Origin: Pelagibius sp. CAU 1746
Lineage (GTDB): Bacteria > Pseudomonadota > Alphaproteobacteria > Kiloniellales > Kiloniellaceae
Length of the DNA stretch: 64,000 nucleotides
NCBI RefSeq assembly: GCF_039839785.1
Contig: NZ_JBDOQT010000001.1
Location: forward strand, 558,001-622,000
Reading direction: 5' to 3'
Position numbers and translations under genes: made by a program. The stretch's first letter is position 1, and the number at the start of each line of letters is the position of its first letter. Of the stretch, positions 1-64,000 are shown piece after piece. The notes under the pieces are model-generated. The model was not told the origin of the DNA. It ran no database searches and worked only from the letters and a program-made list of their open reading frames with translations.

Positions 1-574
<574 letters not shown>

Positions 575-615
575 TGCAAACCTGGTTTCTTCATCGTGTA
601 TCGGGGGGAACGGCC

Positions 616-1788
616 TCAGGCCGCGCCCGCGGGACGGATCGCCCCGTCGTTGATGGCAAAGAACTGGGCCCGGCCTTGCAGGCCCTCGAAATCGGCGGCG
701 TCCGTGCCGGTCAGCCAGGCCTGGGCACCGAGATCGAGGATCTCCTCGTAGAGCGCGGCACGGCGCGCGGCGTCCAGATGCGCCGCCACCTCGTCCAGCA
801 GCAGCAGGGGCGCCGCCCCGCGTTCCAGCGTCAGCAGGCGCGCATAGGCCATCAGGATGGCGATCAGCAATGCCTTCTGTTCGCCCGTCGAGCACAGCGC
901 GGCGGCCACGCCCTTGGCCTTGTGGGTGGCCTGCAGGTCGCTGCGGTGCGGCCCCAGGCCGGCGCCGCCCGCCTCGGCATCCTGGCGGCGGCTGTCCGCC
1001 AGGCCGTCACGCAAGGCGTCCTCGGCGGCCAGGGCCGGGCCACGCCGCAGCAAATCCTCCACCGTGCCTTCCAGTTCCAGGTCGACCTTGGGGAAGGGCC
1101 CCTCGGCGCCGTCGCAGGCCTGCTGCAGGCGCTCGACCATGTCGAGCCGCGCGGCGGCGATGGCGACGCCGCGCGTCGCCATGGACTCCTCCAGCGAGAC
1201 CAGCCAGGCCGCATCGCCGCGGCCGCTCTTCAAGAGGCGCGCACGCTCGCGCAGGGCATGTTCATAGGCATTGCAGCGCGCCGAGTGCTCCGGGTCGAAG
1301 CCGTAGACCAGGCGGTCGAGGAAACGCCGCCGGCCGCCGGCGCTTTCACGGAACAGGCCGTCCATCTGCGGCGTCAGCCAGACCACCGAGAGGATCTCCG
1401 CCAGGGACTGCTGGCCGCGCGCAGCGGCGCCGTCGACCTTCACCAGCCTCCGCTCGCGCCCAAAGCCGTTCTGGGCATCGGCATTCTGACCGGGATCGCG
1501 GCCGCTGCCCACGTCGCGCGGCCCCTGCGGCGTCATGACGGTGGCGGCCACCGCCCAGGGATTGGACGGCCGCTCGCCGGGCGGGGCGCGGTCGATCTCG
1601 CCGAGGCGCGCCCGCCGCAGACCCCGCCCCGGCGAGAGAAAGGAGATCGCTTCCAGCAGGTTGGTCTTGCCGGCGCCGTTGGGGCCGGTCAGCACCACCG
1701 GCGCCGCGGTCAGATCCAGCTCGGCCCTGGCATAGCAACGGAACTGCGACACCACGAGGCGGCTCAGCCAGACACCGGTTTCGGTCAT
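616..1788 (-). CDS. recF: DNA replication and repair protein RecF
   Basis: RecF is an SMC-like ATPase that loads RecA at gapped DNA with RecO and RecR. The start chosen is [13 protein letters not shown] at 1788, which fits the family; the frame is open to 1842 but those extra 18 residues do not look like RecF. Walker A (GPNGAGKT) lies at about residues 35-42, and [12 protein letters not shown] near residue 340 is Walker B with the D-loop. The length of 390 residues is slightly above the usual 360-380. It lies between dnaN and gyrB, the standard alphaproteobacterial order, and probably shares their transcript. Confidence 0.95.
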
Positions 1789-1890
1789 GCGCTGCGACAC
1801 GGCGCCGGGCTCCGCATCGCCGAAGGCGGCGGAGCTCAGCAAGAGGAGCGGCGTTGGTTGTGACGGCGAATGCTCATCCCGGGCCCCGGC

Positions 1891-3009
1891 TTACACGCGC
1901 ATCGGCATCAGCACGTAGAGGGCGCTGCTGTCGGCCACCTCGCGCACGATGGTCGGCGAAGCGGGGTCGGCCATGGTGAACTGCGCGGCCTCGCCCTCGA
2001 TCTGCTGGGCGATATCCAGCAGATAGCGCGAATTGAAGCCGATCTCGATGCCGGCGCCGTCGTAGTCGATCTCCAGTTCTTCCACGGCGGTGCCGTTTTC
2101 CGGGCTGTTGGCGGAGAGCGTCAAGGCGCCGTTGTTCACCGCCATCTTCACCGCGCGGCTCTTTTCCGAGGAGATGGTGGAGACACGGTCCACCGCCTCG
2201 GCGAAGGATTTGCAGTCCACTTCCAGGACCTTGTCGTTGCCGGCGGGAATGACCCTTTCGTAATCCGGGAAGGTGCCGTCGATCAGCTTCGAGGTCAGCA
2301 CCGTGGGGCCGAAGGCGAAACGGATCTTGGTGTCCGACAGGGCGATCTCCACCGGATCGTCGACACCCTCGACGAGGCGGCGCAGCTCGCCCACGGTCTT
2401 GCGCGGCACGATGACGCCCGGCATGTCCTTGGCGGCGTCGGGCAGCGGCATTTCGACCCGCGCCAGGCGGTGACCGTCGGTGGCCACGGCGCGCAGCACC
2501 GGCAGGGAATTGCTCTGGGCGGCGTGCAGGAAGATGCCGTTGAGATAGTAGCGCGTCTCCTCGGTGGAGATGGCGAAGCGCGTACGGTCGATCAGGGTCT
2601 TCAGCTCGCCGGCCTGCAGGGTGAAGCGCTGCGGCAGGTCGTCGCTGTTGGTCGCCGGAAAGTCCTCGCGCGGCAGCGTCGACAGGGTGAAGACCGAACG
2701 CCCGGCCTGCAGCTTCAGGCGCGCATCGTCGCCGCCGGCCTCGATCTCCACCTGCGAGCCCTCGGGCAGCTTGCGCACGATGTCGTAGAGCGTATGCGCC
2801 GGCGCCGTGGTCGCGCCCGGCTGGCCGACCTCCGCGGAAATCTTGTCGATCACCGTCAGGTCCATGTCCGTGGCGGTCAGCGACAGCGAGGCGCCGTCGG
2901 CCTCGATCAGCACGTTGGACAGGATCGGAATGGTGTTGCGGCGTTCCACGACGCTTTGCACGTGCGTGAGGGATTTGAGGAGCGCAGCGCGTTCAATGGT
3001 CAGCTTCAT
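1891..3009 (-). CDS. dnaN: DNA polymerase III beta sliding clamp
   Basis: The 372-residue protein starts MKLTIERAALLKSL, typical of the beta clamp that tethers the replicative polymerase to DNA. The frame stays open upstream to 3261, but that extension is arginine-rich low-complexity sequence and is not part of the family. Three clamp domains fit the length, and the C terminus ends YVLMPMRV, close to the usual MPMRL ending. A 419-bp non-coding stretch separates it from dnaA and contains an extended -10 promoter candidate about 240 bp upstream of the start. recF follows 102 bp downstream. Confidence 0.96.
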   Translation of the reverse strand: MKLTIERAALLKSLTHVQSVVERRNTIPILSNVLIEADGASLSLTATDMDLTVIDKISAEVGQPGATTAPAHTLYDIVRKLPEGSQVEIEAGGDDARLKLQAGRSVFTLSTLPREDFPATNSDDLPQRFTLQAGELKTLIDRTRFAISTEETRYYLNGIFLHAAQSNSLPVLRAVATDGHRLARVEMPLPDAAKDMPGVIVPRKTVGELRRLVEGVDDPVEIALSDTKIRFAFGPTVLTSKLIDGTFPDYERVIPAGNDKVLEVDCKSFAEAVDRVSTISSEKSRAVKMAVNNGALTLSANSPENGTAVEELEIDYDGAGIEIGFNSRYLLDIAQQIEGEAAQFTMADPASPTIVREVADSSALYVLMPMRV

Positions 3010-3251
3010 GATGGGACGCTTGGCCTTCAGGCAATGATGTTGATCGTTCTCTTGGGTGCCATGCGGGGGCGTTTCAGCCCCCCTTTTTCTGTACGCAGGT
3101 CCTTGGTATGCGAGCTTGCGATGGGGACCCCGGATCGGGGCCCGCGCGGCCCCGGATTCCACGACGCCACGCCAGCGGCCGTCAGCGGTTTCAGGGCCCA
3201 TCGGCACCGCGCGCCGGAGCCCGGAAATGCGGCTCCGCAGCGCGGTCGCCG

Positions 3252-3260
3252 AGTATAGCA
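3252..3260 (-). promoter_or_regulatory. Extended -10 promoter element, probably for dnaN
   Basis: On the minus strand the sequence reads TGCTATACT, an extended -10 (TGnTATACT). A -35 at 17-bp spacing would be CTTACG, which is poor, as is usual for extended -10 promoters. The fabA promoter in this window uses a very similar TGCTATAGT. The only downstream gene is dnaN. Confidence 0.4.
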
Positions 3261-3360
3261 TGGAAGGGCGAAAACGTAAGCTTTAAGCGCACTTGAGGGC
3301 TCCCCGCCGCCCCTTTTGCCAGGGTCGGCGGGTGCAGCCGCTAAGCGATTCTTTTGGCTG

Positions 3361-3410
3361 GCTTTTCCCGCTCCGGAAAGGCCGAAAAGCGGCGCCGGAG
3401 CGACGAAAGC
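3361..3410 (-). terminator. Hairpin downstream of dnaA
   Basis: CGCTCCGG (3369-3376) pairs with CCGGAGCG (3395-3402), and the flanks GCTTT/AAAGC can extend the stem. It lies 19 nt past the dnaA stop. There is no clean U-tract, so it may end or protect the dnaA transcript rather than act as a strong intrinsic terminator. Confidence 0.4.
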
Positions 3411-3428
3411 CATTCCGGAGGGCCGGTT

Positions 3429-4928
3429 TCAGGCCTCCAGCATGCGCCGCAGCAGCTCCACGTCCTCGGCGAAGCTGGAATCGGTGGCCTTCAGCTCCTC
3501 GACCTTGCGCACGGCGTGCATCACCGTGGTGTGGTCGCGCCCCCCGAACTTGCGGCCGATTTCCGGCAGCGAGCGGGAGGTCAGCTGTTTGGAGAGATAC
3601 ATGGCCACCTGGCGCGGCCGGGCCACGGCGCGGGCCCGGCGGGCCGAGTGCATGTCGGCGATACGCACATTGAAGTGGGCCGAGACGCGCTTTTGGATCT
3701 CCTCGATGGTGACCCGGCGGTCGTTGGCCCTGAGCAGGTCGTGCAGAACCTCCTGGGTGGTCTCCAGGGTGATCGGGCGGCCCACCAGGGTGGCGTGCGC
3801 CATGATGCGGTTCAGGGCGCCCTCCAGCTCGCGCACGTTCGAGGTGATCTTGTGCGCCAGGAACTCCAGAACCTTCACCGGAATGTCGGTGCTCGACTGC
3901 TCGGCCTTGGCCTGCAGGATGCCGAGACGCAACTCGTAGGTCGTGGGGTGAATGTCCGCCACCAGGCCCCAGCCGAGGCGCGAGCGCATGCGCTCCTCGA
4001 CGCCCTCCAGATCGCTGGGGCTCTTGTCGGCAGAGATGATGACCTGGCGGTTCTGGTCGACCAGCGCGTTGAAGGTATGGAAGAACTCTTCCTGCGTCGC
4101 CTCGCGGCCACCGATGAACTGCACGTCGTCGATCATCAGCACGTCGACGGAACGGAACTGCTCCTTGAAGGCCATGGTGTCCTTCGTGCGCAGCGCGCGC
4201 ACGAACTGATACATGAACTTTTCGGCGGAGAGATAGATGATGCGCCGTTCGGGAGACTGCTTCTTGATGTGCAGGCCGATGGCGTGCATCAGGTGCGTCT
4301 TGCCAAGGCCGACGCCGCCGTAAAGGAACAGTGGGTTGAAAGGCGCGCTCGGCGCCTCCGCAACGCGCCGCGCCGCGGCATAGGCCAACTCGTTCGGCTT
4401 GCCGACGACGAAGTTGTCGAAGGTAAAGCGCGGGTCCAGGGGTGCGGAAATGTCTTCGCGCATGCCGCTCTCCAGAGCAGCGCCGCCAGTCGTCGCGCGC
4501 ACTGCTGCGGCGGCCGCCGGTCTCGCGCCTGCCGGAGCAAGGGCCGCAACCTCGCAGGCCTTTGCCATTGCCGCGCCATTCGTCGCCTGCACGCTACCGC
4601 GCGTTTCGGCGGCACCGCCGACAAGCGGCGCCCCCGCGCCCGGTTTCGGAGTCGGGCGCGCCGGCGGCTGCACCACGATTTCGATACCGCCGATGTCGGG
4701 GTCTTCTTCGTTCCACAAAGCGCCCAGACGTTCGGCATAGTTGCTCGCAACCCAATCGCGCATGAAGCGCGTCGGCACTGCGAGTCGAAGCTTTCCGTTA
4801 CGCGATCCCGCAAGAGTCAGCGGCTTCAGCCAAGAACGGTAAGCCGCCTCGCCGACCTCCGCTCGCAAACGCCCTCGCACCCGACCCCATTGCTCGATGA
4901 CCGTCGCCTCACCGTCACCACCAACCAT
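3429..4928 (-). CDS. dnaA: Chromosomal replication initiator DnaA
   Basis: DnaA binds the origin and opens it in its ATP form. Domain I ([26 protein letters not shown]) is followed by a roughly 80-residue Ala/Pro-rich linker. The AAA+ domain carries Walker A GGVGLGKT at about residue 204, Walker [10 protein letters not shown], and the C-terminal DNA-binding signature [13 protein letters not shown] chose the ATG at 4928 ([14 protein letters not shown]) because GGGGGGA precedes it at a workable distance; a TTG at 4946 in the same frame is possible. It is monocistronic or weakly linked to dnaN. Codons for the N-terminal domain and linker look less GC-rich than the AAA+ part. Confidence 0.96.
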
Positions 4929-5454
4929 CTTAGACCATCCCCCCAAGCGGCGTGTGCACTGCGACCCTATCTCCGCACATCATTTGCCAGAGGTAAAACT
5001 CCGCGAAAGCACAAGCATCGTCCATGACGTGGCCAGCAACCTCGTTCGTCATTAGTTATTCCAGCGATCGGCTTAGGAGGGGCTCCAAGAGCCAGGCGGG
5101 TCGGAAAAAAACAACGGCGGCCTAGAGAAACGTCCGGCCCCTGCCACGCCCGTGGCGAAATCAATAATTCATTTCAGGAATTACTTGATCGGCGCGACTT
5201 TTTATTTTGCTTTTTCCTAGAACTTCTTACTCAGAACCCCCAAGCGCGATAATGTTAATGTACCCGCATAGACTTCGGGTGACAAGCGGATCGAATGGGG
5301 AACGGGTTTTTTTTTGGCCCGCCGACCGATCTGCAACACTCCGGAGCGATCGGAAGATCGGGCGAAAGCCGAAGCGCAAACACGAAAAACCGCGCCCTCT
5401 TCCAGGAAGGCGCGGCATCGTTCCAGTCCCGGATTTTTCCGGGCGGATGCGGAA
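4929..5454. other. AT-rich region between dnaA and rpsT; possible but unproven oriC
   Basis: This 526-bp region holds no plausible gene. It contains the rpsT terminator (5385-5415), a T9 run near 5308 and a distinctly AT-rich patch at about 5160-5265, the kind of composition found at unwinding elements. I searched both strands by eye for TTATCCACA and near matches and found none that convinced me, so origin function is not supported. It must also contain the dnaA promoter. Confidence 0.5.
5385..5415 (-). terminator. Intrinsic terminator of rpsT
   Basis: On the minus strand CCGCGCC and GGCGCGG form a 7-bp GC stem (5409-5415 with 5390-5396) followed directly by TTTTT. It lies about 40 nt after the rpsT stop codon, a textbook Rho-independent terminator. 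Confidence 0.85.
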
Positions 5455-5718
5455 TCAGCCGATGGCTTTGACGCGGGCCGAGAGGCGCGACATCTTGCGC
5501 GACGCCGTGTTCTTCGGCAGGACGCCGCTGCGCACGCCGCGGGCCAACTCCGGCTGGGCCGCCTTCAGCGCGGTCTGGGCCGCCGTCTTGTCGCCGCTGG
5601 CGATCGCCAGTTCCACCGCCTTCACGTGGGTGCGAATGCGGCTGACGCGCGCGCCGTTGACGACGGCGCGGCGGGCGTTGCGACGGATCCGCTTCTTGGC
5701 AGATTGATGGTTTGCCAT
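5455..5718 (-). CDS. rpsT: 30S ribosomal protein S20
   Basis: The 87-residue basic protein begins [17 protein letters not shown] and has the length and repeated-helix composition of S20, which binds 16S rRNA early in 30S assembly. It has its own promoter (5758-5786) and terminator (5385-5415), so it is a single-gene unit between dnaA and the enoyl-CoA hydratase gene, as in many alphaproteobacteria. Confidence 0.97.
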
Positions 5719-5757
5719 GTGCTTAAAACTTCGTACTCAGTGCATGAGGAAGGCGGG

Positions 5758-5786
5758 GTTATAGCCCCCGGCCCCAGCCTCGTCAA
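5758..5786 (-). promoter_or_regulatory. Sigma-70 promoter of rpsT
   Basis: On the minus strand TTGACG (5781-5786) and TATAAC (5758-5763) are separated by exactly 17 bp, close to consensus at both boxes. Transcription would start about 35 nt before the rpsT ATG at 5718. Confidence 0.75.
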
Positions 5787-5865
5787 GCCGCCTTTCACAC
5801 CCCGGCGAGCGGCGCGGAATCGCGGGAAATCAGGGTTAACGGCGGCGTCCCGCCGACGGCTCTCC

Positions 5866-6642
5866 TCAGCGGTGCTTCCAGGCCGGGGCGCGCTTCTCGG
5901 CGAAGGCGGTCATGCCTTCCTTCTGGTCTTCCAAGGCGAAGGTGCTGTGAAACACCCGGCGCTCGAACTTGATACCCTCGGCCAGGGTGGTCTCGTAGGC
6001 CCGGTTGACCGCCTCCTTGGCCATCATCACCACCGGCCGCGACAGCCCGGCGATCTTCGCGGCGGTCTTCTTGGCCTCGGCCAAAAGATCCGCTGCCGGA
6101 ATGACACGCGCCACCAGACCGGCCCGTTCGGCCTCCTCGGCGTCCATCATGCGTCCGGTCAGGCACAGCTCCATGGCCTTGGACTTGCCGACGAAGCGGG
6201 TGAGACGCTGGGTGCCGCCGGAGCCGGGAATGGTGCCGATGGTGATCTCCGGCTGGCCGAACTTGGCGGTGTCGGCGGCCAGGATGAAATCGCACATCAT
6301 GGCGATCTCGCAGCCGCCGCCCAGGGCGTAACCCGCCACCGCCGCGATCACCGGCTTGCGCGTCTGCGCAAGGCGCTCCCAGCCCACGGTGATGAAATCC
6401 TCGGCATAGGCCTGCTGATAGGTCTTGTCCTTCATCTCCTTGATGTCGGCGCCGGCGGCGAAGGCCTTCTCGGAGCCGGTGATGAGGATGCAGCCGATGG
6501 AGTCGTCGCCTTCCAGATCGTCCAGCGCCCGCCCCAGGTCCTCGATCAGCGCCTTGCACAGAGCGTTGAGCGCCTTGGGGCGGTTGAGGGTGACGATGCC
6601 GACGCCGTCTTCTTTCTCCACGGTGATGTTCTGGTAGCTCAT
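5866..6642 (-). CDS. Enoyl-CoA hydratase (crotonase family)
   Basis: A 258-residue crotonase that hydrates trans-2-enoyl-CoA to 3-hydroxyacyl-CoA in beta-oxidation. The start [13 protein letters not shown] at 6642 follows an AGGAAG-type site; the frame continues to 6717 but the extra residues are not family-like. The oxyanion-hole segment AGADIKEM and both catalytic glutamates are present, in [11 protein letters not shown] and in FGQPEITIG. The gene stands between rpsT and mutM without other beta-oxidation genes nearby. Motifs and length match short-chain enoyl-CoA hydratase of the PaaF/FadB1 type; the exact substrate cannot be read from sequence. Confidence 0.9.
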
Positions 6643-6736
6643 GGCCTCTTCCTTCCTACCTCTCTTGATCGCGCCCGGCGGCATCTTCGCGCCACCGCTG
6701 TGCCGAATCGGCGACAATTCCCCCGTGACGGGATTC

Positions 6737-7129
6737 CTACTGCGGCGACAGCCTGAACTGAACGGTGAGGCGGCCGGCCTCCTCGCTGAGATCGAGCCTC
6801 AGCCGTTCGCCCTCGCGCAGATAGGCGCCCGCCGCTTCGCGCCGCCAGCCGAGCTGCGGCAGCGTCCGGTCGTAGAAGCCGTGCACCGCCGGCGCCGTCA
6901 CCTCGCCCGCGGCGAAGGCTTCGACGATGCGCCCGCCCGGTTTATCGAAGACAAGGCCGCTGTCGGGCAGCGACTGCAAGCCGGGCATCAGCGGCAGGTC
7001 GGGAATGCCGGCAACGTAACCGTCCCCGGAACCGTCGCTCCCCTGCGCCAGAAGCGGCGCAGCGGGCGCAAGCAGGGCCAGCGCCAGCAGGGTGGCGAGA
7101 AGACGGCGGTGCAGCGGCGCGCGAAGCAT
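6737..7129 (-). CDS. Small secreted protein of unknown function
   Basis: A 130-residue protein with a clear Sec signal peptide (basic MLRAPLHRR, then [19 protein letters not shown], cleavage before QGSDG). The mature part contains PDLPLMPGL, an [11 protein letters not shown] segment and [13 protein letters not shown], ending in alternating hydrophobic residues that suggest a beta-rich fold. There are no cysteines. I do not recognise a named family. It lies 62 bp downstream of mutM on the same strand and probably shares its transcript. The location suggests a periplasmic protein; its role is unknown. Confidence 0.75.
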
Positions 7130-7191
7130 GGCGGTTTCCTACCCCAGAGCCGCGCCCAGGGAAACAGAATCCTCGCGCGCCCGGTCCCGTC

Positions 7192-8043
7192 TCATCGTTG
7201 GCAATGCGAGCAATAGAAGGTGGAGCGCCCGCTCTGCACCAGGCGCTTGATCGCTGCGCCGCAGGCCTTGCAGGGCTCGCCCTCGCGGCCATAGACCGAC
7301 CATTCGTGCTGGAAGTAGCCGAGTTCGCCGTCGGCCTGCACGTAGTCGCGCAGGGAGGAACCGCCGGCCTCGATGGCGCGGGTCAGCACCTGGCGCACCG
7401 CCGCCGCCAGCTTCTCCGCGCGCGCGCCCTGCACCGTATAGGCCTGGCGGCGCGGCGAGATTCCCGCGAAATAGAACGCCTCGCAGACATAAATATTGCC
7501 GAGCCCGGCCACCACGCGCTGATCCAGCAGCGCCGCCTTGATCGGCGAGCGCTTGCCCTTCAGGGCCGCGGCCAGGCCGGGGCCGTTGAAGTCGTTGCCC
7601 AGCGGCTCCGGCCCCAGGTCGCGCAGCAGGGGGTGGGTTTCCAGCGCGTCGGCGTCCACCAGGTCCATGATCCCGAAGCGCCGGGCGTCGTTGAAGCGGA
7701 CCTCCACCCCGGCGTCGGTGGTGAAGATCACGTGGTCGTGCTTGTCCAGCGGCGGACGCGGGCCGCCCCTCGGTCCTTTTCGGGCCGGCGGCTCGACGAT
7801 CGTCATGCGCCCGGACATGCCCAGGTGGCAGAGCAGCACTTGACCGTCGTCCAAGGACACCAGCATGTACTTGGCGCGCCGCCCGATGCGCTCCACCCGC
7901 AGGCCGGTCAGGCGCTTGGCGAAGTCCGCCGGCAAGGGAAAGCGCAGATCCGGGCGGCGCTGCTCGACCCGCTTCAGGCGGCGGCCCTCCAGTTTCGGGC
8001 GCAGGCCGCGCACCACGGTCTCGACTTCGGGCAACTCGGGCAT
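7192..8043 (-). CDS. mutM: Formamidopyrimidine-DNA glycosylase (Fpg/MutM)
   Basis: This base-excision repair enzyme removes 8-oxoguanine and ring-opened purines and nicks the abasic site. The N terminus [10 protein letters not shown] starts at 8043; Pro2 and Glu3 are the catalytic residues and require this start, although the frame stays open far upstream. The GNIYVCEAF helix-two-turn-helix region and the C-terminal zinc finger (CKACG...CSHCQR) are intact. The length is 283 residues, as expected. It is divergent from ubiE across 87 bp, a conserved alphaproteobacterial arrangement. Confidence 0.97.
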
Positions 8044-8130
8044 CTCGGGACAAATCCGGCTAGACAGGGGGGCGCGGCGAAATGGCGCGCAGAGTAGCGC
8101 GCCGCCGCGGCCCGCGCTATGGTCCGCGCG

Positions 8131-8937
8131 ATGAACGCAAACAAAGTTTCCGGGCCGCCGCGAGAGGCCGCCGAAGACGACGCCGGCAAGACCCATTTCG
8201 GCTACCGCGAGGTCGACGAGGGGGACAAGGCTTCGCTGGTGCGCGGCGTCTTCCAGTCCGTGGCCAGCCGCTACGATCTGATGAACGACCTCATGTCCGG
8301 AGGTATCCACCGGCTGTGGAAAACGTCCATGGTCGACTGGCTGAACCCGCGCCCGGGCATCGAGCTGCTGGACACCGCCGGCGGCACCGGCGACATCGCC
8401 TTTCGCGTCCTGGACCGCCTGGAAAAACAAGGCCTTCCCGGAGAAGGTCACGTCGTCGTCTGCGACCTGACGGCCGACATGCTGGCTGTGGGCCGCGACC
8501 GCGCCCTCGACCAGGGGCGGCTGCAGGGCCTCTCCTGGGTCTGCGGTGATGCCGAGCGCCTGCCGCTGCCCGACCGCTCGGTCACCGCCTACACCATTGC
8601 CTTCGGCCTGAGGAACGTCACCCACATCGACCGGGCGCTGGCCGAGGCGCGCCGGGTGCTGAAGCCCGGCGGTCGATTCCTCTGCCTGGAGTTCAGCCGC
8701 GTTGTCCTGCCGGTCTTCGCCGACCTCTACGACCAGTACTCCTTCAAAGTGCTGCCGGCCATGGGCGCCGCCGTCGCCGGAGACCGCGAGTCCTACCTTT
8801 ATCTGGCGGAGTCGATCCGCCGCTTTCCGCCACAGGAGGAGCTCGTCCAGATGATGGGCGCGGCCGGGCTGTCCCAGGTCCGCTACCGCAATCTCTCCGG
8901 CGGGATCGCCGCGCTGCATTCCGGCTGGCGCATTTAA
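8131..8937 (+). CDS. ubiE: Demethylubiquinone/demethylmenaquinone C-methyltransferase UbiE
   Basis: A SAM-dependent methyltransferase of quinone synthesis. Family signatures are visible: [30 protein letters not shown], motif [15 protein letters not shown], and [33 protein letters not shown] start at MNANK (8131); an in-frame ATG four codons upstream at 8119 is an alternative. The protein is about 268 residues, slightly longer than E. coli UbiE because of the N terminus. ubiB follows 17 bp downstream, so the two ubiquinone genes are co-transcribed. Confidence 0.96.
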
Positions 8938-8954
8938 CCGAAACAGCGACAATC

Positions 8955-10550
8955 ATGCTTCGTACACTCCGGTCCCTGCTGCGCTTCCAGCGCATCGCCC
9001 GCACTCTGGCGCGCCACGACGCCCTGGCGCCGTTGGAGGAGATGGGCGTGGCGCCGGGTCTCGTCTGGTTCGCCCGCCGCTTCTCGCGCCGCCAGGCGGA
9101 GGGCCGGCCCGGCGAGAAACTGGCCCGCGCCCTCACCGAGATGGGACCGAGCTTCATCAAACTGGGCCAGGCCCTCTCCACCCGCGCCGACCTGGTGGGC
9201 GAGCAGATCGCCCTGGACCTGGCGGAGCTGCAGGACCATCTGCCGCCCTTCGACACGGCGCTGGCGCGCGAGATCATCGAGGAGGAGCTGGGCCGGCCGG
9301 TCGAGGAGCTGTTCCTTTCCTTCGACGCGGACCCGGTTTCCGCCGCCTCCATCGCCCAGGTCCACCACGCCACCGTGGCCCCGGACCCCAGGGAAGAAGA
9401 GGGCGGGGACGCCGAGGACCGTCAGCGCGAGCCGCGACAGGTGGCCGTGAAGGTCCTGCGGCCCGGCATCGAAAAGGCCTTCGACCGCGACCTGGAGTTT
9501 TTCTACTGGGTCGCCGAGGTGATCGAGACGACCCAGCCGAAGCTGCGCCGCTTCCGCCCGGTCGAGGCGGTGGGCGTCTTCGAGAACACCGTGCGCCTGG
9601 AGATGGACCTGCGCATGGAAGGCGCCGCGGCCTCGGAACTGGCGGAGAACTTCGCCGGGGATCCGACCTACAACGTCCCGGCCATCGACTGGCGGCGGTC
9701 CTCGCGCCGGGTGCTGACCATGTCGCGGGTCAGCGGCATTCCCATGGACGACCGCGCCGCGCTGCAAGCCGCCGGACACGACCTGACCGACGTCCTGACC
9801 AAGGCGGCGGGCATCTTCTTCAACCAGGTCTTCCGCGACGGCTTCTTCCACGGCGACCAGCACCCCGGCAACATGTGGGTCGACCGCGAGGGCAACATCC
9901 TGGCCGTCGACTTCGGCATCATGGGACGCATGGACTGGCGCACCCGGCGCCACCTGGCGGACATGCTGATCGCCACCCTGGACGGCGACTACCATCGCCT
10001 GGCCGCGGTCTACATGGAGGCCGGCTACCTGCCGCAGGTGCGTCCCGGGGGCCCCGACCTGGACGTCTTCGCCCAGGCGCTGCGCTCGGTCTGCGAGCCC
10101 ATCGCCGGGCGGCCGCTGAACGAGATTTCCTTCGCGCGGCTGCTGGCGCAGCTCCTGCGCCTCACCGAGTCCTTCGAGCTGCCGGTGCAGCCGCAGTTGC
10201 TGCTCTTGCAGAAGAACATGCTGATGGCCGAAGGCGTGAGCCGCAGCCTCGACCCCTCGCTCAACATCTGGACCCTGGCCCAGCCCCTGATCGACGCCTG
10301 GATGCGCGAGAACCGCGGCCCCGAGGCGCGCCTGCGCGAGGGCGTGGCGGACGTGCTGCACGGGCTGCGCCAGCTCCCCGTCCTGGCCGACAACCTGGAG
10401 CGCGCCACCGAGGAGTTGGCCGCCGGGCGCATCCGCCTGCACCCGGAAACCATCGCGCGCCTCACCAACCGTCCGGGCGGGAATCTGGGGCGCTGGGCCT
10501 TGCCCGTGGCCGTCGCGGCCCTGGCCATCGCCCTGGCCGCTCTCTTCTAA
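8955..10550 (+). CDS. ubiB: UbiB-family atypical kinase/ATPase for ubiquinone synthesis
   Basis: UbiB (ADCK/COQ8 family) supports coenzyme Q assembly, probably by ATP-dependent handling of hydrophobic intermediates. The KxGQ-containing segment MGPSFIKLGQALSTRADL lies near residue 60-75, the A-rich loop VSAASIAQVH follows, and HGDQHPGNM plus VDFGIMGRM form the catalytic and Mg-binding loops. The C terminus ends in a hydrophobic membrane segment (WALPVAVAALAIALAALF). The length of 531 residues is normal. It follows ubiE closely and is followed by coaBC after 100 bp. Confidence 0.95.
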   Translation: MLRTLRSLLRFQRIARTLARHDALAPLEEMGVAPGLVWFARRFSRRQAEGRPGEKLARALTEMGPSFIKLGQALSTRADLVGEQIALDLAELQDHLPPFDTALAREIIEEELGRPVEELFLSFDADPVSAASIAQVHHATVAPDPREEEGGDAEDRQREPRQVAVKVLRPGIEKAFDRDLEFFYWVAEVIETTQPKLRRFRPVEAVGVFENTVRLEMDLRMEGAAASELAENFAGDPTYNVPAIDWRRSSRRVLTMSRVSGIPMDDRAALQAAGHDLTDVLTKAAGIFFNQVFRDGFFHGDQHPGNMWVDREGNILAVDFGIMGRMDWRTRRHLADMLIATLDGDYHRLAAVYMEAGYLPQVRPGGPDLDVFAQALRSVCEPIAGRPLNEISFARLLAQLLRLTESFELPVQPQLLLLQKNMLMAEGVSRSLDPSLNIWTLAQPLIDAWMRENRGPEARLREGVADVLHGLRQLPVLADNLERATEELAAGRIRLHPETIARLTNRPGGNLGRWALPVAVAALAIALAALF

Positions 10551-10650
10551 TCGGCTGTAAAACCGTCAGAATCGCACTTTGCTTGCCTTCGAGCAGGCGA
10601 ATCCCTAGGTTATTCACGTTTCATTGCCGTAAAATAAGAGTTTTACCGCC

Positions 10651-11862
10651 GTGCTGACCGGAAAACGGGTTCTCCTGATCGTCTCGGGAGGAATCGCCGC
10701 CTATAAATCTTTGGAGCTGATCCGCCGCCTGAAGGAAAAGGGCGCGGCGGTGCGCTGCGTGCTGACCCGGGCCGGAGCCCAGTTCGTGACGCCGCTGTCG
10801 CTCTCGGCGTTGAGCGGCGACAAGGTCTACGGCGAGCTCTTCGACCTCACCGACGAGGCGGAGATGGGCCACATTCAGCTGTCGCGCGACGCCGACCTGC
10901 TGGTGGTGGCGCCGGCCAGCGCCGACCTGCTGGCCAAGATGGCCCAGGGCCGCGCCGACGATCTGGCCTCCACCGCGCTGCTGGCCACCGACAAGCCGGT
11001 GCTGGCCGCCCCGGCGATGAACGTGCGCATGTGGGAGCATCCGGCGACCCGGGCGAACATCGCCACCCTGAAGCAGCGCGGCATCCTCACCGTCGGTCCC
11101 AACGAGGGCGACATGGCCTGCGGCGAGTACGGCTTCGGACGCATGGCCGAGCCGCAAGAAATTCTCGCTGCCATCGAGGCCAGCCTCGGCGCAGCCAAAA
11201 CCGGCGCGGGACCCTTGAGCGGCCTGCGCGCCCTGGTGACCAGCGGGCCGACCCACGAGCCCATCGACCCGGTGCGCTATATCGCCAACCGCTCCTCCGG
11301 CAAGCAGGGCCACGCCATCGCCACCGCCCTGGCGCGCCACGGCGCCGAGACCACCCTGGTCTCCGGCCCCAGCGGGTTGCCGGACCCCGAGGGCCTGAAG
11401 ACCGTACACGTGGAGACCGCGCAGGAGATGCTGGCCGCCTGCCGCGCCGCCCTGCCGGTGGAGATCGCGGTCTGCGCCGCTGCCGTGGCCGACTGGCGCG
11501 CCGCCGCCGCGGCCCAGCAAAAGCTCAAGAAGGACAACGGCGTTGCCGCCGCCCTGGAGCTGACGCAGAACCCGGACATCCTGGCCGAGCTGTCGCAGGC
11601 AGGCCCGGAGCGCCCCAGCCTGGTGGTCGGCTTCGCCGCCGAAACCGAGAAGGTGGTCGAGCAGGGCCGCGCCAAGCTGACGCGCAAGGGCTGCGACTGG
11701 ATCCTCGCCAACGACGTGGCGCCGGGCACGGCGACCTTCGGCGGCGACGACAACCTGATCCACCTGATCACCGCCGAGGGTGTGGACGACTGGCCGCGAA
11801 TGACCAAGACGGAGGTGGCCGAGCGCCTCTGCCGTCAGATCGCCGCGACCCTCGGACGCTAA
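10651..11862 (+). CDS. coaBC: Bifunctional phosphopantothenoylcysteine decarboxylase/synthetase CoaBC
   Basis: This flavoprotein fusion makes 4'-phosphopantetheine from phosphopantothenate and cysteine in CoA synthesis. The start is GTG at 10651 (read MLTGKRVLLIVSGGIAAYKSLEL). The CoaC half carries PAMNVRMWEHPAT and the active-site cysteine in DMACGEYGFGRM. The CoaB half begins near residue 187 with LVTSGPTHEPIDPVRYIANRSSG, and KKDNG/ NPDILAELS are family motifs. The length of 403 residues is typical. It sits between ubiB and dut, the standard alphaproteobacterial neighbour set. Confidence 0.96.
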   Translation: MLTGKRVLLIVSGGIAAYKSLELIRRLKEKGAAVRCVLTRAGAQFVTPLSLSALSGDKVYGELFDLTDEAEMGHIQLSRDADLLVVAPASADLLAKMAQGRADDLASTALLATDKPVLAAPAMNVRMWEHPATRANIATLKQRGILTVGPNEGDMACGEYGFGRMAEPQEILAAIEASLGAAKTGAGPLSGLRALVTSGPTHEPIDPVRYIANRSSGKQGHAIATALARHGAETTLVSGPSGLPDPEGLKTVHVETAQEMLAACRAALPVEIAVCAAAVADWRAAAAAQQKLKKDNGVAAALELTQNPDILAELSQAGPERPSLVVGFAAETEKVVEQGRAKLTRKGCDWILANDVAPGTATFGGDDNLIHLITAEGVDDWPRMTKTEVAERLCRQIAATLGR

Positions 11863-11909
11863 ACAAGACGAAGAACGACAAGAACCTGACAGGGACCGCG
11901 TAGACCGAC

Positions 11910-12392
11910 ATGACCGCTCTCAGCGTTGCCATCAAGCGCCTCGACCACGCCGCCGACCTCAGCCTGCCCGCCTATGCCACCAGCGATTCCGCCGGCATGG
12001 ACCTGCTGGCCGCCGTCGAGGAGACGGTGACGCTGGCCCCGGGCGAACGCCGGCTCATCCCCACCGGCATCGCCATCGCCCTGCCGCCGGGCACCGAGGC
12101 GCAGGTGCGCCCGCGCTCCGGCCTGGCCTTGAAGCAGGGCGTCACGGTGCTGAACGCCCCGGGCACCATCGATGCCGACTATCGCGGCGAGGTAGGCGTG
12201 ATCCTGATCAACCACGGCGACCGGCCCTTCGTCATCGAACGCGGCAGCCGCATCGCCCAGATGGTGGTGGCGGCCTATGCCCGCGTCGCCTGGTCGGTGA
12301 GCGACGACCTGGAGGAAAGCGCGCGGGGCGCCGGGGGTTTCGGGTCGACCGGCATCGCCTCGCAGACGAACAATGCCGCAGCGGGTGACTGA
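11910..12392 (+). CDS. dut: Deoxyuridine 5'-triphosphate nucleotidohydrolase (dUTPase)
   Basis: The trimeric dUTPase hydrolyses dUTP to dUMP and diphosphate, keeping uracil out of DNA. Family motifs appear in order: [47 protein letters not shown], and the C-terminal [11 protein letters not shown] loop that closes over the nucleotide. The length is 160 residues. It lies 47 bp after coaBC and only 3 bp before the Rrf2 regulator gene, so all three probably share an mRNA. Confidence 0.96.
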
Positions 12393-12395
12393 ACC

Positions 12396-12851
12396 ATGCT
12401 GAGACTTTCCAAGAAACTGCTCTTCGCCATCGAGGCCGTGGTCGACATCGCCTATCACGCCGGCGCCGGCCCGGTGCGCTCCACCGACATCTCGCGCCGC
12501 CAGGGCATCCCGCGGCGCTACCTGGAGCAGGTGCTGCAGCAGCTCGTGCACCACGACATCCTCTCCGGCCAGCGCGGACCGAAAGGCGGCTACCGCCTGG
12601 CACGCGAACGCCGGCGCATTTCGGTCGGGGAAATCATCCGCGTCGTGCGGCAACTGGAAGGCACCAGCGATCCGGCCGCCGATACCGAAGGCTCCGAGCT
12701 GGGCGTGAAGGTGCTGCGGCCCATCTGGCGGGATATGCAGCGCCAGATGATGGAACGCTTCGACAACATGACGGTCGAGGAGCTCTGCGAGAAGGCGCGC
12801 GAAGAGGGGATCACCAGCGAGGCCCGGCAGATCACCGATTTCACCATTTGA
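12396..12851 (+). CDS. Rrf2-family transcriptional regulator lacking the Fe-S cysteines
   Basis: A 151-residue Rrf2 protein: winged helix with SKKLLFAIEAVVDIAYHAG, the recognition region ISRRQGIPRRYLEQVLQQL, and GPKGGYRLARERRRISVGEIIRVV. IscR-type members carry three cysteines after this point; here that stretch (EGTSDPAADTEGSELG) has none, and the only cysteine is in the C-terminal ELCEKA. It is therefore not expected to bind a cluster in the usual way. It immediately precedes cysK. In Bacillus, the cluster-free Rrf2 protein CymR controls cysteine metabolism and binds CysK, so a cysteine-related role is a reasonable inference. Confidence 0.85.
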   Translation: MLRLSKKLLFAIEAVVDIAYHAGAGPVRSTDISRRQGIPRRYLEQVLQQLVHHDILSGQRGPKGGYRLARERRRISVGEIIRVVRQLEGTSDPAADTEGSELGVKVLRPIWRDMQRQMMERFDNMTVEELCEKAREEGITSEARQITDFTI

Positions 12852-12864
12852 ATTGCAGAGCCCG

Positions 12865-12906
12865 GATGGCTTGCCCATCTGAGGACCCGATGGCTTGCCC
12901 ATCTGA
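12865..12906 (+). repeat. Tandem 18-bp direct repeat, each copy containing a dyad
   Basis: GATGGCTTGCCCATCTGA occurs exactly twice, at 12865-12882 and 12889-12906, with 6 bp between. Each copy contains the inverted repeat GATGG-n5-CCATC, so this can be read as two tandem operators 24 bp apart. The same bases also encode [15 protein letters not shown] in a short frame that starts with TTG overlapping the Rrf2 stop (TTGA at 12848-12851) and runs out of phase into cysK, ending at 13057. Either a protein-binding site or a cysteine-containing leader peptide is possible. Confidence 0.7.
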
Positions 12907-12948
12907 AAAACGTCAAGACGCACCACTTCAGGGAACGGACGGCGCACC

Positions 12949-13932
12949 ATGGAAGCAGCAAAGGCAGAGGCCCGCGCCCAAGAGACGGGCGAATTCCGCG
13001 GCAGGGTCTACGACTCCATCCTCGACACCATCGGCGCGACGCCCATCGTGCGCGTGAAAAGGCTGGCCGCCGCCTACGGCGTCAAGGCCGACGTTGCCGG
13101 CAAGTGCGAGTTCTTCAATCCGCTGGCTTCGGTGAAAGACCGTATCGGCCTGGCCATGGTCGAGGCGCTGGAGCGCGAGGGCAAGCTGAAGGAAGGCGGC
13201 ATGATCGTCGAGCCGACCAGCGGCAACACCGGCATCGCGCTGGCCTTCGTCTGCGCCGCCAAGGGCTACCGCCTGATCCTCACCATGCCGGAGACCATGT
13301 CGCAGGAGCGCCGCAAGATGCTGCGCCTGCTGGGCGCCGAGTTGGTGCTGACCGACGGCGCCAAGGGCATGACCGGCGCCCTGGCCAAGGCCGAGGAGAT
13401 CCTGGCCGAGAATCCCGGCGCCGTCATGCCGCAGCAGTTCAACAACCCGGCCAACCCGGCGGTCCACGAGCGCACCACGGCGGAGGAGATCTGGCGCGAC
13501 ACCGGGGGCAAGGTGGACGTCGTCGTCTCCGGCGTCGGCACCGGCGGCACGCTGACCGGCGTCGGCCGCGTCCTGAAGGCGCGCAAGCCCAGCGTGAAGA
13601 TGGTCGCGGTGGAGCCGGAGGACAGCCCGGTGATCTCCGGCGGCCAGCCCGGCCCGCACAAGATCCAGGGCATCGGCCCCGGCTTCATTCCCAACAACCT
13701 GGACACCGGCCTGATCGACGAGGTTCTGCCCATCGGCAACGACACCGCCTTCCGCATGGCGCGCAAGGCGGCCGCCCTGGAGGGCCTGCCCATCGGAATC
13801 TCCTCCGGCGCCGCCCTCTGCGCGGCCATGGAGATCGGCGAGCGCCCGGAAATGGAAGGCAAGCTGATCGTCGCCATCCTGCCGTCCTTCGCCGAACGCT
13901 ACCTCTCCACCGCGCTCTTCGAGGGGCTGTAA
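12949..13932 (+). CDS. cysK: Cysteine synthase A (O-acetylserine sulfhydrylase)
   Basis: A PLP enzyme that makes cysteine from O-acetylserine and sulfide. The PLP lysine is in [11 protein letters not shown] near residue 60, the asparagine loop is [12 protein letters not shown], the phosphate-binding loop is [10 protein letters not shown], and [10 protein letters not shown] closes the site. The 327-residue length is normal, with a short extra N terminus ([24 protein letters not shown]) before the usual core. The first codons overlap a leader frame in another phase. Downstream are paired palindromic repeats and then a moeB-like gene. Confidence 0.96.
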
Positions 13933-13948
13933 GGAGTTCATTTTCGTT

Positions 13949-14043
13949 GTCATGCTCGGGCTTGACCCGAGCATCCATGCCAAGGCCGCACCGGACCGGC
14001 GCAAGCTGAGACATGGACCCTCGGGTCAAGCCCGAGGGTGACG
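13949..14043. repeat. Paired palindromic repeat element, copy A
   Basis: Two near-perfect stems face each other: ATGCTCGGG...CCCGAGCAT (13952-13974) with centre CTTGA, and ACCCTCGGG...CCCGAGGGT (14017-14039) with centre TCAAG, separated by about 42 bp. This is the common alphaproteobacterial intergenic palindrome type (REP/BIME-like). The complete pair recurs in reverse-complement order near 19.9 kb. It may also end cysK transcription. Confidence 0.85.
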
Positions 14044-14122
14044 ACCCAGTAGCGGAGACGTCCGAGCGCCACCGCCTCACACCCCCTTTGTCCAACCGGC
14101 TCAAGACGCTAGACTTCGCCCC

Positions 14123-14938
14123 ATGGATTTCAGCGACGACCAGATCGACCGCTACGCGCGCCACCTGGTGCTGCCGGAGATCGGCGAAGAGGGCCAGGAA
14201 AAGCTGCTGAAGGCCCGGGTGCTGGTGATCGGCGCCGGCGGCCTCGGCTCGCCGCTGCTGCTCTACCTCGCCGCCGCCGGCGTCGGCACCCTGGGCATCG
14301 TCGACGACGACGTGGTCGACCTCTCCAACCTGCAGCGCCAGGTGCTGCACGACACCGCCAACGTCGGCATGGCCAAGGTCGAGTCGGCGCGCCGCCGCAT
14401 CGCCGAGATCAATCCCGAAGTGACGGTCGAGGCGCTGGGCCAGCGCCTTTCGCCGGACAACGCCCTGGACCTGATTTCGCGCTACGACCTGGTGGCCGAC
14501 GGCTCCGACAACTTCCCGACCCGCTATCTGGCCAACGACGCCTGCTACCTGGCGGGCAAGACCCTGGTCTCCGCCGCCATCATGCGCTTCGACGGCCAGC
14601 TCTCCACCTTTAAGGCCCACGACGGCGGGACACCCTGCTACCGTTGCCTCTTCGGCCCGCAGCCCGGCGACCCCAAGGAAAGCTGCGCCGATGTGGGAGT
14701 CCTTGGCGCCCTGGCCGGGACCCTGGGCGCGCTGCAGGCCAACGAGGTGGTGAAGGAGATCCTCGGCATCGGCACCTCCCTGGCCGGAAGCCTTGTGCTC
14801 TTCGATTCCCTGGAGACCACCTTCCGCAAGGTGAGCGTGCCGCGCGACCCCGACTGCGCCCTCTGCGGCTCCCAGGCGACGATCCGCGACTTGAAGACCG
14901 TGGACTACCGGACCGGCGAACCGCTCTGCGCGGTTTAG
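14123..14938 (+). CDS. moeB: MoeB/ThiF/HesA-family adenylyltransferase
   Basis: An E1-like enzyme that adenylates the C-terminal glycine of a small sulfur carrier (MoaD or ThiS). Seen: the N-terminal RYARHLVLPEIG, nucleotide loop VIGAGGLGSP near residue 39, the VDLSNLQRQVLH segment, DGSDNFPTRYLANDAC, and two zinc-binding CxxC pairs (CYRCLF and CALCG). The 271-residue protein has no C-terminal rhodanese domain. It stands alone after cysK; with no moa or thi genes in view, molybdopterin and thiamine assignments cannot be separated, and MoeB is the closer match. Confidence 0.85.
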   Translation: MDFSDDQIDRYARHLVLPEIGEEGQEKLLKARVLVIGAGGLGSPLLLYLAAAGVGTLGIVDDDVVDLSNLQRQVLHDTANVGMAKVESARRRIAEINPEVTVEALGQRLSPDNALDLISRYDLVADGSDNFPTRYLANDACYLAGKTLVSAAIMRFDGQLSTFKAHDGGTPCYRCLFGPQPGDPKESCADVGVLGALAGTLGALQANEVVKEILGIGTSLAGSLVLFDSLETTFRKVSVPRDPDCALCGSQATIRDLKTVDYRTGEPLCAV

Positions 14939-15002
14939 GGCTGCGATTTACTCCAGCTCCAGCAGCCGGAAATGAGGAAGCTAGTTTGAGTCCGGTAGTA
15001 GC

Positions 15003-15473
15003 CTAGAATTCCCAGTCCTCAGCTTCCATGAACCCTTCTAGGGTCAGCCAGTTGATGCCAAAATGCTCGCAAATGTTTGGAATCTTCGAGGCGTTTGGCC
15101 TCAATGCTTCCGATGTTACTACCGTTCTTTCGTCGACTTGCGCCCTCGCAATCACAAATGGATCCGCGTTCTTCCCGCCCTTCAGTATCTTTTGCAGTTC
15201 GATGTTCTGCTGGAAGTGCGGAACCCTATATATCTCACCAACAAATGCGCCTTGCGCAGCCGTCGGGGGCGGGAAAAGGTTCATATTCTCGTTGGCCCAA
15301 CCCCTAAGGCTTTCTATTGGACCGTCTTCTATCTCACGATGAACTTCTCGCGTGGAAACAATGCGCCCATCGGCGACTAGTTCGTCATACTCGCGCCAGA
15401 GCGACGGAAACCTGCCTCGGTAGAAGTTCCGAAACAGTGGTGAGAAGGCAGACGTGTCAAAGACGTAGCTCAC
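15003..15473 (-). CDS. PIN-domain protein (DUF4411 type), probable toxin
   Basis: A 156-residue protein starting MSYVFDTSAFSPLF, with the first PIN acidic residue (D6) and later acidic sites in REVHREIED and KNADPFVIARA, followed by VVTSEAL and a terminal FGINWLTLEGFM. This pattern resembles DUF4411 PIN proteins, predicted Mg-dependent ribonucleases. Its start overlaps the stop of the upstream ImmA-like gene by 4 bp (15470-15473), so the two are translated together. Base composition is clearly less GC-rich than the surroundings, which suggests transfer. Toxin activity is inferred from family and pairing only. Confidence 0.75.
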   Translation of the reverse strand: MSYVFDTSAFSPLFRNFYRGRFPSLWREYDELVADGRIVSTREVHREIEDGPIESLRGWANENMNLFPPPTAAQGAFVGEIYRVPHFQQNIELQKILKGGKNADPFVIARAQVDERTVVTSEALRPNASKIPNICEHFGINWLTLEGFMEAEDWEF

Positions 15474-16612
15474 ACACTGCCTCGCGCAAAATACTCTTCG
15501 AGAACGGCTAGGTTCCGAGGCTTAGTATCGAGATACTCAGCAAGCTGAGTCTCATCAATCCGGTTTGAGTGAAACTGCTTGAATGCAAGCCCGATGTAGT
15601 CGCGTCCGAGATAGGCGATCTTTGTGTTGTACCAATTGCCTCCTCCGCCACCTCCACGTTGAGCGGCCCATTCAGTAGCAGCTTCAGTGTAAGCAGCCTG
15701 TTCAATAAGGCCGCGGTCGAGGAACTTCCGAAAAACCACCTCTCGGCTAACGTGGAAATGTGCTGCAATTTCGGCAGCCGTTTCCTCCGATGCTGGTTTG
15801 CCCTGAAGCGTGTTCTCAAATGCCTCATCAGGAATGAGGAACTGCGCAGAAAAACGATTGCAAAGAATCTCGATGCGTCTCGCGTCGTTCGCCAAGTCGG
15901 GTATATAGCTATCTTCGAAAGTGTCGATCCCACTCGTATGAAAAAGCAAATGCGCAAGTTCATGGAATAGCGTGAAAATTTGCCGCGTCTTGGCCACGCT
16001 ATTGTTGGCATAGATCACCGGAAACACGTCATCGTACAGGCAGAATCCCGAGTATTCTGGAACTCGGAATGCGTCCTTGAAGACCGATATCCCTACCTCG
16101 CCAAGAGTGTCACGCCAGTTCGCCAATGCGGTGTCGTCATCTTGCCATGCGCACTGTTGTTCCAATGAGACGCCCAAGTAAGCCCGTACTTGCTCGGCCA
16201 TCTCGGTGACCTCGACGTTTGTAGGGAACCCTAAGTCATGCGAGATCAGACGATCAGCCGGGTTAGTTCCTTGATTCAGTTCGACAAGGTTTAGTTGCAG
16301 CGCCTTGGCTTTGCGCAGCAGGAGGCGAACTTGACTAGGAATACCGTCGAATTGCTGATCTGGAAGAGTGCGAAATGATTCGCGAATAGGGGGAACCGCA
16401 GGCGGTTCAGGAAAAAAGAAAACTGCGATTGGTACTTTGAACCGTTCCGAGAGCTGCTCCAACTGCACGTAGGTCGGAAAGATGTCGTTCTCGATGTCCT
16501 CCCAAGCTTCAATCTTCTTGAAAGTTTTTGATGCCTCCTCAATCGAAATCCCTGCTCGCTCACGAGCCCAGGTAATCAAACGTGCAGTGACAGGGATTTG
16601 CTCTCTCGACAT
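15470..16612 (-). CDS. HTH + ImmA/IrrE-family zinc metallopeptidase, probable antitoxin/regulator
   Basis: The N-terminal ~65 residues form an XRE-like helix-turn-helix (ITWARERAGISIEEASKTF ... EQLSERFKVPIAVFFF). A long middle region leads to the metallopeptidase motif HELAH at about residues 217-221, with a likely third ligand in RRIEILCNRFSAQFLIP. A Gly run (GGGGGG) precedes a C-terminal domain of about 50 residues. The length is 380. It is the first gene of a two-gene unit with the PIN gene. Members of this fold can cleave repressors in mobile elements or serve as antitoxins. Codons and composition are unlike the neighbours. Confidence 0.82.
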   Translation of the reverse strand: MSREQIPVTARLITWARERAGISIEEASKTFKKIEAWEDIENDIFPTYVQLEQLSERFKVPIAVFFFPEPPAVPPIRESFRTLPDQQFDGIPSQVRLLLRKAKALQLNLVELNQGTNPADRLISHDLGFPTNVEVTEMAEQVRAYLGVSLEQQCAWQDDDTALANWRDTLGEVGISVFKDAFRVPEYSGFCLYDDVFPVIYANNSVAKTRQIFTLFHELAHLLFHTSGIDTFEDSYIPDLANDARRIEILCNRFSAQFLIPDEAFENTLQGKPASEETAAEIAAHFHVSREVVFRKFLDRGLIEQAAYTEAATEWAAQRGGGGGGNWYNTKIAYLGRDYIGLAFKQFHSNRIDETQLAEYLDTKPRNLAVLEEYFARGSV

Positions 16613-16842
16613 AAGCTTTGTTCAGAACCCTGCGCAAATTTCGTCTGGTGTCGGACAGATGCACTGGGAATCACCGCCACATGACTAACCGACGCCCGAA
16701 TCGTATGGCAACGGCTGGGCTATTGCTAGAAGCGGAACGACACTAGCGACTCGGCTTGGCCCAACTGCATCTCTCGCCCCAGAATCTTGCCCGCAATAGA
16801 ACGCCCCTCAATGGTTGCATATGCTAAAGACAGACTCAACCT

Positions 16843-17913
16843 TTGAAGGGCACTGTCTTCCGGCTGCTTCGAAAATCGCCTAGAGTCCAAGACCTTGTCA
16901 CCTGCCGCTCCGGGAGCCGCCGCTTGACCTGCCGTCCGATCCTGCTCGCCGCTCTGCTCGGCCTCTTTGCCTCCGTAGCCGTCGCAAAACCCGCCGTCGT
17001 CTATTCCGTCGGCGGCAAGTTCGACGGCTCCTTCAACGAGGCCGCCTACAACGGCGCCCAGCGCTTCAAGGAGGAGACCGGCAAGGACTACGCGGAGTTC
17101 GAGATCGCCAACCAGGCGCAGAGCGAGCAGGCGCTGCGCAACTTCGCCCAGCGCGGCTTCTCGCCCATCGTTGCCATCGGCTTCACCCACGCCTCGGCTT
17201 TGGCGAAAGTAGCCCCGCAGTTTCCGAAAACCCGCTTCGCCATCGTCGACAGCGTCGTCGAGGCGCCCAACGTGCAGTCCGTGGCGTTCCGGGAAGAGGA
17301 AGGGTCCTACGTGGTGGGTATCCTGGCGGCCATGGCTTCCAAGACCGGCACCATCGGCTTCGTCGGCGGCATGGACATCCCCCTGATCCGCAAGTTCGCC
17401 TGCGGCTACATCCAGGGCGCGCGCAGCGCCGATCCCAAGGTGAAGGTGCTGGTCAACATGACCGGGCCGACGCCGGCGGCCTGGAGCGACCCTGTGCGCG
17501 GCGGCGAGCTGGCGCGCTCCCAGATCGAGCAGGGCGCGGATGTCATCATCCAGGCGGCCGGCGGCACCGGCATCGGCGTGCTGCAGGCGGCGGCCGACGC
17601 GGGCGTCCTGGGCATCGGCACGGACTCCAACCAGAACGGCCTGCATCCCGGCAAGGTGCTGACCTCCATGCGCAAGCGCGTCGACAACGTGGTCTACGAC
17701 AACTTCGTCACCGCGCTGGACGGCACCTGGCAGCCCGGCCTCCAGGTCATGGGCCTGGCCGAGGGCGGCCTGGACTGGGTCATCGACGACGACAACCTGC
17801 GCCTCATCACCCCGCAGATGGAAGCCGCCGCCGAGGCGGCCGAGGAAGCCATCGCCGGCGGCGGCATCCAGGTGCATAACATCACCCGAGACGGCCCCTG
17901 TCCGGTGCATTGA
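16843..17913 (+). CDS. BMP-family (PnrA-like) ABC transporter substrate-binding protein
   Basis: The mature protein (KPAVVYSVGGKFDGSFNEAAYNGAQRF...) matches the BMP/PnrA family, which delivers nucleosides or related ligands to ABC importers. Typical features are GFTHASALAKVAPQFP, SVAFREEEGSYVVGILAAM, GFVGGMDIPLIRKFACGY and IGTDSNQNG. A hydrophobic signal (ILLAALLGLFASVAVA) precedes the start of the mature chain; there is no lipobox cysteine. The ATG at 16843 gives an unusually long N terminus, so a TTG at 16924 just before the signal is a good alternative start. No permease genes are adjacent, which is unusual for this family. Confidence 0.85.
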   Translation: MKGTVFRLLRKSPRVQDLVTCRSGSRRLTCRPILLAALLGLFASVAVAKPAVVYSVGGKFDGSFNEAAYNGAQRFKEETGKDYAEFEIANQAQSEQALRNFAQRGFSPIVAIGFTHASALAKVAPQFPKTRFAIVDSVVEAPNVQSVAFREEEGSYVVGILAAMASKTGTIGFVGGMDIPLIRKFACGYIQGARSADPKVKVLVNMTGPTPAAWSDPVRGGELARSQIEQGADVIIQAAGGTGIGVLQAAADAGVLGIGTDSNQNGLHPGKVLTSMRKRVDNVVYDNFVTALDGTWQPGLQVMGLAEGGLDWVIDDDNLRLITPQMEAAAEAAEEAIAGGGIQVHNITRDGPCPVH

Positions 17914-17976
17914 TTGACCCGGCGCATTGATTGGCCCGGTACAGTAGTTGGAACGCAGCAGTGCCGGAAAGGCCGC

Positions 17977-18963
17977 TTAGAACATCGTCTCCAGGACGCG
18001 GTCCGGCGGGGTGTGGCCGTCGACGAAGGTCTTGATGGAGATGATGACCTTCTCGCCCATGGCGATGCGCCCCTCGATGGTGGCCGAGCCCATGTGCGGA
18101 AGCAGCACCACGTTGTCGAGGCGGATCAGCTTGGGATTGACCGCCGGCTCGTGCTCGAAGACGTCGAGGCCGGCGCCGGCGATCTCCCCGGCTTCCAGGG
18201 CGCGGGTCAGGGCGTTCTCGTCCACCACCTCGCCGCGCGAGGTGTTGACGATGTAGGCGTCCTCGCGCAGCAGCTTGAGGCGGCGCGCCGAGAGCAGGTG
18301 GAAGGTGGCCGGGGTGTGCGGGCAGTTGATGGAGATGATGTCCATGCGGGACAGCATCTGGTCCAGGCTCTCCCAGTAGGTCGCCTCCAGCTCCTCCTCC
18401 ACCGAGGGGTGCACGCGCCGGCGGTTGTGATAGTGGATCGACATGCCGAAGCCCTTGGCCCGGCGCGCCACGGCGCTGCCGATGCGGCCCATGCCGATGA
18501 TGCCCAAACGCTTCCCGTTCACCCGGTGGCCGAGCATGCCGGTGGGCGCCCAGCCCTGCCACTCGCCGGTGCGCACCAGGCGCTCGCCCTCGGCCAGGCG
18601 CCGCGGCACCGAGAGGATCAGCGCCATGGTCATGTCCGCGGTATCCTCGGTCAGCACGCCCGGGGTGTTGGTCACGGTGATGCCGCGCTGGCGCGCCGTC
18701 TTCAGGTCGATGTGGTCGACGCCGGTGCCGAAGGAAGCGATCAGCTTCAGCTGCGGGCCGGCCTGGGACAGCACCGACGCGTCGATGCGATCGGTCACCG
18801 TCGGCACCAGAACCTCCGCCTGCTTCACCGCCTCGATGAGCTGCGCTTGGCTCATCGGCTTGTCCTCGATGTTCAGATGACAGTCGAAGAGCTCCATCAT
18901 CCGCGTCTCGATGACGTCGGGCAGCCGGCGGGTGACGATAACGCGGACCTTCTTATGGGGCAT
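17977..18963 (-). CDS. D-2-hydroxyacid dehydrogenase (glyoxylate/hydroxypyruvate reductase type)
   Basis: A 328-residue NAD(P)-dependent dehydrogenase. The dinucleotide-binding motif GIIGMGRIGSAVARR is at about residue 155. The catalytic triad is present: Arg in FGTGVDHID / NTSRGEVVDE context, Glu in FEHEPAVNPKL, and His in LLPHMGSAT. It reduces glyoxylate or hydroxypyruvate in homologues. The gene is divergent from the SH3-domain gene across 265 bp. It ends 63 bp from the convergent BMP gene. Substrate preference is inferred from overall similarity to GyaR-type enzymes. Confidence 0.9.
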   Translation of the reverse strand: MPHKKVRVIVTRRLPDVIETRMMELFDCHLNIEDKPMSQAQLIEAVKQAEVLVPTVTDRIDASVLSQAGPQLKLIASFGTGVDHIDLKTARQRGITVTNTPGVLTEDTADMTMALILSVPRRLAEGERLVRTGEWQGWAPTGMLGHRVNGKRLGIIGMGRIGSAVARRAKGFGMSIHYHNRRRVHPSVEEELEATYWESLDQMLSRMDIISINCPHTPATFHLLSARRLKLLREDAYIVNTSRGEVVDENALTRALEAGEIAGAGLDVFEHEPAVNPKLIRLDNVVLLPHMGSATIEGRIAMGEKVIISIKTFVDGHTPPDRVLETMF

Positions 18964-19228
18964 TGCTTCCTAACTCGAACTGCGGGCCGGGAAGGCCACG
19001 GTCATGACCATGCGATGGGCGTAGAGCATGAAAGCCCGCGGGACCGGCCAAGCCTCCGGCGTCCCCGGGGTTCGCGCCTTGCCATAGCAGGCGGGGCGGC
19101 GGCTTGTCCAGGGGACAGCCCACTTTCCGGGGCGCCGCCGGACCGGGCCGCGGATATTCCGGGGGCAGGGCGGGGCCGGCGGCCGGGCCGTCTTGACCCG
19201 GCGCCCGGGCGAGGGGTAGGAGGAAAAC

Positions 19229-19810
19229 ATGCCGAGGCTTCTTCCGCTGGCCGCCTTCGCCTGGAGCGCGCTCTTCACCGTCCTGCTGATTTGGGGCTGG
19301 AGCGCCCCTGCCTGGCCGCAGGAAGCCGCCGGGAGCGCTGCCGGGAGCGGGGGAGCAGGATCCCAGGCGCAGGGCCGCCCGGCGCCGCCGGGGCGCACGG
19401 GTCTGCCGCTGCCGCGTTTCGTGACCCTGCGCGCCGACGAGGTGAACCTGCGCATCGGCCCCGGCATCCGCTACCCCATCGACTGGGTCTACCACCGCGC
19501 CGGCCTGCCGGTGGAGATCATCGACGAGTTCGACACCTGGCGGCGCATCCGCGACTGGCAGGGCACCGAGGGTTGGGTGCACCAGTCCATGGTCCAGGGC
19601 CGGCGCGGCATCCTGATCACCGGCAAGCGCCACACCCTGCGCCGCCGCCCGGAGGCCGGAGCCCCCGGCGTGGCCCTGGTCGACGCCGGGGTGGTGGGAG
19701 TGCTGGAACGCTGCGAGACCGACTGGTGCGAAGTCGGCGTCGGCGGCTACAGCGGCTGGCTGGAGCGCGGCGCCTTCTACGGCCTCTATCCCGGCGAGAA
19801 GGTGGAATAA
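19229..19810 (+). CDS. Secreted protein with two bacterial SH3 domains
   Basis: A signal peptide (FAWSALFTVLLIWGWSAPAWPQ) is followed by a Gly/Ala/Pro linker and two SH3-like repeats. The first (ADEVNLRIGPGIRYPIDWVYHRAG ... TEGWVHQSM) has the classic NLRxGPG motif; the second (HTLRRRPEAG ... YSGWLERGAFYG) is shorter and has a CETDWC cysteine pair. Such domains bind peptidoglycan peptides or other wall ligands. The length is 193 residues. It is divergently arranged with the hydroxyacid dehydrogenase, a pairing that recurs in related bacteria as far as I recall. Confidence 0.85.
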   Translation: MPRLLPLAAFAWSALFTVLLIWGWSAPAWPQEAAGSAAGSGGAGSQAQGRPAPPGRTGLPLPRFVTLRADEVNLRIGPGIRYPIDWVYHRAGLPVEIIDEFDTWRRIRDWQGTEGWVHQSMVQGRRGILITGKRHTLRRRPEAGAPGVALVDAGVVGVLERCETDWCEVGVGGYSGWLERGAFYGLYPGEKVE

Positions 19811-19881
19811 GGAAGGAAGCCGCTGTTACCTGGCTTCTCCGAGCCTGGTAACCCGTCGCGACAGCGGAGCGGTCACTTTTC

Positions 19882-19970
19882 CTGTCACCCTCGGGCTTGA
19901 CCCGAGGGTCCATTTTGCCGGCGCAGGGGCGGCGGAACCATGGATGCTCGGGTCAAGCCCGAGCATGACG
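19882..19970. repeat. Paired palindromic repeat element, copy B (inverse of copy A)
   Basis: ACCCTCGGG...CCCGAGGGT (19887-19909, centre CTTGA) is followed by ATGCTCGGG...CCCGAGCAT (19944-19966, centre TCAAG). This is exactly copy A read on the other strand, including the CCAT...ATGG flanks of the spacer. The element lies between the SH3 gene and the DUF3501 gene, which converge here. Confidence 0.85.
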
Positions 19971-20034
19971 ATTGGAGAAGTGGCGGCGCTGGTGCACCGC
20001 CCCGACGGGGCAACCGGCCTCGTTACGAGACCCT

Positions 20035-20637
20035 TCAGTCGAAGTCCTGGGCCAGGGCGCCCCGCGCGTCCTCGGAGAGGATGGTCATGTGGGCGTATTC
20101 CGGGTGAGTGAAACCCAGGATGACGCGGGTTCCCGGAGCCTTGAACTTTTCGGCCTGGGCGTCGGTGAAGGGGAAGTGGATGAACTGCACCGAGGAGGCC
20201 TTGCCGTCGGCGGTGGTGCGGTCCACGTCGTCTTCCGGCGTGCCGGCGATGCGCTCGCCGTCGATCTCGAAGAAGGCCGTCTCCTCGATGCCGCCCAGCT
20301 TGGCGAGGAAGGTCTTGCGGCGCTGGGCGTCGTCGATCTCGAACATCACCGTGGCGACCAGTTCGCGGCCCTGCGGGATCAGCGGGTTGTAGGCGCTGAG
20401 CTCGTCGGCGATCTGCTCCTCGCCGCCCTTTTCGATGTAGAGCATCTCGTGGACCTGGGCCCACATGGTCTCGTAGTTCTCGAAATAAAAGGTGCAGACC
20501 GGGCCGATGTCCTGGCGGCGGAACTTCTTCTTGGCGACGAGGTCGCGGCGCAGCTCGCGGCGCTCGGCCTCGTAGGCCGCCATCGGAAGAATGTCTTCGC
20601 GGGTGATCTCTTTCTTCATGGCAAGTCCGGTGCTCAT
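20035..20637 (-). CDS. DUF3501-family protein
   Basis: A 200-residue soluble protein (MSTGLAMKKEITREDILPMAAYEAERRELRRDLV...) matching the DUF3501 family, whose biochemical role is unknown. It contains RDLVAKKKFRRQDIGPVCTFYFENYETMWAQVHEMLYIEKGG and a C-terminal GFTHPEYAHMTILSEDARGAL. There is one cysteine and no obvious catalytic motif. The start at 20637 has AGAGGAG upstream; an ATG six codons later is possible. It is the last gene after the Hdr-like protein and rubrerythrin, and this trio is a recurrent neighbourhood. A role with the Fe-S protein in peroxide or iron stress is inference. Confidence 0.8.
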   Translation of the reverse strand: MSTGLAMKKEITREDILPMAAYEAERRELRRDLVAKKKFRRQDIGPVCTFYFENYETMWAQVHEMLYIEKGGEEQIADELSAYNPLIPQGRELVATVMFEIDDAQRRKTFLAKLGGIEETAFFEIDGERIAGTPEDDVDRTTADGKASSVQFIHFPFTDAQAEKFKAPGTRVILGFTHPEYAHMTILSEDARGALAQDFD

Positions 20638-20693
20638 CTCGTTCAGCTCCTCTCTATTTGAGGCCGGCGGCGCGGGCCCGCCCCCCCTTCGGC

Positions 20694-22040
20694 CTAGTCG
20701 GCCAGGCCGTAGGCCTTGGCGAAGAGCTCGATGGGGTGGTAGCTGCGCGCGACCTCGGGTTTGTTCTCCATCTGCAGGCGGTCGATGCCCTGCAGGATGT
20801 GCTGACCCGCCAGCGGGCACTCGGAGGCCACGTAGGCCTTGCCGGCCTGCGCGGTCTGCCGTGCCGCGGTGCGCCCGACCTTGATGGCGGTGTCGAAATT
20901 CTCCTTCAGCACGCCCCAGGAGCCGCCGTGGCCCGAGCAGCGCTCGACGACCTTCACGTCGGCCTCGGGCATGAGGCGCAGCATCTCCGCGGCCTTGGCG
21001 CCGATGTTCTGGGCGCGGGCGTGGCAGGCCATGTGCAGGGCGACGCCGCCTTCCAGGGTGCCCAGGCCCTCGGCCAGGCCTTCCTTCTTGGCGATGTCGA
21101 CCACGTACTCGGTGATGTCGAAGGTATGCTGCGAGAGCTTCTTCACCGTGTCGTTGTCCGGCAGAATCAGCGGCCACTCGAACTTCAGCATCAGCGCGCA
21201 GGACGGCGTCAGCGCGACGATGTCGTAGCCCTTGTCGACCCACTCGCAGAGCTCGGCGGAGACGCGCCTGGCGGACTCGGCGACCTTCTCGATGTCGCCC
21301 TGCTCGAGCTGCGGCATGCCGCAGCAGGAGGGATAGACGACCTCGGTCTCGACGCCGTTCTTGGCCAGCACCTTGCGGGCGGCGGCGCCGATGTCCGGGT
21401 TGTTGTAGTTCACGAAGCAGGTGGCGTAGAAGGCCACCTTGCGGCCCTTGGCCGGGGCGTCGGGATTGACCGCCGGGACGTCGTCCTTGGCGCGCAGGGC
21501 GAAGGTCTTGCCGTGGAACTTCGGCAGGTCGGCCTCGCGGTGCACGTCGGCGACCTTCTCCATGATCGGGCGCGTCAGCTTGTTCTTGGTGTCGCCGGCC
21601 CAGTTCACCAGCCCCGGCGCCATGCCGGCCAGCTTGCCGTTGCGGTCGGTCTTGGTGAGCTGCTCGACGCGGCCGTCGACGTGGCCGCGCTTCCGCTCGG
21701 CGGCGCGGTAGCGCAGCATGAGGTGCGGGAAGTCGATGTTGAACTCATGGGGCGGCACGTAGGGGCAGCTCACCATGAAGCACATGTCGCACAGCGTGCA
21801 GGCGTCGACGACGGGCTTGTAGTCGGCCTTGTCGACGCTATCCAGTTCGCCGGTCTCCGACTCGTCGATAAGGTCGAAGAGGCGCGGAAAGGAGTCGCAG
21901 AGATTGAAGCAGCGCCGGCAGCCGTGGCAGATGTCGAAGACCCGCTCGACCTCGGCGTTCAGCTTGTCCCAGTCGTAGAAATCCGGATCGTTCCAGTCGA
22001 TCGGGTGACGCACCGGGGCATTCAAACCACCTTCGCTCAT
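20694..22040 (-). CDS. Heterodisulfide-reductase-related Fe-S protein (two 4Fe-4S motifs plus CCG domains)
   Basis: A 448-residue GlpC/HdrB-like protein. The N-terminal ferredoxin part has CHGCRRCFNLC (about 38-48) and CTLCDMCFMVSCP (about 81-93), the ligands for two 4Fe-4S clusters. Two cysteine-rich domains follow: CFVNYNNPDIG ... PSCCGMPQ, and ACHARAQNIG ... ERCSGHGGSWG. In the second, the usual CC is CS, so its non-cubane cluster site may be altered. Such proteins pass electrons between carriers and thiol or quinone partners. The context with rubrerythrin suggests it supplies electrons for peroxide reduction; that is inference. Confidence 0.85.
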   Translation of the reverse strand: MSEGGLNAPVRHPIDWNDPDFYDWDKLNAEVERVFDICHGCRRCFNLCDSFPRLFDLIDESETGELDSVDKADYKPVVDACTLCDMCFMVSCPYVPPHEFNIDFPHLMLRYRAAERKRGHVDGRVEQLTKTDRNGKLAGMAPGLVNWAGDTKNKLTRPIMEKVADVHREADLPKFHGKTFALRAKDDVPAVNPDAPAKGRKVAFYATCFVNYNNPDIGAAARKVLAKNGVETEVVYPSCCGMPQLEQGDIEKVAESARRVSAELCEWVDKGYDIVALTPSCALMLKFEWPLILPDNDTVKKLSQHTFDITEYVVDIAKKEGLAEGLGTLEGGVALHMACHARAQNIGAKAAEMLRLMPEADVKVVERCSGHGGSWGVLKENFDTAIKVGRTAARQTAQAGKAYVASECPLAGQHILQGIDRLQMENKPEVARSYHPIELFAKAYGLAD

Positions 22041-22262
22041 GACTTCCCCTCGCTGATGTCGCGCAGAACGGACCGGCGGGCGCCGGACTGAATGAATGGA
22101 TGTTTTCCTTACGCTGCAAGTCGCAGGGGCTGGCGCGGCGGCCCCTTCGCGGCGAACCGCCGCTCCAGTCCTGCACTTACACGAGAGATCCGGAGAGGAG
22201 CGGAGAGACGGCGCGTCGCGGCGTGACGCCTCCCCGATCCCGCAGCCGGATCAGGCCCCGGA

Positions 22263-22679
<417 letters not shown>

Positions 22680-22783
22680 GGCTTTGTCTCTCCTGTAGGT
22701 GAGATTTTCGATCCTGTTATCGGGGCTTCTCCGCCTTGTCCGACGCCAGAACTGCGGCCGGAAGGCGCCCCTTCACGAGAGAC

Positions 22784-22812
22784 TAAATAGACCTCCGGCG
22801 GAGGCCTGTCAA
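22784..22812 (-). promoter_or_regulatory. Promoter of the rubrerythrin operon
   Basis: On the minus strand TTGACA (22807-22812) and TATTTA (22784-22789) are spaced by exactly 17 bp. The spacer contains a small dyad CCTCC-gcc-GGAGG. The predicted start lies about 98 nt before the rubrerythrin ATG. The Irr box begins 3 bp upstream of the -35. Confidence 0.75.
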
Positions 22813-22815
22813 TTA

Positions 22816-22832
22816 TTTAGAACAATTCTAAT
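22816..22832 (-). promoter_or_regulatory. Irr box (iron control element) upstream of rubrerythrin
   Basis: TTTAGAACAATTCTAAT matches the known Irr/ICE consensus TTTAGAA-n3-TTCTAAA at all but the last base. It sits directly upstream of the -35 box rather than over the promoter. In Bradyrhizobium, upstream placement goes with activation by Irr, so activation under iron limitation is the likelier mode here, by analogy. Confidence 0.8.
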
Positions 22833-22861
22833 GAGATTTTTAAGGTATGGGCGAAGCAGCG

Positions 22862-23293
22862 TTATTCGCCGCGCTCATTGACCCGGATGATGACGTCGAC
22901 GCGGGCCACCTTGGCGCCGGCGGGCGCCGGCGGCAGGTTTTCGAGCCGCACCATCTCGCCCGGAATGTCCTGCAAGCGGCCGCTGTCCTCGAAATAGAAA
23001 TGGTGGTGCTCGGTGACGTTGGTGTCGAAGTAGGAGCGTCCGGACTCCACCACCACCTCGCGCAGCAGCCCGGCCTCGGTGAACTGGTGCAGGCTGTTGT
23101 AGATGGTGGCGAGCGAAACCCGCACGTTCTCGGCGACCGCCTCGGCGTGCAACTGCTCCGCCGTGATGTGGCGGTCGCAGCCTCCCGGCGCCTCGAACAG
23201 AAGCTTGGCCAGAGCCAGCCGCTGGCGGGTCGGGCGCAGGCCAGACACCTTGAGGCGCTGGACCAGCGCGCTGTAGGGACGATCCTTGGTCAT
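22862..23293 (-). CDS. irr: Iron response regulator Irr (Fur superfamily)
   Basis: A 143-residue Fur-superfamily repressor/activator. The GLRPTRQRLALAKLLFE start and RVSLATIYNSLHQFTEAGLLREV winged-helix segment are typical of Irr. The HHH cluster in VTEHHHFYFEDSGRLQDIP, the heme-sensing region of the family, is present. The N-terminal heme regulatory motif (GCPW) of Bradyrhizobium Irr is absent, as in many other members. Irr controls heme synthesis and iron genes in response to heme status. It lies upstream of the rubrerythrin operon and is divergent from fabA, a conserved arrangement. Confidence 0.88.
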   Translation of the reverse strand: MTKDRPYSALVQRLKVSGLRPTRQRLALAKLLFEAPGGCDRHITAEQLHAEAVAENVRVSLATIYNSLHQFTEAGLLREVVVESGRSYFDTNVTEHHHFYFEDSGRLQDIPGEMVRLENLPPAPAGAKVARVDVIIRVNERGE

Positions 23294-23325
23294 TGCATCC
23301 CGATATGTAGATCTCGGCTGCCGGA

Positions 23326-23355
23326 ATTAAAGTGGCAATTACAGTCTTATGTCAA
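23326..23355 (-). promoter_or_regulatory. Promoter of irr
   Basis: On the minus strand TTGACA (23350-23355) and TTTAAT (23326-23331) are separated by 18 bp. Transcription would start about 26 nt before the irr ATG. Confidence 0.65.
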
Positions 23356-23359
23356 CTTC

Positions 23360-23376
23360 TTTGGAACAAGTTTAAA
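23360..23376 (-). promoter_or_regulatory. Irr-box-like site upstream of irr
   Basis: TTTGGAACAAGTTTAAA agrees with the rubrerythrin Irr box at 13 of 17 positions, including the CAA spacer. It begins 4 bp upstream of the irr -35, almost the same geometry as at rubrerythrin, which supports a genuine autoregulatory site despite the weaker sequence. Confidence 0.55.
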
Positions 23377-23541
23377 TATCAGGGAAATTCTATCGTCGCC
23401 GCGCCGGCCATTAACCATGGCGGGTCAGGCGCAGCCCCGTTTCCGCAAGCGGCGGCGGCGCGGTGGGCGGGAGCCCGCGCGTCCCCCGGGCGGGCGAGGA
23501 CGCCGCGAGGCCTGGAGGGAACGGAGCCGGGGCGCAGCTCA

Positions 23542-23560
23542 CTTCGCACGCCATGCGAAG
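23542..23560. promoter_or_regulatory. 19-bp inverted repeat next to the fabA promoter, candidate operator
   Basis: CTTCGCACGCCATGCGAAG has perfect 7-bp arms and a 5-bp centre, ending 4 bp before the -35 box. The regulator is unknown. Confidence 0.5.
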
Positions 23561-23564
23561 CTGT

Positions 23565-23591
23565 TTGACAGCCCTTCTCCTATGCTATAGT
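23565..23591 (+). promoter_or_regulatory. Promoter of fabA
   Basis: TTGACA (23565-23570) is followed after 15 bp by TATAGT (23586-23591), with TGC in front making an extended -10 (TGCTATAGT). The short spacer is compensated by the extended element. Confidence 0.55.
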
Positions 23592-23786
23592 TCGCGAGGC
23601 GTTGGCCGGAACTCCTCTGGACGCCAGGGGAATTCGTGCGGCAACGCTTTTTGTCGTGGTGTCGTTCCGGGGACTGCCTATCTTTAGGAAACGGCGGTTC
23701 CGCGGAGGCGGCCACGGGAAAGCGAAGAGGGTCGGCAGCACAGCGAAGGTCCCGGACCCGCCGGGGCTGCCGATCGATAGGAACGA

Positions 23787-24317
23787 GTGCCGGACTGGGT
23801 GGATCTATTGACCGAGCGAAAGAACAGTTTTCCTTACGAAGATCTGCTGAAGTGTGCGCACGGTAAGCTCTTCGGTCCTGGTAATGCGCAACTGCCCCTG
23901 CCGCCGATGCTGATGTTCGATCGCATCACCGAAATTCGCGAAGACGGCGGCGAGCACGGCAAAGGCCAAATCGTGGCCGAAATGGATATCAAGCCCGATC
24001 TCTGGTTCTTCGATTGCCATTTCGAGGGCGATCCGGTCATGCCGGGATGCCTGGGCCTCGACTCCCTTTGGCAGCTCCTCGGCTTCTTCCTCGGCTGGCT
24101 CGGCGCCCCGGGGCGCGGGCGGGCGCTGGGCGTCGGCGAGGTCAAGTTCAGCGAGATGGTGACGCCGACGGTGAAGATGGTGAGCTATCAACTGGACCTG
24201 AAGCGGGTGCGCATGGGCCGGCTGGTCCTGGGCATCGCCGACGGGATCATGAAGGCCGACGGCAAGCCGATCTACGAAGCCAAGGATCTGAAGGTGGGAC
24301 TCTTTCAAAGCGCCTGA
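23787..24317 (+). CDS. fabA: 3-hydroxydecanoyl-ACP dehydratase/isomerase FabA
   Basis: FabA dehydrates 3-hydroxydecanoyl-ACP and isomerises the product, the branch point to unsaturated fatty acids. Seen: [38 protein letters not shown], the catalytic His in [24 protein letters not shown] with its partner Asp, and a C-terminal AKDLKVGLF. The start is not ATG: GTG at 23787 or TTG at 23808. The TTG (LTERKNSF) matches the usual FabA N terminus and has GGGTGG at a good distance, so the protein may be 169 rather than 176 residues. fabB follows after 79 bp. Confidence 0.95.
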
Positions 24318-24396
24318 GGCGGGCGCGGCACGCCCCAGGCCGGACAGTCGAACCTAGAAACACCAGTACCACAGTCGCAGGACGGACAGGTTTTAT

Positions 24397-25617
<1,221 letters not shown>

Positions 25618-25633
25618 AGGGCGGGCTCGGTAA

Positions 25634-26437
25634 ATGGCTGGGTTGATGGCCGGCAAGCGCGGCCTGATCATGGGGGTGGCCAACGACCACTCCATCGCTT
25701 GGGGTATCGCCAAATCCCTTCACGACCACGGCGCCGAACTCGCCTTCACCTACCAGGGCGCGGCCTTCGAGCGCCGCGTGCGGCCCTTGGCGGCCTCGGT
25801 CGGCTCCCAGACGGTACTGCCCTGCGACGTCGAGCAGGAAAGCGAGGTCGCAGGCGCCTTCGACGAACTGGGCAAGGGCTGGGGGACCGTCGACTTCGTG
25901 GTCCACGCCATCGCCTATTCCGACAAGGAAGAGCTGAAGGGCCGCTATCTCAACACCAGCCGCGCCAACTTCCGCCGCACCCTGTCGATTTCCTGCTATT
26001 CCTTCACCGCCGTGGCGCGCCAGGCCGCGGCGATCATGCCCAACGGCGGCAGCCTGATGACGCTGACCTATCTGGGCGCCGAGCGGGTGACCCCCAACTA
26101 CAACGTCATGGGGGTGGCCAAGGCGGCGCTGGAGGCCAGCGTGCGCTATCTGGCCGCCGACCTGGGCGAGCAGGGGATTCGCGTGAACGCCATCTCCGCC
26201 GGGCCCATGCGCACCCTGGCCGGCTCGGCCATCGGCGACGCGCGCTTCGTCTTCGGCTGGAACCGCGACCATGCGCCGCTGAAGCGCAACGTGCTGCTGG
26301 AAGAGGTCGGCTCGGCCGGGCTCTACCTCGCTTCCGACCTGTCCAAGGGCGTCACCGGCGAAGTGCATTACGTCGACGGCGGCTACAATATCGTCGGCAT
26401 CCCCTCACCGGGGCGCATGAGCCGCTCGGGCGAGTAG
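25634..26437 (+). CDS. fabI: Enoyl-ACP reductase FabI
   Basis: An NADH-dependent short-chain dehydrogenase-type enoyl-ACP reductase, the last step of each elongation cycle. The cofactor segment [55 protein letters not shown] with the Tyr-x6-Lys active site, and [13 protein letters not shown] are FabI signatures. The length is 267 residues. It is the third gene of fabA-fabB-fabI and converges with the phosphodiesterase gene over 24 bp. Confidence 0.96.
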
Positions 26438-26461
26438 GCGCTTCCCGGTTTTCTCCCCGGA

Positions 26462-27250
26462 TCAGCCCAGAGCCGGGACCAGCAAGTCCGGACGGTCGGT
26501 GATGAGGCAGTCGACGCCCTTGTCGAGCAGCCGCCGGCCGGCCCTTACCCCGTTCACGGTATAGACCGCAAAGGCATAGCCCGCGGCCTTCACCGCCGCC
26601 ACGTCGGCGCGGCGGGTGCGCCGCCAGTACAGGTGCATCGAGACGCAATCCAGCTCCGCCATGGCCTGGCGCCAGTCGGCGGGAAACTCCTCGGCCAGCA
26701 GGCCGCGCGGCCAGTCCGGCGCAACACGCTTCGCCGCCGCCAGGGACGCGCGCTCGAAGCTGCTGATCAGCGGCGCGGGCCGGTCGGCCGGCCAGAGTTT
26801 CCGCAGCCGGGTCAGCGCCGTCTCGGCCGTTTCGACGGCCAGGCCCTTCGTCGGCTTGATCTCGACATTGGGGGTGAGGCCGAGCTCCAGCAGGCAGGCG
26901 GCGGTCTCCTCCAGGCTCGGCACCCGGCATTCGGGCTGCCCCCGGAAACGCAGGCCGGCGGCCTTGCTGTACTTCTGCGTGAAGTGCCGGGTGGCGTCGA
27001 GGCCGCGCACGACGGCGAGCGGCGTCCGGGCCATCTCGCCCTCGGCGCCGGTGGTGCGCCGCAAGGTATCGTCGTGGAACAGCACCGGCTGGCCGTCGCC
27101 GGTCAGCATCACGTCGAACTCGACCCAGGTGACGCCGGCCGCGGCGGCGGCCCTCATCGAGGCCAGGGTGTTCTCCGGCGCCAAGGCCTTGGCGCCGCGG
27201 TGGCCCATGACTCTCGGGAGCCGCAAAGAAAAAGCCGGCGGAGAGGTCAT
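26462..27250 (-). CDS. ugpQ: Glycerophosphodiester phosphodiesterase
   Basis: A GDPD-family TIM-barrel enzyme that releases glycerol-3-phosphate from deacylated phospholipids. The catalytic and metal residues are visible: GHRGAKALAPENT (HR and E), VEFDVMLTGDGQPVLFHDDTLRRTT (E, D and HD), and NVEIKP. The 262-residue protein has no signal peptide, so it is cytoplasmic, like UgpQ. It lies between fabI (convergent) and pnp (same strand, 51 bp upstream), and may be read from the pnp transcript. The ugpQ symbol rests on family and location only. Confidence 0.88.
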   Translation of the reverse strand: MTSPPAFSLRLPRVMGHRGAKALAPENTLASMRAAAAAGVTWVEFDVMLTGDGQPVLFHDDTLRRTTGAEGEMARTPLAVVRGLDATRHFTQKYSKAAGLRFRGQPECRVPSLEETAACLLELGLTPNVEIKPTKGLAVETAETALTRLRKLWPADRPAPLISSFERASLAAAKRVAPDWPRGLLAEEFPADWRQAMAELDCVSMHLYWRRTRRADVAAVKAAGYAFAVYTVNGVRAGRRLLDKGVDCLITDRPDLLVPALG

Positions 27251-27301
27251 GTCGCCATCACCCCGCCGCCGGCCCGTATTCCCGAATGAAGCGCCGAGAC
27301 C

Positions 27302-29410
27302 TTAGCTGGCCTTGGCCTCCAGGTCCTCGCCGGTCTCCTGGTCCACGCGCTTCATGGACAGCTTCACCTTGCCGCGGTCCATGCCGATGCACTTCACCTT
27401 CACCGCGTCGCCTTCCTTGACCACGTCGGTCACGGTGTTGACGCGCTCGGGCGCCAGCTCGCTGATATGCACCAAACCGTCGCGCGGACCCAGGAAGTTC
27501 ACGAAGGCGCCGAAGTCGACGACCTTCACGACCTTGCCGTTGTAGATCACGCCGACTTCCGGCTCCGCCACGATGGACTTGATCCAATCCAGCGCCGCCT
27601 GGCCCTGGTCCTGATCGACCGCGGCGACCTTCACGGTGCCGTCGTCCTCGATGTCGATCTTGGCGCCGGTCTCCTCGCAGATCTCACGGATGACCTTGCC
27701 GCCGGTGCCGATCACGTCGCGGATCTTGTCCTTGGGGATGGTGATCACGGTGATGCGCGGGGCGTTCTCAGACACGCCTTCGCGCGCCGAGGTCAGGGCC
27801 TTGTTCATCTCGCCGAGAATGTGCAGGCGCCCACCCTTGGCCTGATTGAGCGCAACTTCCATGATCTCCTTGGTGATCGAGGTGATCTTGATGTCCATCT
27901 GCAGCGAGGTGATGCCGGCTTCGGTGCCGGCCACCTTGAAGTCCATGTCGCCGAGGTGATCCTCGTCGCCCAGGATGTCGGACAGCACGGCGTAGTCGTC
28001 GCCTTCCTTGATCAAGCCCATGGCGATGCCCGCCACCGGCCGGGCCAGCGGTACGCCGGCATCCATCAGCGCCAGCGAGGAGCCGCAGACCGTCGCCATG
28101 GAGGAGGAGCCGTTGGACTCGGTGATCTCGGAAACCACGCGGATGGTGTAGGGGAAGTCTTCCTTGGTCGGCAGCAGCGGCCGGACGGCACGCCAGGCCA
28201 GCTTACCGTGGCCGATCTCGCGCCGGCCCGGGGCCAGGCGGAAACTGCACTCACCCACCGAATAGGGCGGGAAGTTGTAGTGCAGCATGAAGTGTTCGCG
28301 GTAGCTGCCTTCCAGGGAATCGATGAGCTGCTCGTCCTGGCCGGTACCCAGCGTGGTGGTCACCAGGGCCTGGGTTTCGCCGCGGGTGAAAAGCGCCGAG
28401 CCGTGGGTCAGCGGCAAAACGCCGACCTCCGCCAGGATCGGGCGGATGTCCGTGGTGGAACGCCCGTCGATACGCTTGGTACCCTTCAGGATGTTGCCGC
28501 GCACGACGTCGGCTTCCAGCGACTTGAAGAGTCCGGAAGCAACTTCCTTTTCCTCGTCGCTGAGGTTCTCGACGGCGCCCTCGCGCACCGCGGCGACCTT
28601 GGACTGGCGGGCCAGCTTGTCGACCTCGGTATAGGCCTCGGCCAGCTTGTCCATGATGCCGCCGGCAATGAGCTTGCTCTTGACCTCTTCGACCTCGGGG
28701 GCCGGGGCCGGAACCTCCATCGGCTCCTTCGCGCAGCGCTCGGCCAAGGCGATGATGCCGTCGATGACCGGCCCCATCTGCTCGTGACCGAAGGCCACCG
28801 CGCCCAGCATGATCTCTTCGGAAAGCTCATGGGCCTCGGACTCGACCATCAGCACGCCCTCGCGGGTGCCCGCCAGGACCAGGTCGAGGGCGGAGTCCTC
28901 CATCTCGTCCATCAGCGGGTTCAGGATGTACTCGCCGTCCTTGTAGCCGACGCGCGCACCACCGATCGGACCCAGGAAGGGCAGGCCGGAAATGGTAAGC
29001 GCGGCCGAGGCGCCGACCATGGCGACGACATCGGGGTCGTTCTCCATGTCGTGGCTCAGCACGGTGCAGATCACCTGAGTCTCGTTCTTGTAGCCCTTGG
29101 CGAAGAGCGGGCGGATCGGCCGGTCGATGAGGCGGGAGGTCAGGGTTTCCTTCTCCGAAGGCCGGCCCTCGCGCTTGAAGAAGCCGCCGGGGATCTTGCC
29201 CGCGGCAAAGGTCTTCTCCTGGTAGTTCACGGTGAGCGGAAAGAAATCCATGCCCGGGCGCGGCGCGGACTCGCCGACGGCGGTGCAGAGCACCACGGTC
29301 TCGCCGTAGGTCGCCAGCACGGCGCCGTTGGCCTGGCGCGCGATGCGGCCGGTTTCCAGGGTCAGCTTGCGCCCGCCCCACTCGATTTCCTGCTTATGTA
29401 TATCAAACAT
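27302..29410 (-). CDS. pnp: Polyribonucleotide nucleotidyltransferase (PNPase)
   Basis: A phosphorolytic 3'-5' exoribonuclease and degradosome component. The two RNase PH domains are visible, the second with [26 protein letters not shown], followed by the KH domain ([25 protein letters not shown]) and S1 domain ([34 protein letters not shown]). The start [16 protein letters not shown] at 29410 is the family start, preceded by GGAAGGA. The length is 702 residues. rpsO lies 254 bp upstream on the same strand, the usual rpsO-pnp order. Confidence 0.97.
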
Positions 29411-29664
29411 TCTTTTAGGTCCTTCCAACCTAGCGCCGGTCGGTATTTGCCAGATAGCAAAGCGCCGGACCCGCGCAAAGGGCGCCCGTCCCGGGGATCT
29501 TCCCCTGAACGCCCCTTACGTCGGCCCGGCCCTCAAAAGACCATCGTGCCGGCGTTGTCACGATGTCACTTACGTTCATTCCGTCCATTCGTCCGTTTCC
29601 ACGGCGCCGCCCCTGGCCTGGGCAAGACGACGGCGCCGCGGCACGGTTCCTTCAGGTCCTGGCC
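29411..29664 (-). promoter_or_regulatory. rpsO-pnp intergenic/leader region with possible pnp promoter
   Basis: These 254 bp hold no gene. Near 29451-29459 the minus strand reads TGCTATCTG, an extended -10 about 40 nt before the pnp start, with TTGCGC 16 bp upstream of it. A GC-rich inverted repeat lies close to the rpsO end. In many bacteria this leader is the target of PNPase autoregulation; that is only an analogy here. Confidence 0.35.
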
Positions 29665-29934
29665 TTAACGGCGCAAGCCCAAGCGCTGGATCAGGCCCTC
29701 GTAACGGGACTTGTCCTTGCTCTTCACGTAGTCCAGCAGGCGCCGGCGTTGACCGACCATGACCAACAGGCCGCGGCGCGAGTGGAAATCCTTCTTATGA
29801 GTCTTGAGATGCTCGGTGAGGTTGGTGATCCGCTCGGTGAGGATCGCGACCTGGACCTCGGGCGAGCCCGTGTCACCGGTGTGGGTGCCATACTCTTCGA
29901 CCAGCGCAGTCTTGCGCTCGGCAGTGATCGACAT
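29665..29934 (-). CDS. rpsO: 30S ribosomal protein S15
   Basis: The 89-residue protein reads [36 protein letters not shown] and ends LGLRR, diagnostic of S15, which binds the central domain of 16S rRNA. It lies 18 bp after truB and before pnp, the conserved truB-rpsO-pnp order. Confidence 0.98.
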
Positions 29935-29952
29935 CGCTATGTCTCCATTAAA

Positions 29953-30909
29953 CTAAAGGTTCAGAACCCGGACCGGACGGATGTCGCCTGCTTCGTAACG
30001 GGCCAGCGCCACCGGCTTGCCGCCGGTTGTGGTAAAGACGATGGATCCGTTGCTGAGCTCGCTGATGCGATCGCGGTTGGCGCGCGCCACCATGGACACG
30101 GCCTGCCCGCAACGCAGGCGGTTCGCCTCGGTCTCGGAAAGATCCAGCGCCGGGATGTCGTCCAGCGCTGTCTCCACCGGGAGCACCTGCTCCAAGGCGG
30201 CGGGACTATGCCCCATTGATTCCAGGGAATCCAGCGAAATCGCGTCGGCCTCAGTAAACGGCCCCACGGTTAATCTTCGCAACTCTACGATGTGGGCGAC
30301 GGTTCCGGTCGCCCGCCCCAGGTCGCGCGCCAGGGAACGCATATAAGTGCCCTTGCCGCAGTGGACCTCGAAAACCGCGTGGTCGCGGTCCGGCATGGCC
30401 TCCAGGGTGATGGCGTGGACCGTGACCTTGCGCGGCTTCAGCTCGAAGTCGGCCTGGGCGCGGGCCAGGTCGTAGGCGCGCTGGCCGCCCACCTTGATGG
30501 CCGAATAGAGCGGCGGAATCTGCTCGATCTCGCCGGTAAAGCGCGGCAGCACGGCGCGGATCTCTTCTTCGCCCGGGCGGTGCGGGTGCTCCTCGATCAC
30601 CTTGCCCTCGGCGTCGTCGGTCTCCGTCGCCTGGCCCCAGCGCAGGGTGAAGCGGTAGCTCTTGCGGCCGTCCATCACGTAGGAAACCGTCTTGGTGGCC
30701 TCGCCCAGGGCGATGGGCAGCAGGCCGCTGGCCAGGGGGTCCAGGGTGCCGCCGTGGCCGACCTTGCGCGGTTTGAGGATGCGGCGCACCCGGCCGACCA
30801 CCTGGGTGGAGGTCAGGCCCAGCGGCTTGTCGATCACCAGCCAGCCGTTGACCGCCAGACCCTTCTTGCCGCCCGGAGGGTTGCCGCTGGGAGGCGCCTC
30901 ACTGGCCAT
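29953..30909 (-). CDS. truB: tRNA pseudouridine-55 synthase TruB
   Basis: TruB makes pseudouridine at position 55 of the T loop in tRNAs. The catalytic Asp is in KVGHGGTLDPLASGLLPIALGEATK; PPLYSAIKVGGQRAYDLAR and CGKGTYMRSLARDLG are further family motifs. The start MASEAPPSG at 30909 overlaps the end of rbfA by 11 bp; the frame is open upstream to 31095, but that is rbfA sequence read in another frame. The length is 318 residues. Confidence 0.95.
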   Translation of the reverse strand: MASEAPPSGNPPGGKKGLAVNGWLVIDKPLGLTSTQVVGRVRRILKPRKVGHGGTLDPLASGLLPIALGEATKTVSYVMDGRKSYRFTLRWGQATETDDAEGKVIEEHPHRPGEEEIRAVLPRFTGEIEQIPPLYSAIKVGGQRAYDLARAQADFELKPRKVTVHAITLEAMPDRDHAVFEVHCGKGTYMRSLARDLGRATGTVAHIVELRRLTVGPFTEADAISLDSLESMGHSPAALEQVLPVETALDDIPALDLSETEANRLRCGQAVSMVARANRDRISELSNGSIVFTTTGGKPVALARYEAGDIRPVRVLNL

Positions 30910-31363
30910 CGGGATCGCTCTCGCCGCCGTCGGGGAGATCCTCGGGATGAACGTCCTGCAGGACCTTGGGGTGATGCAGGATCTCGTTGATGTGGGCGGC
31001 CTCGTCGAAGGAGCGGTCGGCCTGGAACGACAGCCGCGGCGTGAAGCGAAGCCGCACCTCGTGGCCGAGCTGGCCGCGCAGGAAACTGGCGGCATGGTTC
31101 AGCGCCGCGACGATGCCTTCCAGGTTGCCGCCGCCCAGCGGCACCACGAAGGCCGTGGCGTTCTTCAGGTCCGGGCTGACCCGCACCTCCGTCACCGTCA
31201 GGTTGACCTCGGCCAAATGGGGGTCGCGCAGTTCGCCGCGCGCCAGCACCTGCGAGAGGGCATGGCGCAGCTCCTCGCCGACCCGAAGTTGGCGCTGGCT
31301 TCGGCCCTGTGCGGGCTTATGTCCGGATTTGCCGCGCCCCTTGGCGCCTCGCGATAGAGCCAT
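30899..31363 (-). CDS. rbfA: Ribosome-binding factor A
   Basis: RbfA assists maturation of the 30S subunit. The 154-residue protein has the KH-like core RVGEELRHALSQVLARGELRDPHLAEVNLTVTEVRVSPDLKNATAFVVPLGG and LRFTPRLSFQADRSFDEAAHINEIL. The N-terminal 20 residues are basic (MALSRGAKGRGKSGHK). It lies 80 bp after infB, separated by a GC hairpin, and its 3' end overlaps the truB start. Confidence 0.95.
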   Translation of the reverse strand: MALSRGAKGRGKSGHKPAQGRSQRQLRVGEELRHALSQVLARGELRDPHLAEVNLTVTEVRVSPDLKNATAFVVPLGGGNLEGIVAALNHAASFLRGQLGHEVRLRFTPRLSFQADRSFDEAAHINEILHHPKVLQDVHPEDLPDGGESDPDGQ

Positions 31364-31409
31364 GACTGGATTCCGGGACTAGATGCCGGGACCAACTCCG
31401 GGCCTGGGC

Positions 31410-31432
31410 GGCCGGCGGCGTCTCCGCCGGCC
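31410..31432 (-). terminator. GC-rich hairpin between infB and rbfA
   Basis: A perfect 9-bp stem (GGCCGGCGG with CCGCCGGCC) with a 5-nt loop lies 12 nt past the infB stop. There is no U-tract, so it is more likely a partial terminator or mRNA-stabilising hairpin inside the operon. Confidence 0.4.
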
Positions 31433-31443
31433 CTGCCCGAGGC

Positions 31444-34038
31444 TTACAGTTCCCGGGCGACCTCTTCGATCTCGTAGCACTCGATCTGGTCGCCGACCTG
31501 GATGTCGGTGTAGTTCTCGAAGGCCATACCGCACTCGTAGCCTTCCTTCACTTCCTTCACCTCGTCCTTGAAGCGCCGCAGCGTCTTCAGCGTGCCGTCG
31601 TGAATGACCACGTTGTCGCGCAGCAACCGCACCTTGGCGCCGCGTTTGACCATACCCTCGGTGATCATGCAGCCGGCCACCTTGCCGACCTTGGAGTTCG
31701 AGAAGACCTCGCGGATCTCCGCATAGCCCAGGAAATTCTCCTGCTGCGTCGGCGACAGCAGGCCGCTCAGCGCCGCCTTCACGTCATCGACCACGTTATA
31801 GATGATCGAGTAGTAGCGGATGTCGACGTTGTCGCGGCGCGCCATCTGGCGGGCCTGCGGATTGGCGCGCACGTTGAAGGCGATGATCATCGCGCCGGTG
31901 GCGCCGGCCAGCGTGACGTCGGACTCGTTGATGCCGCCGACGCCGCTGTGCAGCACGCGCACCTTGACCTCGTCGGTCGCCAGCTTGTCCAGGGAGCTGA
32001 TGATCGCTTCCATGGAGCCGTGCACGTCGGACTTGACGACGACCGGCAGCTCGGAGGCTTCGCCTTCCTTGATGCGGCTCATCATCTGTTCCAGGGTGCC
32101 CCGGCCGGTGGCGGCGATTTCCTTCTCGCGGCGGCTGCGCTGGCGGTACTCGGCGATCTCGCGGGCGCGGCCTTCGTCCTCCATGACCGTGAAATCGTCA
32201 CCGGCCGACGGCGTTCCGTTGAGGCCCAGAACCTCAACCGGCGTCGCCGGTCCGGCTTCCTCGACCTGTTCGTCGCGCTCGTTGACCAGGGCGCGCACGC
32301 GGCCCCACTCGCTGCCGGCGACGAAGACGTCCCCGACCTTCAAGGTGCCGCGCTGCACCAGCACGGTGGCGACCGACCCGCGGCCGCGCTCCAGCTTGGC
32401 CTCGATGATGACGCCCTCGGCCGGGCGCGCCGGGTTGGCCCTCAGCTCCAGCAGTTCGGCCTGCAGCAGAATCGCTTCCTCGAGCTTGTCGAGGCCGGTC
32501 TTCTGCAGCGCCGAGACCTCGATGGCCAGGATATCGCCGCCCAGGTCTTCGGTGATCAGCTCGTGCTGCAGCAGCTCCTGCTTCACGCGGGCCGGATCGG
32601 CCCCCGGCTTGTCGATCTTGTTGATGGCGACGATGATCGGCACCGCGGCGGCCTTGGCGTGATTGATCGCCTCGACCGTCTGCTCCTTGATGCCGTCGTC
32701 GGCGGCCACGACCAGGATCACGATGTCGGTCACCGTGGCGCCGCGCAGGCGCATTTCGGTGAAGGCGGCGTGGCCCGGCGTGTCGATGAAGGTGATGCGG
32801 TCGCCGGAGGCCAGGCGCACCTGGTAGGCACCGATATGCTGGGTGATGCCGCCGGCTTCGCCGGCCACCACGTCGGTCTCCCGCAGGGCGTCCAGCAGCG
32901 AGGTCTTGCCGTGGTCGACGTGCCCCATGATGGTCACCACCGGCGGGCGCTGGGCCATGTCCTCTGGACTGTCGTCGGCGCCGCGCATGCCGATTTCCAC
33001 GTCGGCGGCGGAGACGCGCTTCACCTTGTGGCCGAATTCCTCGACCACCAGCTCGGCGGTGTCGGCATCGATCGACTGGTTGATGGTGGCCATGACGCCC
33101 AGCTTCATCAGCGTCTTCACCACCTCGGCGCCGCGCGTGGCCATGCGGTTGGCCAGCTCCTGCACCGTGAGAATCTCGGGCACCACCACCTCGCGCACCA
33201 CCTTCTGCGGCGGCTGGTGCGGCTGCTGGCCGCTGGCCGCGCGCATCTGCTTCTCGCGCTGGCGCTTCATGGCGGCGAGGGAGCGCTGGCGCCCTTCCTG
33301 GCCATCGAGCGCCTGGTTGATGGTCAGCTTGCCGGCGCGCCGGCGCGGCTCGCCGCGGCTGCGGCTCGGCGCCGGTTTCGCGGGGGCCACGCCGGTGCCC
33401 TTGCGGGCCTTGGCGCGGGCGGGCGCCTCTTCTTCGTCCTTGGCTTCCTTGGCCGCGGGCTTGGCAGCCGGCTTGGCCGGGCGCACCTCGGGCTCCTCGG
33501 CCGCCGGGGCGGGCTCGGGAGCCGCCGGCGCGGCGGCGGCGGCCGCAGCCTTACGGGCGTCTTCCTCGTCCGCCAGCTTGCGGGCGGCCTCTTCCTCGGC
33601 CTCGCGGCGGGCGCGCTCCTCGGCGGCGCGTTTGGCCTGCTCGGCGCGGCGCTCGGCTTCCTCGGCCTCGCGCTCCTTGCGGGCGGCCTCTTCCTCGCGG
33701 GCGACCTCCAGGGCGCGGGCGCGGCTGGCGCGCTCCTCGGCGGAGAGGTTGCGCTTGGGCGTCTTGTCCTCGGCCTCGGCCTCGGGCTGAACCGGCGGCG
33801 GCGTCTCCGCCAGCACCTTCTCCGCCTCGGCCGCCGCCTCGGTGACTTCCTTCATGCGGCCGGACGAGCCGCGCTCGAAGGTGCGGCTGCGCTTGACCTC
33901 GACCGTTACCGCCTTGGAGCGGCCATGGCTGAAGCTCTGGCGCACCTGGCCGGTTTCGACCGTTTTCTTCAGTTGCAGCTTCCCCGGACGGTTCAGCTTC
34001 AACGGCCGCTTGGCTTCTGTTTCTTCTTTACTCGTCAT
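31444..34038 (-). CDS. infB: Translation initiation factor IF-2
   Basis: IF-2 is the GTPase that places initiator tRNA on the 30S subunit. The 864-residue protein has a long charged N-terminal region (about residues 1-300, rich in Glu/Ala/Arg and probably coiled coil), then the G domain with [22 protein letters not shown] and NKIDKPGAD, followed by the beta-barrel and C-terminal domains ending [17 protein letters not shown]. The N-terminal part starts with the short IF2-N motif [23 protein letters not shown]. It follows the YlxR gene by 5 bp in the rimP-nusA-ylxR-infB-rbfA-truB operon. Confidence 0.97.
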
Positions 34039-34043
34039 GTCCT

Positions 34044-34754
34044 CTAGCGCTCACCTTCGGTGGGGCGCCCAACCCCGGTTCCTTGATCCGCCGTACCGCG
34101 CAGTGCGGCAAGGCGCTGAATCTCTCTCGTCAAACTCTCGGCGAAGCGGCCCGGCGCGACAACGACGTGCACCGCCGCCTCGCGGCCGACCGCGGCCCCC
34201 AGTTCCGCTGCACCGCAGAACTCCATGATGGGGACCTTCGGACCAACAGCCCGCGCCAGGGCCCGGACCTTGTCCCGGCCATCGGCCGCGGCGTCGTCCG
34301 CCTGCACCAGCAGGGCGACCTCCCCGGCGCGCAGGGCAGATCGAACCTTTTCGAATCCCGCCGACACCGCGCCGGCGCGACGGGCCAAACCCAGCAAATC
34401 CAGGCACCGCTTCAGCAGCAGTTCCTCGACCCGCCGGGGCATATCCTCGGGCACACGAACTTGCCTCTTCGCCGCCTTGGCAAAGAGGTTCCGCGTACAG
34501 GCTTTGTCCATCATATCGCGGCGGGCCTGCAACCACAAACCCCGGCCGGGCAGCCGCCCGGCGAGATCCGGCACCACGACACCGTCCGGGCCGACGACAA
34601 AGCGCAGCAACTCCGCCTTGGGCAGCACCCGGCCGCTGGCAAGGCAGCGGCGCTCCGGCGCCGCCGGGTCCTGCCCGGCGCCGCGCCGATGCTTGGCCGC
34701 CCCGCTCTTGCGGGCCGGCTTCGCCTCCTGGCCGTGTCGCGCCGTTGCCGCCAT
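34044..34754 (-). CDS. YlxR-domain RNA-binding protein fused to an L7Ae-like domain
   Basis: The N-terminal half is a YlxR/DUF448 domain ([44 protein letters not shown]), and the C-terminal half ([39 protein letters not shown]) is an L7Ae/YlxQ-like fold. In Gram-positives these are two separate genes beside nusA; here they are one protein, as is common in alphaproteobacteria. I start at MAATARHGQ (34754), 10 bp after nusA; an upstream in-frame start at 34841 would overlap nusA by 77 bp. RNA binding is predicted. Confidence 0.88.
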
Positions 34755-34764
34755 TCCCGTCAGC

Positions 34765-36408
34765 TCAGTCCTCCGTCCCGGCGCCCTCGGCGCCCGTTTC
34801 AGCCTCGCCTTCCCCGGCGCCTTCTTCCTGGGGCTCGTCATCGAACCAGTGCGCGCGCGCCGCCATGATGATGGCGTTGGCCTCGTCCTGGGTCATGGCG
34901 CTGCCTTGCAGCACCCGATCGATCTCGGCTTCCTCCAGAGAGGCCATGCCTTCCAGGTTGTGCTCGCCGCGCTGGCTCGACAGGGCGAAGCGCAGCTCGT
35001 CGGCCGCCAGATCGGCCAGGTCGTCCAAGGTCTTGACCCCCTGCTCGCCGAGGGTCACCAGCATGGTCGGGGTGACGCCCTCCAGCTCGCCCAGCTCGTC
35101 GGAAACGCCCAGTTCGCGCCGCCGCTCCTCGTTGTAGCGGTCGACTTCCTCCAGGTGGGCGCGGGCCCGGGCGCGCAGCTCCTCGGCGACTTCCTCGTCG
35201 AAGCCCTCGATCTGCGCCAGTTCCTCGACGGGGACGAAGGCCACCTGCTCCAGAGCGGTGAAGCCTTCCGTCACCAGCAGGTGGGCAATGACGTCGTCGA
35301 CATCAAGGGCGTCGATGAACATCTGCGAGCGGGCGCGGAATTCCTCCTGACGGCGGCGGGATTCCGTCTCCTCGGTCATGATGTCGATGTCCCAGCCGGT
35401 CAGGATGGAGGCGAGGCGCACGTTCTGACCGCGCCGGCCGATGGCCAGGGAGAGCTGGTCGTCGGGCACCACCACCTCGATGCGGTGGGCGTCCTCGTCC
35501 AGAACCACCTTGGAGACCTCAGCCGGGGCCAGGGCGTTGACCACGAAGGTCGCGGTGTCTTCGGACCAGGGGATGATGTCGATCTTCTCGCCCTGCAACT
35601 CGCTGACCACGGCCTGCACGCGGCTGCCGCGCATGCCCACGCAGGCGCCGACCGGGTCGATGGAGCTGTCGTAGGAAATCACGGCGATCTTGGCGCGGCT
35701 GCCCGGGTCGCGGGCCACGGCCTTCAGCTCGATGATGCCGTCGTAGATCTCCGGCACTTCCTGGGCGAAGAGCTTGGCCATGAACTGCGGATGGCTGCGC
35801 GACAGGAAGATCTGCGGGCCGCGCGGCTCCTCGCGCACGTCGTAGATGTAGGCGCGCACCCGGTCGCCGGTGCGGAAGGATTCCCGCGGCAGGGTCTCGT
35901 CGCGGCGCATCAGCGCCTCGGCGCGGCCCAGGTCGACGGTGACGTTGCCGAACTCGTTACGCTTGACGATGCCGTTGACCACCTCGCCGACGCGGTCCTT
36001 GTATTCCTCGTGCTGGCGCTTGCGCTCGGCCTCGCGGACCTTCTGGACGATAACCTGCTTGGCGGTCTGGGCGGCGATGCGGCCCAGATCGATCGGCGGC
36101 AGCTCTTCGATGATGAACTCGCCGACGTTGATCCCGTCCTGGCGCGCCTGGGCGTCCTTGGTCTGGATCTGGGTGAACTCGTTCTCCACCTCGTCGGCGA
36201 CCTCGCGGTAGCGGCGCAGGCGGACCTCGCCGGACTTGCGGTCGATCTCCGCGCGAATGTCGTGCTCGTGGCCGTACTTGGCGCGGCCGGCCTTCGAAAT
36301 AGCCTGCTCCATCGCCTCTAGAACCTCATCACGCTCGATCGACTTCTCACGCGCCACCGCATCGGCGACCTGGAGAAGTTCGGTTCGTGCAAGAGCGCTG
36401 GTATCCAT
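34765..36408 (-). CDS. nusA: Transcription termination/antitermination factor NusA
   Basis: NusA binds RNA polymerase and modulates pausing, termination and antitermination. The start [24 protein letters not shown] fits the family. The N-terminal domain is followed by the S1 domain ([27 protein letters not shown]), two KH domains ([26 protein letters not shown] and [23 protein letters not shown]) and C-terminal helix-hairpin-helix acidic repeats. The last residues are strongly acidic ([20 protein letters not shown]). The length is 547. It lies 30 bp after rimP. Confidence 0.96.
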
Positions 36409-36438
36409 AGCTCGTCTCGTTCCCAAGAAGTCTCGTTG

Positions 36439-37047
36439 TCAGTCCGTTTCGGCCTGGCCGTCCGCGGCAGCCTTGGGGCTGCTGGCGGCGATCAGGTCGT
36501 CGGTAATCACCAGTTTGGCCTTCAGCATTCCCTCGAAGGGCAGGGCGGTCTCGCCCTCTTCGCAGGCCAGCAAAATGTTCTCGTCACGCACGCCGATCAG
36601 GCGCCCGCGGAAGCGGCGGCGGCCATCGACCGGCATCTGCATCTCGACCTTCGCCTCGAAGCCGGCGAAGCGGTCGAAGTCGGCAAGCCGGGTCAGCGGC
36701 CGGTCCAGGCCGGGCGAGCTGACCTCCAGGGTGTAGGCGCTGTCGATCGGATCCTCGACGTCGAGGATCGCCGCCGCGGCGCGGCTGATCTCGGCGCAAT
36801 CGTCCACGTTCATGCCGCCGTCGCTACGCCGCTCCGCCATGATCTGCAGAGACAGGCGGTCACCGCCGGACAGCAGCACACGCACGATGTCATAGCCCAT
36901 CGCCTCGACCGCCGGGGCGATCAGGCGCTCGACCTCCGCCGCCTTGCCTTCGCTGGTCTTGGCGCTGGTCTTGCCGCCGGTCTTGGCGGGACCGCGGCCG
37001 CTGGTTTCGGCCAGCCCTGAGGAAGCCCCTTTCAAGGCTTGGGACAC
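36439..37047 (-). CDS. rimP: Ribosome maturation factor RimP
   Basis: RimP acts in 30S assembly. The core is RLIAPAVEAMGYDIVRVLLSGGDRLSLQIMAE, DVEDPIDSAYTLEVSSPGLDRPLTRLADFDRFAG and GRLIGVRDENILLA. The start is GTG at 37047 (VSQALKGASSGLAE), preceded by GGAGG at 6-nt spacing; the frame is open to 37185, but that part covers the leader hairpin. A low-complexity Lys/Thr/Gly stretch of about 35 residues precedes the core. The length is 202. It is the first gene of the rimP-nusA-infB operon. Confidence 0.93.
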   Translation of the reverse strand: MSQALKGASSGLAETSGRGPAKTGGKTSAKTSEGKAAEVERLIAPAVEAMGYDIVRVLLSGGDRLSLQIMAERRSDGGMNVDDCAEISRAAAAILDVEDPIDSAYTLEVSSPGLDRPLTRLADFDRFAGFEAKVEMQMPVDGRRRFRGRLIGVRDENILLACEEGETALPFEGMLKAKLVITDDLIAASSPKAAADGQAETD

Positions 37048-37076
37048 ACCCGTCCTCCGCTCCAGGATTACGTAAT

Positions 37077-37101
37077 AAAAAAGGCGGGCCAGAGGCCCAC
37101 C
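37077..37101 (-). terminator. Intrinsic terminator in the rimP leader (possible attenuator)
   Basis: On the minus strand GGTGGGCC-TCT-GGCCCGCC forms an 8-bp stem followed directly by TTTTTT. It ends only 30 nt before the rimP GTG. It may stop transcription coming from metK-trmB. If the operon promoter lies upstream of it (a weak TTGCAG-17-TACAGT candidate exists near 37157-37185), it would act as an attenuator for rimP-nusA-infB. Confidence 0.75.
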
Positions 37102-37263
37102 GCTCGGTAGCCCGACGATATCTGTTACCCTGATACCGCCACCTTGACTGAGGCGGACTGTACGCCCGAAGCCCGCAGCCTGCAAGGCCTATCTCCGTGT
37201 CTCGCCGGGGAGCGGCGCAGGCAGATCGCGGCTTTCCGCGGGCAAGTTTAACCCGAAACCCGG

Positions 37264-37971
37264 TTACTCCGCGGCGCCCGACCGGGGCCGGCGCAGCAGA
37301 CGCAGGTAAGCGGGGCGGCGGCCGGCCTTCAAGGCTTTGGCCTCATAGCGGGTCGGCGGCCAGTCGTCGGGCCGACGCCGCCAGTCGTCGGGGCCGGCGA
37401 CCTGCCAGGCGAAGGCCGGATGATCGCTGAGCCGCTGCAGGGCCCAGGAAAGGTAGCCCGGATCGTCGGTGGCGAAGCGCAACTCGCCGCCGTCCTTCAG
37501 CAGCCGCGCCAGCAGATCCAGGGTTTCGCGCTGGATCAGCCGGCGTTTGTGATGACGGGCCTTGGGCCAGGGGTCGGGAAAGAGAATGAAGACCCGGTCG
37601 AGAACCGCGTCGGGCAGCCGCTCCATGAGGTCGCGGGCATCGCCGATGTAGAGACGCAGCGGCACTTCAGTGCCCTGCTCCTGGAGCTGGCCGAGCAGGG
37701 TGGCGACGCCGGTGACGAAGTACTCCGCACCGATGAAGGCGGTGCCGGGATTGTGGGCCGCCTGCCAGGCCAGATGCTCGCCGCCGCCGAACCCGATTTC
37801 CAGGAACAGCCTTTCCGGAAGCGGATCGAAGAGCATTCCCGGAGACAGCGGACGGCCGTCGGCCGGCAAGGCGATCTCCAGGCGCGGCAAGGCCGCCTCG
37901 AGCAGGGCCTTGCGCCCGGCGCGCAACGGCCGGCCCTGCCGGCGGCCGTAGATGTTACGCCGCGCCGCCAT
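37264..37971 (-). CDS. trmB: tRNA (guanine-N7-)-methyltransferase TrmB
   Basis: TrmB methylates G46 of tRNAs. The SAM site is LFLEIGFGGGEHLAWQA near residue 56, and the family signature FILFPDPWPKARHHKRRLIQ is present, as is the C-terminal TRYEAKALKAGRRPAYLRLL. The length is 235. It lies 32 bp after metK and is probably co-transcribed with it, ending at the hairpin in the rimP leader. Confidence 0.96.
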   Translation of the reverse strand: MAARRNIYGRRQGRPLRAGRKALLEAALPRLEIALPADGRPLSPGMLFDPLPERLFLEIGFGGGEHLAWQAAHNPGTAFIGAEYFVTGVATLLGQLQEQGTEVPLRLYIGDARDLMERLPDAVLDRVFILFPDPWPKARHHKRRLIQRETLDLLARLLKDGGELRFATDDPGYLSWALQRLSDHPAFAWQVAGPDDWRRRPDDWPPTRYEAKALKAGRRPAYLRLLRRPRSGAAE

Positions 37972-38003
37972 AGTCCCGCGATCCCGGAGAGAAGAGCCCC
38001 GAA

Positions 38004-39176
38004 TCAGGCTCCGAAGGCGCTGCGCAGGCCGTCGACCAGATCCGTGCGCTCCCAGGAGAAACCGCCGTCCGGATCGGCCGCGCGGCCGAAGTGCCCGTAG
38101 GCCGCGGTCCGCGCGTAGATCGGCCGCGACAACTGCAGGTGCTCACGGATGCCGCGGGGCGAGAGGTCCATCATCTCCTGCAACGCCTTGGACAGCTTGT
38201 CCTCGTCCACCTTACCGCTGCCCTGGGTGTCGACGTAGACCGACAGCGGCTTGGAGACGCCGATGGCGTAGGACAACTGGATGGTGCAGTGATCGGCCAG
38301 ATCGGCGGCCACCACGTTCTTGGCCAGGTAGCGCGCCGCGTAGGCGGCGGAGCGGTCCACCTTGGTCGGGTCCTTGCCGGAGAAGGCGCCACCGCCGTGC
38401 GGAGCCGCGCCGCCGTAGGTGTCGACGATGATCTTGCGCCCGGTCAGGCCGGTGTCGCCATCCGGGCCGCCGATGACGAAGCGGCCGGTGGGGTTCACGT
38501 AGAACTCCTCTTCCGGGCACATCCAGCCTGCGGGCAGCACGTTGACCACGTGCGGGCGCACGATCTCGCGCACCTCGTCCTGGTCCAGATCGCCGCTGTG
38601 CTGGGTGGAGACCACGATGGAGGTGGCGCGCACGGGCTTGCCGTCGACGTATTCCAGCGTCACCTGGCTCTTGGAGTCGGGGCCGAGGCCCGGCTCGGCG
38701 CCGGAGTGCCGCGCTTCGGCCAGCGAGCGCAGGATGGAGTGGGAGAGATGGATCGGCGCCGGCATGAGGCTCTCGGTCTCGCGGCAGGCGTAGCCGAACA
38801 TGATGCCCTGGTCGCCGGCGCCTTCGTCCTTGTTGCCCGCGGCGTCGACGCCCTGGGCGATGTCGACGGACTGGGCATGGACGTAGTTCTCAACCATCAT
38901 CCGGCTCCAGTGGAAACCGTCCTGCTCGTAGCCGATTTCCTTCACCGCGGCGCGCACGACCTGCTCCATGACCTCTTTGGTGACGTCCTCGGGGCCGCGC
39001 ACCTCACCGGCCAGCACCACCCGGTTGGTGGTCGCGAGAGTCTCCACGGCGACGCGCGCATGGGGGTCGTGCGTCAGATAGGTGTCGACAATCGCATCGG
39101 AAATCCGATCGCAGACCTTATCCGGATGTCCTTCCGAAACGGATTCGCTGGTGAAGAGGTAGTTGCCGTTGCGCAC
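38004..39176 (-). CDS. metK: S-adenosylmethionine synthetase
   Basis: MetK makes SAM from methionine and ATP. Seen: the N-terminal [22 protein letters not shown], the [12 protein letters not shown] signature, and [27 protein letters not shown]. The length is 390. The XRE regulator gene lies 137 bp upstream on the same strand, and a dyad overlaps the predicted metK promoter. I see no fold I can assign to a known SAM riboswitch in the short leader. Confidence 0.97.
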
Positions 39177-39224
39177 TGCGATGCTCCCGCCGTTCGGGCC
39201 AAGGGTTTTGGACTAAGCCCGGTG

Positions 39225-39264
39225 GGAATAGCGACGCGCAAGCGCAAATGCAAGAACACTTGCA
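39225..39264 (-). promoter_or_regulatory. Candidate metK promoter with overlapping dyad
   Basis: TTGCAT (39248-39253) and TATTCC (39225-39230) on the minus strand are 17 bp apart. The perfect inverted repeat TGCAAGTGTTCTTGCA (39249-39264) overlaps the -35, an expected place for a repressor or an RNA hairpin just upstream of the start. Confidence 0.4.
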
Positions 39265-39313
39265 CGCCGCTGCCAAACGAAAGGTTTTTCGATTCCGGGA
39301 AGTAAGGAGGCGC

Positions 39314-39793
39314 CTAGTCCTCGGGCTTCGGCACCATGGCGGCGCCGCTCGCCGCGGCCAAAGCTTTGGTCATCTCGAACAGGCGCTTGCGTACGCTGGG
39401 CTCGTCGATCTTGTAGTAAGCCCGCACCAGCTCCAGCGTCTCGCGCTTCACCATCGGATCCAGTTCCTGCTCGGGCGGCGGCTGATCGCGGCCCGGCGCC
39501 TGCGCGGGCGAGCTGGCCGCCACGTCGTCGGGCATCTCGTCGAAAAAGAAGCCGACCGGCACGTCGAGGACGCGCGACAGATCGAACAGGCGGCTGGCGC
39601 CGACCCGGTTGGCTCCCCGTTCGTACTTCTGAACCTGTTGAAAAGTGAGGCCAATGGCCTCGCCGAGCTTTTCCTGGCTCATGCCGAGAAGCGTCCGCCG
39701 TAAACGGACTCTGCTGCCGACATGAACATCAACCGGATTGGGTCCGCCAAGCGGGCGGTCACCCGGCGGCATGCCGCGTCGCGCCATCCGCAT
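39314..39793 (-). CDS. XRE-family transcriptional regulator upstream of metK
   Basis: A 159-residue protein with one Cro/C1-type helix-turn-helix: VGSRVRLRRTLLGMSQEKLGEAIGLTFQQVQKYERGANRVGASRLFDLSRVLDVPVGFFFD (about 25-85). A Pro/Gln-rich linker and a C-terminal helical part (VKRETLELVRAYYKIDEPSVRKRLFEMTKAL) follow, probably for dimerisation. In-frame ATGs at 39793, 39787 and 39772 are all possible starts. The regulator-metK order is conserved in alphaproteobacteria; the targets are not obvious, but a perfect 18-bp dyad precedes its own gene. Confidence 0.88.
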   Translation of the reverse strand: MRMARRGMPPGDRPLGGPNPVDVHVGSRVRLRRTLLGMSQEKLGEAIGLTFQQVQKYERGANRVGASRLFDLSRVLDVPVGFFFDEMPDDVAASSPAQAPGRDQPPPEQELDPMVKRETLELVRAYYKIDEPSVRKRLFEMTKALAAASGAAMVPKPED

Positions 39794-39835
39794 CTCACCT
39801 CATGTGAAGGATATAGTTAGAACCGTAGGACTAAA

Positions 39836-39874
39836 GGCATACCGATGTATGCCAACACCTAGTTGATTCGTCAA
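39836..39874 (-). promoter_or_regulatory. 18-bp perfect dyad and promoter candidate upstream of the XRE gene
   Basis: GGCATACCGATGTATGCC (39836-39853) has 7-bp arms and a 4-bp centre. On the minus strand it overlaps the -10 position (39846-39851) of a candidate promoter whose -35 is TTGACG (39869-39874). It may be an autoregulatory operator. Read as RNA after lnt it is followed by TTTAGT, so a weak lnt terminator is the alternative. Confidence 0.45.
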
Positions 39875-39894
39875 GCCCTAGAGGTCCTAAGCTA

Positions 39895-41505
39895 TCAAAT
39901 AAAACGCCGCGCCACAAATATAACACACGTAATGAAAAGCAGTTCAATCAAATACAATAGGTTACTCGCATAAGAATAGATCGTGGGCTCTATAGCAGCT
40001 TCGGGTAGGCTAACATCCAAAATACCGCGATCATTGAGATTGATTCGATCGATAACTCGCCCGTAGGAATCGATTACCGCTGAAATTCCATTGTTTGCTG
40101 CGCGAACTACCGGGAGACCTTCTTCAACCGCCCGCAGACGGGCGGCGGCAAAATGTTGGTATGGGCCGGAGGAATCGCCGAACCAGGCGTCGTTGGTGAG
40201 ATTCAGCAGCCATCGCGGCCCCGGCGCCCCGGGCGCCTCCGGGCCCGGCTTCACCGCGCCGGGAAAGATGACCTCGTAGCAGATCAGCGGCGAGAAGGCC
40301 GGCAGGCCGGGCAGGGCGAGGGTTTGCGGGCCCGGGCCCGCGGTGAAATCGCGCGCGCCGGCGGTGAGCTTGGCGATCCCGAGCAGCGAGCGCAGCGGCG
40401 TGTATTCGCCGAAGGGCACCAGGTGCGCCTTGTCGTAGGTGGCGACGATCGCGCCCTGTCCGTCCAGGGCGTGCAGCGAATTCCAGATGTCGCCCTGAGG
40501 ATCCTCCGGCGCCACCCGCGGCGCCCCGGCGATGAGATAGCCGCCTGGCGGCACGATGCCGGCCAGCTCCTCGCGCAGGCGCGGCTCGGCGGCCAGCAGG
40601 TAGGGCACCGCCGTCTCGGGCCAGATGATCACCGTGCGGTCCTCGTAGCCGGGCGCCAGCGACAGCTCGGCCTGAAGGCGCAGATTGGCGGCCTTGCGGT
40701 CGGCGCGCCACTTCAGCGCCTGGGGGATGGCGGGTTGCACCAGGCGCAGGCGCACATCCTCCACGACGGCGCTGCCCGGCGCCGGCGCGGCGGCGAGCCG
40801 CCAGGCCCCGAATCCCCAGGACAGCGCCGGCAGCAGCACCAGCAGCGCCACCGCGGCGAGGCCGCGCGGCGAACGCCCCCGCGGGTCGGCCAGCAGCGCC
40901 GGCGCCGCCGCCGCGGCGACGGTGATCAGGCTCAGCAGCCAGACCCCGCCGTAAGCGGCGAGTTGCAACGGCGCCGCCGAAAAAGCCCAGACCGTGCCGA
41001 GCAGATTCCAGGGAAAGCCGGTGAGGATCCAGGCACGCAGGCCCTCGCCGACCAGCCAGGCGGCGGCGAAAGCCAGGACTAGGGCGACGCCGGAAAGCCG
41101 GAAGCGCTCCCGCGCCAGCCAGGCGCACCAGAAGCTGAGCGCGGGAAAGAGCGCCAGGCCGGCGGCGAGGCCGGCCACGGCGAAGGGCATGACCCAGCCG
41201 AAGCGATCGGCATCGACCAGAAAAGCGATCCCGACCCAGTAGAGTCCGGCAGCGAAATGCCCGGTACCGAAAGCCCAGCCGGTCAGCGCCGCCTGACGGC
41301 CGCCGGAGGCACCCTCCAGCATCCAGAAGACGGCGACGAAGGCCGGCAGCAGCAGGGGAAAGAGATAGAAGGGCGGCAGCGCCGCCGCCGCCAGGGCACC
41401 GCAGAGCGCCGCCGCGAGCAGACGGCGCCAGCCGGCGAGGCCGCCCAGGACGTACGCCATCCGCAGCGGCCGCGCCGCCGCGGCCGCCTTGTCCGCGGCG
41501 ATCAT
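39895..41505 (-). CDS. lnt: Apolipoprotein N-acyltransferase Lnt
   Basis: Lnt adds the third acyl chain to lipoproteins in the inner membrane. Several N-terminal membrane segments (LLAAALCGALAAAALPPFYLFPLLLPAFVAVFWML and on) precede a nitrilase-like periplasmic domain. The catalytic triad is visible: Glu in IIWPETAVPYL, Lys in YDKAHLVPFGEYTPLR, Cys in PLICYEVIFPG. A final membrane helix ends VIFVARRFI. The length is 536. The start overlaps the corC stop by 4 bp. The last ~75 codons are much more AT-rich than the rest of the gene. Confidence 0.95.
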   Translation of the reverse strand: MIAADKAAAAARPLRMAYVLGGLAGWRRLLAAALCGALAAAALPPFYLFPLLLPAFVAVFWMLEGASGGRQAALTGWAFGTGHFAAGLYWVGIAFLVDADRFGWVMPFAVAGLAAGLALFPALSFWCAWLARERFRLSGVALVLAFAAAWLVGEGLRAWILTGFPWNLLGTVWAFSAAPLQLAAYGGVWLLSLITVAAAAAPALLADPRGRSPRGLAAVALLVLLPALSWGFGAWRLAAAPAPGSAVVEDVRLRLVQPAIPQALKWRADRKAANLRLQAELSLAPGYEDRTVIIWPETAVPYLLAAEPRLREELAGIVPPGGYLIAGAPRVAPEDPQGDIWNSLHALDGQGAIVATYDKAHLVPFGEYTPLRSLLGIAKLTAGARDFTAGPGPQTLALPGLPAFSPLICYEVIFPGAVKPGPEAPGAPGPRWLLNLTNDAWFGDSSGPYQHFAAARLRAVEEGLPVVRAANNGISAVIDSYGRVIDRINLNDRGILDVSLPEAAIEPTIYSYASNLLYLIELLFITCVIFVARRFI

Positions 41506-42443
41506 CGGCTCTCGCCGCCGTCGTCGGCTGGGCGCGAGGCGACGTTGCGCAGGCGCAGGCGCTTGACCCGGCGCGGGTCGGCCTCCAGCACCTCGAAGGT
41601 GATGCCGCTGGGCGGGTGCTTCACCAGTTCGCCGCGGTCCGGCACGCGGCCGGCCAGGGAGAACAGGAGCCCGCCCAAGGTGTCGATGTCCTCGTCGTGC
41701 TCCTCTTCGGAGAGCACCGGGCCGACCTTGTCCTCGAACTCCTCGATGGTCGTGCGGGCGTCGGCGATGAGACTGCCGTCGGGCCGCTCGATCAGCTTCG
41801 GGCCGACGGCGACGTCGTGTTCGTCCTCGATTTCGCCGACGATCTCCTCGACCAGGTCCTCGATGGTGATGAGGCCGTCGATGCCGCCGAATTCATCGAC
41901 CACCAGCGCCATGTGGACACGCGACAGGCGCATCTCCAGCAGCAGATCGAGCACGCGCATGGAGGGCGCCACCACCAGTATGCGGCGCACCAGATCGACC
42001 AGATCGAAGGGCCGCGCGTCGGCGCCGTCCTTCATGTGGTGCAGCACGTCCTTGATATGGACGATGCCCACCACCTCGTCCAGGGTGTCGCGGTAGACCG
42101 GCAGGCGCGAGTGGCCGGCGCCGCTCATCAAGTCGATCAGTTCGTCGATCGGCGTGTCCAGGTCGACGGCGACGATGTCGGCGCGCGGCACCATGACGTC
42201 GTAGGCGGTGAGGTGGCGCAGGCGCAGGATGTTCGAGAGCATGACGCGCTCGTCGCTGGAGATCGGCTGGGCGTTCTCTTCTTCGCCCTCGACCTCCTTG
42301 ATCTCGTCGATGATCTCTTCCAGGGTCTCGCGCAGGTGCGCCTCGCCCTGGCGGCCTTTCAGGAAGTTGCGGAAGCGCTGCCACAGCCCCGGCCCGGCAT
42401 GGCCGTTGCCGCGTCCGACGCGGCTGCTGGAGGAATCAGCCAT
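41502..42443 (-). CDS. corC: CBS-domain protein of the CorC/HlyC family
   Basis: A 313-residue cytoplasmic protein with two CBS domains ([52 protein letters not shown] and [49 protein letters not shown]) and a C-terminal CorC_HlyC domain ([20 protein letters not shown] ... [24 protein letters not shown]). Members link to Mg/Co efflux and membrane function. The start [12 protein letters not shown] at 42443 overlaps the ybeY end by 8 bp; lnt follows with a 4-bp overlap, as in ybeY-corC-lnt of many proteobacteria. Confidence 0.92.
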
Positions 42444-42999
42444 GACTTGCCTCCGGCGCGGCTTGCCCGGCCGTTTGGGGGGCGTAGGGATCGGCGATGT
42501 CCAGCGCGCCGAGGATCTCCCTTTCCAGGGCTTCCATCGCCTCCGCCTCCGCCGCGGTTTCGTGGTCGTGACCCAGCAGGTGCAGCAGGCCGTGGACCAG
42601 CAGGTGGGTGACATGGTCGGCCGGGCTCTTGCCCTGTTCGGCCGCCTCGCCCAGCACCGTTTCCCGCGCCAGGACGACGTCGCCCAGCAGCCGCGGCGGG
42701 CCGTCGGTCCCGGCCGCGCGCGCAGCGGGCGCCTCGTCCATATTGGGAAAGGACAGAACGTTGGTCGGGCGATCCTTGCCGCGCCAGTCGCGGTTCAGGA
42801 TCCGCTGCGCGGCGTCGTCGGCAAAGACCGTGGAGATTTCCAGCGGACCGGCCTCCAGCAATGCGGGGGCCGCGCGTTTCAGGGCCGTGCGCACCGCCGT
42901 CCTTGCCCGCAACTCCAGGTCGCCGACGGCATCCAACCAGGCCGGGTCGGTGACCGACACGGCGATTTCCAAGCTACTACTTCCAGGGTCGTCGCTCAT
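42436..42999 (-). CDS. ybeY: Endoribonuclease/rRNA maturation factor YbeY
   Basis: A zinc-dependent RNase needed for 16S 3' end maturation and ribosome quality control. The metal site [15 protein letters not shown] is intact (H-x3-H-x5-H), and RPTNVLSFP and [11 protein letters not shown] are family motifs. The start [14 protein letters not shown] at 42999 is preferred over an upstream in-frame start at 43053. The length is 187. It lies 59 bp after phoH. Confidence 0.95.
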
Positions 43000-43058
43000 G
43001 GTTCCGCGGAGCGCGGGACTGCCGGGGCGCCGCCTGCGGAAGGCGCCGCCCAAACGGA

Positions 43059-44105
43059 CTATTTGTCCCCGCCGAAGAGGTCTCCTTCTCCAGTCTTGCC
43101 AGCATCATGGGCAGCATAGGCGCGCACGATCCGAGTCACCAGGGAATGTCGCACCACGTCGGCCGCCGTGAACTGCACGAAGGCCACGCCGTCCATATTG
43201 GCCAGGATGTCGGCCGCCTCGCGCAACCCCGAAGGGGCGCCGCGCGGCAGGTCGATCTGCGACAGATCGCCGGTCACCACCATGCGGCTGTTCTCGCCCA
43301 GGCGGGTCAGCGCCATCTTCATCTGCACCGGCGTGGTGTTCTGCGCCTCGTCGAGGATGATGAAGGCGTTGGACAGGGTGCGCCCACGCATGAAGGCGAG
43401 GGGCGCCACCTCGATCTCGCCGTTGGCGATGCGGCTGGCGACCTGATTGGCCGGCAGCATGTCGTAGAGCGCGTCGTAGAGCGGGCGCAGGTAGGGGTCG
43501 ACCTTTTCGTGCAGGTCGCCGGGCAGGAAGCCCAGGCGCTCGCCCGCCTCCACCGCCGGGCGCGAGAGGATGATGCGCTCCACCGCGCCCTCGATCAGCA
43601 TGGAAACGGCCATGGCCGCGGCCAGGTAGGTCTTGCCGGTGCCCGCCGGGCCGATGCCGAAGACCAGCTCGTGGCTGCGCAGCGCCTGAATGTAGGACTT
43701 CTGCCCCGGCGAGCGCGGCGTCAGGCGGCGCTTTCGGGTGCTGATCGCCAGGTCGTCGGCATGGATGGCGCGCACCGCCTCGTGGCCGCTCTCCTCAGCC
43801 GGCGCCTGGGTGGCCATGCGGACCACCGCGTCGACCTCGCCGTCGCCGACGTCGAGCCCCTTCTTCAGGCGCTGGTAGAGCGCCGTCAGGGCCGCGTTCG
43901 CCACCTCGACGGACTCCGCGGGGCCGGAAATGGCCAGGCGGTTGCCGCGCGAGGCCAGGCTGACGCCGAGCTGCTGTTCGATGCGCAGCAGGTTCTGGTC
44001 GTGCTCGCCGTAGAGCAGCGGCAACAGAGAGTTGTCGTCGAACTGGATGTAGGTCGCTTCGCCGGCCTGGCCTGACGTGACGCCGGGGAGACTGTCCGAG
44101 CTCAA
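43059..44105 (-). CDS. phoH: PhoH-like ATPase
   Basis: A P-loop ATPase/helicase-like protein found next to ybeY. Walker A is [18 protein letters not shown], Walker B is [13 protein letters not shown], and [12 protein letters not shown] follows. An N-terminal KH-like part ([28 protein letters not shown]) is present. No ATG begins the family sequence: the best start is TTG at 44105 ([12 protein letters not shown]), overlapping the miaB stop as TTGA. That gives 348 residues, the expected length. The frame is open to 44903, but that region is miaB read in another frame. Confidence 0.92.
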
Positions 44106-45604
44106 GCTGTGATCCTTGCCGTGGAGGCCGTGGGAGCCATGGGCGATTTGGGGCCCGGGGAAAGCGGAGAGGCCGCCGCCTCGTCGACGCCCCCCGCGCC
44201 GCCGACCCCCGCGCCGACGATCGGCCGGCCGGTCAGACTGTTGGTGTGGGCGGCGTCGATACGTACGGGCATCACGGTCCCGGTGAGGCGCCGCAGCGCC
44301 ACCTCCGGCACCGCGACGTGCACCGCCTGCATGTAGGGGCTGCGCCCGACCAGTTGGCCCGGCTTGCGGCCGGGGCGCTCCAGCAGCACCGGCAGGTCGC
44401 GCCCCACGCAGGTGGAATTGAAGGCCAGGGCCTGTTCGCCCAGCAATTGCTGCAGCCCGGCCAGACGCTCGGCCTTGACCGCTTCGGAAAGCTGGGCCTC
44501 CTCCACGGAGGCAGGGGTGCCGGGGCGCGGGCTGTACTTGAAGGAATAGGCCTGGGCGTAGCCGACCTCGTTCACCAGTTTCAGGGTGGCTGCGAAGTCT
44601 GCCTCGCTCTCGCCGGGGAAGCCGACGATGAAGTCGGAGGACAATGCCAGGTCCGGCCGCGCCTTGCGCAGCCGCTCGACGATCTTCAGATAGTCCGCCG
44701 CGCTGTGGCGCCGGTTCATGGCCGCCAGAATGCGGTCGGAGCCCGACTGCACCGGCAGGTGCAGATAGGGCATCAGCTTCTCCACCTCGCCGTGGGCGGC
44801 GATCAGTTCGTCGTCCATGTCGAGGGGGTGTGAGGTGGTGTAGCGCAGGCGCGTCAGGCCGTCGATCTCCGCCAGGGCACGGATCAGCCGGCCCAGCGAC
44901 CAAGTGCGGCCGTCCCCTGAAGCCCCTGGTGCTTCGCCGTGGTAGGCGTTGACGTTCTGGCCCAGCAGGGTGATTTCCTGCACCCCCGCCGCCGCCAGGC
45001 GGCGCGCCTCATCAAGCACCGCCGCGGCCGGGCGCGAATATTCGGCGCCGCGGGTGTAGGGCACGACGCAGAAGCTGCAGAACTTGTCGCAGCCTTCCTG
45101 CACCGAAACGAAGGCCGCCGCCCCCTGGGGAACGGTTTCTTCGGGCAGATGGTCGAACTTGGATTCCTCGGGGAAGTCGATGTCCAGCACCCCGCGCCCG
45201 CGCCCCTCGTGCTTGGCGCCGGCCCGCGCGGTCTTGGCCACCAGCTCCGGCAGGCGGTGATAGGTCTGCGGCCCGAAGACCAGGTCGACCTGCGGGGCGC
45301 GGCGCAGGATCTCCTCACCCTCCGCCTGGGCGACGCAGCCGGCCACGGCCAGCAGCATCTCGCCGCCGGCCTCCGCGCGCTCCTGCTTGAAGACGCGCAG
45401 GCGGCCGAGCTCGGAAAAGACCTTCTCCGCCGCCTTCTCGCGGATATGGCAGGTATTGAGGATCACCATGTCGGCGCCGCGCGGGCTGTCCACCGCCTCA
45501 TAGCCGAGCGGCGCCAGCACGTCGGCCATGCGCGTCGAATCATAGACGTTCATCTGACAGCCGTAGGTCTTTATGAACAGCCGCTTCTTCGCCTTGCCGT
45601 CCAT
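44102..45604 (-). CDS. miaB: tRNA-2-methylthio-N6-dimethylallyladenosine synthase MiaB
   Basis: A radical-SAM methylthiotransferase acting at A37 of tRNAs. The N-terminal UPF0004 domain has [24 protein letters not shown] and VAGCVAQ, supplying the auxiliary cluster cysteines. The radical-SAM motif is [17 protein letters not shown], and a C-terminal TRAM domain ([31 protein letters not shown]) follows. I start at [10 protein letters not shown] (45604), matching the family and preceded by GGAG; in-frame ATGs at 45649 and 45670 are possible. The C terminus has an extra 35-residue Gly/Pro/Ser tail. Confidence 0.94.
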
Positions 45605-45674
45605 CCGCTCCGTCACCTTTGCGCCTTCCCGTTCCCTTGCCATCGGCATTCCAACTTTCAACCGCTCCACCCCG

Positions 45675-46523
45675 TCACGCCGCCGTCACGGCGCCCTGCC
45701 CGGACCCGCCGGGGGCGGGCAGCGCGGGCTGGCGCTGCCCGGCGAGGGCCGCCGCCACGCCGCGCGCCACCACTCCATAACAATGATCGCTCAGGGCCTT
45801 GCGCGATCCGAACTGATCGATCGTCACCGGCTCGTGGAACTCCACCACCACCGTCACCCGGCCCAGGCTGATGGCGTGCCAGAGGTGGTTGCCCAGTTCC
45901 ATATCGCCGTACCAGGCGAAAAACGGCCTTAGATAGCGGCCCAGGGGCAGTCCGTCGAGTCTTGTGTAGCTGACCGACACCGGCTGCACGGTCAGGGCCT
46001 GGCCGTGCGGCCGGCGCTCCGCGACCGAGAACAGCGCGCTCTTGAAGGCCAGGATCCCGTTGCCGTCGCCCGAGGTGCCCTCGGGAAAGAGGATCAGGTC
46101 GTCGCCCGCGTCCAGCCGGCGGGCCATCTCGTCGCGGTGCTCGGCGGCGCGCTGTACCCGGCGCTCCACGAAAACCGTCTCCTGCAGCTTTGCCAGCCAG
46201 GAGAAGAACGGCCAGGTCGCGACCTCGGCCTTGGCCACGAAGGAAGCCCTGAGCAGCGCCCCCAGAACCTCGATGTCCAGATAGGACACGTGGTTGGCGA
46301 CATAGAGCGTCGGGTGCCGGCGCGCCCGGCGGCCATGGCATTCGATCCGGATGCCGAGGATCCGGCAGGTCTGCCTGTGGTACCACTGCGGCAACCGCTT
46401 GCGCAGCGGCCAGGCCAGAGCCACGGCGAGCGACTGGACCGGCATCAAGGCAAGGGTGAGGCCGGCGTAGGCCAGCAGGCGGACAAGGGCGGTGGTCGGC
46501 GAGCCGATGCTGGGTGCCGTCAT
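45675..46523 (-). CDS. olsA: Lysophospholipid acyltransferase, probable OlsA (ornithine lipid synthesis)
   Basis: A membrane-associated PlsC-fold acyltransferase of 282 residues. The HX4D catalytic motif is in [15 protein letters not shown], and the substrate motif [10 protein letters not shown] follows. An N-terminal hydrophobic helix ([25 protein letters not shown]) anchors it. Its start overlaps the olsB stop by 4 bp, so it is tightly coupled to an OlsB-like N-acyltransferase; together they convert ornithine to ornithine lipid. The assignment to OlsA instead of a general PlsC rests on this pairing. Confidence 0.8.
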
Positions 46524-47371
46524 GCCCCTCCACCAGATGCTTTGCCGTCGCCGTCCGCGCCACCGGCCTGGTCGTCGCGCGTGTAGTGGCGACGGTATTT
46601 CTCGGTCACCAGATCGGTCTTCACCACGATGCAGACGTCGGTGGTGCCGAATTCCCAGTCGACCACGGCGCCGTCGCCGACGAAGCCGCCGAGGCGCAGG
46701 TAGCCCTTGATCAGCGGCGGCAGCGCCTGGCGCGCCCGGACGATATCGACTTGTTCGGGCGGCAGCAGGTCCATGGCGACATAGCGATCGGCCACCGCGC
46801 GGGCGCGCAGCGCCGGCGGGGCCAGGTGGTGATGGTGGAGATAGGCCAGCGGCATGCGCAGCTCCTGCGGGTCGGTCCCCGGCAGGCTGGCGCAGCCGAA
46901 CATGATGGAAATGTCGTAGTAGAAGACGTATTCGGCGATGCCGCGCCACAGCAACTGCATGGTGGCGCCGCTGCGGAAGGTCGGGTCGACGCAGGACCGT
47001 CCCAGTTCCAGGATCTCGCCCGGATAGGCCGTCAGGTTGTCGATCTCGTATTCGTCGCTGGAATAGAACTGGCCGCGCCTGGCCGCGCCCTCGCGCCGCA
47101 TCACGCGGTAGGTCCCGACCACCGCGCCGGGGCCGCTGCCGCGGTCTTCGTCGAAGACCAGCAGGTGATCGCAGTAGTCATCGAAGGAATCGAAATCCCG
47201 CCGCGCCGCCGCCATCTCCGGCGTCGGCTTGGCGGCCATGCTTTCGTAGAACACACGATAGCGCAGGGCCTGGGCGGCGCGGATCTCGGCCGCGTCCTCG
47301 GCCAGGCGGATACGCAGGTTGCCGACGGCGACGTCGACGGGGCGGTCCGATTTCGCTTCCGCGAGACTCAT
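46520..47371 (-). CDS. olsB: L-ornithine N-alpha-acyltransferase (OlsB-like)
   Basis: A GNAT-fold acyltransferase that moves a 3-hydroxyacyl group from ACP to ornithine. The family segments are IRAAQALRYRVFYE near residue 40, DYCDHLLVFDE, VVGTYRVMRREGA, GEILELGRSCVDPTFRSGATMQLLWRGIAEYVFYYDISIMFGCASLPGTDP, and LPPLIKGYLRLGGFVGDGAVVDWEFGTTDVCIVVKTD. The start MSLAEAKSD at 47371 is chosen over one at 47401. The length is 283. It lies 71 bp after fur and overlaps olsA. Confidence 0.85.
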   Translation of the reverse strand: MSLAEAKSDRPVDVAVGNLRIRLAEDAAEIRAAQALRYRVFYESMAAKPTPEMAAARRDFDSFDDYCDHLLVFDEDRGSGPGAVVGTYRVMRREGAARRGQFYSSDEYEIDNLTAYPGEILELGRSCVDPTFRSGATMQLLWRGIAEYVFYYDISIMFGCASLPGTDPQELRMPLAYLHHHHLAPPALRARAVADRYVAMDLLPPEQVDIVRARQALPPLIKGYLRLGGFVGDGAVVDWEFGTTDVCIVVKTDLVTEKYRRHYTRDDQAGGADGDGKASGGGA

Positions 47372-47442
47372 ATTGCTCCCTTCCCGAAGTCCCGGCCTCA
47401 AGGCGCCGGATGCCGCCCCTTCACGGGGTGACGCTGGGGACC

Positions 47443-47886
47443 TCAGGCGTTGTTGCCGGCTTTACCGTCTTCGTCGCGCTTGTCGATCCGCACGCCGTAA
47501 AGTTCCAGGCGGTGATCGACCAAGCGGTAGCCCAGCGCCTTGGCCACCTCGGCCTGGAGGCGCTCGATCTCCTCGTTGGAGAACTCCACGACTTCACCGG
47601 TCTTCACGTCGATCAGGTGGTCGTGATGCTCTTCGGGGCGCTCCTCGTAGCGGGCTCGGCCATCGCCGAAGTCGTGCCGCTCCAGGATGCTGGCCTCCTC
47701 GAAGAGCTTGACCGTGCGATAGACCGTGGCGATGGAGATGCGCGGATCGCGCTCGATGGCGCGCTGATAGACGAGTTCCACATCGGGATGGTCCGTCGAC
47801 TCCGACAGCACGCGCGCGATGACGCGGCGCTGCTCGGTCATCTTCAGACCCTTTTCGACGCACAGCTTTTCCAGGCGATCGCCCAT
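47443..47886 (-). CDS. fur: Ferric/manganese uptake regulator (Fur/Mur)
   Basis: A Fur-family metalloregulator of 147 residues. The DNA-binding helix is RISIATVYRTVKLFEEASILERHDF, and the metal site HHDHLIDVKTGEVVEFSNEEIE is intact. It lacks the C-terminal CxxC of enteric Fur, as is normal in alphaproteobacteria, where this protein often responds to Mn (Mur). The ATG at 47886 is preferred; a TTG at 47898 is in frame. It lies between mucR and olsB. The window also has irr, so iron control is shared between two paralogues. Confidence 0.9.
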   Translation of the reverse strand: MGDRLEKLCVEKGLKMTEQRRVIARVLSESTDHPDVELVYQRAIERDPRISIATVYRTVKLFEEASILERHDFGDGRARYEERPEEHHDHLIDVKTGEVVEFSNEEIERLQAEVAKALGYRLVDHRLELYGVRIDKRDEDGKAGNNA

Positions 47887-47975
47887 AACCGAAACCAAGC
47901 CCTGTCATACCCTATCTAAGCGTCCTGACGGCCCGCCGCGCGGGGCGCGTCGGACCGAAACCCGGATTATAACGG

Positions 47976-48010
47976 AAAAAGCGCCGCCCGCCTAATGGCG
48001 GAGGCGCCGT
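47976..48010 (-). terminator. Intrinsic terminator of mucR
   Basis: On the minus strand a GC stem (GCGCC-TCCGCC with GGCGGG-CGGCGC, one bulge, ATTA loop) is followed by TTTTT. It lies about 40 nt after the mucR stop. Confidence 0.8.
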
Positions 48011-48047
48011 TCTCCGTCGCCGCCCCACTGCCGGGGGGCGCTATCGT

Positions 48048-48461
48048 TCATCCCTTGCGGCGCGCGCGCGTCCCCAGGCCGATCTGCTTGGCCAGCTTGC
48101 TGCGCTGCTTGGCATAGTTCGGCGCCACCATGGGATAGTCGGCCGGCAGCCCCCAACGCTCCCGATAGTCTTCCGGCGACATATCGTAAGCGGTCTTGAG
48201 GTGCCGCTTCAGCATCTTAAGCTTCTTACCGTCTTCCAGGCAGACGATGTATTCCGGGGTGACCGATTTCTTGATCGGCACCGCCGGGGAAGGACGCTCG
48301 GGCTCCCGCTCCCGCGTCGTCCCGACATTGGAAAGCGTTTCGTAAACGTCGCGTATAATCATCGGCAGGTCCGCGACCGCGACAGAATTATTGGAAACAT
48401 GTGCTGCGACGATGTTTGTCGTCAAAGAAAGCAATTCGCTTTGCTTCGCTTGATCGGACAT
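48048..48461 (-). CDS. mucR: MucR/Ros-family regulator with degenerate zinc finger
   Basis: A 137-residue MucR-type global regulator, which binds AT-rich DNA and silences genes for surface and virulence traits. The start MSDQAKQSELLSLTTNIVAAHVSNN is typical. The Ros/MucR finger reads CLEDGKKLKMLKRHLKTAYD: Cys1 and His14 remain, position 4 is Asp, and the distal His pair is Ala-Tyr. A zinc site is therefore unlikely or strongly altered. DYPMVAPNYAKQRSKLAKQIGLG closes the protein. It has its own terminator and an AT-rich upstream region. Confidence 0.9.
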   Translation of the reverse strand: MSDQAKQSELLSLTTNIVAAHVSNNSVAVADLPMIIRDVYETLSNVGTTREREPERPSPAVPIKKSVTPEYIVCLEDGKKLKMLKRHLKTAYDMSPEDYRERWGLPADYPMVAPNYAKQRSKLAKQIGLGTRARRKG

Positions 48462-48667
48462 TGACCTATTCAACTCCTCGAAATCCCTGTGGCTTATATA
48501 AAAACTCCACAAGCAAGAATCAACATTATTGAACAGAAAAAACAATAGTCAGAAACAGCAAAAATGCCTTTTAGTACTGTAATCGGCCTAATTTCACTCG
48601 CCTTCATTTAGTTAGAAATGCTTCGCAAAAACTCCCGCGCATTACCAAAACCGCCGCGCCGGGCCGC
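48462..48667. promoter_or_regulatory. AT-rich mucR upstream region
   Basis: This 206-bp stretch is one of the most AT-rich in the window, with many A and T tracts (ATATAAAAA, AACATTATTG, AAAAAACAATAG). MucR proteins autoregulate by binding such DNA, so it is the likely mucR control region. It also spans the end of the rimI unit. No gene is seen. Confidence 0.5.
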
Positions 48668-49189
48668 TCAGCGGGCGCTGGGAGGATTTTCCGGGCCCTC
48701 CAGATCGCGCGCGAGGACCACGGCATCCAGGCTCCCGTCGCCGGCCAATCGGTAATAATTCCTACGCCGGCCGGCCTCAGCGAAGCCGGCGGCGCGGTAG
48801 AGCGCCTGGGCCACGGCGTTGCTCTCCGCCACCTCCAGGGTCATCCGCCCGGCCCCGCGGCGCGCCGACTCCGCCAGGGCGGCCTGCAGCAGGCGGCCGC
48901 CCAGCCCGCTCCGGCGGCGCTCCGGCAGCACCCCCAGGGTCAGAAGCTCGGCGTCGTGGAAGAGCACCTGGGCCAGCAGGAAACCCGCCGGTTCCCTGCC
49001 CTCCGGGCCCTCCGTCGTCGCCAGCAGGCAGAACGCGCCCGGCAGGGCCATGACCTCGGCCAGGGAGCGCGCGCTCCACGGCGTCCCCGCGAAGGCCCCG
49101 CCCGCCGCGGGATCGAAGCAGCGGCGGTACAACTCGGCCAGCAACGCCACATCGCAGGGACCGGCCGGCCGGATCGTGGCGGCCGTCAC
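48668..49189 (-). CDS. rimI: Ribosomal-protein-alanine N-acetyltransferase RimI-like (GNAT)
   Basis: A 173-residue GNAT acetyltransferase. The acetyl-CoA site is LGVLPERRRSGLGGRLLQAALAESARRGAGRMTLEVAESNAVAQALYRAAGFAEAGRRRNYY, close to RimI. The start is GTG at 49189 (VTAATIRPAGPC), overlapping the tsaB stop as GTGA, which makes translation coupled. In many bacteria tsaB-rimI is a conserved pair. Whether the substrate is S18 cannot be told from sequence. Confidence 0.88.
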   Translation of the reverse strand: MTAATIRPAGPCDVALLAELYRRCFDPAAGGAFAGTPWSARSLAEVMALPGAFCLLATTEGPEGREPAGFLLAQVLFHDAELLTLGVLPERRRSGLGGRLLQAALAESARRGAGRMTLEVAESNAVAQALYRAAGFAEAGRRRNYYRLAGDGSLDAVVLARDLEGPENPPSAR

Positions 49190-49920
49190 GCCGCCGGGTC
49201 CCGGCCCGCGCCGGACGGCGGCTTGGGCGGGGTCACGTCCGGCGGGCGCAGGTAGACGGGCTGCACCGGCCCCGCCGCCGCCGGGTCGCGCAGCGCCGCG
49301 CGCTCGGCCAGCAAAGCCGCATCGGCCGGTCCCGCGGCGGCGGCCAGCACCGCATCGCCCTGTCCGGCCGCCTGCAGCGCCGCCAAAGCCCGCGGCGCCA
49401 CGTCGCCGGTCAGCACCAGGGGCCCGCCGCCGGGGGGCAGGGCCGCCGCCAGATCGGCCAGCGCGGTCTCCAAGGGCGACCCGATCTCCGCGAGTGCCTC
49501 GTCGAAAAGCTGGGCGAAAACCTCGTTGCGCTTGGAATCGAGCACCGCCAGGACCCGCCGGCCGGCGCGCTCCGGCGCGCTCGCGGCCGCCGCCGCCACC
49601 TCGAAGGAGGAGACGCCGATCAAAGGCAGGCGGCGGGCCAAAGCCAGGCCGCGCGCGGTGGCAAGGCCGATGCGCACCCCGGTGAAGCCGCCCGGGCCGG
49701 TGGTCACCGCCAGGGCATCGAGCCCGGAGAAGCCGCCGCCCCATTCGTCCATCACCTCGCCGATCATGGGCACCAGGCGCTCCGATTGGCCGCGCGCCAT
49801 GGCACTGAAGCGGCGGGCAGCGATGCCGCCTTCCGCCCAGAGCGCCACCGAGCAGGAGCCCCCTGCCGCGTCCATGGCCAGCAGTGCCGACACCTCGGTC
49901 TTCGTGGCGCCTTCCTTCAT
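49186..49920 (-). CDS. tsaB: tRNA threonylcarbamoyladenosine biosynthesis protein TsaB
   Basis: TsaB is the scaffold partner of TsaD in making t6A at tRNA position 37. The ASKHA-fold segments are LLAMDAAGGSCSVALW, DALAVTTGPGGFTGVRIGLATARGLALARRLPLIGVSS and VLAVLDSKRNEVFAQLF. The length is 244. The ATG at 49920 is used; an ATG at 49875 would give a shorter N terminus close to the family core. It is divergent from the dipeptidase gene across 77 bp. Confidence 0.93.
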   Translation of the reverse strand: MKEGATKTEVSALLAMDAAGGSCSVALWAEGGIAARRFSAMARGQSERLVPMIGEVMDEWGGGFSGLDALAVTTGPGGFTGVRIGLATARGLALARRLPLIGVSSFEVAAAAASAPERAGRRVLAVLDSKRNEVFAQLFDEALAEIGSPLETALADLAAALPPGGGPLVLTGDVAPRALAALQAAGQGDAVLAAAAGPADAALLAERAALRDPAAAGPVQPVYLRPPDVTPPKPPSGAGRDPAA

Positions 49921-49997
49921 CGCGGACTATCCGGAGCGCCGCGCCGCGTGCTAACAGGAGCGCCGACCCGATCGCCTTTGCGGAGACCCCTTCCTCC

Positions 49998-50558
49998 ATG
50001 AGCCTCGTTTCCCTGCACACGCCGGATTTCGATCTGGACATCGCCTTGGCCTACGCCACCCAGGACAACGTCACTGGCAAATGCATCTATGCCCGCGCCG
50101 AGGCGCAGCTCCACCCGGAGGCCGCGGCGGCGCTGCAACGCGCCTGCGCGCTGGCCGCGCCGCTCGGCCTGCGGCTCAAGATCTTCGACGCCTTCCGCCC
50201 GGTGGAGGCGCAGTGGCGGCTGTGGGAGGTCTTCCCCGATCCCGAATTCGTCGCCGACCCGCGCGTCGGCTCTTGCCATTCGCGGGGCATCGCCGTCGAC
50301 CTGACGCTGGTGGAGGCGGCCGGCGGCAAGGAGCTGGACATGGGCACGCCCTTCGACGACTTCACCGCCGCCTCGCACCATGCGCGCAGCGACCTGCCGG
50401 CGGAGGTGCAGCGCAACCGCGCCCTGCTGCTGGGCCTGATGACCGCGGCCGGATGGGACTGGAACCGTTTCGAATGGTGGCATTATCAACTCTTCGAGCC
50501 TCAGCGCTTTCCTCTGCTGACCGACGCCGCCGCGCCACGCCCCCTCATGGCCGCCTGA
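49998..50558 (+). CDS. ddpX: D-alanyl-D-alanine dipeptidase (VanX/DdpX family)
   Basis: A zinc dipeptidase that hydrolyses D-Ala-D-Ala. The metal and catalytic motifs are present: SCHSRGIAVDLTL (H and D ligands) and EWWHYQLFEP (catalytic Glu and third His ligand), with FDAFRPVEAQWRLW earlier. The 186-residue form starting MSLVSLHTPDF at 49998 has no signal peptide, so it is cytoplasmic and probably acts in murein recycling or dipeptide use. There is no vancomycin-resistance context. Confidence 0.9.
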   Translation: MSLVSLHTPDFDLDIALAYATQDNVTGKCIYARAEAQLHPEAAAALQRACALAAPLGLRLKIFDAFRPVEAQWRLWEVFPDPEFVADPRVGSCHSRGIAVDLTLVEAAGGKELDMGTPFDDFTAASHHARSDLPAEVQRNRALLLGLMTAAGWDWNRFEWWHYQLFEPQRFPLLTDAAAPRPLMAA

Positions 50559-50616
50559 AGTGCGCAGAGCGGGCATCCGCCGCAAGCCTATCCCCGGGTT
50601 ATAGCGCCGGGCCGGG

Positions 50617-51207
50617 TTATAGCAACCGGCAGGCCTCGTCGAAGTCCAGCCGTGCCGCGCGCGGGCGCAGCGCCGCGGGATCGCCGTGACCCAGGTTGCA
50701 CAGGAAGTTGGAGCGCCAGGTGGTGCCGGCGAAGAAGGCCGCGTCGACCTTGGCGCGGCTGAAACCCGACATGGGCCCGCAGTCCAGCCCCAGCGCGCGG
50801 GCGGCTATGATGAAGTAGGCGCCCTGCAGGCTGCCGTTGCGCATCGCCGTTTCCTGGATCAGCGCCTCCTTGCCGCCGAAGATCTTGGCCCCGTCGCGGC
50901 GCGGCGCCAGCTTGGGGAGCCACTCGTAGAAGGCCAGGTCGTAGGCGATGATGGCGGTGACCGGCGCGGCCATGGTCTGCTCGACGTTGCCGGCGCTGAG
51001 GCAGGGGCGGAGCTTCTCCTTGGCCGCCCCGCTGCGAAGGAAGGCGACCCGCAGCGGACAGCCGTTCATGCTGGTCGGCCCCATCTTGGCGAGATCGTAG
51101 ACCGCTTCCAGGAGCACGTCGCTGACCGTCTCGCCGCACCAGGCCGTGTGGGTGCGGGCTTGGCGAAAAATCTTGTCCAGGCCGGTATCGCTCAAGAATT
51201 CGTTCAC
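50617..51207 (-). CDS. Nitroreductase-family protein (RutE/HadB-like)
   Basis: A 196-residue FMN-dependent oxidoreductase: VYDLAKMGPTSMNGCPLRVAFLRSGAAKEKL near the N terminus, AFYEWLPKLAP, and GLDCGPMSGFSRAKVDAAFF. This matches the malonic-semialdehyde reductase RutE/NAD(P)H nitroreductase group. No pyrimidine-degradation genes are nearby, so the rutE name is not used. It is divergent from the deacetylase gene across 237 bp and converges with ddpX. Confidence 0.85.
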   Translation of the reverse strand: MNEFLSDTGLDKIFRQARTHTAWCGETVSDVLLEAVYDLAKMGPTSMNGCPLRVAFLRSGAAKEKLRPCLSAGNVEQTMAAPVTAIIAYDLAFYEWLPKLAPRRDGAKIFGGKEALIQETAMRNGSLQGAYFIIAARALGLDCGPMSGFSRAKVDAAFFAGTTWRSNFLCNLGHGDPAALRPRAARLDFDEACRLL

Positions 51208-51444
51208 AGCCTTATTCCTTTCTTAAGCTCCACTCGCCACGCTCTGCACGCCGCGGTTGCCGCCGGCCGCCCCGGAGGCCCCAAGGGTGAGGAACCGGCC
51301 CCGGGATCGCGTCGGACCGGCCCAGCTTGGCCGCCGGCGCCGGGACCGGCAAGTCCGCCCTGCCGCGCCGGATCGCCGGGCGCGGCCGCCAGGGCAGTGC
51401 CAGCCAGGACAAGTCGCCCAAAAAGGCCGACGGAGAAAGCAGCC

Positions 51445-52563
51445 ATGCGACGCATCGTTCACAGCCACGCAGCCCAAGCCCAGGCGCGCCGCCTGGCGCC
51501 TGCGCTTTGCCTGATGGGAACGCTCTGGCTGGCGGGAACGCTCTGGCTGGGCGCCACGCCCCTGGCGGCGGCCCAAGAGGCCCCCTCACGGCAGTCCGCC
51601 GACAGCGGTGCGGCGGTCCTGATGTACCACCGCTTCGGCGAGGACAGCCTGCCGTCCACCTCGGTGCGCCTGGAGCAGTTCGAGGCCCACTTGGCCGAAC
51701 TGACTTCGGGCAGGTACCGGGTCCTGGCGCTGCCCGACATCCTGGCGCGGCTCGCCAGCGGCGCCGCCCTGCCCGAACGCAGCGTCGCGATCACCATCGA
51801 CGACGCCGCGATCTCGGTCTACCGGGAGGCCTGGCCGCGCCTCAAAGCGGCCGGACTGCCGGTCACCGTCTTCGCCTCCACCGAGCCGTTGGACCTGGGC
51901 CTGCCCGGCTACATGAGCTGGGCGCAGCTGCGCGAGATGGCCGCCGACCCGCTGGTGACCATTGGCCATCATGGCCATGGCCACGCCCACATGGCCTGGC
52001 AGAGCCCGGCCGAACAACGCGCCGACCTGGACCAGGCCAGCCGGCGTTTCACGGCCGAGCTGGGCGCGGTACCGACCATCTTCGCCTATCCCTATGGCGA
52101 GGCCAGCCTGGCGCTGCGCCAGGTCGTGATCGACGCCGGCTTCACGGCGGCCTTCGGCCAGCACTCCGGCGCCCTGGGCGAGACGAGCGACCGTTTCACC
52201 CTGCCGCGCTTTCCGCTGAACGAGGCTTACGGCGACATGGACCGCTTCCGGCTGGTGACCAACGCCCTGCCGCTGCCGGTGGGCGAGATCACCCCGGCCG
52301 ACATGAGCGTCGGCGAGGCCGGGCGGAATCCGCCCAACTTCGGCTTCACGGTGACCGCGGACCTGGGCAACCTGAGCGGCCTCGACTGCTTCGCCTCAAC
52401 GGGCGCGCCGGAGGTCATGAAGCTGGATCAGCGTATCGAGCTGCGCTTCGCCGCGCCGCTGCCCGCCGGGCGGGTGCGCATCAACTGCACCCTGCGCGAC
52501 GCCAGCGGCCGCTGGCGCTGGTTCGGAACCCAGTTCGTGGTGGCGAAGGCCGCGGCGCCCTGA
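51445..52563 (+). CDS. Secreted polysaccharide deacetylase (NodB-like, CE4)
   Basis: A signal peptide (LCLMGTLWLAGTLWLGATPLAAAQ, containing a short internal repeat GTLWLAGTLWLG) precedes a NodB domain. Motif 1 is AITIDDAAISVYREAWP with the catalytic and metal Asp pair, and motif 2 is GHHGHGHAHM with the histidine ligands; FAYPYGEASLALRQVV is motif 3. A C-terminal domain of about 110 residues (NFGFTVTADLGNLSGLDCFAS...) is beta-rich with two cysteines. The length is 372. It converges with a glucosaminidase gene 2 bp away; both probably act on periplasmic glycans. Confidence 0.87.
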   Translation: MRRIVHSHAAQAQARRLAPALCLMGTLWLAGTLWLGATPLAAAQEAPSRQSADSGAAVLMYHRFGEDSLPSTSVRLEQFEAHLAELTSGRYRVLALPDILARLASGAALPERSVAITIDDAAISVYREAWPRLKAAGLPVTVFASTEPLDLGLPGYMSWAQLREMAADPLVTIGHHGHGHAHMAWQSPAEQRADLDQASRRFTAELGAVPTIFAYPYGEASLALRQVVIDAGFTAAFGQHSGALGETSDRFTLPRFPLNEAYGDMDRFRLVTNALPLPVGEITPADMSVGEAGRNPPNFGFTVTADLGNLSGLDCFASTGAPEVMKLDQRIELRFAAPLPAGRVRINCTLRDASGRWRWFGTQFVVAKAAAP

Positions 52564-52565
52564 CG

Positions 52566-53618
52566 CTATTGCCCCGGGGCGAGCTTCCCGAGCTTCGCGC
52601 CGTCCAGGGCCTGCAGGCCATTGCTGGTGATGAGTTCGCTGAGCGCGAGCACGTAGGACTGACCTTCCTCGGAATAGCTCTTGAGGCCGCCCACCAGATT
52701 AAGGGCGTGCAGCGGCGTGCCCAGCGCCCGCGCCCGCGCACGGCGTTGGCGCAGATCCTGGTAGGCGCGATGGCTGTTCAGGTTGTGCAGGTAGGCGCGC
52801 ACCGCGCTCATCAGGTCGGGAAAGCCACGCACCTTGAAGTCGCGCCGGGCCGCCGCGGCCGGCCTCAGGCCTTCGGCGTCGTCGCCCCAACTACGCTGGC
52901 CGAAGAGCGCGTTGGCGCGAAGCGCGAAGCGCGAGGTGCCCCAGCCGCTTTCCTGGGCGGCCTGGGCCAGCGCCAGGCTGGGCGGCACCGCGTCGATACG
53001 GCTCAAAAGATCGGCGGCGTCGCCCGGCGCGGCGCCATACCATTCGGCGACGCTGTCGAGCCAGAGCGCGTCCGTGGCGCCCAGGCGGCCCGCCGCCCGG
53101 GCGTCCAGGGCGGCGATCACCTTGGCGCGCGCCTGACGCAGCTCCGCGTTGACCTGCAGCACCAGCGGCAGCAGGGTGCGCAGAAAAAGGCGCTTGCGCG
53201 CCTCGCTGTCGGAGACGGCCTCCATGTCGCGCGGCAGGGCGGTGACGGAAAGGCGCGGTACCGGCGCGCCGTTCTTCACGGCCTCCAGACGGTAGCCGCT
53301 GTCGGCGAAGATCCGGACCAGGTTCTCCGCGTCGCGGACATAGATTCGGCGCAACGCCGGGGCCTCGCTGGCCAGGCCCAGTTCCTGCCAGGCCGAACGG
53401 GGCAGGGGCTCGGCTCCGAACCGCAGGGCCGCCAGCAGAAAGACTCCGAAGAGCCCGCAAAGCAGGACCACGCGGCCCGCCAGATGACGATTCCCCAGTC
53501 TGGCGTAGCGCTCCACTACCGGTTGCCATTCAGCGACCTTCGCCGCCACCTGTGCCACCATCGCCGCTGCGCCTCGCTTGTTGTGGATATTCGCCGTGCC
53601 GTCCCGATCGGGAGACAA
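52566..53618 (-). CDS. Membrane-anchored glucosaminidase-domain protein (Bax-like)
   Basis: A 350-residue protein with one N-terminal membrane segment (VVLLCGLFGVFLLAALRFGA, about 50-69) and a periplasmic glucosaminidase domain: AVPPSLALAQAAQESGWGTSRFALRANALFGQRSWGDD includes the catalytic Glu in QESGWG, followed by FPDLMSAVRAYLHNLNSHRAYQDLR. It resembles the Bax/FlgJ-like peptidoglycan hydrolase group. An internal start at MVAQVAAKV (residue 20) is possible. Substrate is inferred. Confidence 0.87.
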   Translation of the reverse strand: MSPDRDGTANIHNKRGAAAMVAQVAAKVAEWQPVVERYARLGNRHLAGRVVLLCGLFGVFLLAALRFGAEPLPRSAWQELGLASEAPALRRIYVRDAENLVRIFADSGYRLEAVKNGAPVPRLSVTALPRDMEAVSDSEARKRLFLRTLLPLVLQVNAELRQARAKVIAALDARAAGRLGATDALWLDSVAEWYGAAPGDAADLLSRIDAVPPSLALAQAAQESGWGTSRFALRANALFGQRSWGDDAEGLRPAAAARRDFKVRGFPDLMSAVRAYLHNLNSHRAYQDLRQRRARARALGTPLHALNLVGGLKSYSEEGQSYVLALSELITSNGLQALDGAKLGKLAPGQ

Positions 53619-53812
53619 GCCTAGGCCGGCTTCGCGAAGATTCCGTTATCGAAGGGGCGGGGCCGCGGCATTCACCGGCCGGGCGGCCGGCCGGCGCAAG
53701 TTTCGTTTTTTCAAGCGCTTGCCGCGGGGCACGGCGGTCCGGCCCCGGCGCGGCCGGGAGAAAACCGCGATGACGGCGTCAGCAATGTGGGAGATGGAAA
53801 AGGCGCGGTCCC

Positions 53813-54373
53813 TCAGAGAACGGGGCGGACCTCGACGACCTCGGGAATGTAGTGCCGCAGCATGTTCTCGATCCCCATCTTCAAGGTGGCGGTCGAACTG
53901 GGGCACCCCTGGCAGGCGCCCTGCATGTGCAGATAGACGACGCCCTTGTCGAAACCGCGGAACACGATGTCGCCGCCGTCCTGGGCCACCGCCGGGCGCA
54001 CGCGGGTGTCGAGCAGTTCCTTGATCTGGCTGACCACCTCGCTGTCCTCGCCGGACTCGCTGTGACCCTCATCGCCCGAAGCTGCGTCTTCCAGCATGAC
54101 CGGACGGCCGGCGGTGAAGTGCTCCATGACGACGCCGAGGATGGCCGGCTTCAGCAGGTACCATTCGCGCGAGTCTTCCTTGGTGACGGAGACGAAATCG
54201 GTGCCGAAGAAGACGCCGACCACGCCCTCGACCGCGAAGAGGCGTTCGGCAAGCGGCGAGCGCGCCGCGTCCTCCGCGGAGGTGAAGTTGGCCGTGCCCT
54301 CGGCGAGTACCTCGCGCCCCGGCAGGAACTTCAAGGTCGCCGGGTTGGGGGTCTGTTCGGTCTGAATGAACAT
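53813..54373 (-). CDS. NifU-like Fe-S scaffold/carrier protein
   Basis: A 186-residue protein with an N-terminal Nfu domain (MFIQTEQTPNPATLKFLPGREVL) and a C-terminal NifU domain (IKELLDTRVRPAVAQDGGDIVFRGFDKGVVYLHMQGACQGCPSSTATLKMGIENML) with the CxxC that binds a 4Fe-4S cluster. It delivers clusters to target proteins. The start at 54373 is the family start. It lies downstream of uspA and upstream of the glucosaminidase gene. Confidence 0.93.
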   Translation of the reverse strand: MFIQTEQTPNPATLKFLPGREVLAEGTANFTSAEDAARSPLAERLFAVEGVVGVFFGTDFVSVTKEDSREWYLLKPAILGVVMEHFTAGRPVMLEDAASGDEGHSESGEDSEVVSQIKELLDTRVRPAVAQDGGDIVFRGFDKGVVYLHMQGACQGCPSSTATLKMGIENMLRHYIPEVVEVRPVL

Positions 54374-54506
54374 GGGACGCTGTCTCCTCAAGGCTTCACG
54401 CTCAATCTGGGCTCCGGAGAGCCCAGCTTCAAGCGCCAAGATCCAAATCTGACCAATTCGGTCAGCTTTAGTCAAGATATGGCGGGGGCCGGCGGGTCCG
54501 GCCGCG

Positions 54507-55046
54507 TCAGGTCACTGCGTCGATGTCTTCGACGGTCATGGAATCCGGCACGATGGTCACGGGAATGTGCAGGCGTCCCAAGAACTTACCGGTCATGGCC
54601 GATACGAGGGGGCCGGGCCCGCGCTTGCCGGTGGAGGCGCCCAGCACCAGGATCGAGATGTTGGGCTCCTCGTCCAGCAGCGCCAGCAGTTCGTCGCGGC
54701 GGTCGCCCTCGCGCACATAGAGCACCGGCAGGGATCCGGCCAGCTCGCTGACCTCGGTCGCCAGGCGCTGCAGCACCTGCTCGGCCTCGGTGCGGGCCTC
54801 CTCGCGCATCAGGTCGCCGACCGACATCCAGTGCTGGAAATCCGAGGGCTCGACCACGTAGAGCATGGCGACCTTGCCCCCGGTGCTGCGTGCCCGCAGG
54901 GCGGCGAAGCGCAGGGCGACGCGCATTTCCTCGGTTTCGTCGACCACCACCAGGAAAACGCGGTTCTCGCGGTGCTTCGCGGCGGCCTCGTCGGCTGGCG
55001 TTTCAGCGGCGGGGTGGCTGGTCGTCGACGGAGGGACGTCGGCCAT
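54507..55046 (-). CDS. Universal stress protein (UspA family)
   Basis: A single-domain Usp of 179 residues: ENRVFLVVVDETEEMRVALRFAALRARSTGGKVAMLYVVEP, ILVLGASTGKRGPGPLVSAMTGKFLGRLHIPVTIVPDS. The glycine pattern (GASTGKRGPGP...SAMTG) is consistent with nucleotide binding. The first 25 residues (Thr/Pro/Ala-rich) are extra. It lies between trpS and the NifU gene on the same strand, a conserved order in related genomes. Confidence 0.9.
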   Translation of the reverse strand: MADVPPSTTSHPAAETPADEAAAKHRENRVFLVVVDETEEMRVALRFAALRARSTGGKVAMLYVVEPSDFQHWMSVGDLMREEARTEAEQVLQRLATEVSELAGSLPVLYVREGDRRDELLALLDEEPNISILVLGASTGKRGPGPLVSAMTGKFLGRLHIPVTIVPDSMTVEDIDAVT

Positions 55047-55153
55047 GCGGGGGTTCCTTTGGCGGTTCTTATCTAACGAGGCGTCCGTGCGGGCGAATCC
55101 TGCCACCGGCAGGCAAGGCCGCGCAATCTTCCTCTTGCCTGCGCGTCGGCGCC

Positions 55154-55172
55154 GGGCCCCACGCCGGGGCCC
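55154..55172 (-). terminator. GC-rich hairpin after trpS
   Basis: GGGCCCC and GGGGCCC form a 7-bp stem with a 5-nt loop, 15 nt past the trpS stop. No U-tract follows, so termination strength is uncertain. Confidence 0.35.
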
Positions 55173-55186
55173 CGCCGCCGGGGCGC

Positions 55187-56215
55187 TTAGGGCCGGAGAA
55201 AGCCCACGATATCATAGACTTCCTTGATGATCGGCTCGGCAAGAGCCTGGGCCCGCTCGGCGCCGTCACGCAGCACGGAGTCGACGTAGTGGCTGTCGTT
55301 CACCATCCGTTTCATCTCGGCGCCCATGTGGCCGAGGCTGGCGACGGCCACGTCGGTCAGCGCCTTCTTCAGGTCGGCGAAGCCCTTGCCCTCGAATTCC
55401 GCCACCGCCTGGGAGAGCTCCTCGCCCTTCAGGGCGGCGAAGATGGTCATCAGGTTGGCCGCCTCCGGGCGGGCTTGGCGGAACTCCGCGGTGAACTGGC
55501 CGTCCGGTCCGACGACCGAGGCGTCGGGCAGGAATTCGGAGTCGCTGGTGGCGCGGCGGATCTTCTTGGCCACCGCGTCGGCGTCGTCGGTCATGTTGAT
55601 GCGCGCGGCGTCCGAAGCATCGGAGCTGCTCATCTTCTTGGCGCCGTCGCGCAGCGACATGACCCGGGTCGCGGCGCCCTGGATCAACGGCTCGACGATG
55701 GGAAAACAGTCGACGCCGTAGTCGTTGTTGAACTTCTGGGCGACGTCGCGGGTCAGCTCCAGGTGCTGCTTCTGGTCTTCTCCCACCGGGACGTGCGTCG
55801 CCTTGTAGACCAGGATGTCGGCGGCCATGAGGTTGGGATAGACATAGAGCCCGGAGGACGCCTTCTCGCGGTTCTTGCCCGCCTTGTCCTTGAACTGGGT
55901 CATGCGGTTCAGCCAGCCGATGCGGGCCACGCAGTTGAACACCCAGGCGAGCTGCGAATGCGCGGCGACCTGCGACTGGTTGAAGATGACCGACGTCTTC
56001 GGATCGATGCCGGCCGCCAGGTAGCCCGCGGTCACCTCGCGGGTGCGCTGGCGCAGCACTTCGGGTTCCTGCCACAGGGTAATGGCGTGCTGGTCGACGA
56101 CGCAGTAGATGCAGTCGAAGTCGTTCTGTAGGGCCACGAAGTTCCTGATGGCCCCCAGATAGTTGCCGAGGTGCAGATTGCCCGAGGGCTGAACGCCCGA
56201 AAAGATCCGTTTCAT
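55187..56215 (-). CDS. trpS: Tryptophanyl-tRNA synthetase
   Basis: A class I synthetase charging tRNA-Trp. The HIGH-type motif is in [23 protein letters not shown] and the KMSKS-type loop is [14 protein letters not shown]. The start [12 protein letters not shown] at 56215 fits the family; an ATG at 56236 is in frame. The length is 342. It lies downstream of murJ with a 125-bp gap. Confidence 0.97.
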
Positions 56216-56340
56216 GGTTTTAGCTGTGATGTTCACTGGACAGTGGGCGGCCCCCGAAACCGTGAGGGGAGGGCCGCGGCGCAGCCGGGGTTATCGCTGG
56301 CCGGACCGGGAGGGTCAAGGTCTCAGCGCGCGCCGCCGCA

Positions 56341-57915
56341 CTATCCCGCCGCCGCGCCGCCGCCGTCCTTGGCCTTGCGGCGCAGGGATCCCGCCAGATC
56401 GGACCGCGTGACGGCGCCGAGTCCGAAGGCCAGCGCCCCATAGACGGCCAGGCCCGCCGCCACCAGAACCGCCAGGGCGATCGCCCGTTCGACGAAACGG
56501 TCTCCGTCGAAAAACGCCGCCGTCGCCCACTGGAGGCCCCAGAGCGCCGCGCCCATGCCCAGCGACGCCGCGGCGATGCGCGGCAGGCGGGCGCGGAAGC
56601 GCCGGTCCAGCGCCCAAAAGCCGTAGCGCCGCAGGGAAAGTATCAGCAGCCCGGTGTTCAGCCAGGCCGCCAGGGTGGTGGCCAGGGCGATGCCGACGTG
56701 GCGGAACTGCCAGAACAGCGCCAGGCTGAGGACGATGTTGGCGACCACCGAGACCACGGAATAGCGAAAGGGCGTCACCGTGTCCTCGCGGGCGTAGAAG
56801 GCCGGCTGCAGGATCTTCACCAGCACATAGGCCGGCAAGCCCCAGGCGAAGGCGACCAGGGCGGCCGCCGTGGCCGCCGCGTCGGTGGCCCCGAAGCGGC
56901 CGTGCTGGAACAGGCCGCCGATGATCGGGCCGGCGATGACGATGAGCGCCACGGTCGCCGGCAGGGTCAGCAGCAGCGCGAACTCCAGGCCGCGGTTCAG
57001 GCTGTGCATGGCCTGGTCCTCGTTGCCGGCGCGCAGCTTCCGGGCCATGTCGGGCAAGAGGACGATGCCGATGGCGATGCCGATGAGGCCCAGGGGCAAC
57101 TGGTAGACCCGGTCGGCGTAGTAGAGGAAGGAGAAGGCGCCCTCCTGCCAGGAGGCGATGGAGGAGCCGACGAAGATGTTGATCTGCAGCGCCCCGGCCG
57201 AGAGCAGGCCCGGCGCCATGAGCACCAGCAGGCGGCGCACCCCCGGCGTGAGGCGCGGGCGCGGGAAGCGCAGCGCCATGCCCGCGCGCTTGGCCGCGAT
57301 CACCAGAAAGACGAACTGCGCGGCGCCGGAGACGCAGACCGCCCAGGCCATGACGTGGCCCGGCGCCCCGGTGAAGGGCAGCACGACGATCAGGGCGGCG
57401 ATGAAGATGACGTTCAGCAGGATCGGCGCCGCCGCCGCCGCCGCGAAGCGGTAGAGCGAGTTGAGGATGCCGCTGAGGAGCGCCACCACCGCCATGAACA
57501 GCAGGTAGGGAAAGGTGATGCGCGACAGCTCCACGGCCAGCGCCAGCTTCTCCGGAGTCTGCGAGAAGCCCGAGCCGATGACGTAGATGAACCAGGGCAT
57601 CCCCGCCATGCAGAGCGCCAAGAGGATCAAGAGGCCGGTGACCAGCACCGAGAGGGCCTGCTCGGCGAAGCGCCGGGCCTCAGCCTCCCCCTCCTGCTCC
57701 AGGCGGCGGGCGAAAAGCGGCACGAAGGCGGCGTTGAAGGCGCCCTCGGCGAAGAGCCGGCGGAACAGATTGGGCAGGCGGAAGGCCGCGAAGAAGGCGT
57801 CGGCCACAGGGCTGGCGCCGACCGCGTTGGCGATCAGGATGTCGCGCACGAAGCCGAGGATGCGGCTGATGCCGGTATAGCCCCCGACGGTGGCGACGGA
57901 ACGAACGAGGCTCAT
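56341..57915 (-). CDS. murJ: Lipid II flippase MurJ (MviN)
   Basis: A 524-residue polytopic membrane protein with about 14 hydrophobic segments. The start MSLVRSVATVGGYTGISRILGFVRDILIANAVGASPVADAFFAAFRLPNLFRRLFAEGAFNAAFVP is diagnostic of MurJ, which moves lipid II across the inner membrane. The C terminus ends basic (LRRKAKDGGGAAAG). It lies downstream of glnD by 78 bp, the order seen in many alphaproteobacteria. Confidence 0.96.
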   Translation of the reverse strand: MSLVRSVATVGGYTGISRILGFVRDILIANAVGASPVADAFFAAFRLPNLFRRLFAEGAFNAAFVPLFARRLEQEGEAEARRFAEQALSVLVTGLLILLALCMAGMPWFIYVIGSGFSQTPEKLALAVELSRITFPYLLFMAVVALLSGILNSLYRFAAAAAAPILLNVIFIAALIVVLPFTGAPGHVMAWAVCVSGAAQFVFLVIAAKRAGMALRFPRPRLTPGVRRLLVLMAPGLLSAGALQINIFVGSSIASWQEGAFSFLYYADRVYQLPLGLIGIAIGIVLLPDMARKLRAGNEDQAMHSLNRGLEFALLLTLPATVALIVIAGPIIGGLFQHGRFGATDAAATAAALVAFAWGLPAYVLVKILQPAFYAREDTVTPFRYSVVSVVANIVLSLALFWQFRHVGIALATTLAAWLNTGLLILSLRRYGFWALDRRFRARLPRIAAASLGMGAALWGLQWATAAFFDGDRFVERAIALAVLVAAGLAVYGALAFGLGAVTRSDLAGSLRRKAKDGGGAAAG

Positions 57916-57993
57916 GCCCGAAAGGTCTTAGAGAAATGTGGCGAAACTGCAAAGCACGAAAGACGCAGGCGCCGGCCCTGGTGGTGGTGGCGG

Positions 57994-60900
57994 CTAACGC
58001 GCCTTGCGGGGCGGGGCGGCGCGATCGACGGTCTTGCGGGCGCCGGCCCTGGTGGCGGCGGCCTTCTTCGACGCCGCCTTCTTGGCGGCTTCCTTCCTGG
58101 CGGCTTCCTTGTTCGCGACGGCCTTCTTGGCCGCTGCCTTGCGCACGGACTTGCGGGTCACCTTCTTCGCCGCATCCTTCTTGGCCCCATCCACCTTGCT
58201 TGGCGCGCAGTCGCTTTCCTCGAAGACCGCCAGCAGCTTCTTCTCGATGCTGCGCAGCTTCTGCCTGTTCTCGATCTTGGCGCCCAGTGCGTTCTGCACG
58301 TAGAAAACATCGACCGCGCGTTCGCCGAAGGTGGCGATGCGCGCCGACTTGATGATCAGGTCCAGCTTGGTCAGCGTCATGGTGACGAGATAGAGCAGGC
58401 CGGGGCGGTCGCGGCCGTTCACTTCGATCACCGTGTGGCTGCGGCTCGCCTTGTTGTCGATGAGGACGCGCGGGGAGACCTTGAAGACCTTGAAGCGGCT
58501 GGGGATCGGCGACTGCTGGGCCTTGAGCTCCTGCAGCGGGCGCAGGCGCCCGGCCAGGGACTGCTCGATGGCCGAGGAGAGACGCGCCAGCTTGCCCGGC
58601 TGGCCGAACGGGCCGCCCTGGACGTCCTCCACATAGAAGGAATCCAGCGCCATGCCGTTGGACAGCGTGAAGATGCGCGCCGCGGTGATCGAGGCGCCGG
58701 CCACCGCCATGGCCCCGGCGATGCGGCTGAACAGCCCGGGATGGTCGGGAGTGTAGACCGTGACCTCCGTGGCTTCGCGGTAGCGGTCGATGCGCGTGTC
58801 GACGGTCAGCGGCGCGCCCGAGAGTTCGGCCTCGCGCACCAGATGCGCGTGGCGCAGGTGGCTGTCGGAGTCGAGACCGCTCCAGTAGGAGGGATAGCCG
58901 CGGCGCAGGTGGGCGGCGATGTCCTTCTGCGTCCAGCCCGACTGCTTCAGTTTCTCCTTCAGCGTTTCCTTGGCGGCCTTCACGCGGGCGTCGCGGCCCT
59001 TGGCGGCGAGGCCGCCGCCAAGCACCGATTCCGTGCGCCAGTAGAGATCGCGCAGCAGCGCCGCCTTCCAGGCGTTCCACACGTTGGGACCGACGGCGCG
59101 GATGTCGGCGACGGTCAGGACCAGCAGCAGGCGCAGACGCTCGGGCGACTGCACCAGGTCGGCGAAGTCGCGGATGGTCTTGGGATCGTCGATGTCGCGC
59201 TTGAAGGCGGTGTCGCTCATGGCCAGGTGGTGCAGCACCAGCCAGGACACGGTCTCGGTCTCCGCCTCGTCGAGGCCGAGGCGCGGGCAGACCTTGGCCG
59301 CCACCTTGGCGCCCAGCTCCGAATGGTCTCCGCCGCGCCCCTTGGCGATGTCGTGCAGCAGCACCGCCATGTAGAGCACGCGCCGGGAGAGGACCTTGTG
59401 CACCACCTCGGTGGCGATCGGCGCCGCCTCGGCCAGGTCGCCCTGCTCGATGGCGTGCAGGATGCCGATGGCGAAGATGGTGTGCTCGTCCACCGTGTAG
59501 GAGTGATACATGTTGTACTGCATCTGCGCGACGACACGCCCGAAGGCCCGCAGGAAGCGGCCGAAGACGCCGGCCTCGTTGAGGCGGCGCAGCGTCGTCT
59601 CCGGGTCCTTCTCCGAGGTCAGCATGTCGAGGAAGATCGCGTTGGCCTTGGGGTCGGCGCGCAGGTTCTTGTCGATGTGCTTCAGCTTGCGCGTGATGCC
59701 GCGCAGCGTCTCCGGGTGGATATCCAGATCGTGCTTCTGCGCGACCTGGAAGATGCGCAGCATCTCCACCGGGTTCTCGCTGAAAACCTCCGGGTCGGAG
59801 ACGGTGAGGCGGTCGCCCTCCAGGCCGAAACCCTCGATCTTGCGGCGCCGGCGCAGCGCCGGCAGGCGGAAGCGCGAACGGCGGTTGTGCTCGGCCTCGA
59901 TGACGGCGCAGAAGATGCGGGTCAGGTCGCCGACTTCCTTGGCGATGAGGAAGTAGCGCTTCATGAAGCGCTCGACGTCCATCAGTCCGCCGTGCGGGGT
60001 GAAGCCCATGCGCGGCGCGATCTCCTTCTGCATGTCGAAGGTCAGCCGCTCGTCGGCGCGCCCGGAGATGTAGTGCATATGACAGCGCAGGCTCCACAGG
60101 AAGTTCAGCGCCTTGTCGAAACGCTGCACCTCGGCGGCGGTGAAGACCTTGCGCTGCACCAAGGTCGAAATGTCGTCAACGTTGTAGAGGAACTTGGCCA
60201 TCCAGAAGAGGGTGTGCAGATCGCGCAGGCCGCCCTTGCCCTCCTTGATGTTGGGCTCCAGCGCGTAGCGCGAGCCGCCGAAGCGGTCGTGGCGCGACTT
60301 GCGCTCGGCCAGCTTGGCCTCGATGAACTTGGCGCCGCCGCCGGCCTGCACGTCCTTGTGGAAGCGCTGGCGCATCTCGCGATAGAGCGCCTGGTCGCCC
60401 CACAGCCAGCGCGCCTCCAGCAGTGCGGTGCAGATGGTGATGTCGCCCTTGGCCAGCCGGATGCACTCGTTCACCGTCCGCGTGGCGTGGCCGACCTTGA
60501 AACCCATGTCCCACAGCAGATAGAGGATTTCTTCCACCACCTGCTCGCTGCGCGGGGTCAGCTTGTAGGGCAGCAGAAACAGCAGGTCGATGTCCGACTG
60601 CGGCGCCAGCTCGCCGCGCCCGTAGCCGCCGACGGCGACCAGCGACAGGCGCTCGCCGGTGGAAGGATTGGCGATGGGATAGAGGCGCTGGCTGACGTGG
60701 TCGTAGACCACGCGAATGATCTGATCGACCAGGTAGGATTCGGCGCGCACCGTCGCCGTGCCGTTGACGGCCTCTTCCTCGAAACGGCGCCGCACCTCGG
60801 CGCGGCCGGCGGCCAGCGCCTGCTTCAGCAGCGCCAGCACGGCGGCGCGCTGCCTGGGGCCGGCGGGAACTTCATCGAAGATCTCGCCCAGGCCCGCCAT

Positions 60901-61029
60901 CAGCCTGCGGCGGTTGACGATGCTGCGCGGATTGTCGATCTGCGCGCCCGACGCCTCGGCCAGCGCCTCTTCGGGCGGCAGCGCGGCGGCGGTGCCGCCG
61001 GGCGCGGCAATGTCGGCGGAACTGGTCAT
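57994..61029 (-). CDS. glnD: Bifunctional PII uridylyltransferase/uridylyl-removing enzyme GlnD
   Basis: GlnD senses glutamine and modifies PII proteins. The nucleotidyltransferase site GGYGRGELAPQSDIDLLFL is near residue 133, the HD domain follows with MAVLLHDIAKGRGGDHSELG, and two ACT domains (VTVYTPDHPGLFSRIAGAMAVAG; VIEVNGRDRPGLLYLVTMTL) end the conserved part. The last ~65 residues are a Lys/Ala/Arg repeat tail resembling histone H1 or AlgP tails, which is not part of typical GlnD. The length of 1011 exceeds the usual 890-940. Confidence 0.96.
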   Translation of the reverse strand: MTSSADIAAPGGTAAALPPEEALAEASGAQIDNPRSIVNRRRLMAGLGEIFDEVPAGPRQRAAVLALLKQALAAGRAEVRRRFEEEAVNGTATVRAESYLVDQIIRVVYDHVSQRLYPIANPSTGERLSLVAVGGYGRGELAPQSDIDLLFLLPYKLTPRSEQVVEEILYLLWDMGFKVGHATRTVNECIRLAKGDITICTALLEARWLWGDQALYREMRQRFHKDVQAGGGAKFIEAKLAERKSRHDRFGGSRYALEPNIKEGKGGLRDLHTLFWMAKFLYNVDDISTLVQRKVFTAAEVQRFDKALNFLWSLRCHMHYISGRADERLTFDMQKEIAPRMGFTPHGGLMDVERFMKRYFLIAKEVGDLTRIFCAVIEAEHNRRSRFRLPALRRRRKIEGFGLEGDRLTVSDPEVFSENPVEMLRIFQVAQKHDLDIHPETLRGITRKLKHIDKNLRADPKANAIFLDMLTSEKDPETTLRRLNEAGVFGRFLRAFGRVVAQMQYNMYHSYTVDEHTIFAIGILHAIEQGDLAEAAPIATEVVHKVLSRRVLYMAVLLHDIAKGRGGDHSELGAKVAAKVCPRLGLDEAETETVSWLVLHHLAMSDTAFKRDIDDPKTIRDFADLVQSPERLRLLLVLTVADIRAVGPNVWNAWKAALLRDLYWRTESVLGGGLAAKGRDARVKAAKETLKEKLKQSGWTQKDIAAHLRRGYPSYWSGLDSDSHLRHAHLVREAELSGAPLTVDTRIDRYREATEVTVYTPDHPGLFSRIAGAMAVAGASITAARIFTLSNGMALDSFYVEDVQGGPFGQPGKLARLSSAIEQSLAGRLRPLQELKAQQSPIPSRFKVFKVSPRVLIDNKASRSHTVIEVNGRDRPGLLYLVTMTLTKLDLIIKSARIATFGERAVDVFYVQNALGAKIENRQKLRSIEKKLLAVFEESDCAPSKVDGAKKDAAKKVTRKSVRKAAAKKAVANKEAARKEAAKKAASKKAAATRAGARKTVDRAAPPRKAR

Positions 61030-61220
61030 GCTATCCTTTGGTCGCCCCGGTCTTCCGGGACCGGCGCCGATGTCCTCAGGCCTTCACATCGGCTCTTCCC
61101 GGGCGCTTGTCCAGGCCTGCCTGCCGGAGCGGCAGGCTCTGCGGCACACTATGCAACGCATTATATTGTCGGAAGACCCGCTCAGAAACCCGCGCCGCTG
61201 CGGCTGACCTGGCAAAAACT

Positions 61221-61754
61221 ATGACACAGATCCTCAGCTACGTCTTAAGACTCCTTCGCAGACCTACAATGGCTGCCCTGCTGCTCGCGGTCTCGGCGCT
61301 CGGCGCCTGCGCGCCGCGGGACGACGCCCCACGGCCCATGCACATCTCCTCGCGGGCCGTCGGCCAGGCGCTGACGGTGACGGTGGACAATATCCCTCCC
61401 GGGCGCGCCGTCACCGAGCTGCTGCTGATCGACCCGGCCGGCGGCGCCACCCAGGCGCGCGAGCGCGAACTTTCCACGCGCGAGACCGCCAGCGGCGGTA
61501 ACGCGGGGCCGGGCGTTGCGGTCGGCGCCACCGGCGGCTCCTCCAGCGGGGTGCGTCCTTACATCTCTCTCGGCTATCTCTTCCGCGGCAGCGGGCGGGT
61601 CGAGCGCAGCCAGCGCCTGACCGGGGAGATCCCCATCCCCGACCCCGCCGCCTATGCCGCCGGCTATCGCGGCTGGCGCATCGTGCTGCGCTATCGCGAT
61701 CAATTGGGTGAGGTCCGCCAAGTCACCGTGCCGGCGCCGCCACCGGAGCGATAG
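61221..61754 (+). CDS. Predicted lipoprotein of unknown function
   Basis: A hydrophobic leader ends with the lipobox LGAC (MAALLLAVSALGAC), giving a lipidated Cys followed by APRDDAPRP. The mature ~145 residues include VGQALTVTVDNIPPGRAVTELLLIDPAGG, a Gly/Ser-rich stretch, and RGWRIVLRYRDQLGEVRQVTVPAPPPER, suggesting beta structure. The start may be ATG 61221 or ATG 61269 (directly at the signal). I do not recognise a family. It is divergent from glnD. An Asp after +2 is absent (+2 is Ala), so outer-membrane delivery is likely by the usual rule. Confidence 0.72.
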   Translation: MTQILSYVLRLLRRPTMAALLLAVSALGACAPRDDAPRPMHISSRAVGQALTVTVDNIPPGRAVTELLLIDPAGGATQARERELSTRETASGGNAGPGVAVGATGGSSSGVRPYISLGYLFRGSGRVERSQRLTGEIPIPDPAAYAAGYRGWRIVLRYRDQLGEVRQVTVPAPPPER

Positions 61755-61796
61755 AAGCCCCATGAACGGCCCTTTTCCATGCCATTGCGATCAGGC

Positions 61797-61825
61797 TTGT
61801 TTTATTTAGGACTCCTATCTATATT
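61797..61825 (+). promoter_or_regulatory. Promoter of the MarR operon with embedded operator
   Basis: TTGTTT (61797-61802) and TATATT (61820-61825) are 17 bp apart. The perfect dyad TAGGACTCCTA (61807-61817) fills the spacer, where a bound repressor would block polymerase. Transcription would start near 61832, leaving a short leader before the GTG at 61848. Confidence 0.65.
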
Positions 61826-61847
61826 GCCCTTCGAAGAGGAGAAGCCC

Positions 61848-62495
61848 GTGACTTCCAGGACAAAAAACAGCACGGCACAGATCGCCACCGGGTTTTCCCG
61901 AATCGCCACTTTTCTGCGGGCCGGCCAATGGCGTCAGGCAGAGGCGGCGCGCCTGACCCCGACCCAAAGCCAGATCCTGATTTACCTGGCGCAGCGGGGG
62001 CCGGCGCGCCTCGGCGCCCTGGCCGCCGAAACCGGAGTCACCCAGGCCACCGCCAGCGATTCCGTCAACGCCCTGGTCCGCAAAGGCCTGCTGCGCAAGA
62101 CCAGCGATCCCGCCGACGCGCGTGCGCGACGACTCCAGCCGACCCTAAAGGGTCAGCGCGCTGCGGAAGAACTGTCGCTCTGGCCGCAGCAAATGGAGCG
62201 CGCACTCGAAAGCCTCTCGCTGCAAGAGCAGGCCACCGTGCTTCGCGCCCTGACCAAGATCATCCGGGACCTGCAAACCGCCGGCGCCATCCCGGTTCAA
62301 CGCATGTGCCTTACCTGCCGCTACTTCCGACCCAACGCCCATCCCCATTCAGAGACACCGCATCACTGCGCCTTTGTGGACGCCGCTTTCGGCGAGGCCG
62401 AGCTGCGCCTCGACTGCGGTGAACACGAAGCGGCGGAAACAGCCGTCGCGGCCTCGGGCTGGCAGCGCTTCGCTGCCGAAAACGGGGCTGAATAG
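61848..62495 (+). CDS. MarR-family regulator with C-terminal cysteine cluster
   Basis: The winged helix is recognisable: LTPTQSQILIYLAQRGPARLGALAAETGVTQATASDSVNALVRKGLLRKTSDPADARARRLQPTLKGQ. After a dimerisation helix comes an unusual extension with CLTCRYFRPNAHPHSE, PHHCAFVDAAFGEA and RLDCGEHE, that is C-x2-C then two more cysteines with nearby His, a plausible zinc or Fe-S site. The start is GTG at 61848, with GAGGAG at good spacing and only a short leader from the promoter; an upstream ATG at 61779 lies before the promoter. The length is 215. Confidence 0.82.
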   Translation: MTSRTKNSTAQIATGFSRIATFLRAGQWRQAEAARLTPTQSQILIYLAQRGPARLGALAAETGVTQATASDSVNALVRKGLLRKTSDPADARARRLQPTLKGQRAAEELSLWPQQMERALESLSLQEQATVLRALTKIIRDLQTAGAIPVQRMCLTCRYFRPNAHPHSETPHHCAFVDAAFGEAELRLDCGEHEAAETAVAASGWQRFAAENGAE

Positions 62496-62498
62496 AAA

Positions 62499-62530
62499 GG
62501 CGCCCCGGCCGCAGCAACGGCCGGAGCGCC
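62499..62530 (+). promoter_or_regulatory. Intercistronic hairpin between the MarR gene and the secreted-protein gene
   Basis: GGCGC and CCGGCCG pair with CGGCCGG and GCGCC (one C-A mismatch, CAGCAA loop), a 12-pair stem starting 3 nt after the MarR stop. There is no U-tract; it may adjust the expression ratio of the two genes. Confidence 0.5.
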
Positions 62531-62576
62531 CCAAATCGTCCAACCCACCTCTGCAGAGACAGGAGACCCACAAACT

Positions 62577-63353
62577 ATGACATACCCCTTGGGATTCAGC
62601 CACCGCCCGATCGCCTTGCCCCTGGCCGCCGCCATCGCCTTCATTGTCGCCGGGTCGGCTGCCGGCACCGCCTTGGCCCACGGCGACGGTGGAATCTCCG
62701 CACCCAGCTCCGCGAAAACCGCCGCGCAATTCGATATCGTCCACGCCAAGGTCGCCACCGCGGACAGTATCGCGACCTTCCACATGGGCGTGTCGGGCGC
62801 GGCCGGCGCCTCCCGCCCCGCCGCCAGCGGCAAGCTGGCGGGAAGCTCCGTCTTCTCCTATGTCTGGCCCACCAGCATCGACCCCTATGAAGTCGGCTTC
62901 GAGAAGAAGGCGGGCATCCTCGCCCTGGCCGTGACGTCGCACCCGGATTTCGACGACACCCCGCTCTATGACGAAAACGGCGACGGCCAAACCGGCAACG
63001 ACGGCGAGCTCTGGCACAGTCATTGGGTCGTTCTCGCACCCAACGAATCCTGCGGCCCCGGCGCGCTGGCGGTGGTCGACATTCCGGCCGGGTCGAAGCC
63101 GCGACTGCCGAAGACCTGGCCGCAACTGCCGATCCTGATAGACAGCCCGGGCTGGGACCCGGTCATTGCCGGAGACACGCTCGAGGTGAAGGTCGCTTTC
63201 GACGACATCGCGGTGGTCGAGACGGCCGCTTTCGACGGCGTCACCGCGGGGCTGAGGATCAACGAGAGTGTCCACGCGCCCCTGCTTTGCGTCGTCGATG
63301 TTTTCGACGTCGCCTCCGGGGATCTCAGCCTTCCGGGGAAGGTCAACGAATAG
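62577..63353 (+). CDS. Secreted protein of unknown function, His/Asp-rich motifs
   Basis: A signal peptide (LPLAAAIAFIVAGSAAGTALA) is cleaved before HGDGGISAPSS. The mature ~225 residues contain DENGDGQTGNDGELWHSHWVVLAPNESCG, where DxNxDG resembles a calcium-binding loop and WHSHW a metal-binding patch, plus TSHPDFDDTPLYD and PLLCVVDVFDVASG. Two cysteines could form a disulfide. I do not recognise the family. It follows the MarR gene by 81 bp across a hairpin and is probably its regulated partner. Confidence 0.75.
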   Translation: MTYPLGFSHRPIALPLAAAIAFIVAGSAAGTALAHGDGGISAPSSAKTAAQFDIVHAKVATADSIATFHMGVSGAAGASRPAASGKLAGSSVFSYVWPTSIDPYEVGFEKKAGILALAVTSHPDFDDTPLYDENGDGQTGNDGELWHSHWVVLAPNESCGPGALAVVDIPAGSKPRLPKTWPQLPILIDSPGWDPVIAGDTLEVKVAFDDIAVVETAAFDGVTAGLRINESVHAPLLCVVDVFDVASGDLSLPGKVNE

Positions 63354-63380
63354 CTCTAAAGACGAAAAGCTGTTGAACGA

Positions 63381-63415
63381 GACCACTGCGGCAGCCTCGG
63401 CAGGCCGCAGTGGTC
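63381..63415. terminator. Bidirectional hairpin between converging genes
   Basis: GACCACTGCGGC pairs perfectly with GCCGCAGTGGTC (12 bp) around an 11-nt loop, 27 nt past the stop of the secreted-protein gene. No U-tract follows on either strand. Its position between convergent genes favours a terminator or 3' end stabiliser. Confidence 0.55.
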
Positions 63416-63561
63416 ACGCCGGGCATGATCGCCCCTCGCTGCAGAACGCCCCCAGGAACCATGCCATCATCGTCCGCCATCTCCGCTTCGAGGATCTGGG
63501 CGCTTGCGCCAACACCGGAAGACGGCTTGCCGCCGCTCGAAGACCCGGCCGCTACGCCCGG

Positions 63562-64000
63562 CTAGTCTGCGGATAGTTTCTTCAGGCGGTAGAGCAGTTC
63601 CAGGGCCTCGCGGGGGCTGAGATCGTCGGGGTTGATCTCACCGAGCACCGCCTCCACCGCGCTTTCCTTGGTGTCCGGCTCGGCCGCCTTGGCCGCGGTG
63701 GCGGCGAAGAGCGGCAGGTCGTCGGCGAGGCGCGTCAAGGCGCCGGCCTGCTCGCCCTGCTCCAGGCTGGCCAGCACCGTCTCGGCGCGGGCCACCGCCG
63801 CCTTGGGCAGGCCCGCCAGCTTGGCCACGTGGATGCCGTAGGAACGGTCGGCGGCGCCGGCCGTCACCTCGTGCAGGAAGACCACGTCGCCCTGCCATTC
63901 CTTCACCCGCATGGAGTGGCAGGCCAGGGAGTCGAGCTTGGCCGTCAGGCTGGTCAGCTCGTGGTAGTGGGTGGCGAAGAGGGCGCGGCAGCCGTTCACC
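63562..64000 (-). CDS. mutS: DNA mismatch repair protein MutS, C-terminal part (cut by window edge)
   Basis: The last 145 residues of Mut[16 protein letters not shown] is the conserved His-switch region of the ATPase domain, and [49 protein letters not shown] is the helix-turn-helix that swaps between subunits. The C-terminal tail ends [20 protein letters not shown], the dimerisation peptide. The gene continues beyond the right edge. mutS next to glnD is a common alphaproteobacterial order; here three genes are inserted between them. Confidence 0.96.

Follow-up and report, generated by a model that had tools for sequence, protein, structure and literature searches.

A class-wide Irr-type box at the rubrerythrin operon of Alphaproteobacteria and its predicted control by the neighbouring irr gene

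The rubrerythrin locus and its promoter box

The rubrerythrin operon of Pelagibius sp. CAU 1746 (Kiloniellaceae) carries a palindromic box directly upstream of its promoter, and the questions this raises are which protein would bind there and whether that protein would raise or lower expression of the operon. We analysed the 64-kb stretch of DNA that contains the locus (positions 558,001 to 622,000 of contig NZ_JBDOQT010000001.1; "the window" below, in whose numbering coordinates are given). The rubrerythrin gene (rbr; 22263..22679, minus strand) encodes an aerobic-type protein of 138 aa (Pfam Rubrerythrin, 106.6 bits) in which Pfam found no rubredoxin domain, and it is followed on the same strand by the genes for an Hdr-like, CCG-domain protein (20694..22040, minus strand; profile match), here called RFO after PMC5114695, and for a DUF3501 protein of 201 aa (20035..20640, minus strand; Pfam DUF3501, 197 bits). 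These matches bear out the identities that the initial annotation gave to the three genes, and the locus has the marks of the aerobic-type rubrerythrin system, namely a rubrerythrin without a rubredoxin domain and RFO and DUF3501 adjoining it. Of 137 loci scanned, 135 have RFO downstream of rbr and in the same orientation (DUF3501 was scored beside them in the window only). In the window the rbr-RFO intergenic gap is 222 nt; the three genes are likely to form a single transcript, whose products would presumably serve in peroxide defence.

The next gene upstream of rbr on the same strand, absent from the initial annotation, is irr (22862..23293, minus strand), which encodes an iron response regulator of the Fur superfamily (NCBIfam IrrA, 208 bits against a cut-off of 150); fabA, fabB and fabI are divergent from it. 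The encoded Irr has an HHH motif at residues 96–98, and the HxH haem motif is present in 199 of 200 homologues. The CP haem regulatory motif of the B. japonicum type of Irr, which is not present in every Irr, was found in none of 200 aligned Irr fragments. Upstream of irr itself lies a degenerate box, TTAAACTTGTTCCAA (23361..23375, minus strand), a candidate autoregulatory site. Similar elements occur in 52 of 199 irr upstream regions, mostly 59–67 nt before irr (0.15% in shuffled sequences), as counted with a motif that was selected after inspection of the data, and perhaps they serve irr autoregulation.

The box that concerns us here is the ICE-type palindrome at 22816..22832 (no strand assigned), the 17-mer TTTAGAACAATTCTAAT, with a 15-bp core at 22817–22831. 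It matches with 0 mismatches the palindrome TTTAGAANNNTTCTAA, which we take to be the Irr/ICE consensus. A search for the perfect form of TTTAGAANNNTTCTAA gave a single hit in the window and a single one in the whole 4.66-Mb genome, and forms with at most one mismatch occur at 4 distinct places in the genome (0 for a reversed-pattern control). A chance palindrome was discarded as an explanation on the grounds that the perfect form is unique in the genome and that the box is conserved with Irr across the class (below). On the minus strand the core is followed after 4 nt by the −35 hexamer TTGACA (22807..22812) and, after a 17-nt spacer, by the −10 hexamer TATTTA (22784..22789), so that the box is upstream of −35. 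The former is identical to consensus (6/6) and the latter matches TATAAT at 3/6 positions, and a sigma-70 scan called no promoter; the initial annotation's "consensus promoter" is thus accurate for its −35 element and not for its −10. The rbr transcript is predicted to start near 22777, which would center the box at about −47 and leave 40 nt between the start and the near edge of the box. A GC-rich hairpin that scored as terminator-like on the minus strand occupies the −35/−10 spacer (22789–22807), and the spacer of a sibling locus (L003) is likewise self-complementary; the hairpin may be the irr terminator.

Distribution of the box in genomes with and without Irr

Among 78 genomes of relatives 58 have rubrerythrin, and irr is upstream of rbr on the same strand in 55 of 57 distinct loci (1.4 kb off in one of them). 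A box with at most 2 mismatches together with a −35 with at most 1 mismatch is present in 48 of 56 upstream regions of these relatives, 40 of them with a gap of 4 nt. When 44 promoters of relatives were aligned, the box columns and TTGAC were near-invariant and the spacer and flanks variable; TTGAC is present in 43 of the 44, a count that partly follows from their preselection, which required a box and allowed the −35 no more than 2 mismatches.

A class-wide draw of 289 alphaproteobacterial genomes contained a rubrerythrin match in 167 and an Irr over the cut-off in 154. Upstream regions were analysed in 136 of the 167 (weaker or unlisted matches were left out), and a box no more than 420 nt from rbr, 2 mismatches being allowed, was found in 98 of 116 genomes with a strong Irr, 7 of 9 with an intermediate one and 2 of 11 with none or a weak one, compared to 1.6% in single-base shuffles; the Irr strength classes were transcribed by hand from the Irr match list, and "no Irr" for G191, G211, G279 and G292 means absence from that list. 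In 80 named loci, which overlap the unnamed ones and are mutually related like the pooled loci generally, the box accompanies an irr of the same locus in 46 of 52 cases and is present in 3 of the 28 loci that lack irr. The pairing reaches the Pelagibacteraceae/Pelagibacter, where irr and the box are present in 18 of 18 loci and the box is 4 nt before TTGAC in 17, and irr is beside rbr in SAR116 and Kiloniellaceae genomes as well. Plasmid rubrerythrins (33 records, 29 with <60% identity) were left out of these counts. The scan of related genomes proposed in the initial annotation therefore shows that the box depends on the presence of Irr, and its assignment to the Irr/ICE type is borne out by letters and distribution alike; binding is predicted from sequence, and the rubrerythrin trio is probably among the targets of Irr.

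Three observations are recorded here in their own right. One locus with irr, rubrerythrin and box (L287) is from a record labelled Gammaproteobacteria, and reflects either a mis-binned MAG or a transfer. In genus g3 of the window's family (G009, G012, G014 and others) none of 9 genomes searched has rubrerythrin and 8 have a VIT1-family gene, and the other genera searched show the reverse pattern, rubrerythrin and no VIT1; a VIT1/MbfA gene as internal contrast was dropped, since no VIT1 match was found in the CAU 1746 genome itself. Of the three other places in the CAU 1746 genome with a box of at most one mismatch, one, at positions 1501–1516 of locus L032 (G000:C1:406008-406023), has a one-mismatch Irr-like box upstream of a catalase-like gene, with an OxyR-like LysR gene on its other side (genes identified by eye from their translations); boxes with at most 2 mismatches are present in 4 of 14 family loci examined, and this is only a lead.

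Two families, Caulobacteraceae and Sphingomonadaceae (family names inferred), keep rubrerythrin in some members, and no Irr over the cut-off was found in their 56 genomes. The loci of 28 of 30 matching Caulobacteraceae and 16 of 21 matching Sphingomonadaceae genomes were analysed (weak or partial matches were dropped), and the Irr box is present in 1 of these 44. An ATMG-N7-CKAT dyad is present at rbr in 22 of 28 and 12 of 16 loci, respectively (0.9% in shuffles), or in 21 of 27 and 11 of 15 when the repeats G346 and G357 are removed; the pattern was first noticed in earlier loci, and these 44, of which 42 are new, are the check on it. In the Caulobacteraceae the dyad is mostly extended by a third half-site (18 of 22 cases) and a fourth (21 of 22), again spaced by 7 nt (background 5% and 11%). 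Four half-sites at this spacing are the OxyR pattern, so that the operon in this family mostly bears a four-part OxyR-type site. The sphingomonad dyad, ATCG-N7-CGAT (12 of 16), was not called an OxyR site because the third and fourth half-sites are mostly missing (present in 1 of 12 each). In five sphingomonad loci (L243, L244, L245, L246 and L259) a TGCGAA-N3-TTCGCA palindrome lies 23 nt upstream of that dyad. The dyad is found in only 5 of 200 irr-adjacent loci. Exchange of Irr for OxyR is not general, since only 1 of the 11 class-draw genomes with no or weak Irr has the dyad (10 are without it). If the output of the operon is conserved between lineages, peroxide would be the shared input, which would suit an Irr that represses until peroxide or haem inactivates it.

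Position of the box and direction of control

The initial annotation had taken the placement of the box upstream of −35 to suggest activation. In 200 distinct irr-adjacent regions the box is 2–7 nt upstream of −35 in 145, with a gap of exactly 4 nt in 118 of the 145; this upstream (U) class is partly circular because the promoter matrix was trained on gap-4 loci, and the S and D classes are not. A further 29 regions have no box at 2 or fewer mismatches (at least 10 of these have a weaker one at the usual place, judged by eye), the promoter call was weak in 19, and in 2 the box is far upstream. In the remaining cases the automatic call put the box inside the core promoter (L162, L179 and L280) or after −10 (L069 and L070), and 7 more boxes were assigned to core or after-−10 positions by eye (L152, L163, L165, L186, L196, L256 and L300), so the box does enter the core promoter in some lineages. 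The tree requires at least 4 shifts of position for the five automatic cases and at least 6 for all twelve, and strongly supported branches force 2 and 4, respectively, although these were quick trees with many open forks.

In 5 of 18 SAR11 loci a second box (2 mismatches) is present 31 bp downstream of the first, inside the spacer, so that the boxes flank −35, and one SAR11 locus has the spacer box only; these second boxes, which lie in AT-rich promoters, were counted as raw matches. Seven further SAR11 loci, where a box with 2 mismatches precedes the start codon by 15 nt, were excluded from the count. Occurrence on either side of −35 is more readily understood for an operator than for the site of an activator. 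The R. sphaeroides ccpA promoter points the same way: its box is about 40 nt before the mapped start, the same distance as in the window, and it was expressed 1.8-fold higher without irr under iron limitation (PMC3413700). Activation deduced from position alone was discarded on these three grounds (core-promoter boxes, SAR11 double boxes and ccpA), and of the proposal that the trio belongs to an Irr-dependent iron response the likely Irr target is supported and the direction drawn from placement is not.

We favor, with some reservation, the reading that the box serves as an operator for Irr, encoded by the gene next to it, and that this protein represses rbr-RFO-DUF3501 until relieved by haem or iron and by peroxide. 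An Irr dimer on the palindrome would cover the region abutting −35, and active Irr, at low haem or iron, would repress the operon; plentiful haem-iron, or peroxide that inactivates Irr, would derepress it, and the cell would spend iron on a di-iron/Fe-S system when it is affordable or needed. Loss of Irr is reportedly driven by peroxide. Binding, repression and relief are deduced here from published Irr biology, in which Irr acts in both directions (review, PMC7762939); at R. sphaeroides mbfA the start is within the box and expression is about 8-fold higher without irr (PMC3413700).

The opposite direction, in which Irr activates the operon during iron limitation, when iron-starved cells would suffer peroxide stress as haem catalase fails, seems to us rather unlikely. 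The regular 4-nt gap upstream of −35 could reflect contact with RNA polymerase, and the core-promoter boxes are a minority that might be lineage-specific. With a perfect −35 a promoter would be expected to do without an activator, and this feature of the window, together with the 2–7 nt range of box-to-−35 spacings, the boxes inside core promoters and the predicted iron-rich nature of the trio, argues against activation, as does the repressed ccpA at equal distance (PMC3413700). The rbr mRNA of P. ubique HTCC1062 rose 1.57-fold (P 0.025) 24 h into iron limitation (PMC2864753), which favors activation and counts against repression, as the SAR11 promoters examined (HTCC1062 not among them) bear the box. 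Irr is said to activate genes directly far more often than Fur or DtxR do, and to act one way or the other according to ICE location (PMC7762939), Brucella bhuA falls on irr mutation (PMC10374146), and most affected R. sphaeroides genes are higher with Irr than without, an effect that its authors think largely indirect (PMC3413700). The dyad in only 1 of 11 genomes with no or weak Irr likewise weakens the argument for repression from exchange with OxyR. In M. gryphiswaldense without oxygen, rubrerythrin was 2.1-fold down and a gene named perR 2.4-fold up (PMC9549626).

It is very improbable that the main protein on the palindrome is a different Fur-family member, of the Fur, Mur or PerR type, and that Irr is incidental. 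Sites of the Fur family are palindromes of similar size, and five loci keep the box although the genome has no Irr or a weak one (2) or the locus does not include irr (3). The presence of the box nonetheless tracks Irr, even in strong-Irr genomes where irr is not close by (none within 700 nt on the same strand): 6 of 8 such loci keep it, among the 8 being one with irr 1.4 kb upstream (G076) and one that ends at a contig edge (G282). It is also nearly absent (1 of 44 loci) from the Irr-less families, though 53 of their 56 genomes have a weaker Fur-family match. There is a similarly slight chance that the box was inherited along with irr and is functionally weak, the operon being effectively constitutive; the only published data set that was found shows a small response to iron (PMC2864753), which would fit this, and the near-invariant box columns amid variable spacer and flanks in the 44 aligned promoters speak against it.

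Relation to known systems and meaning

Several components were already known. The Irr/ICE promoters of R. sphaeroides mbfA and ccpA have an Irr box near the promoter and an Irr in the genome, and those of bfr and the rubrerythrin-like blr7895 (an mbfA homologue) in B. japonicum are of the same kind (PMC3413700), so that the box type and Irr control of the rubrerythrin-like MbfA are not new. MbfA is a membrane-bound ferritin (PMC3413700), unlike the aerobic-type rubrerythrin of the window, and in contrast to the known ICE promoters irr here adjoins its target, the pairing is class-wide including SAR11, and binding is predicted from sequence. The trio was described by Cardenas 2016 (PMC5114695), with the same three genes on the same strand and no rubredoxin domain; the word irr does not occur in the main text of that paper, and a regulator is proposed here for the window's operon. 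No work joining Irr to rbr-RFO-DUF3501 was found at the level of titles and abstract openings, a scope outside which the target list of Rodionov 2006 lies, and what appears new is a class-wide promoter at the rubrerythrin operon with predicted Irr control. PerR controls rubrerythrin in anaerobes. That arrangement and the rbr trio of Sideroxydans, which occurs together with oxyR (PMC7852563), resemble the window's in tying a peroxide regulator to a rubrerythrin operon, and the window differs from both in that its regulator is Irr, which senses haem-iron status.

It has been held that Irr rose to be a main regulator of iron in the common ancestor of the Rhizobiales and the Rhodobacterales, a view repeated in PMC3751524. 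The position of irr beside rbr in SAR11, SAR116 and Kiloniellaceae suggests that a narrower Irr role is older and wider than this. We propose tentatively, as a possibility that we would not yet call probable, that irr and the rbr operon are an old alphaproteobacterial pair, SAR11 included, in which Irr is a PerR-like repressor of aerobic peroxide defence that reads haem-iron and peroxide; that some Irr-less lineages (Caulobacteraceae) use OxyR instead; and that Irr's global iron role may have grown out of the control of this neighbour as its first task. A box that is merely upstream of −35 should not, in any case, be taken as a sign of activation. The predicted control would give the DUF3501-RFO-rubrerythrin system, of which the third protein is without a known role, a named regulator, and Irr and OxyR could be compared as natural alternatives at a single operon. 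It also sets a condition under which expression of the operon can be tested, in SAR11 as well, which are among the most abundant marine bacteria.
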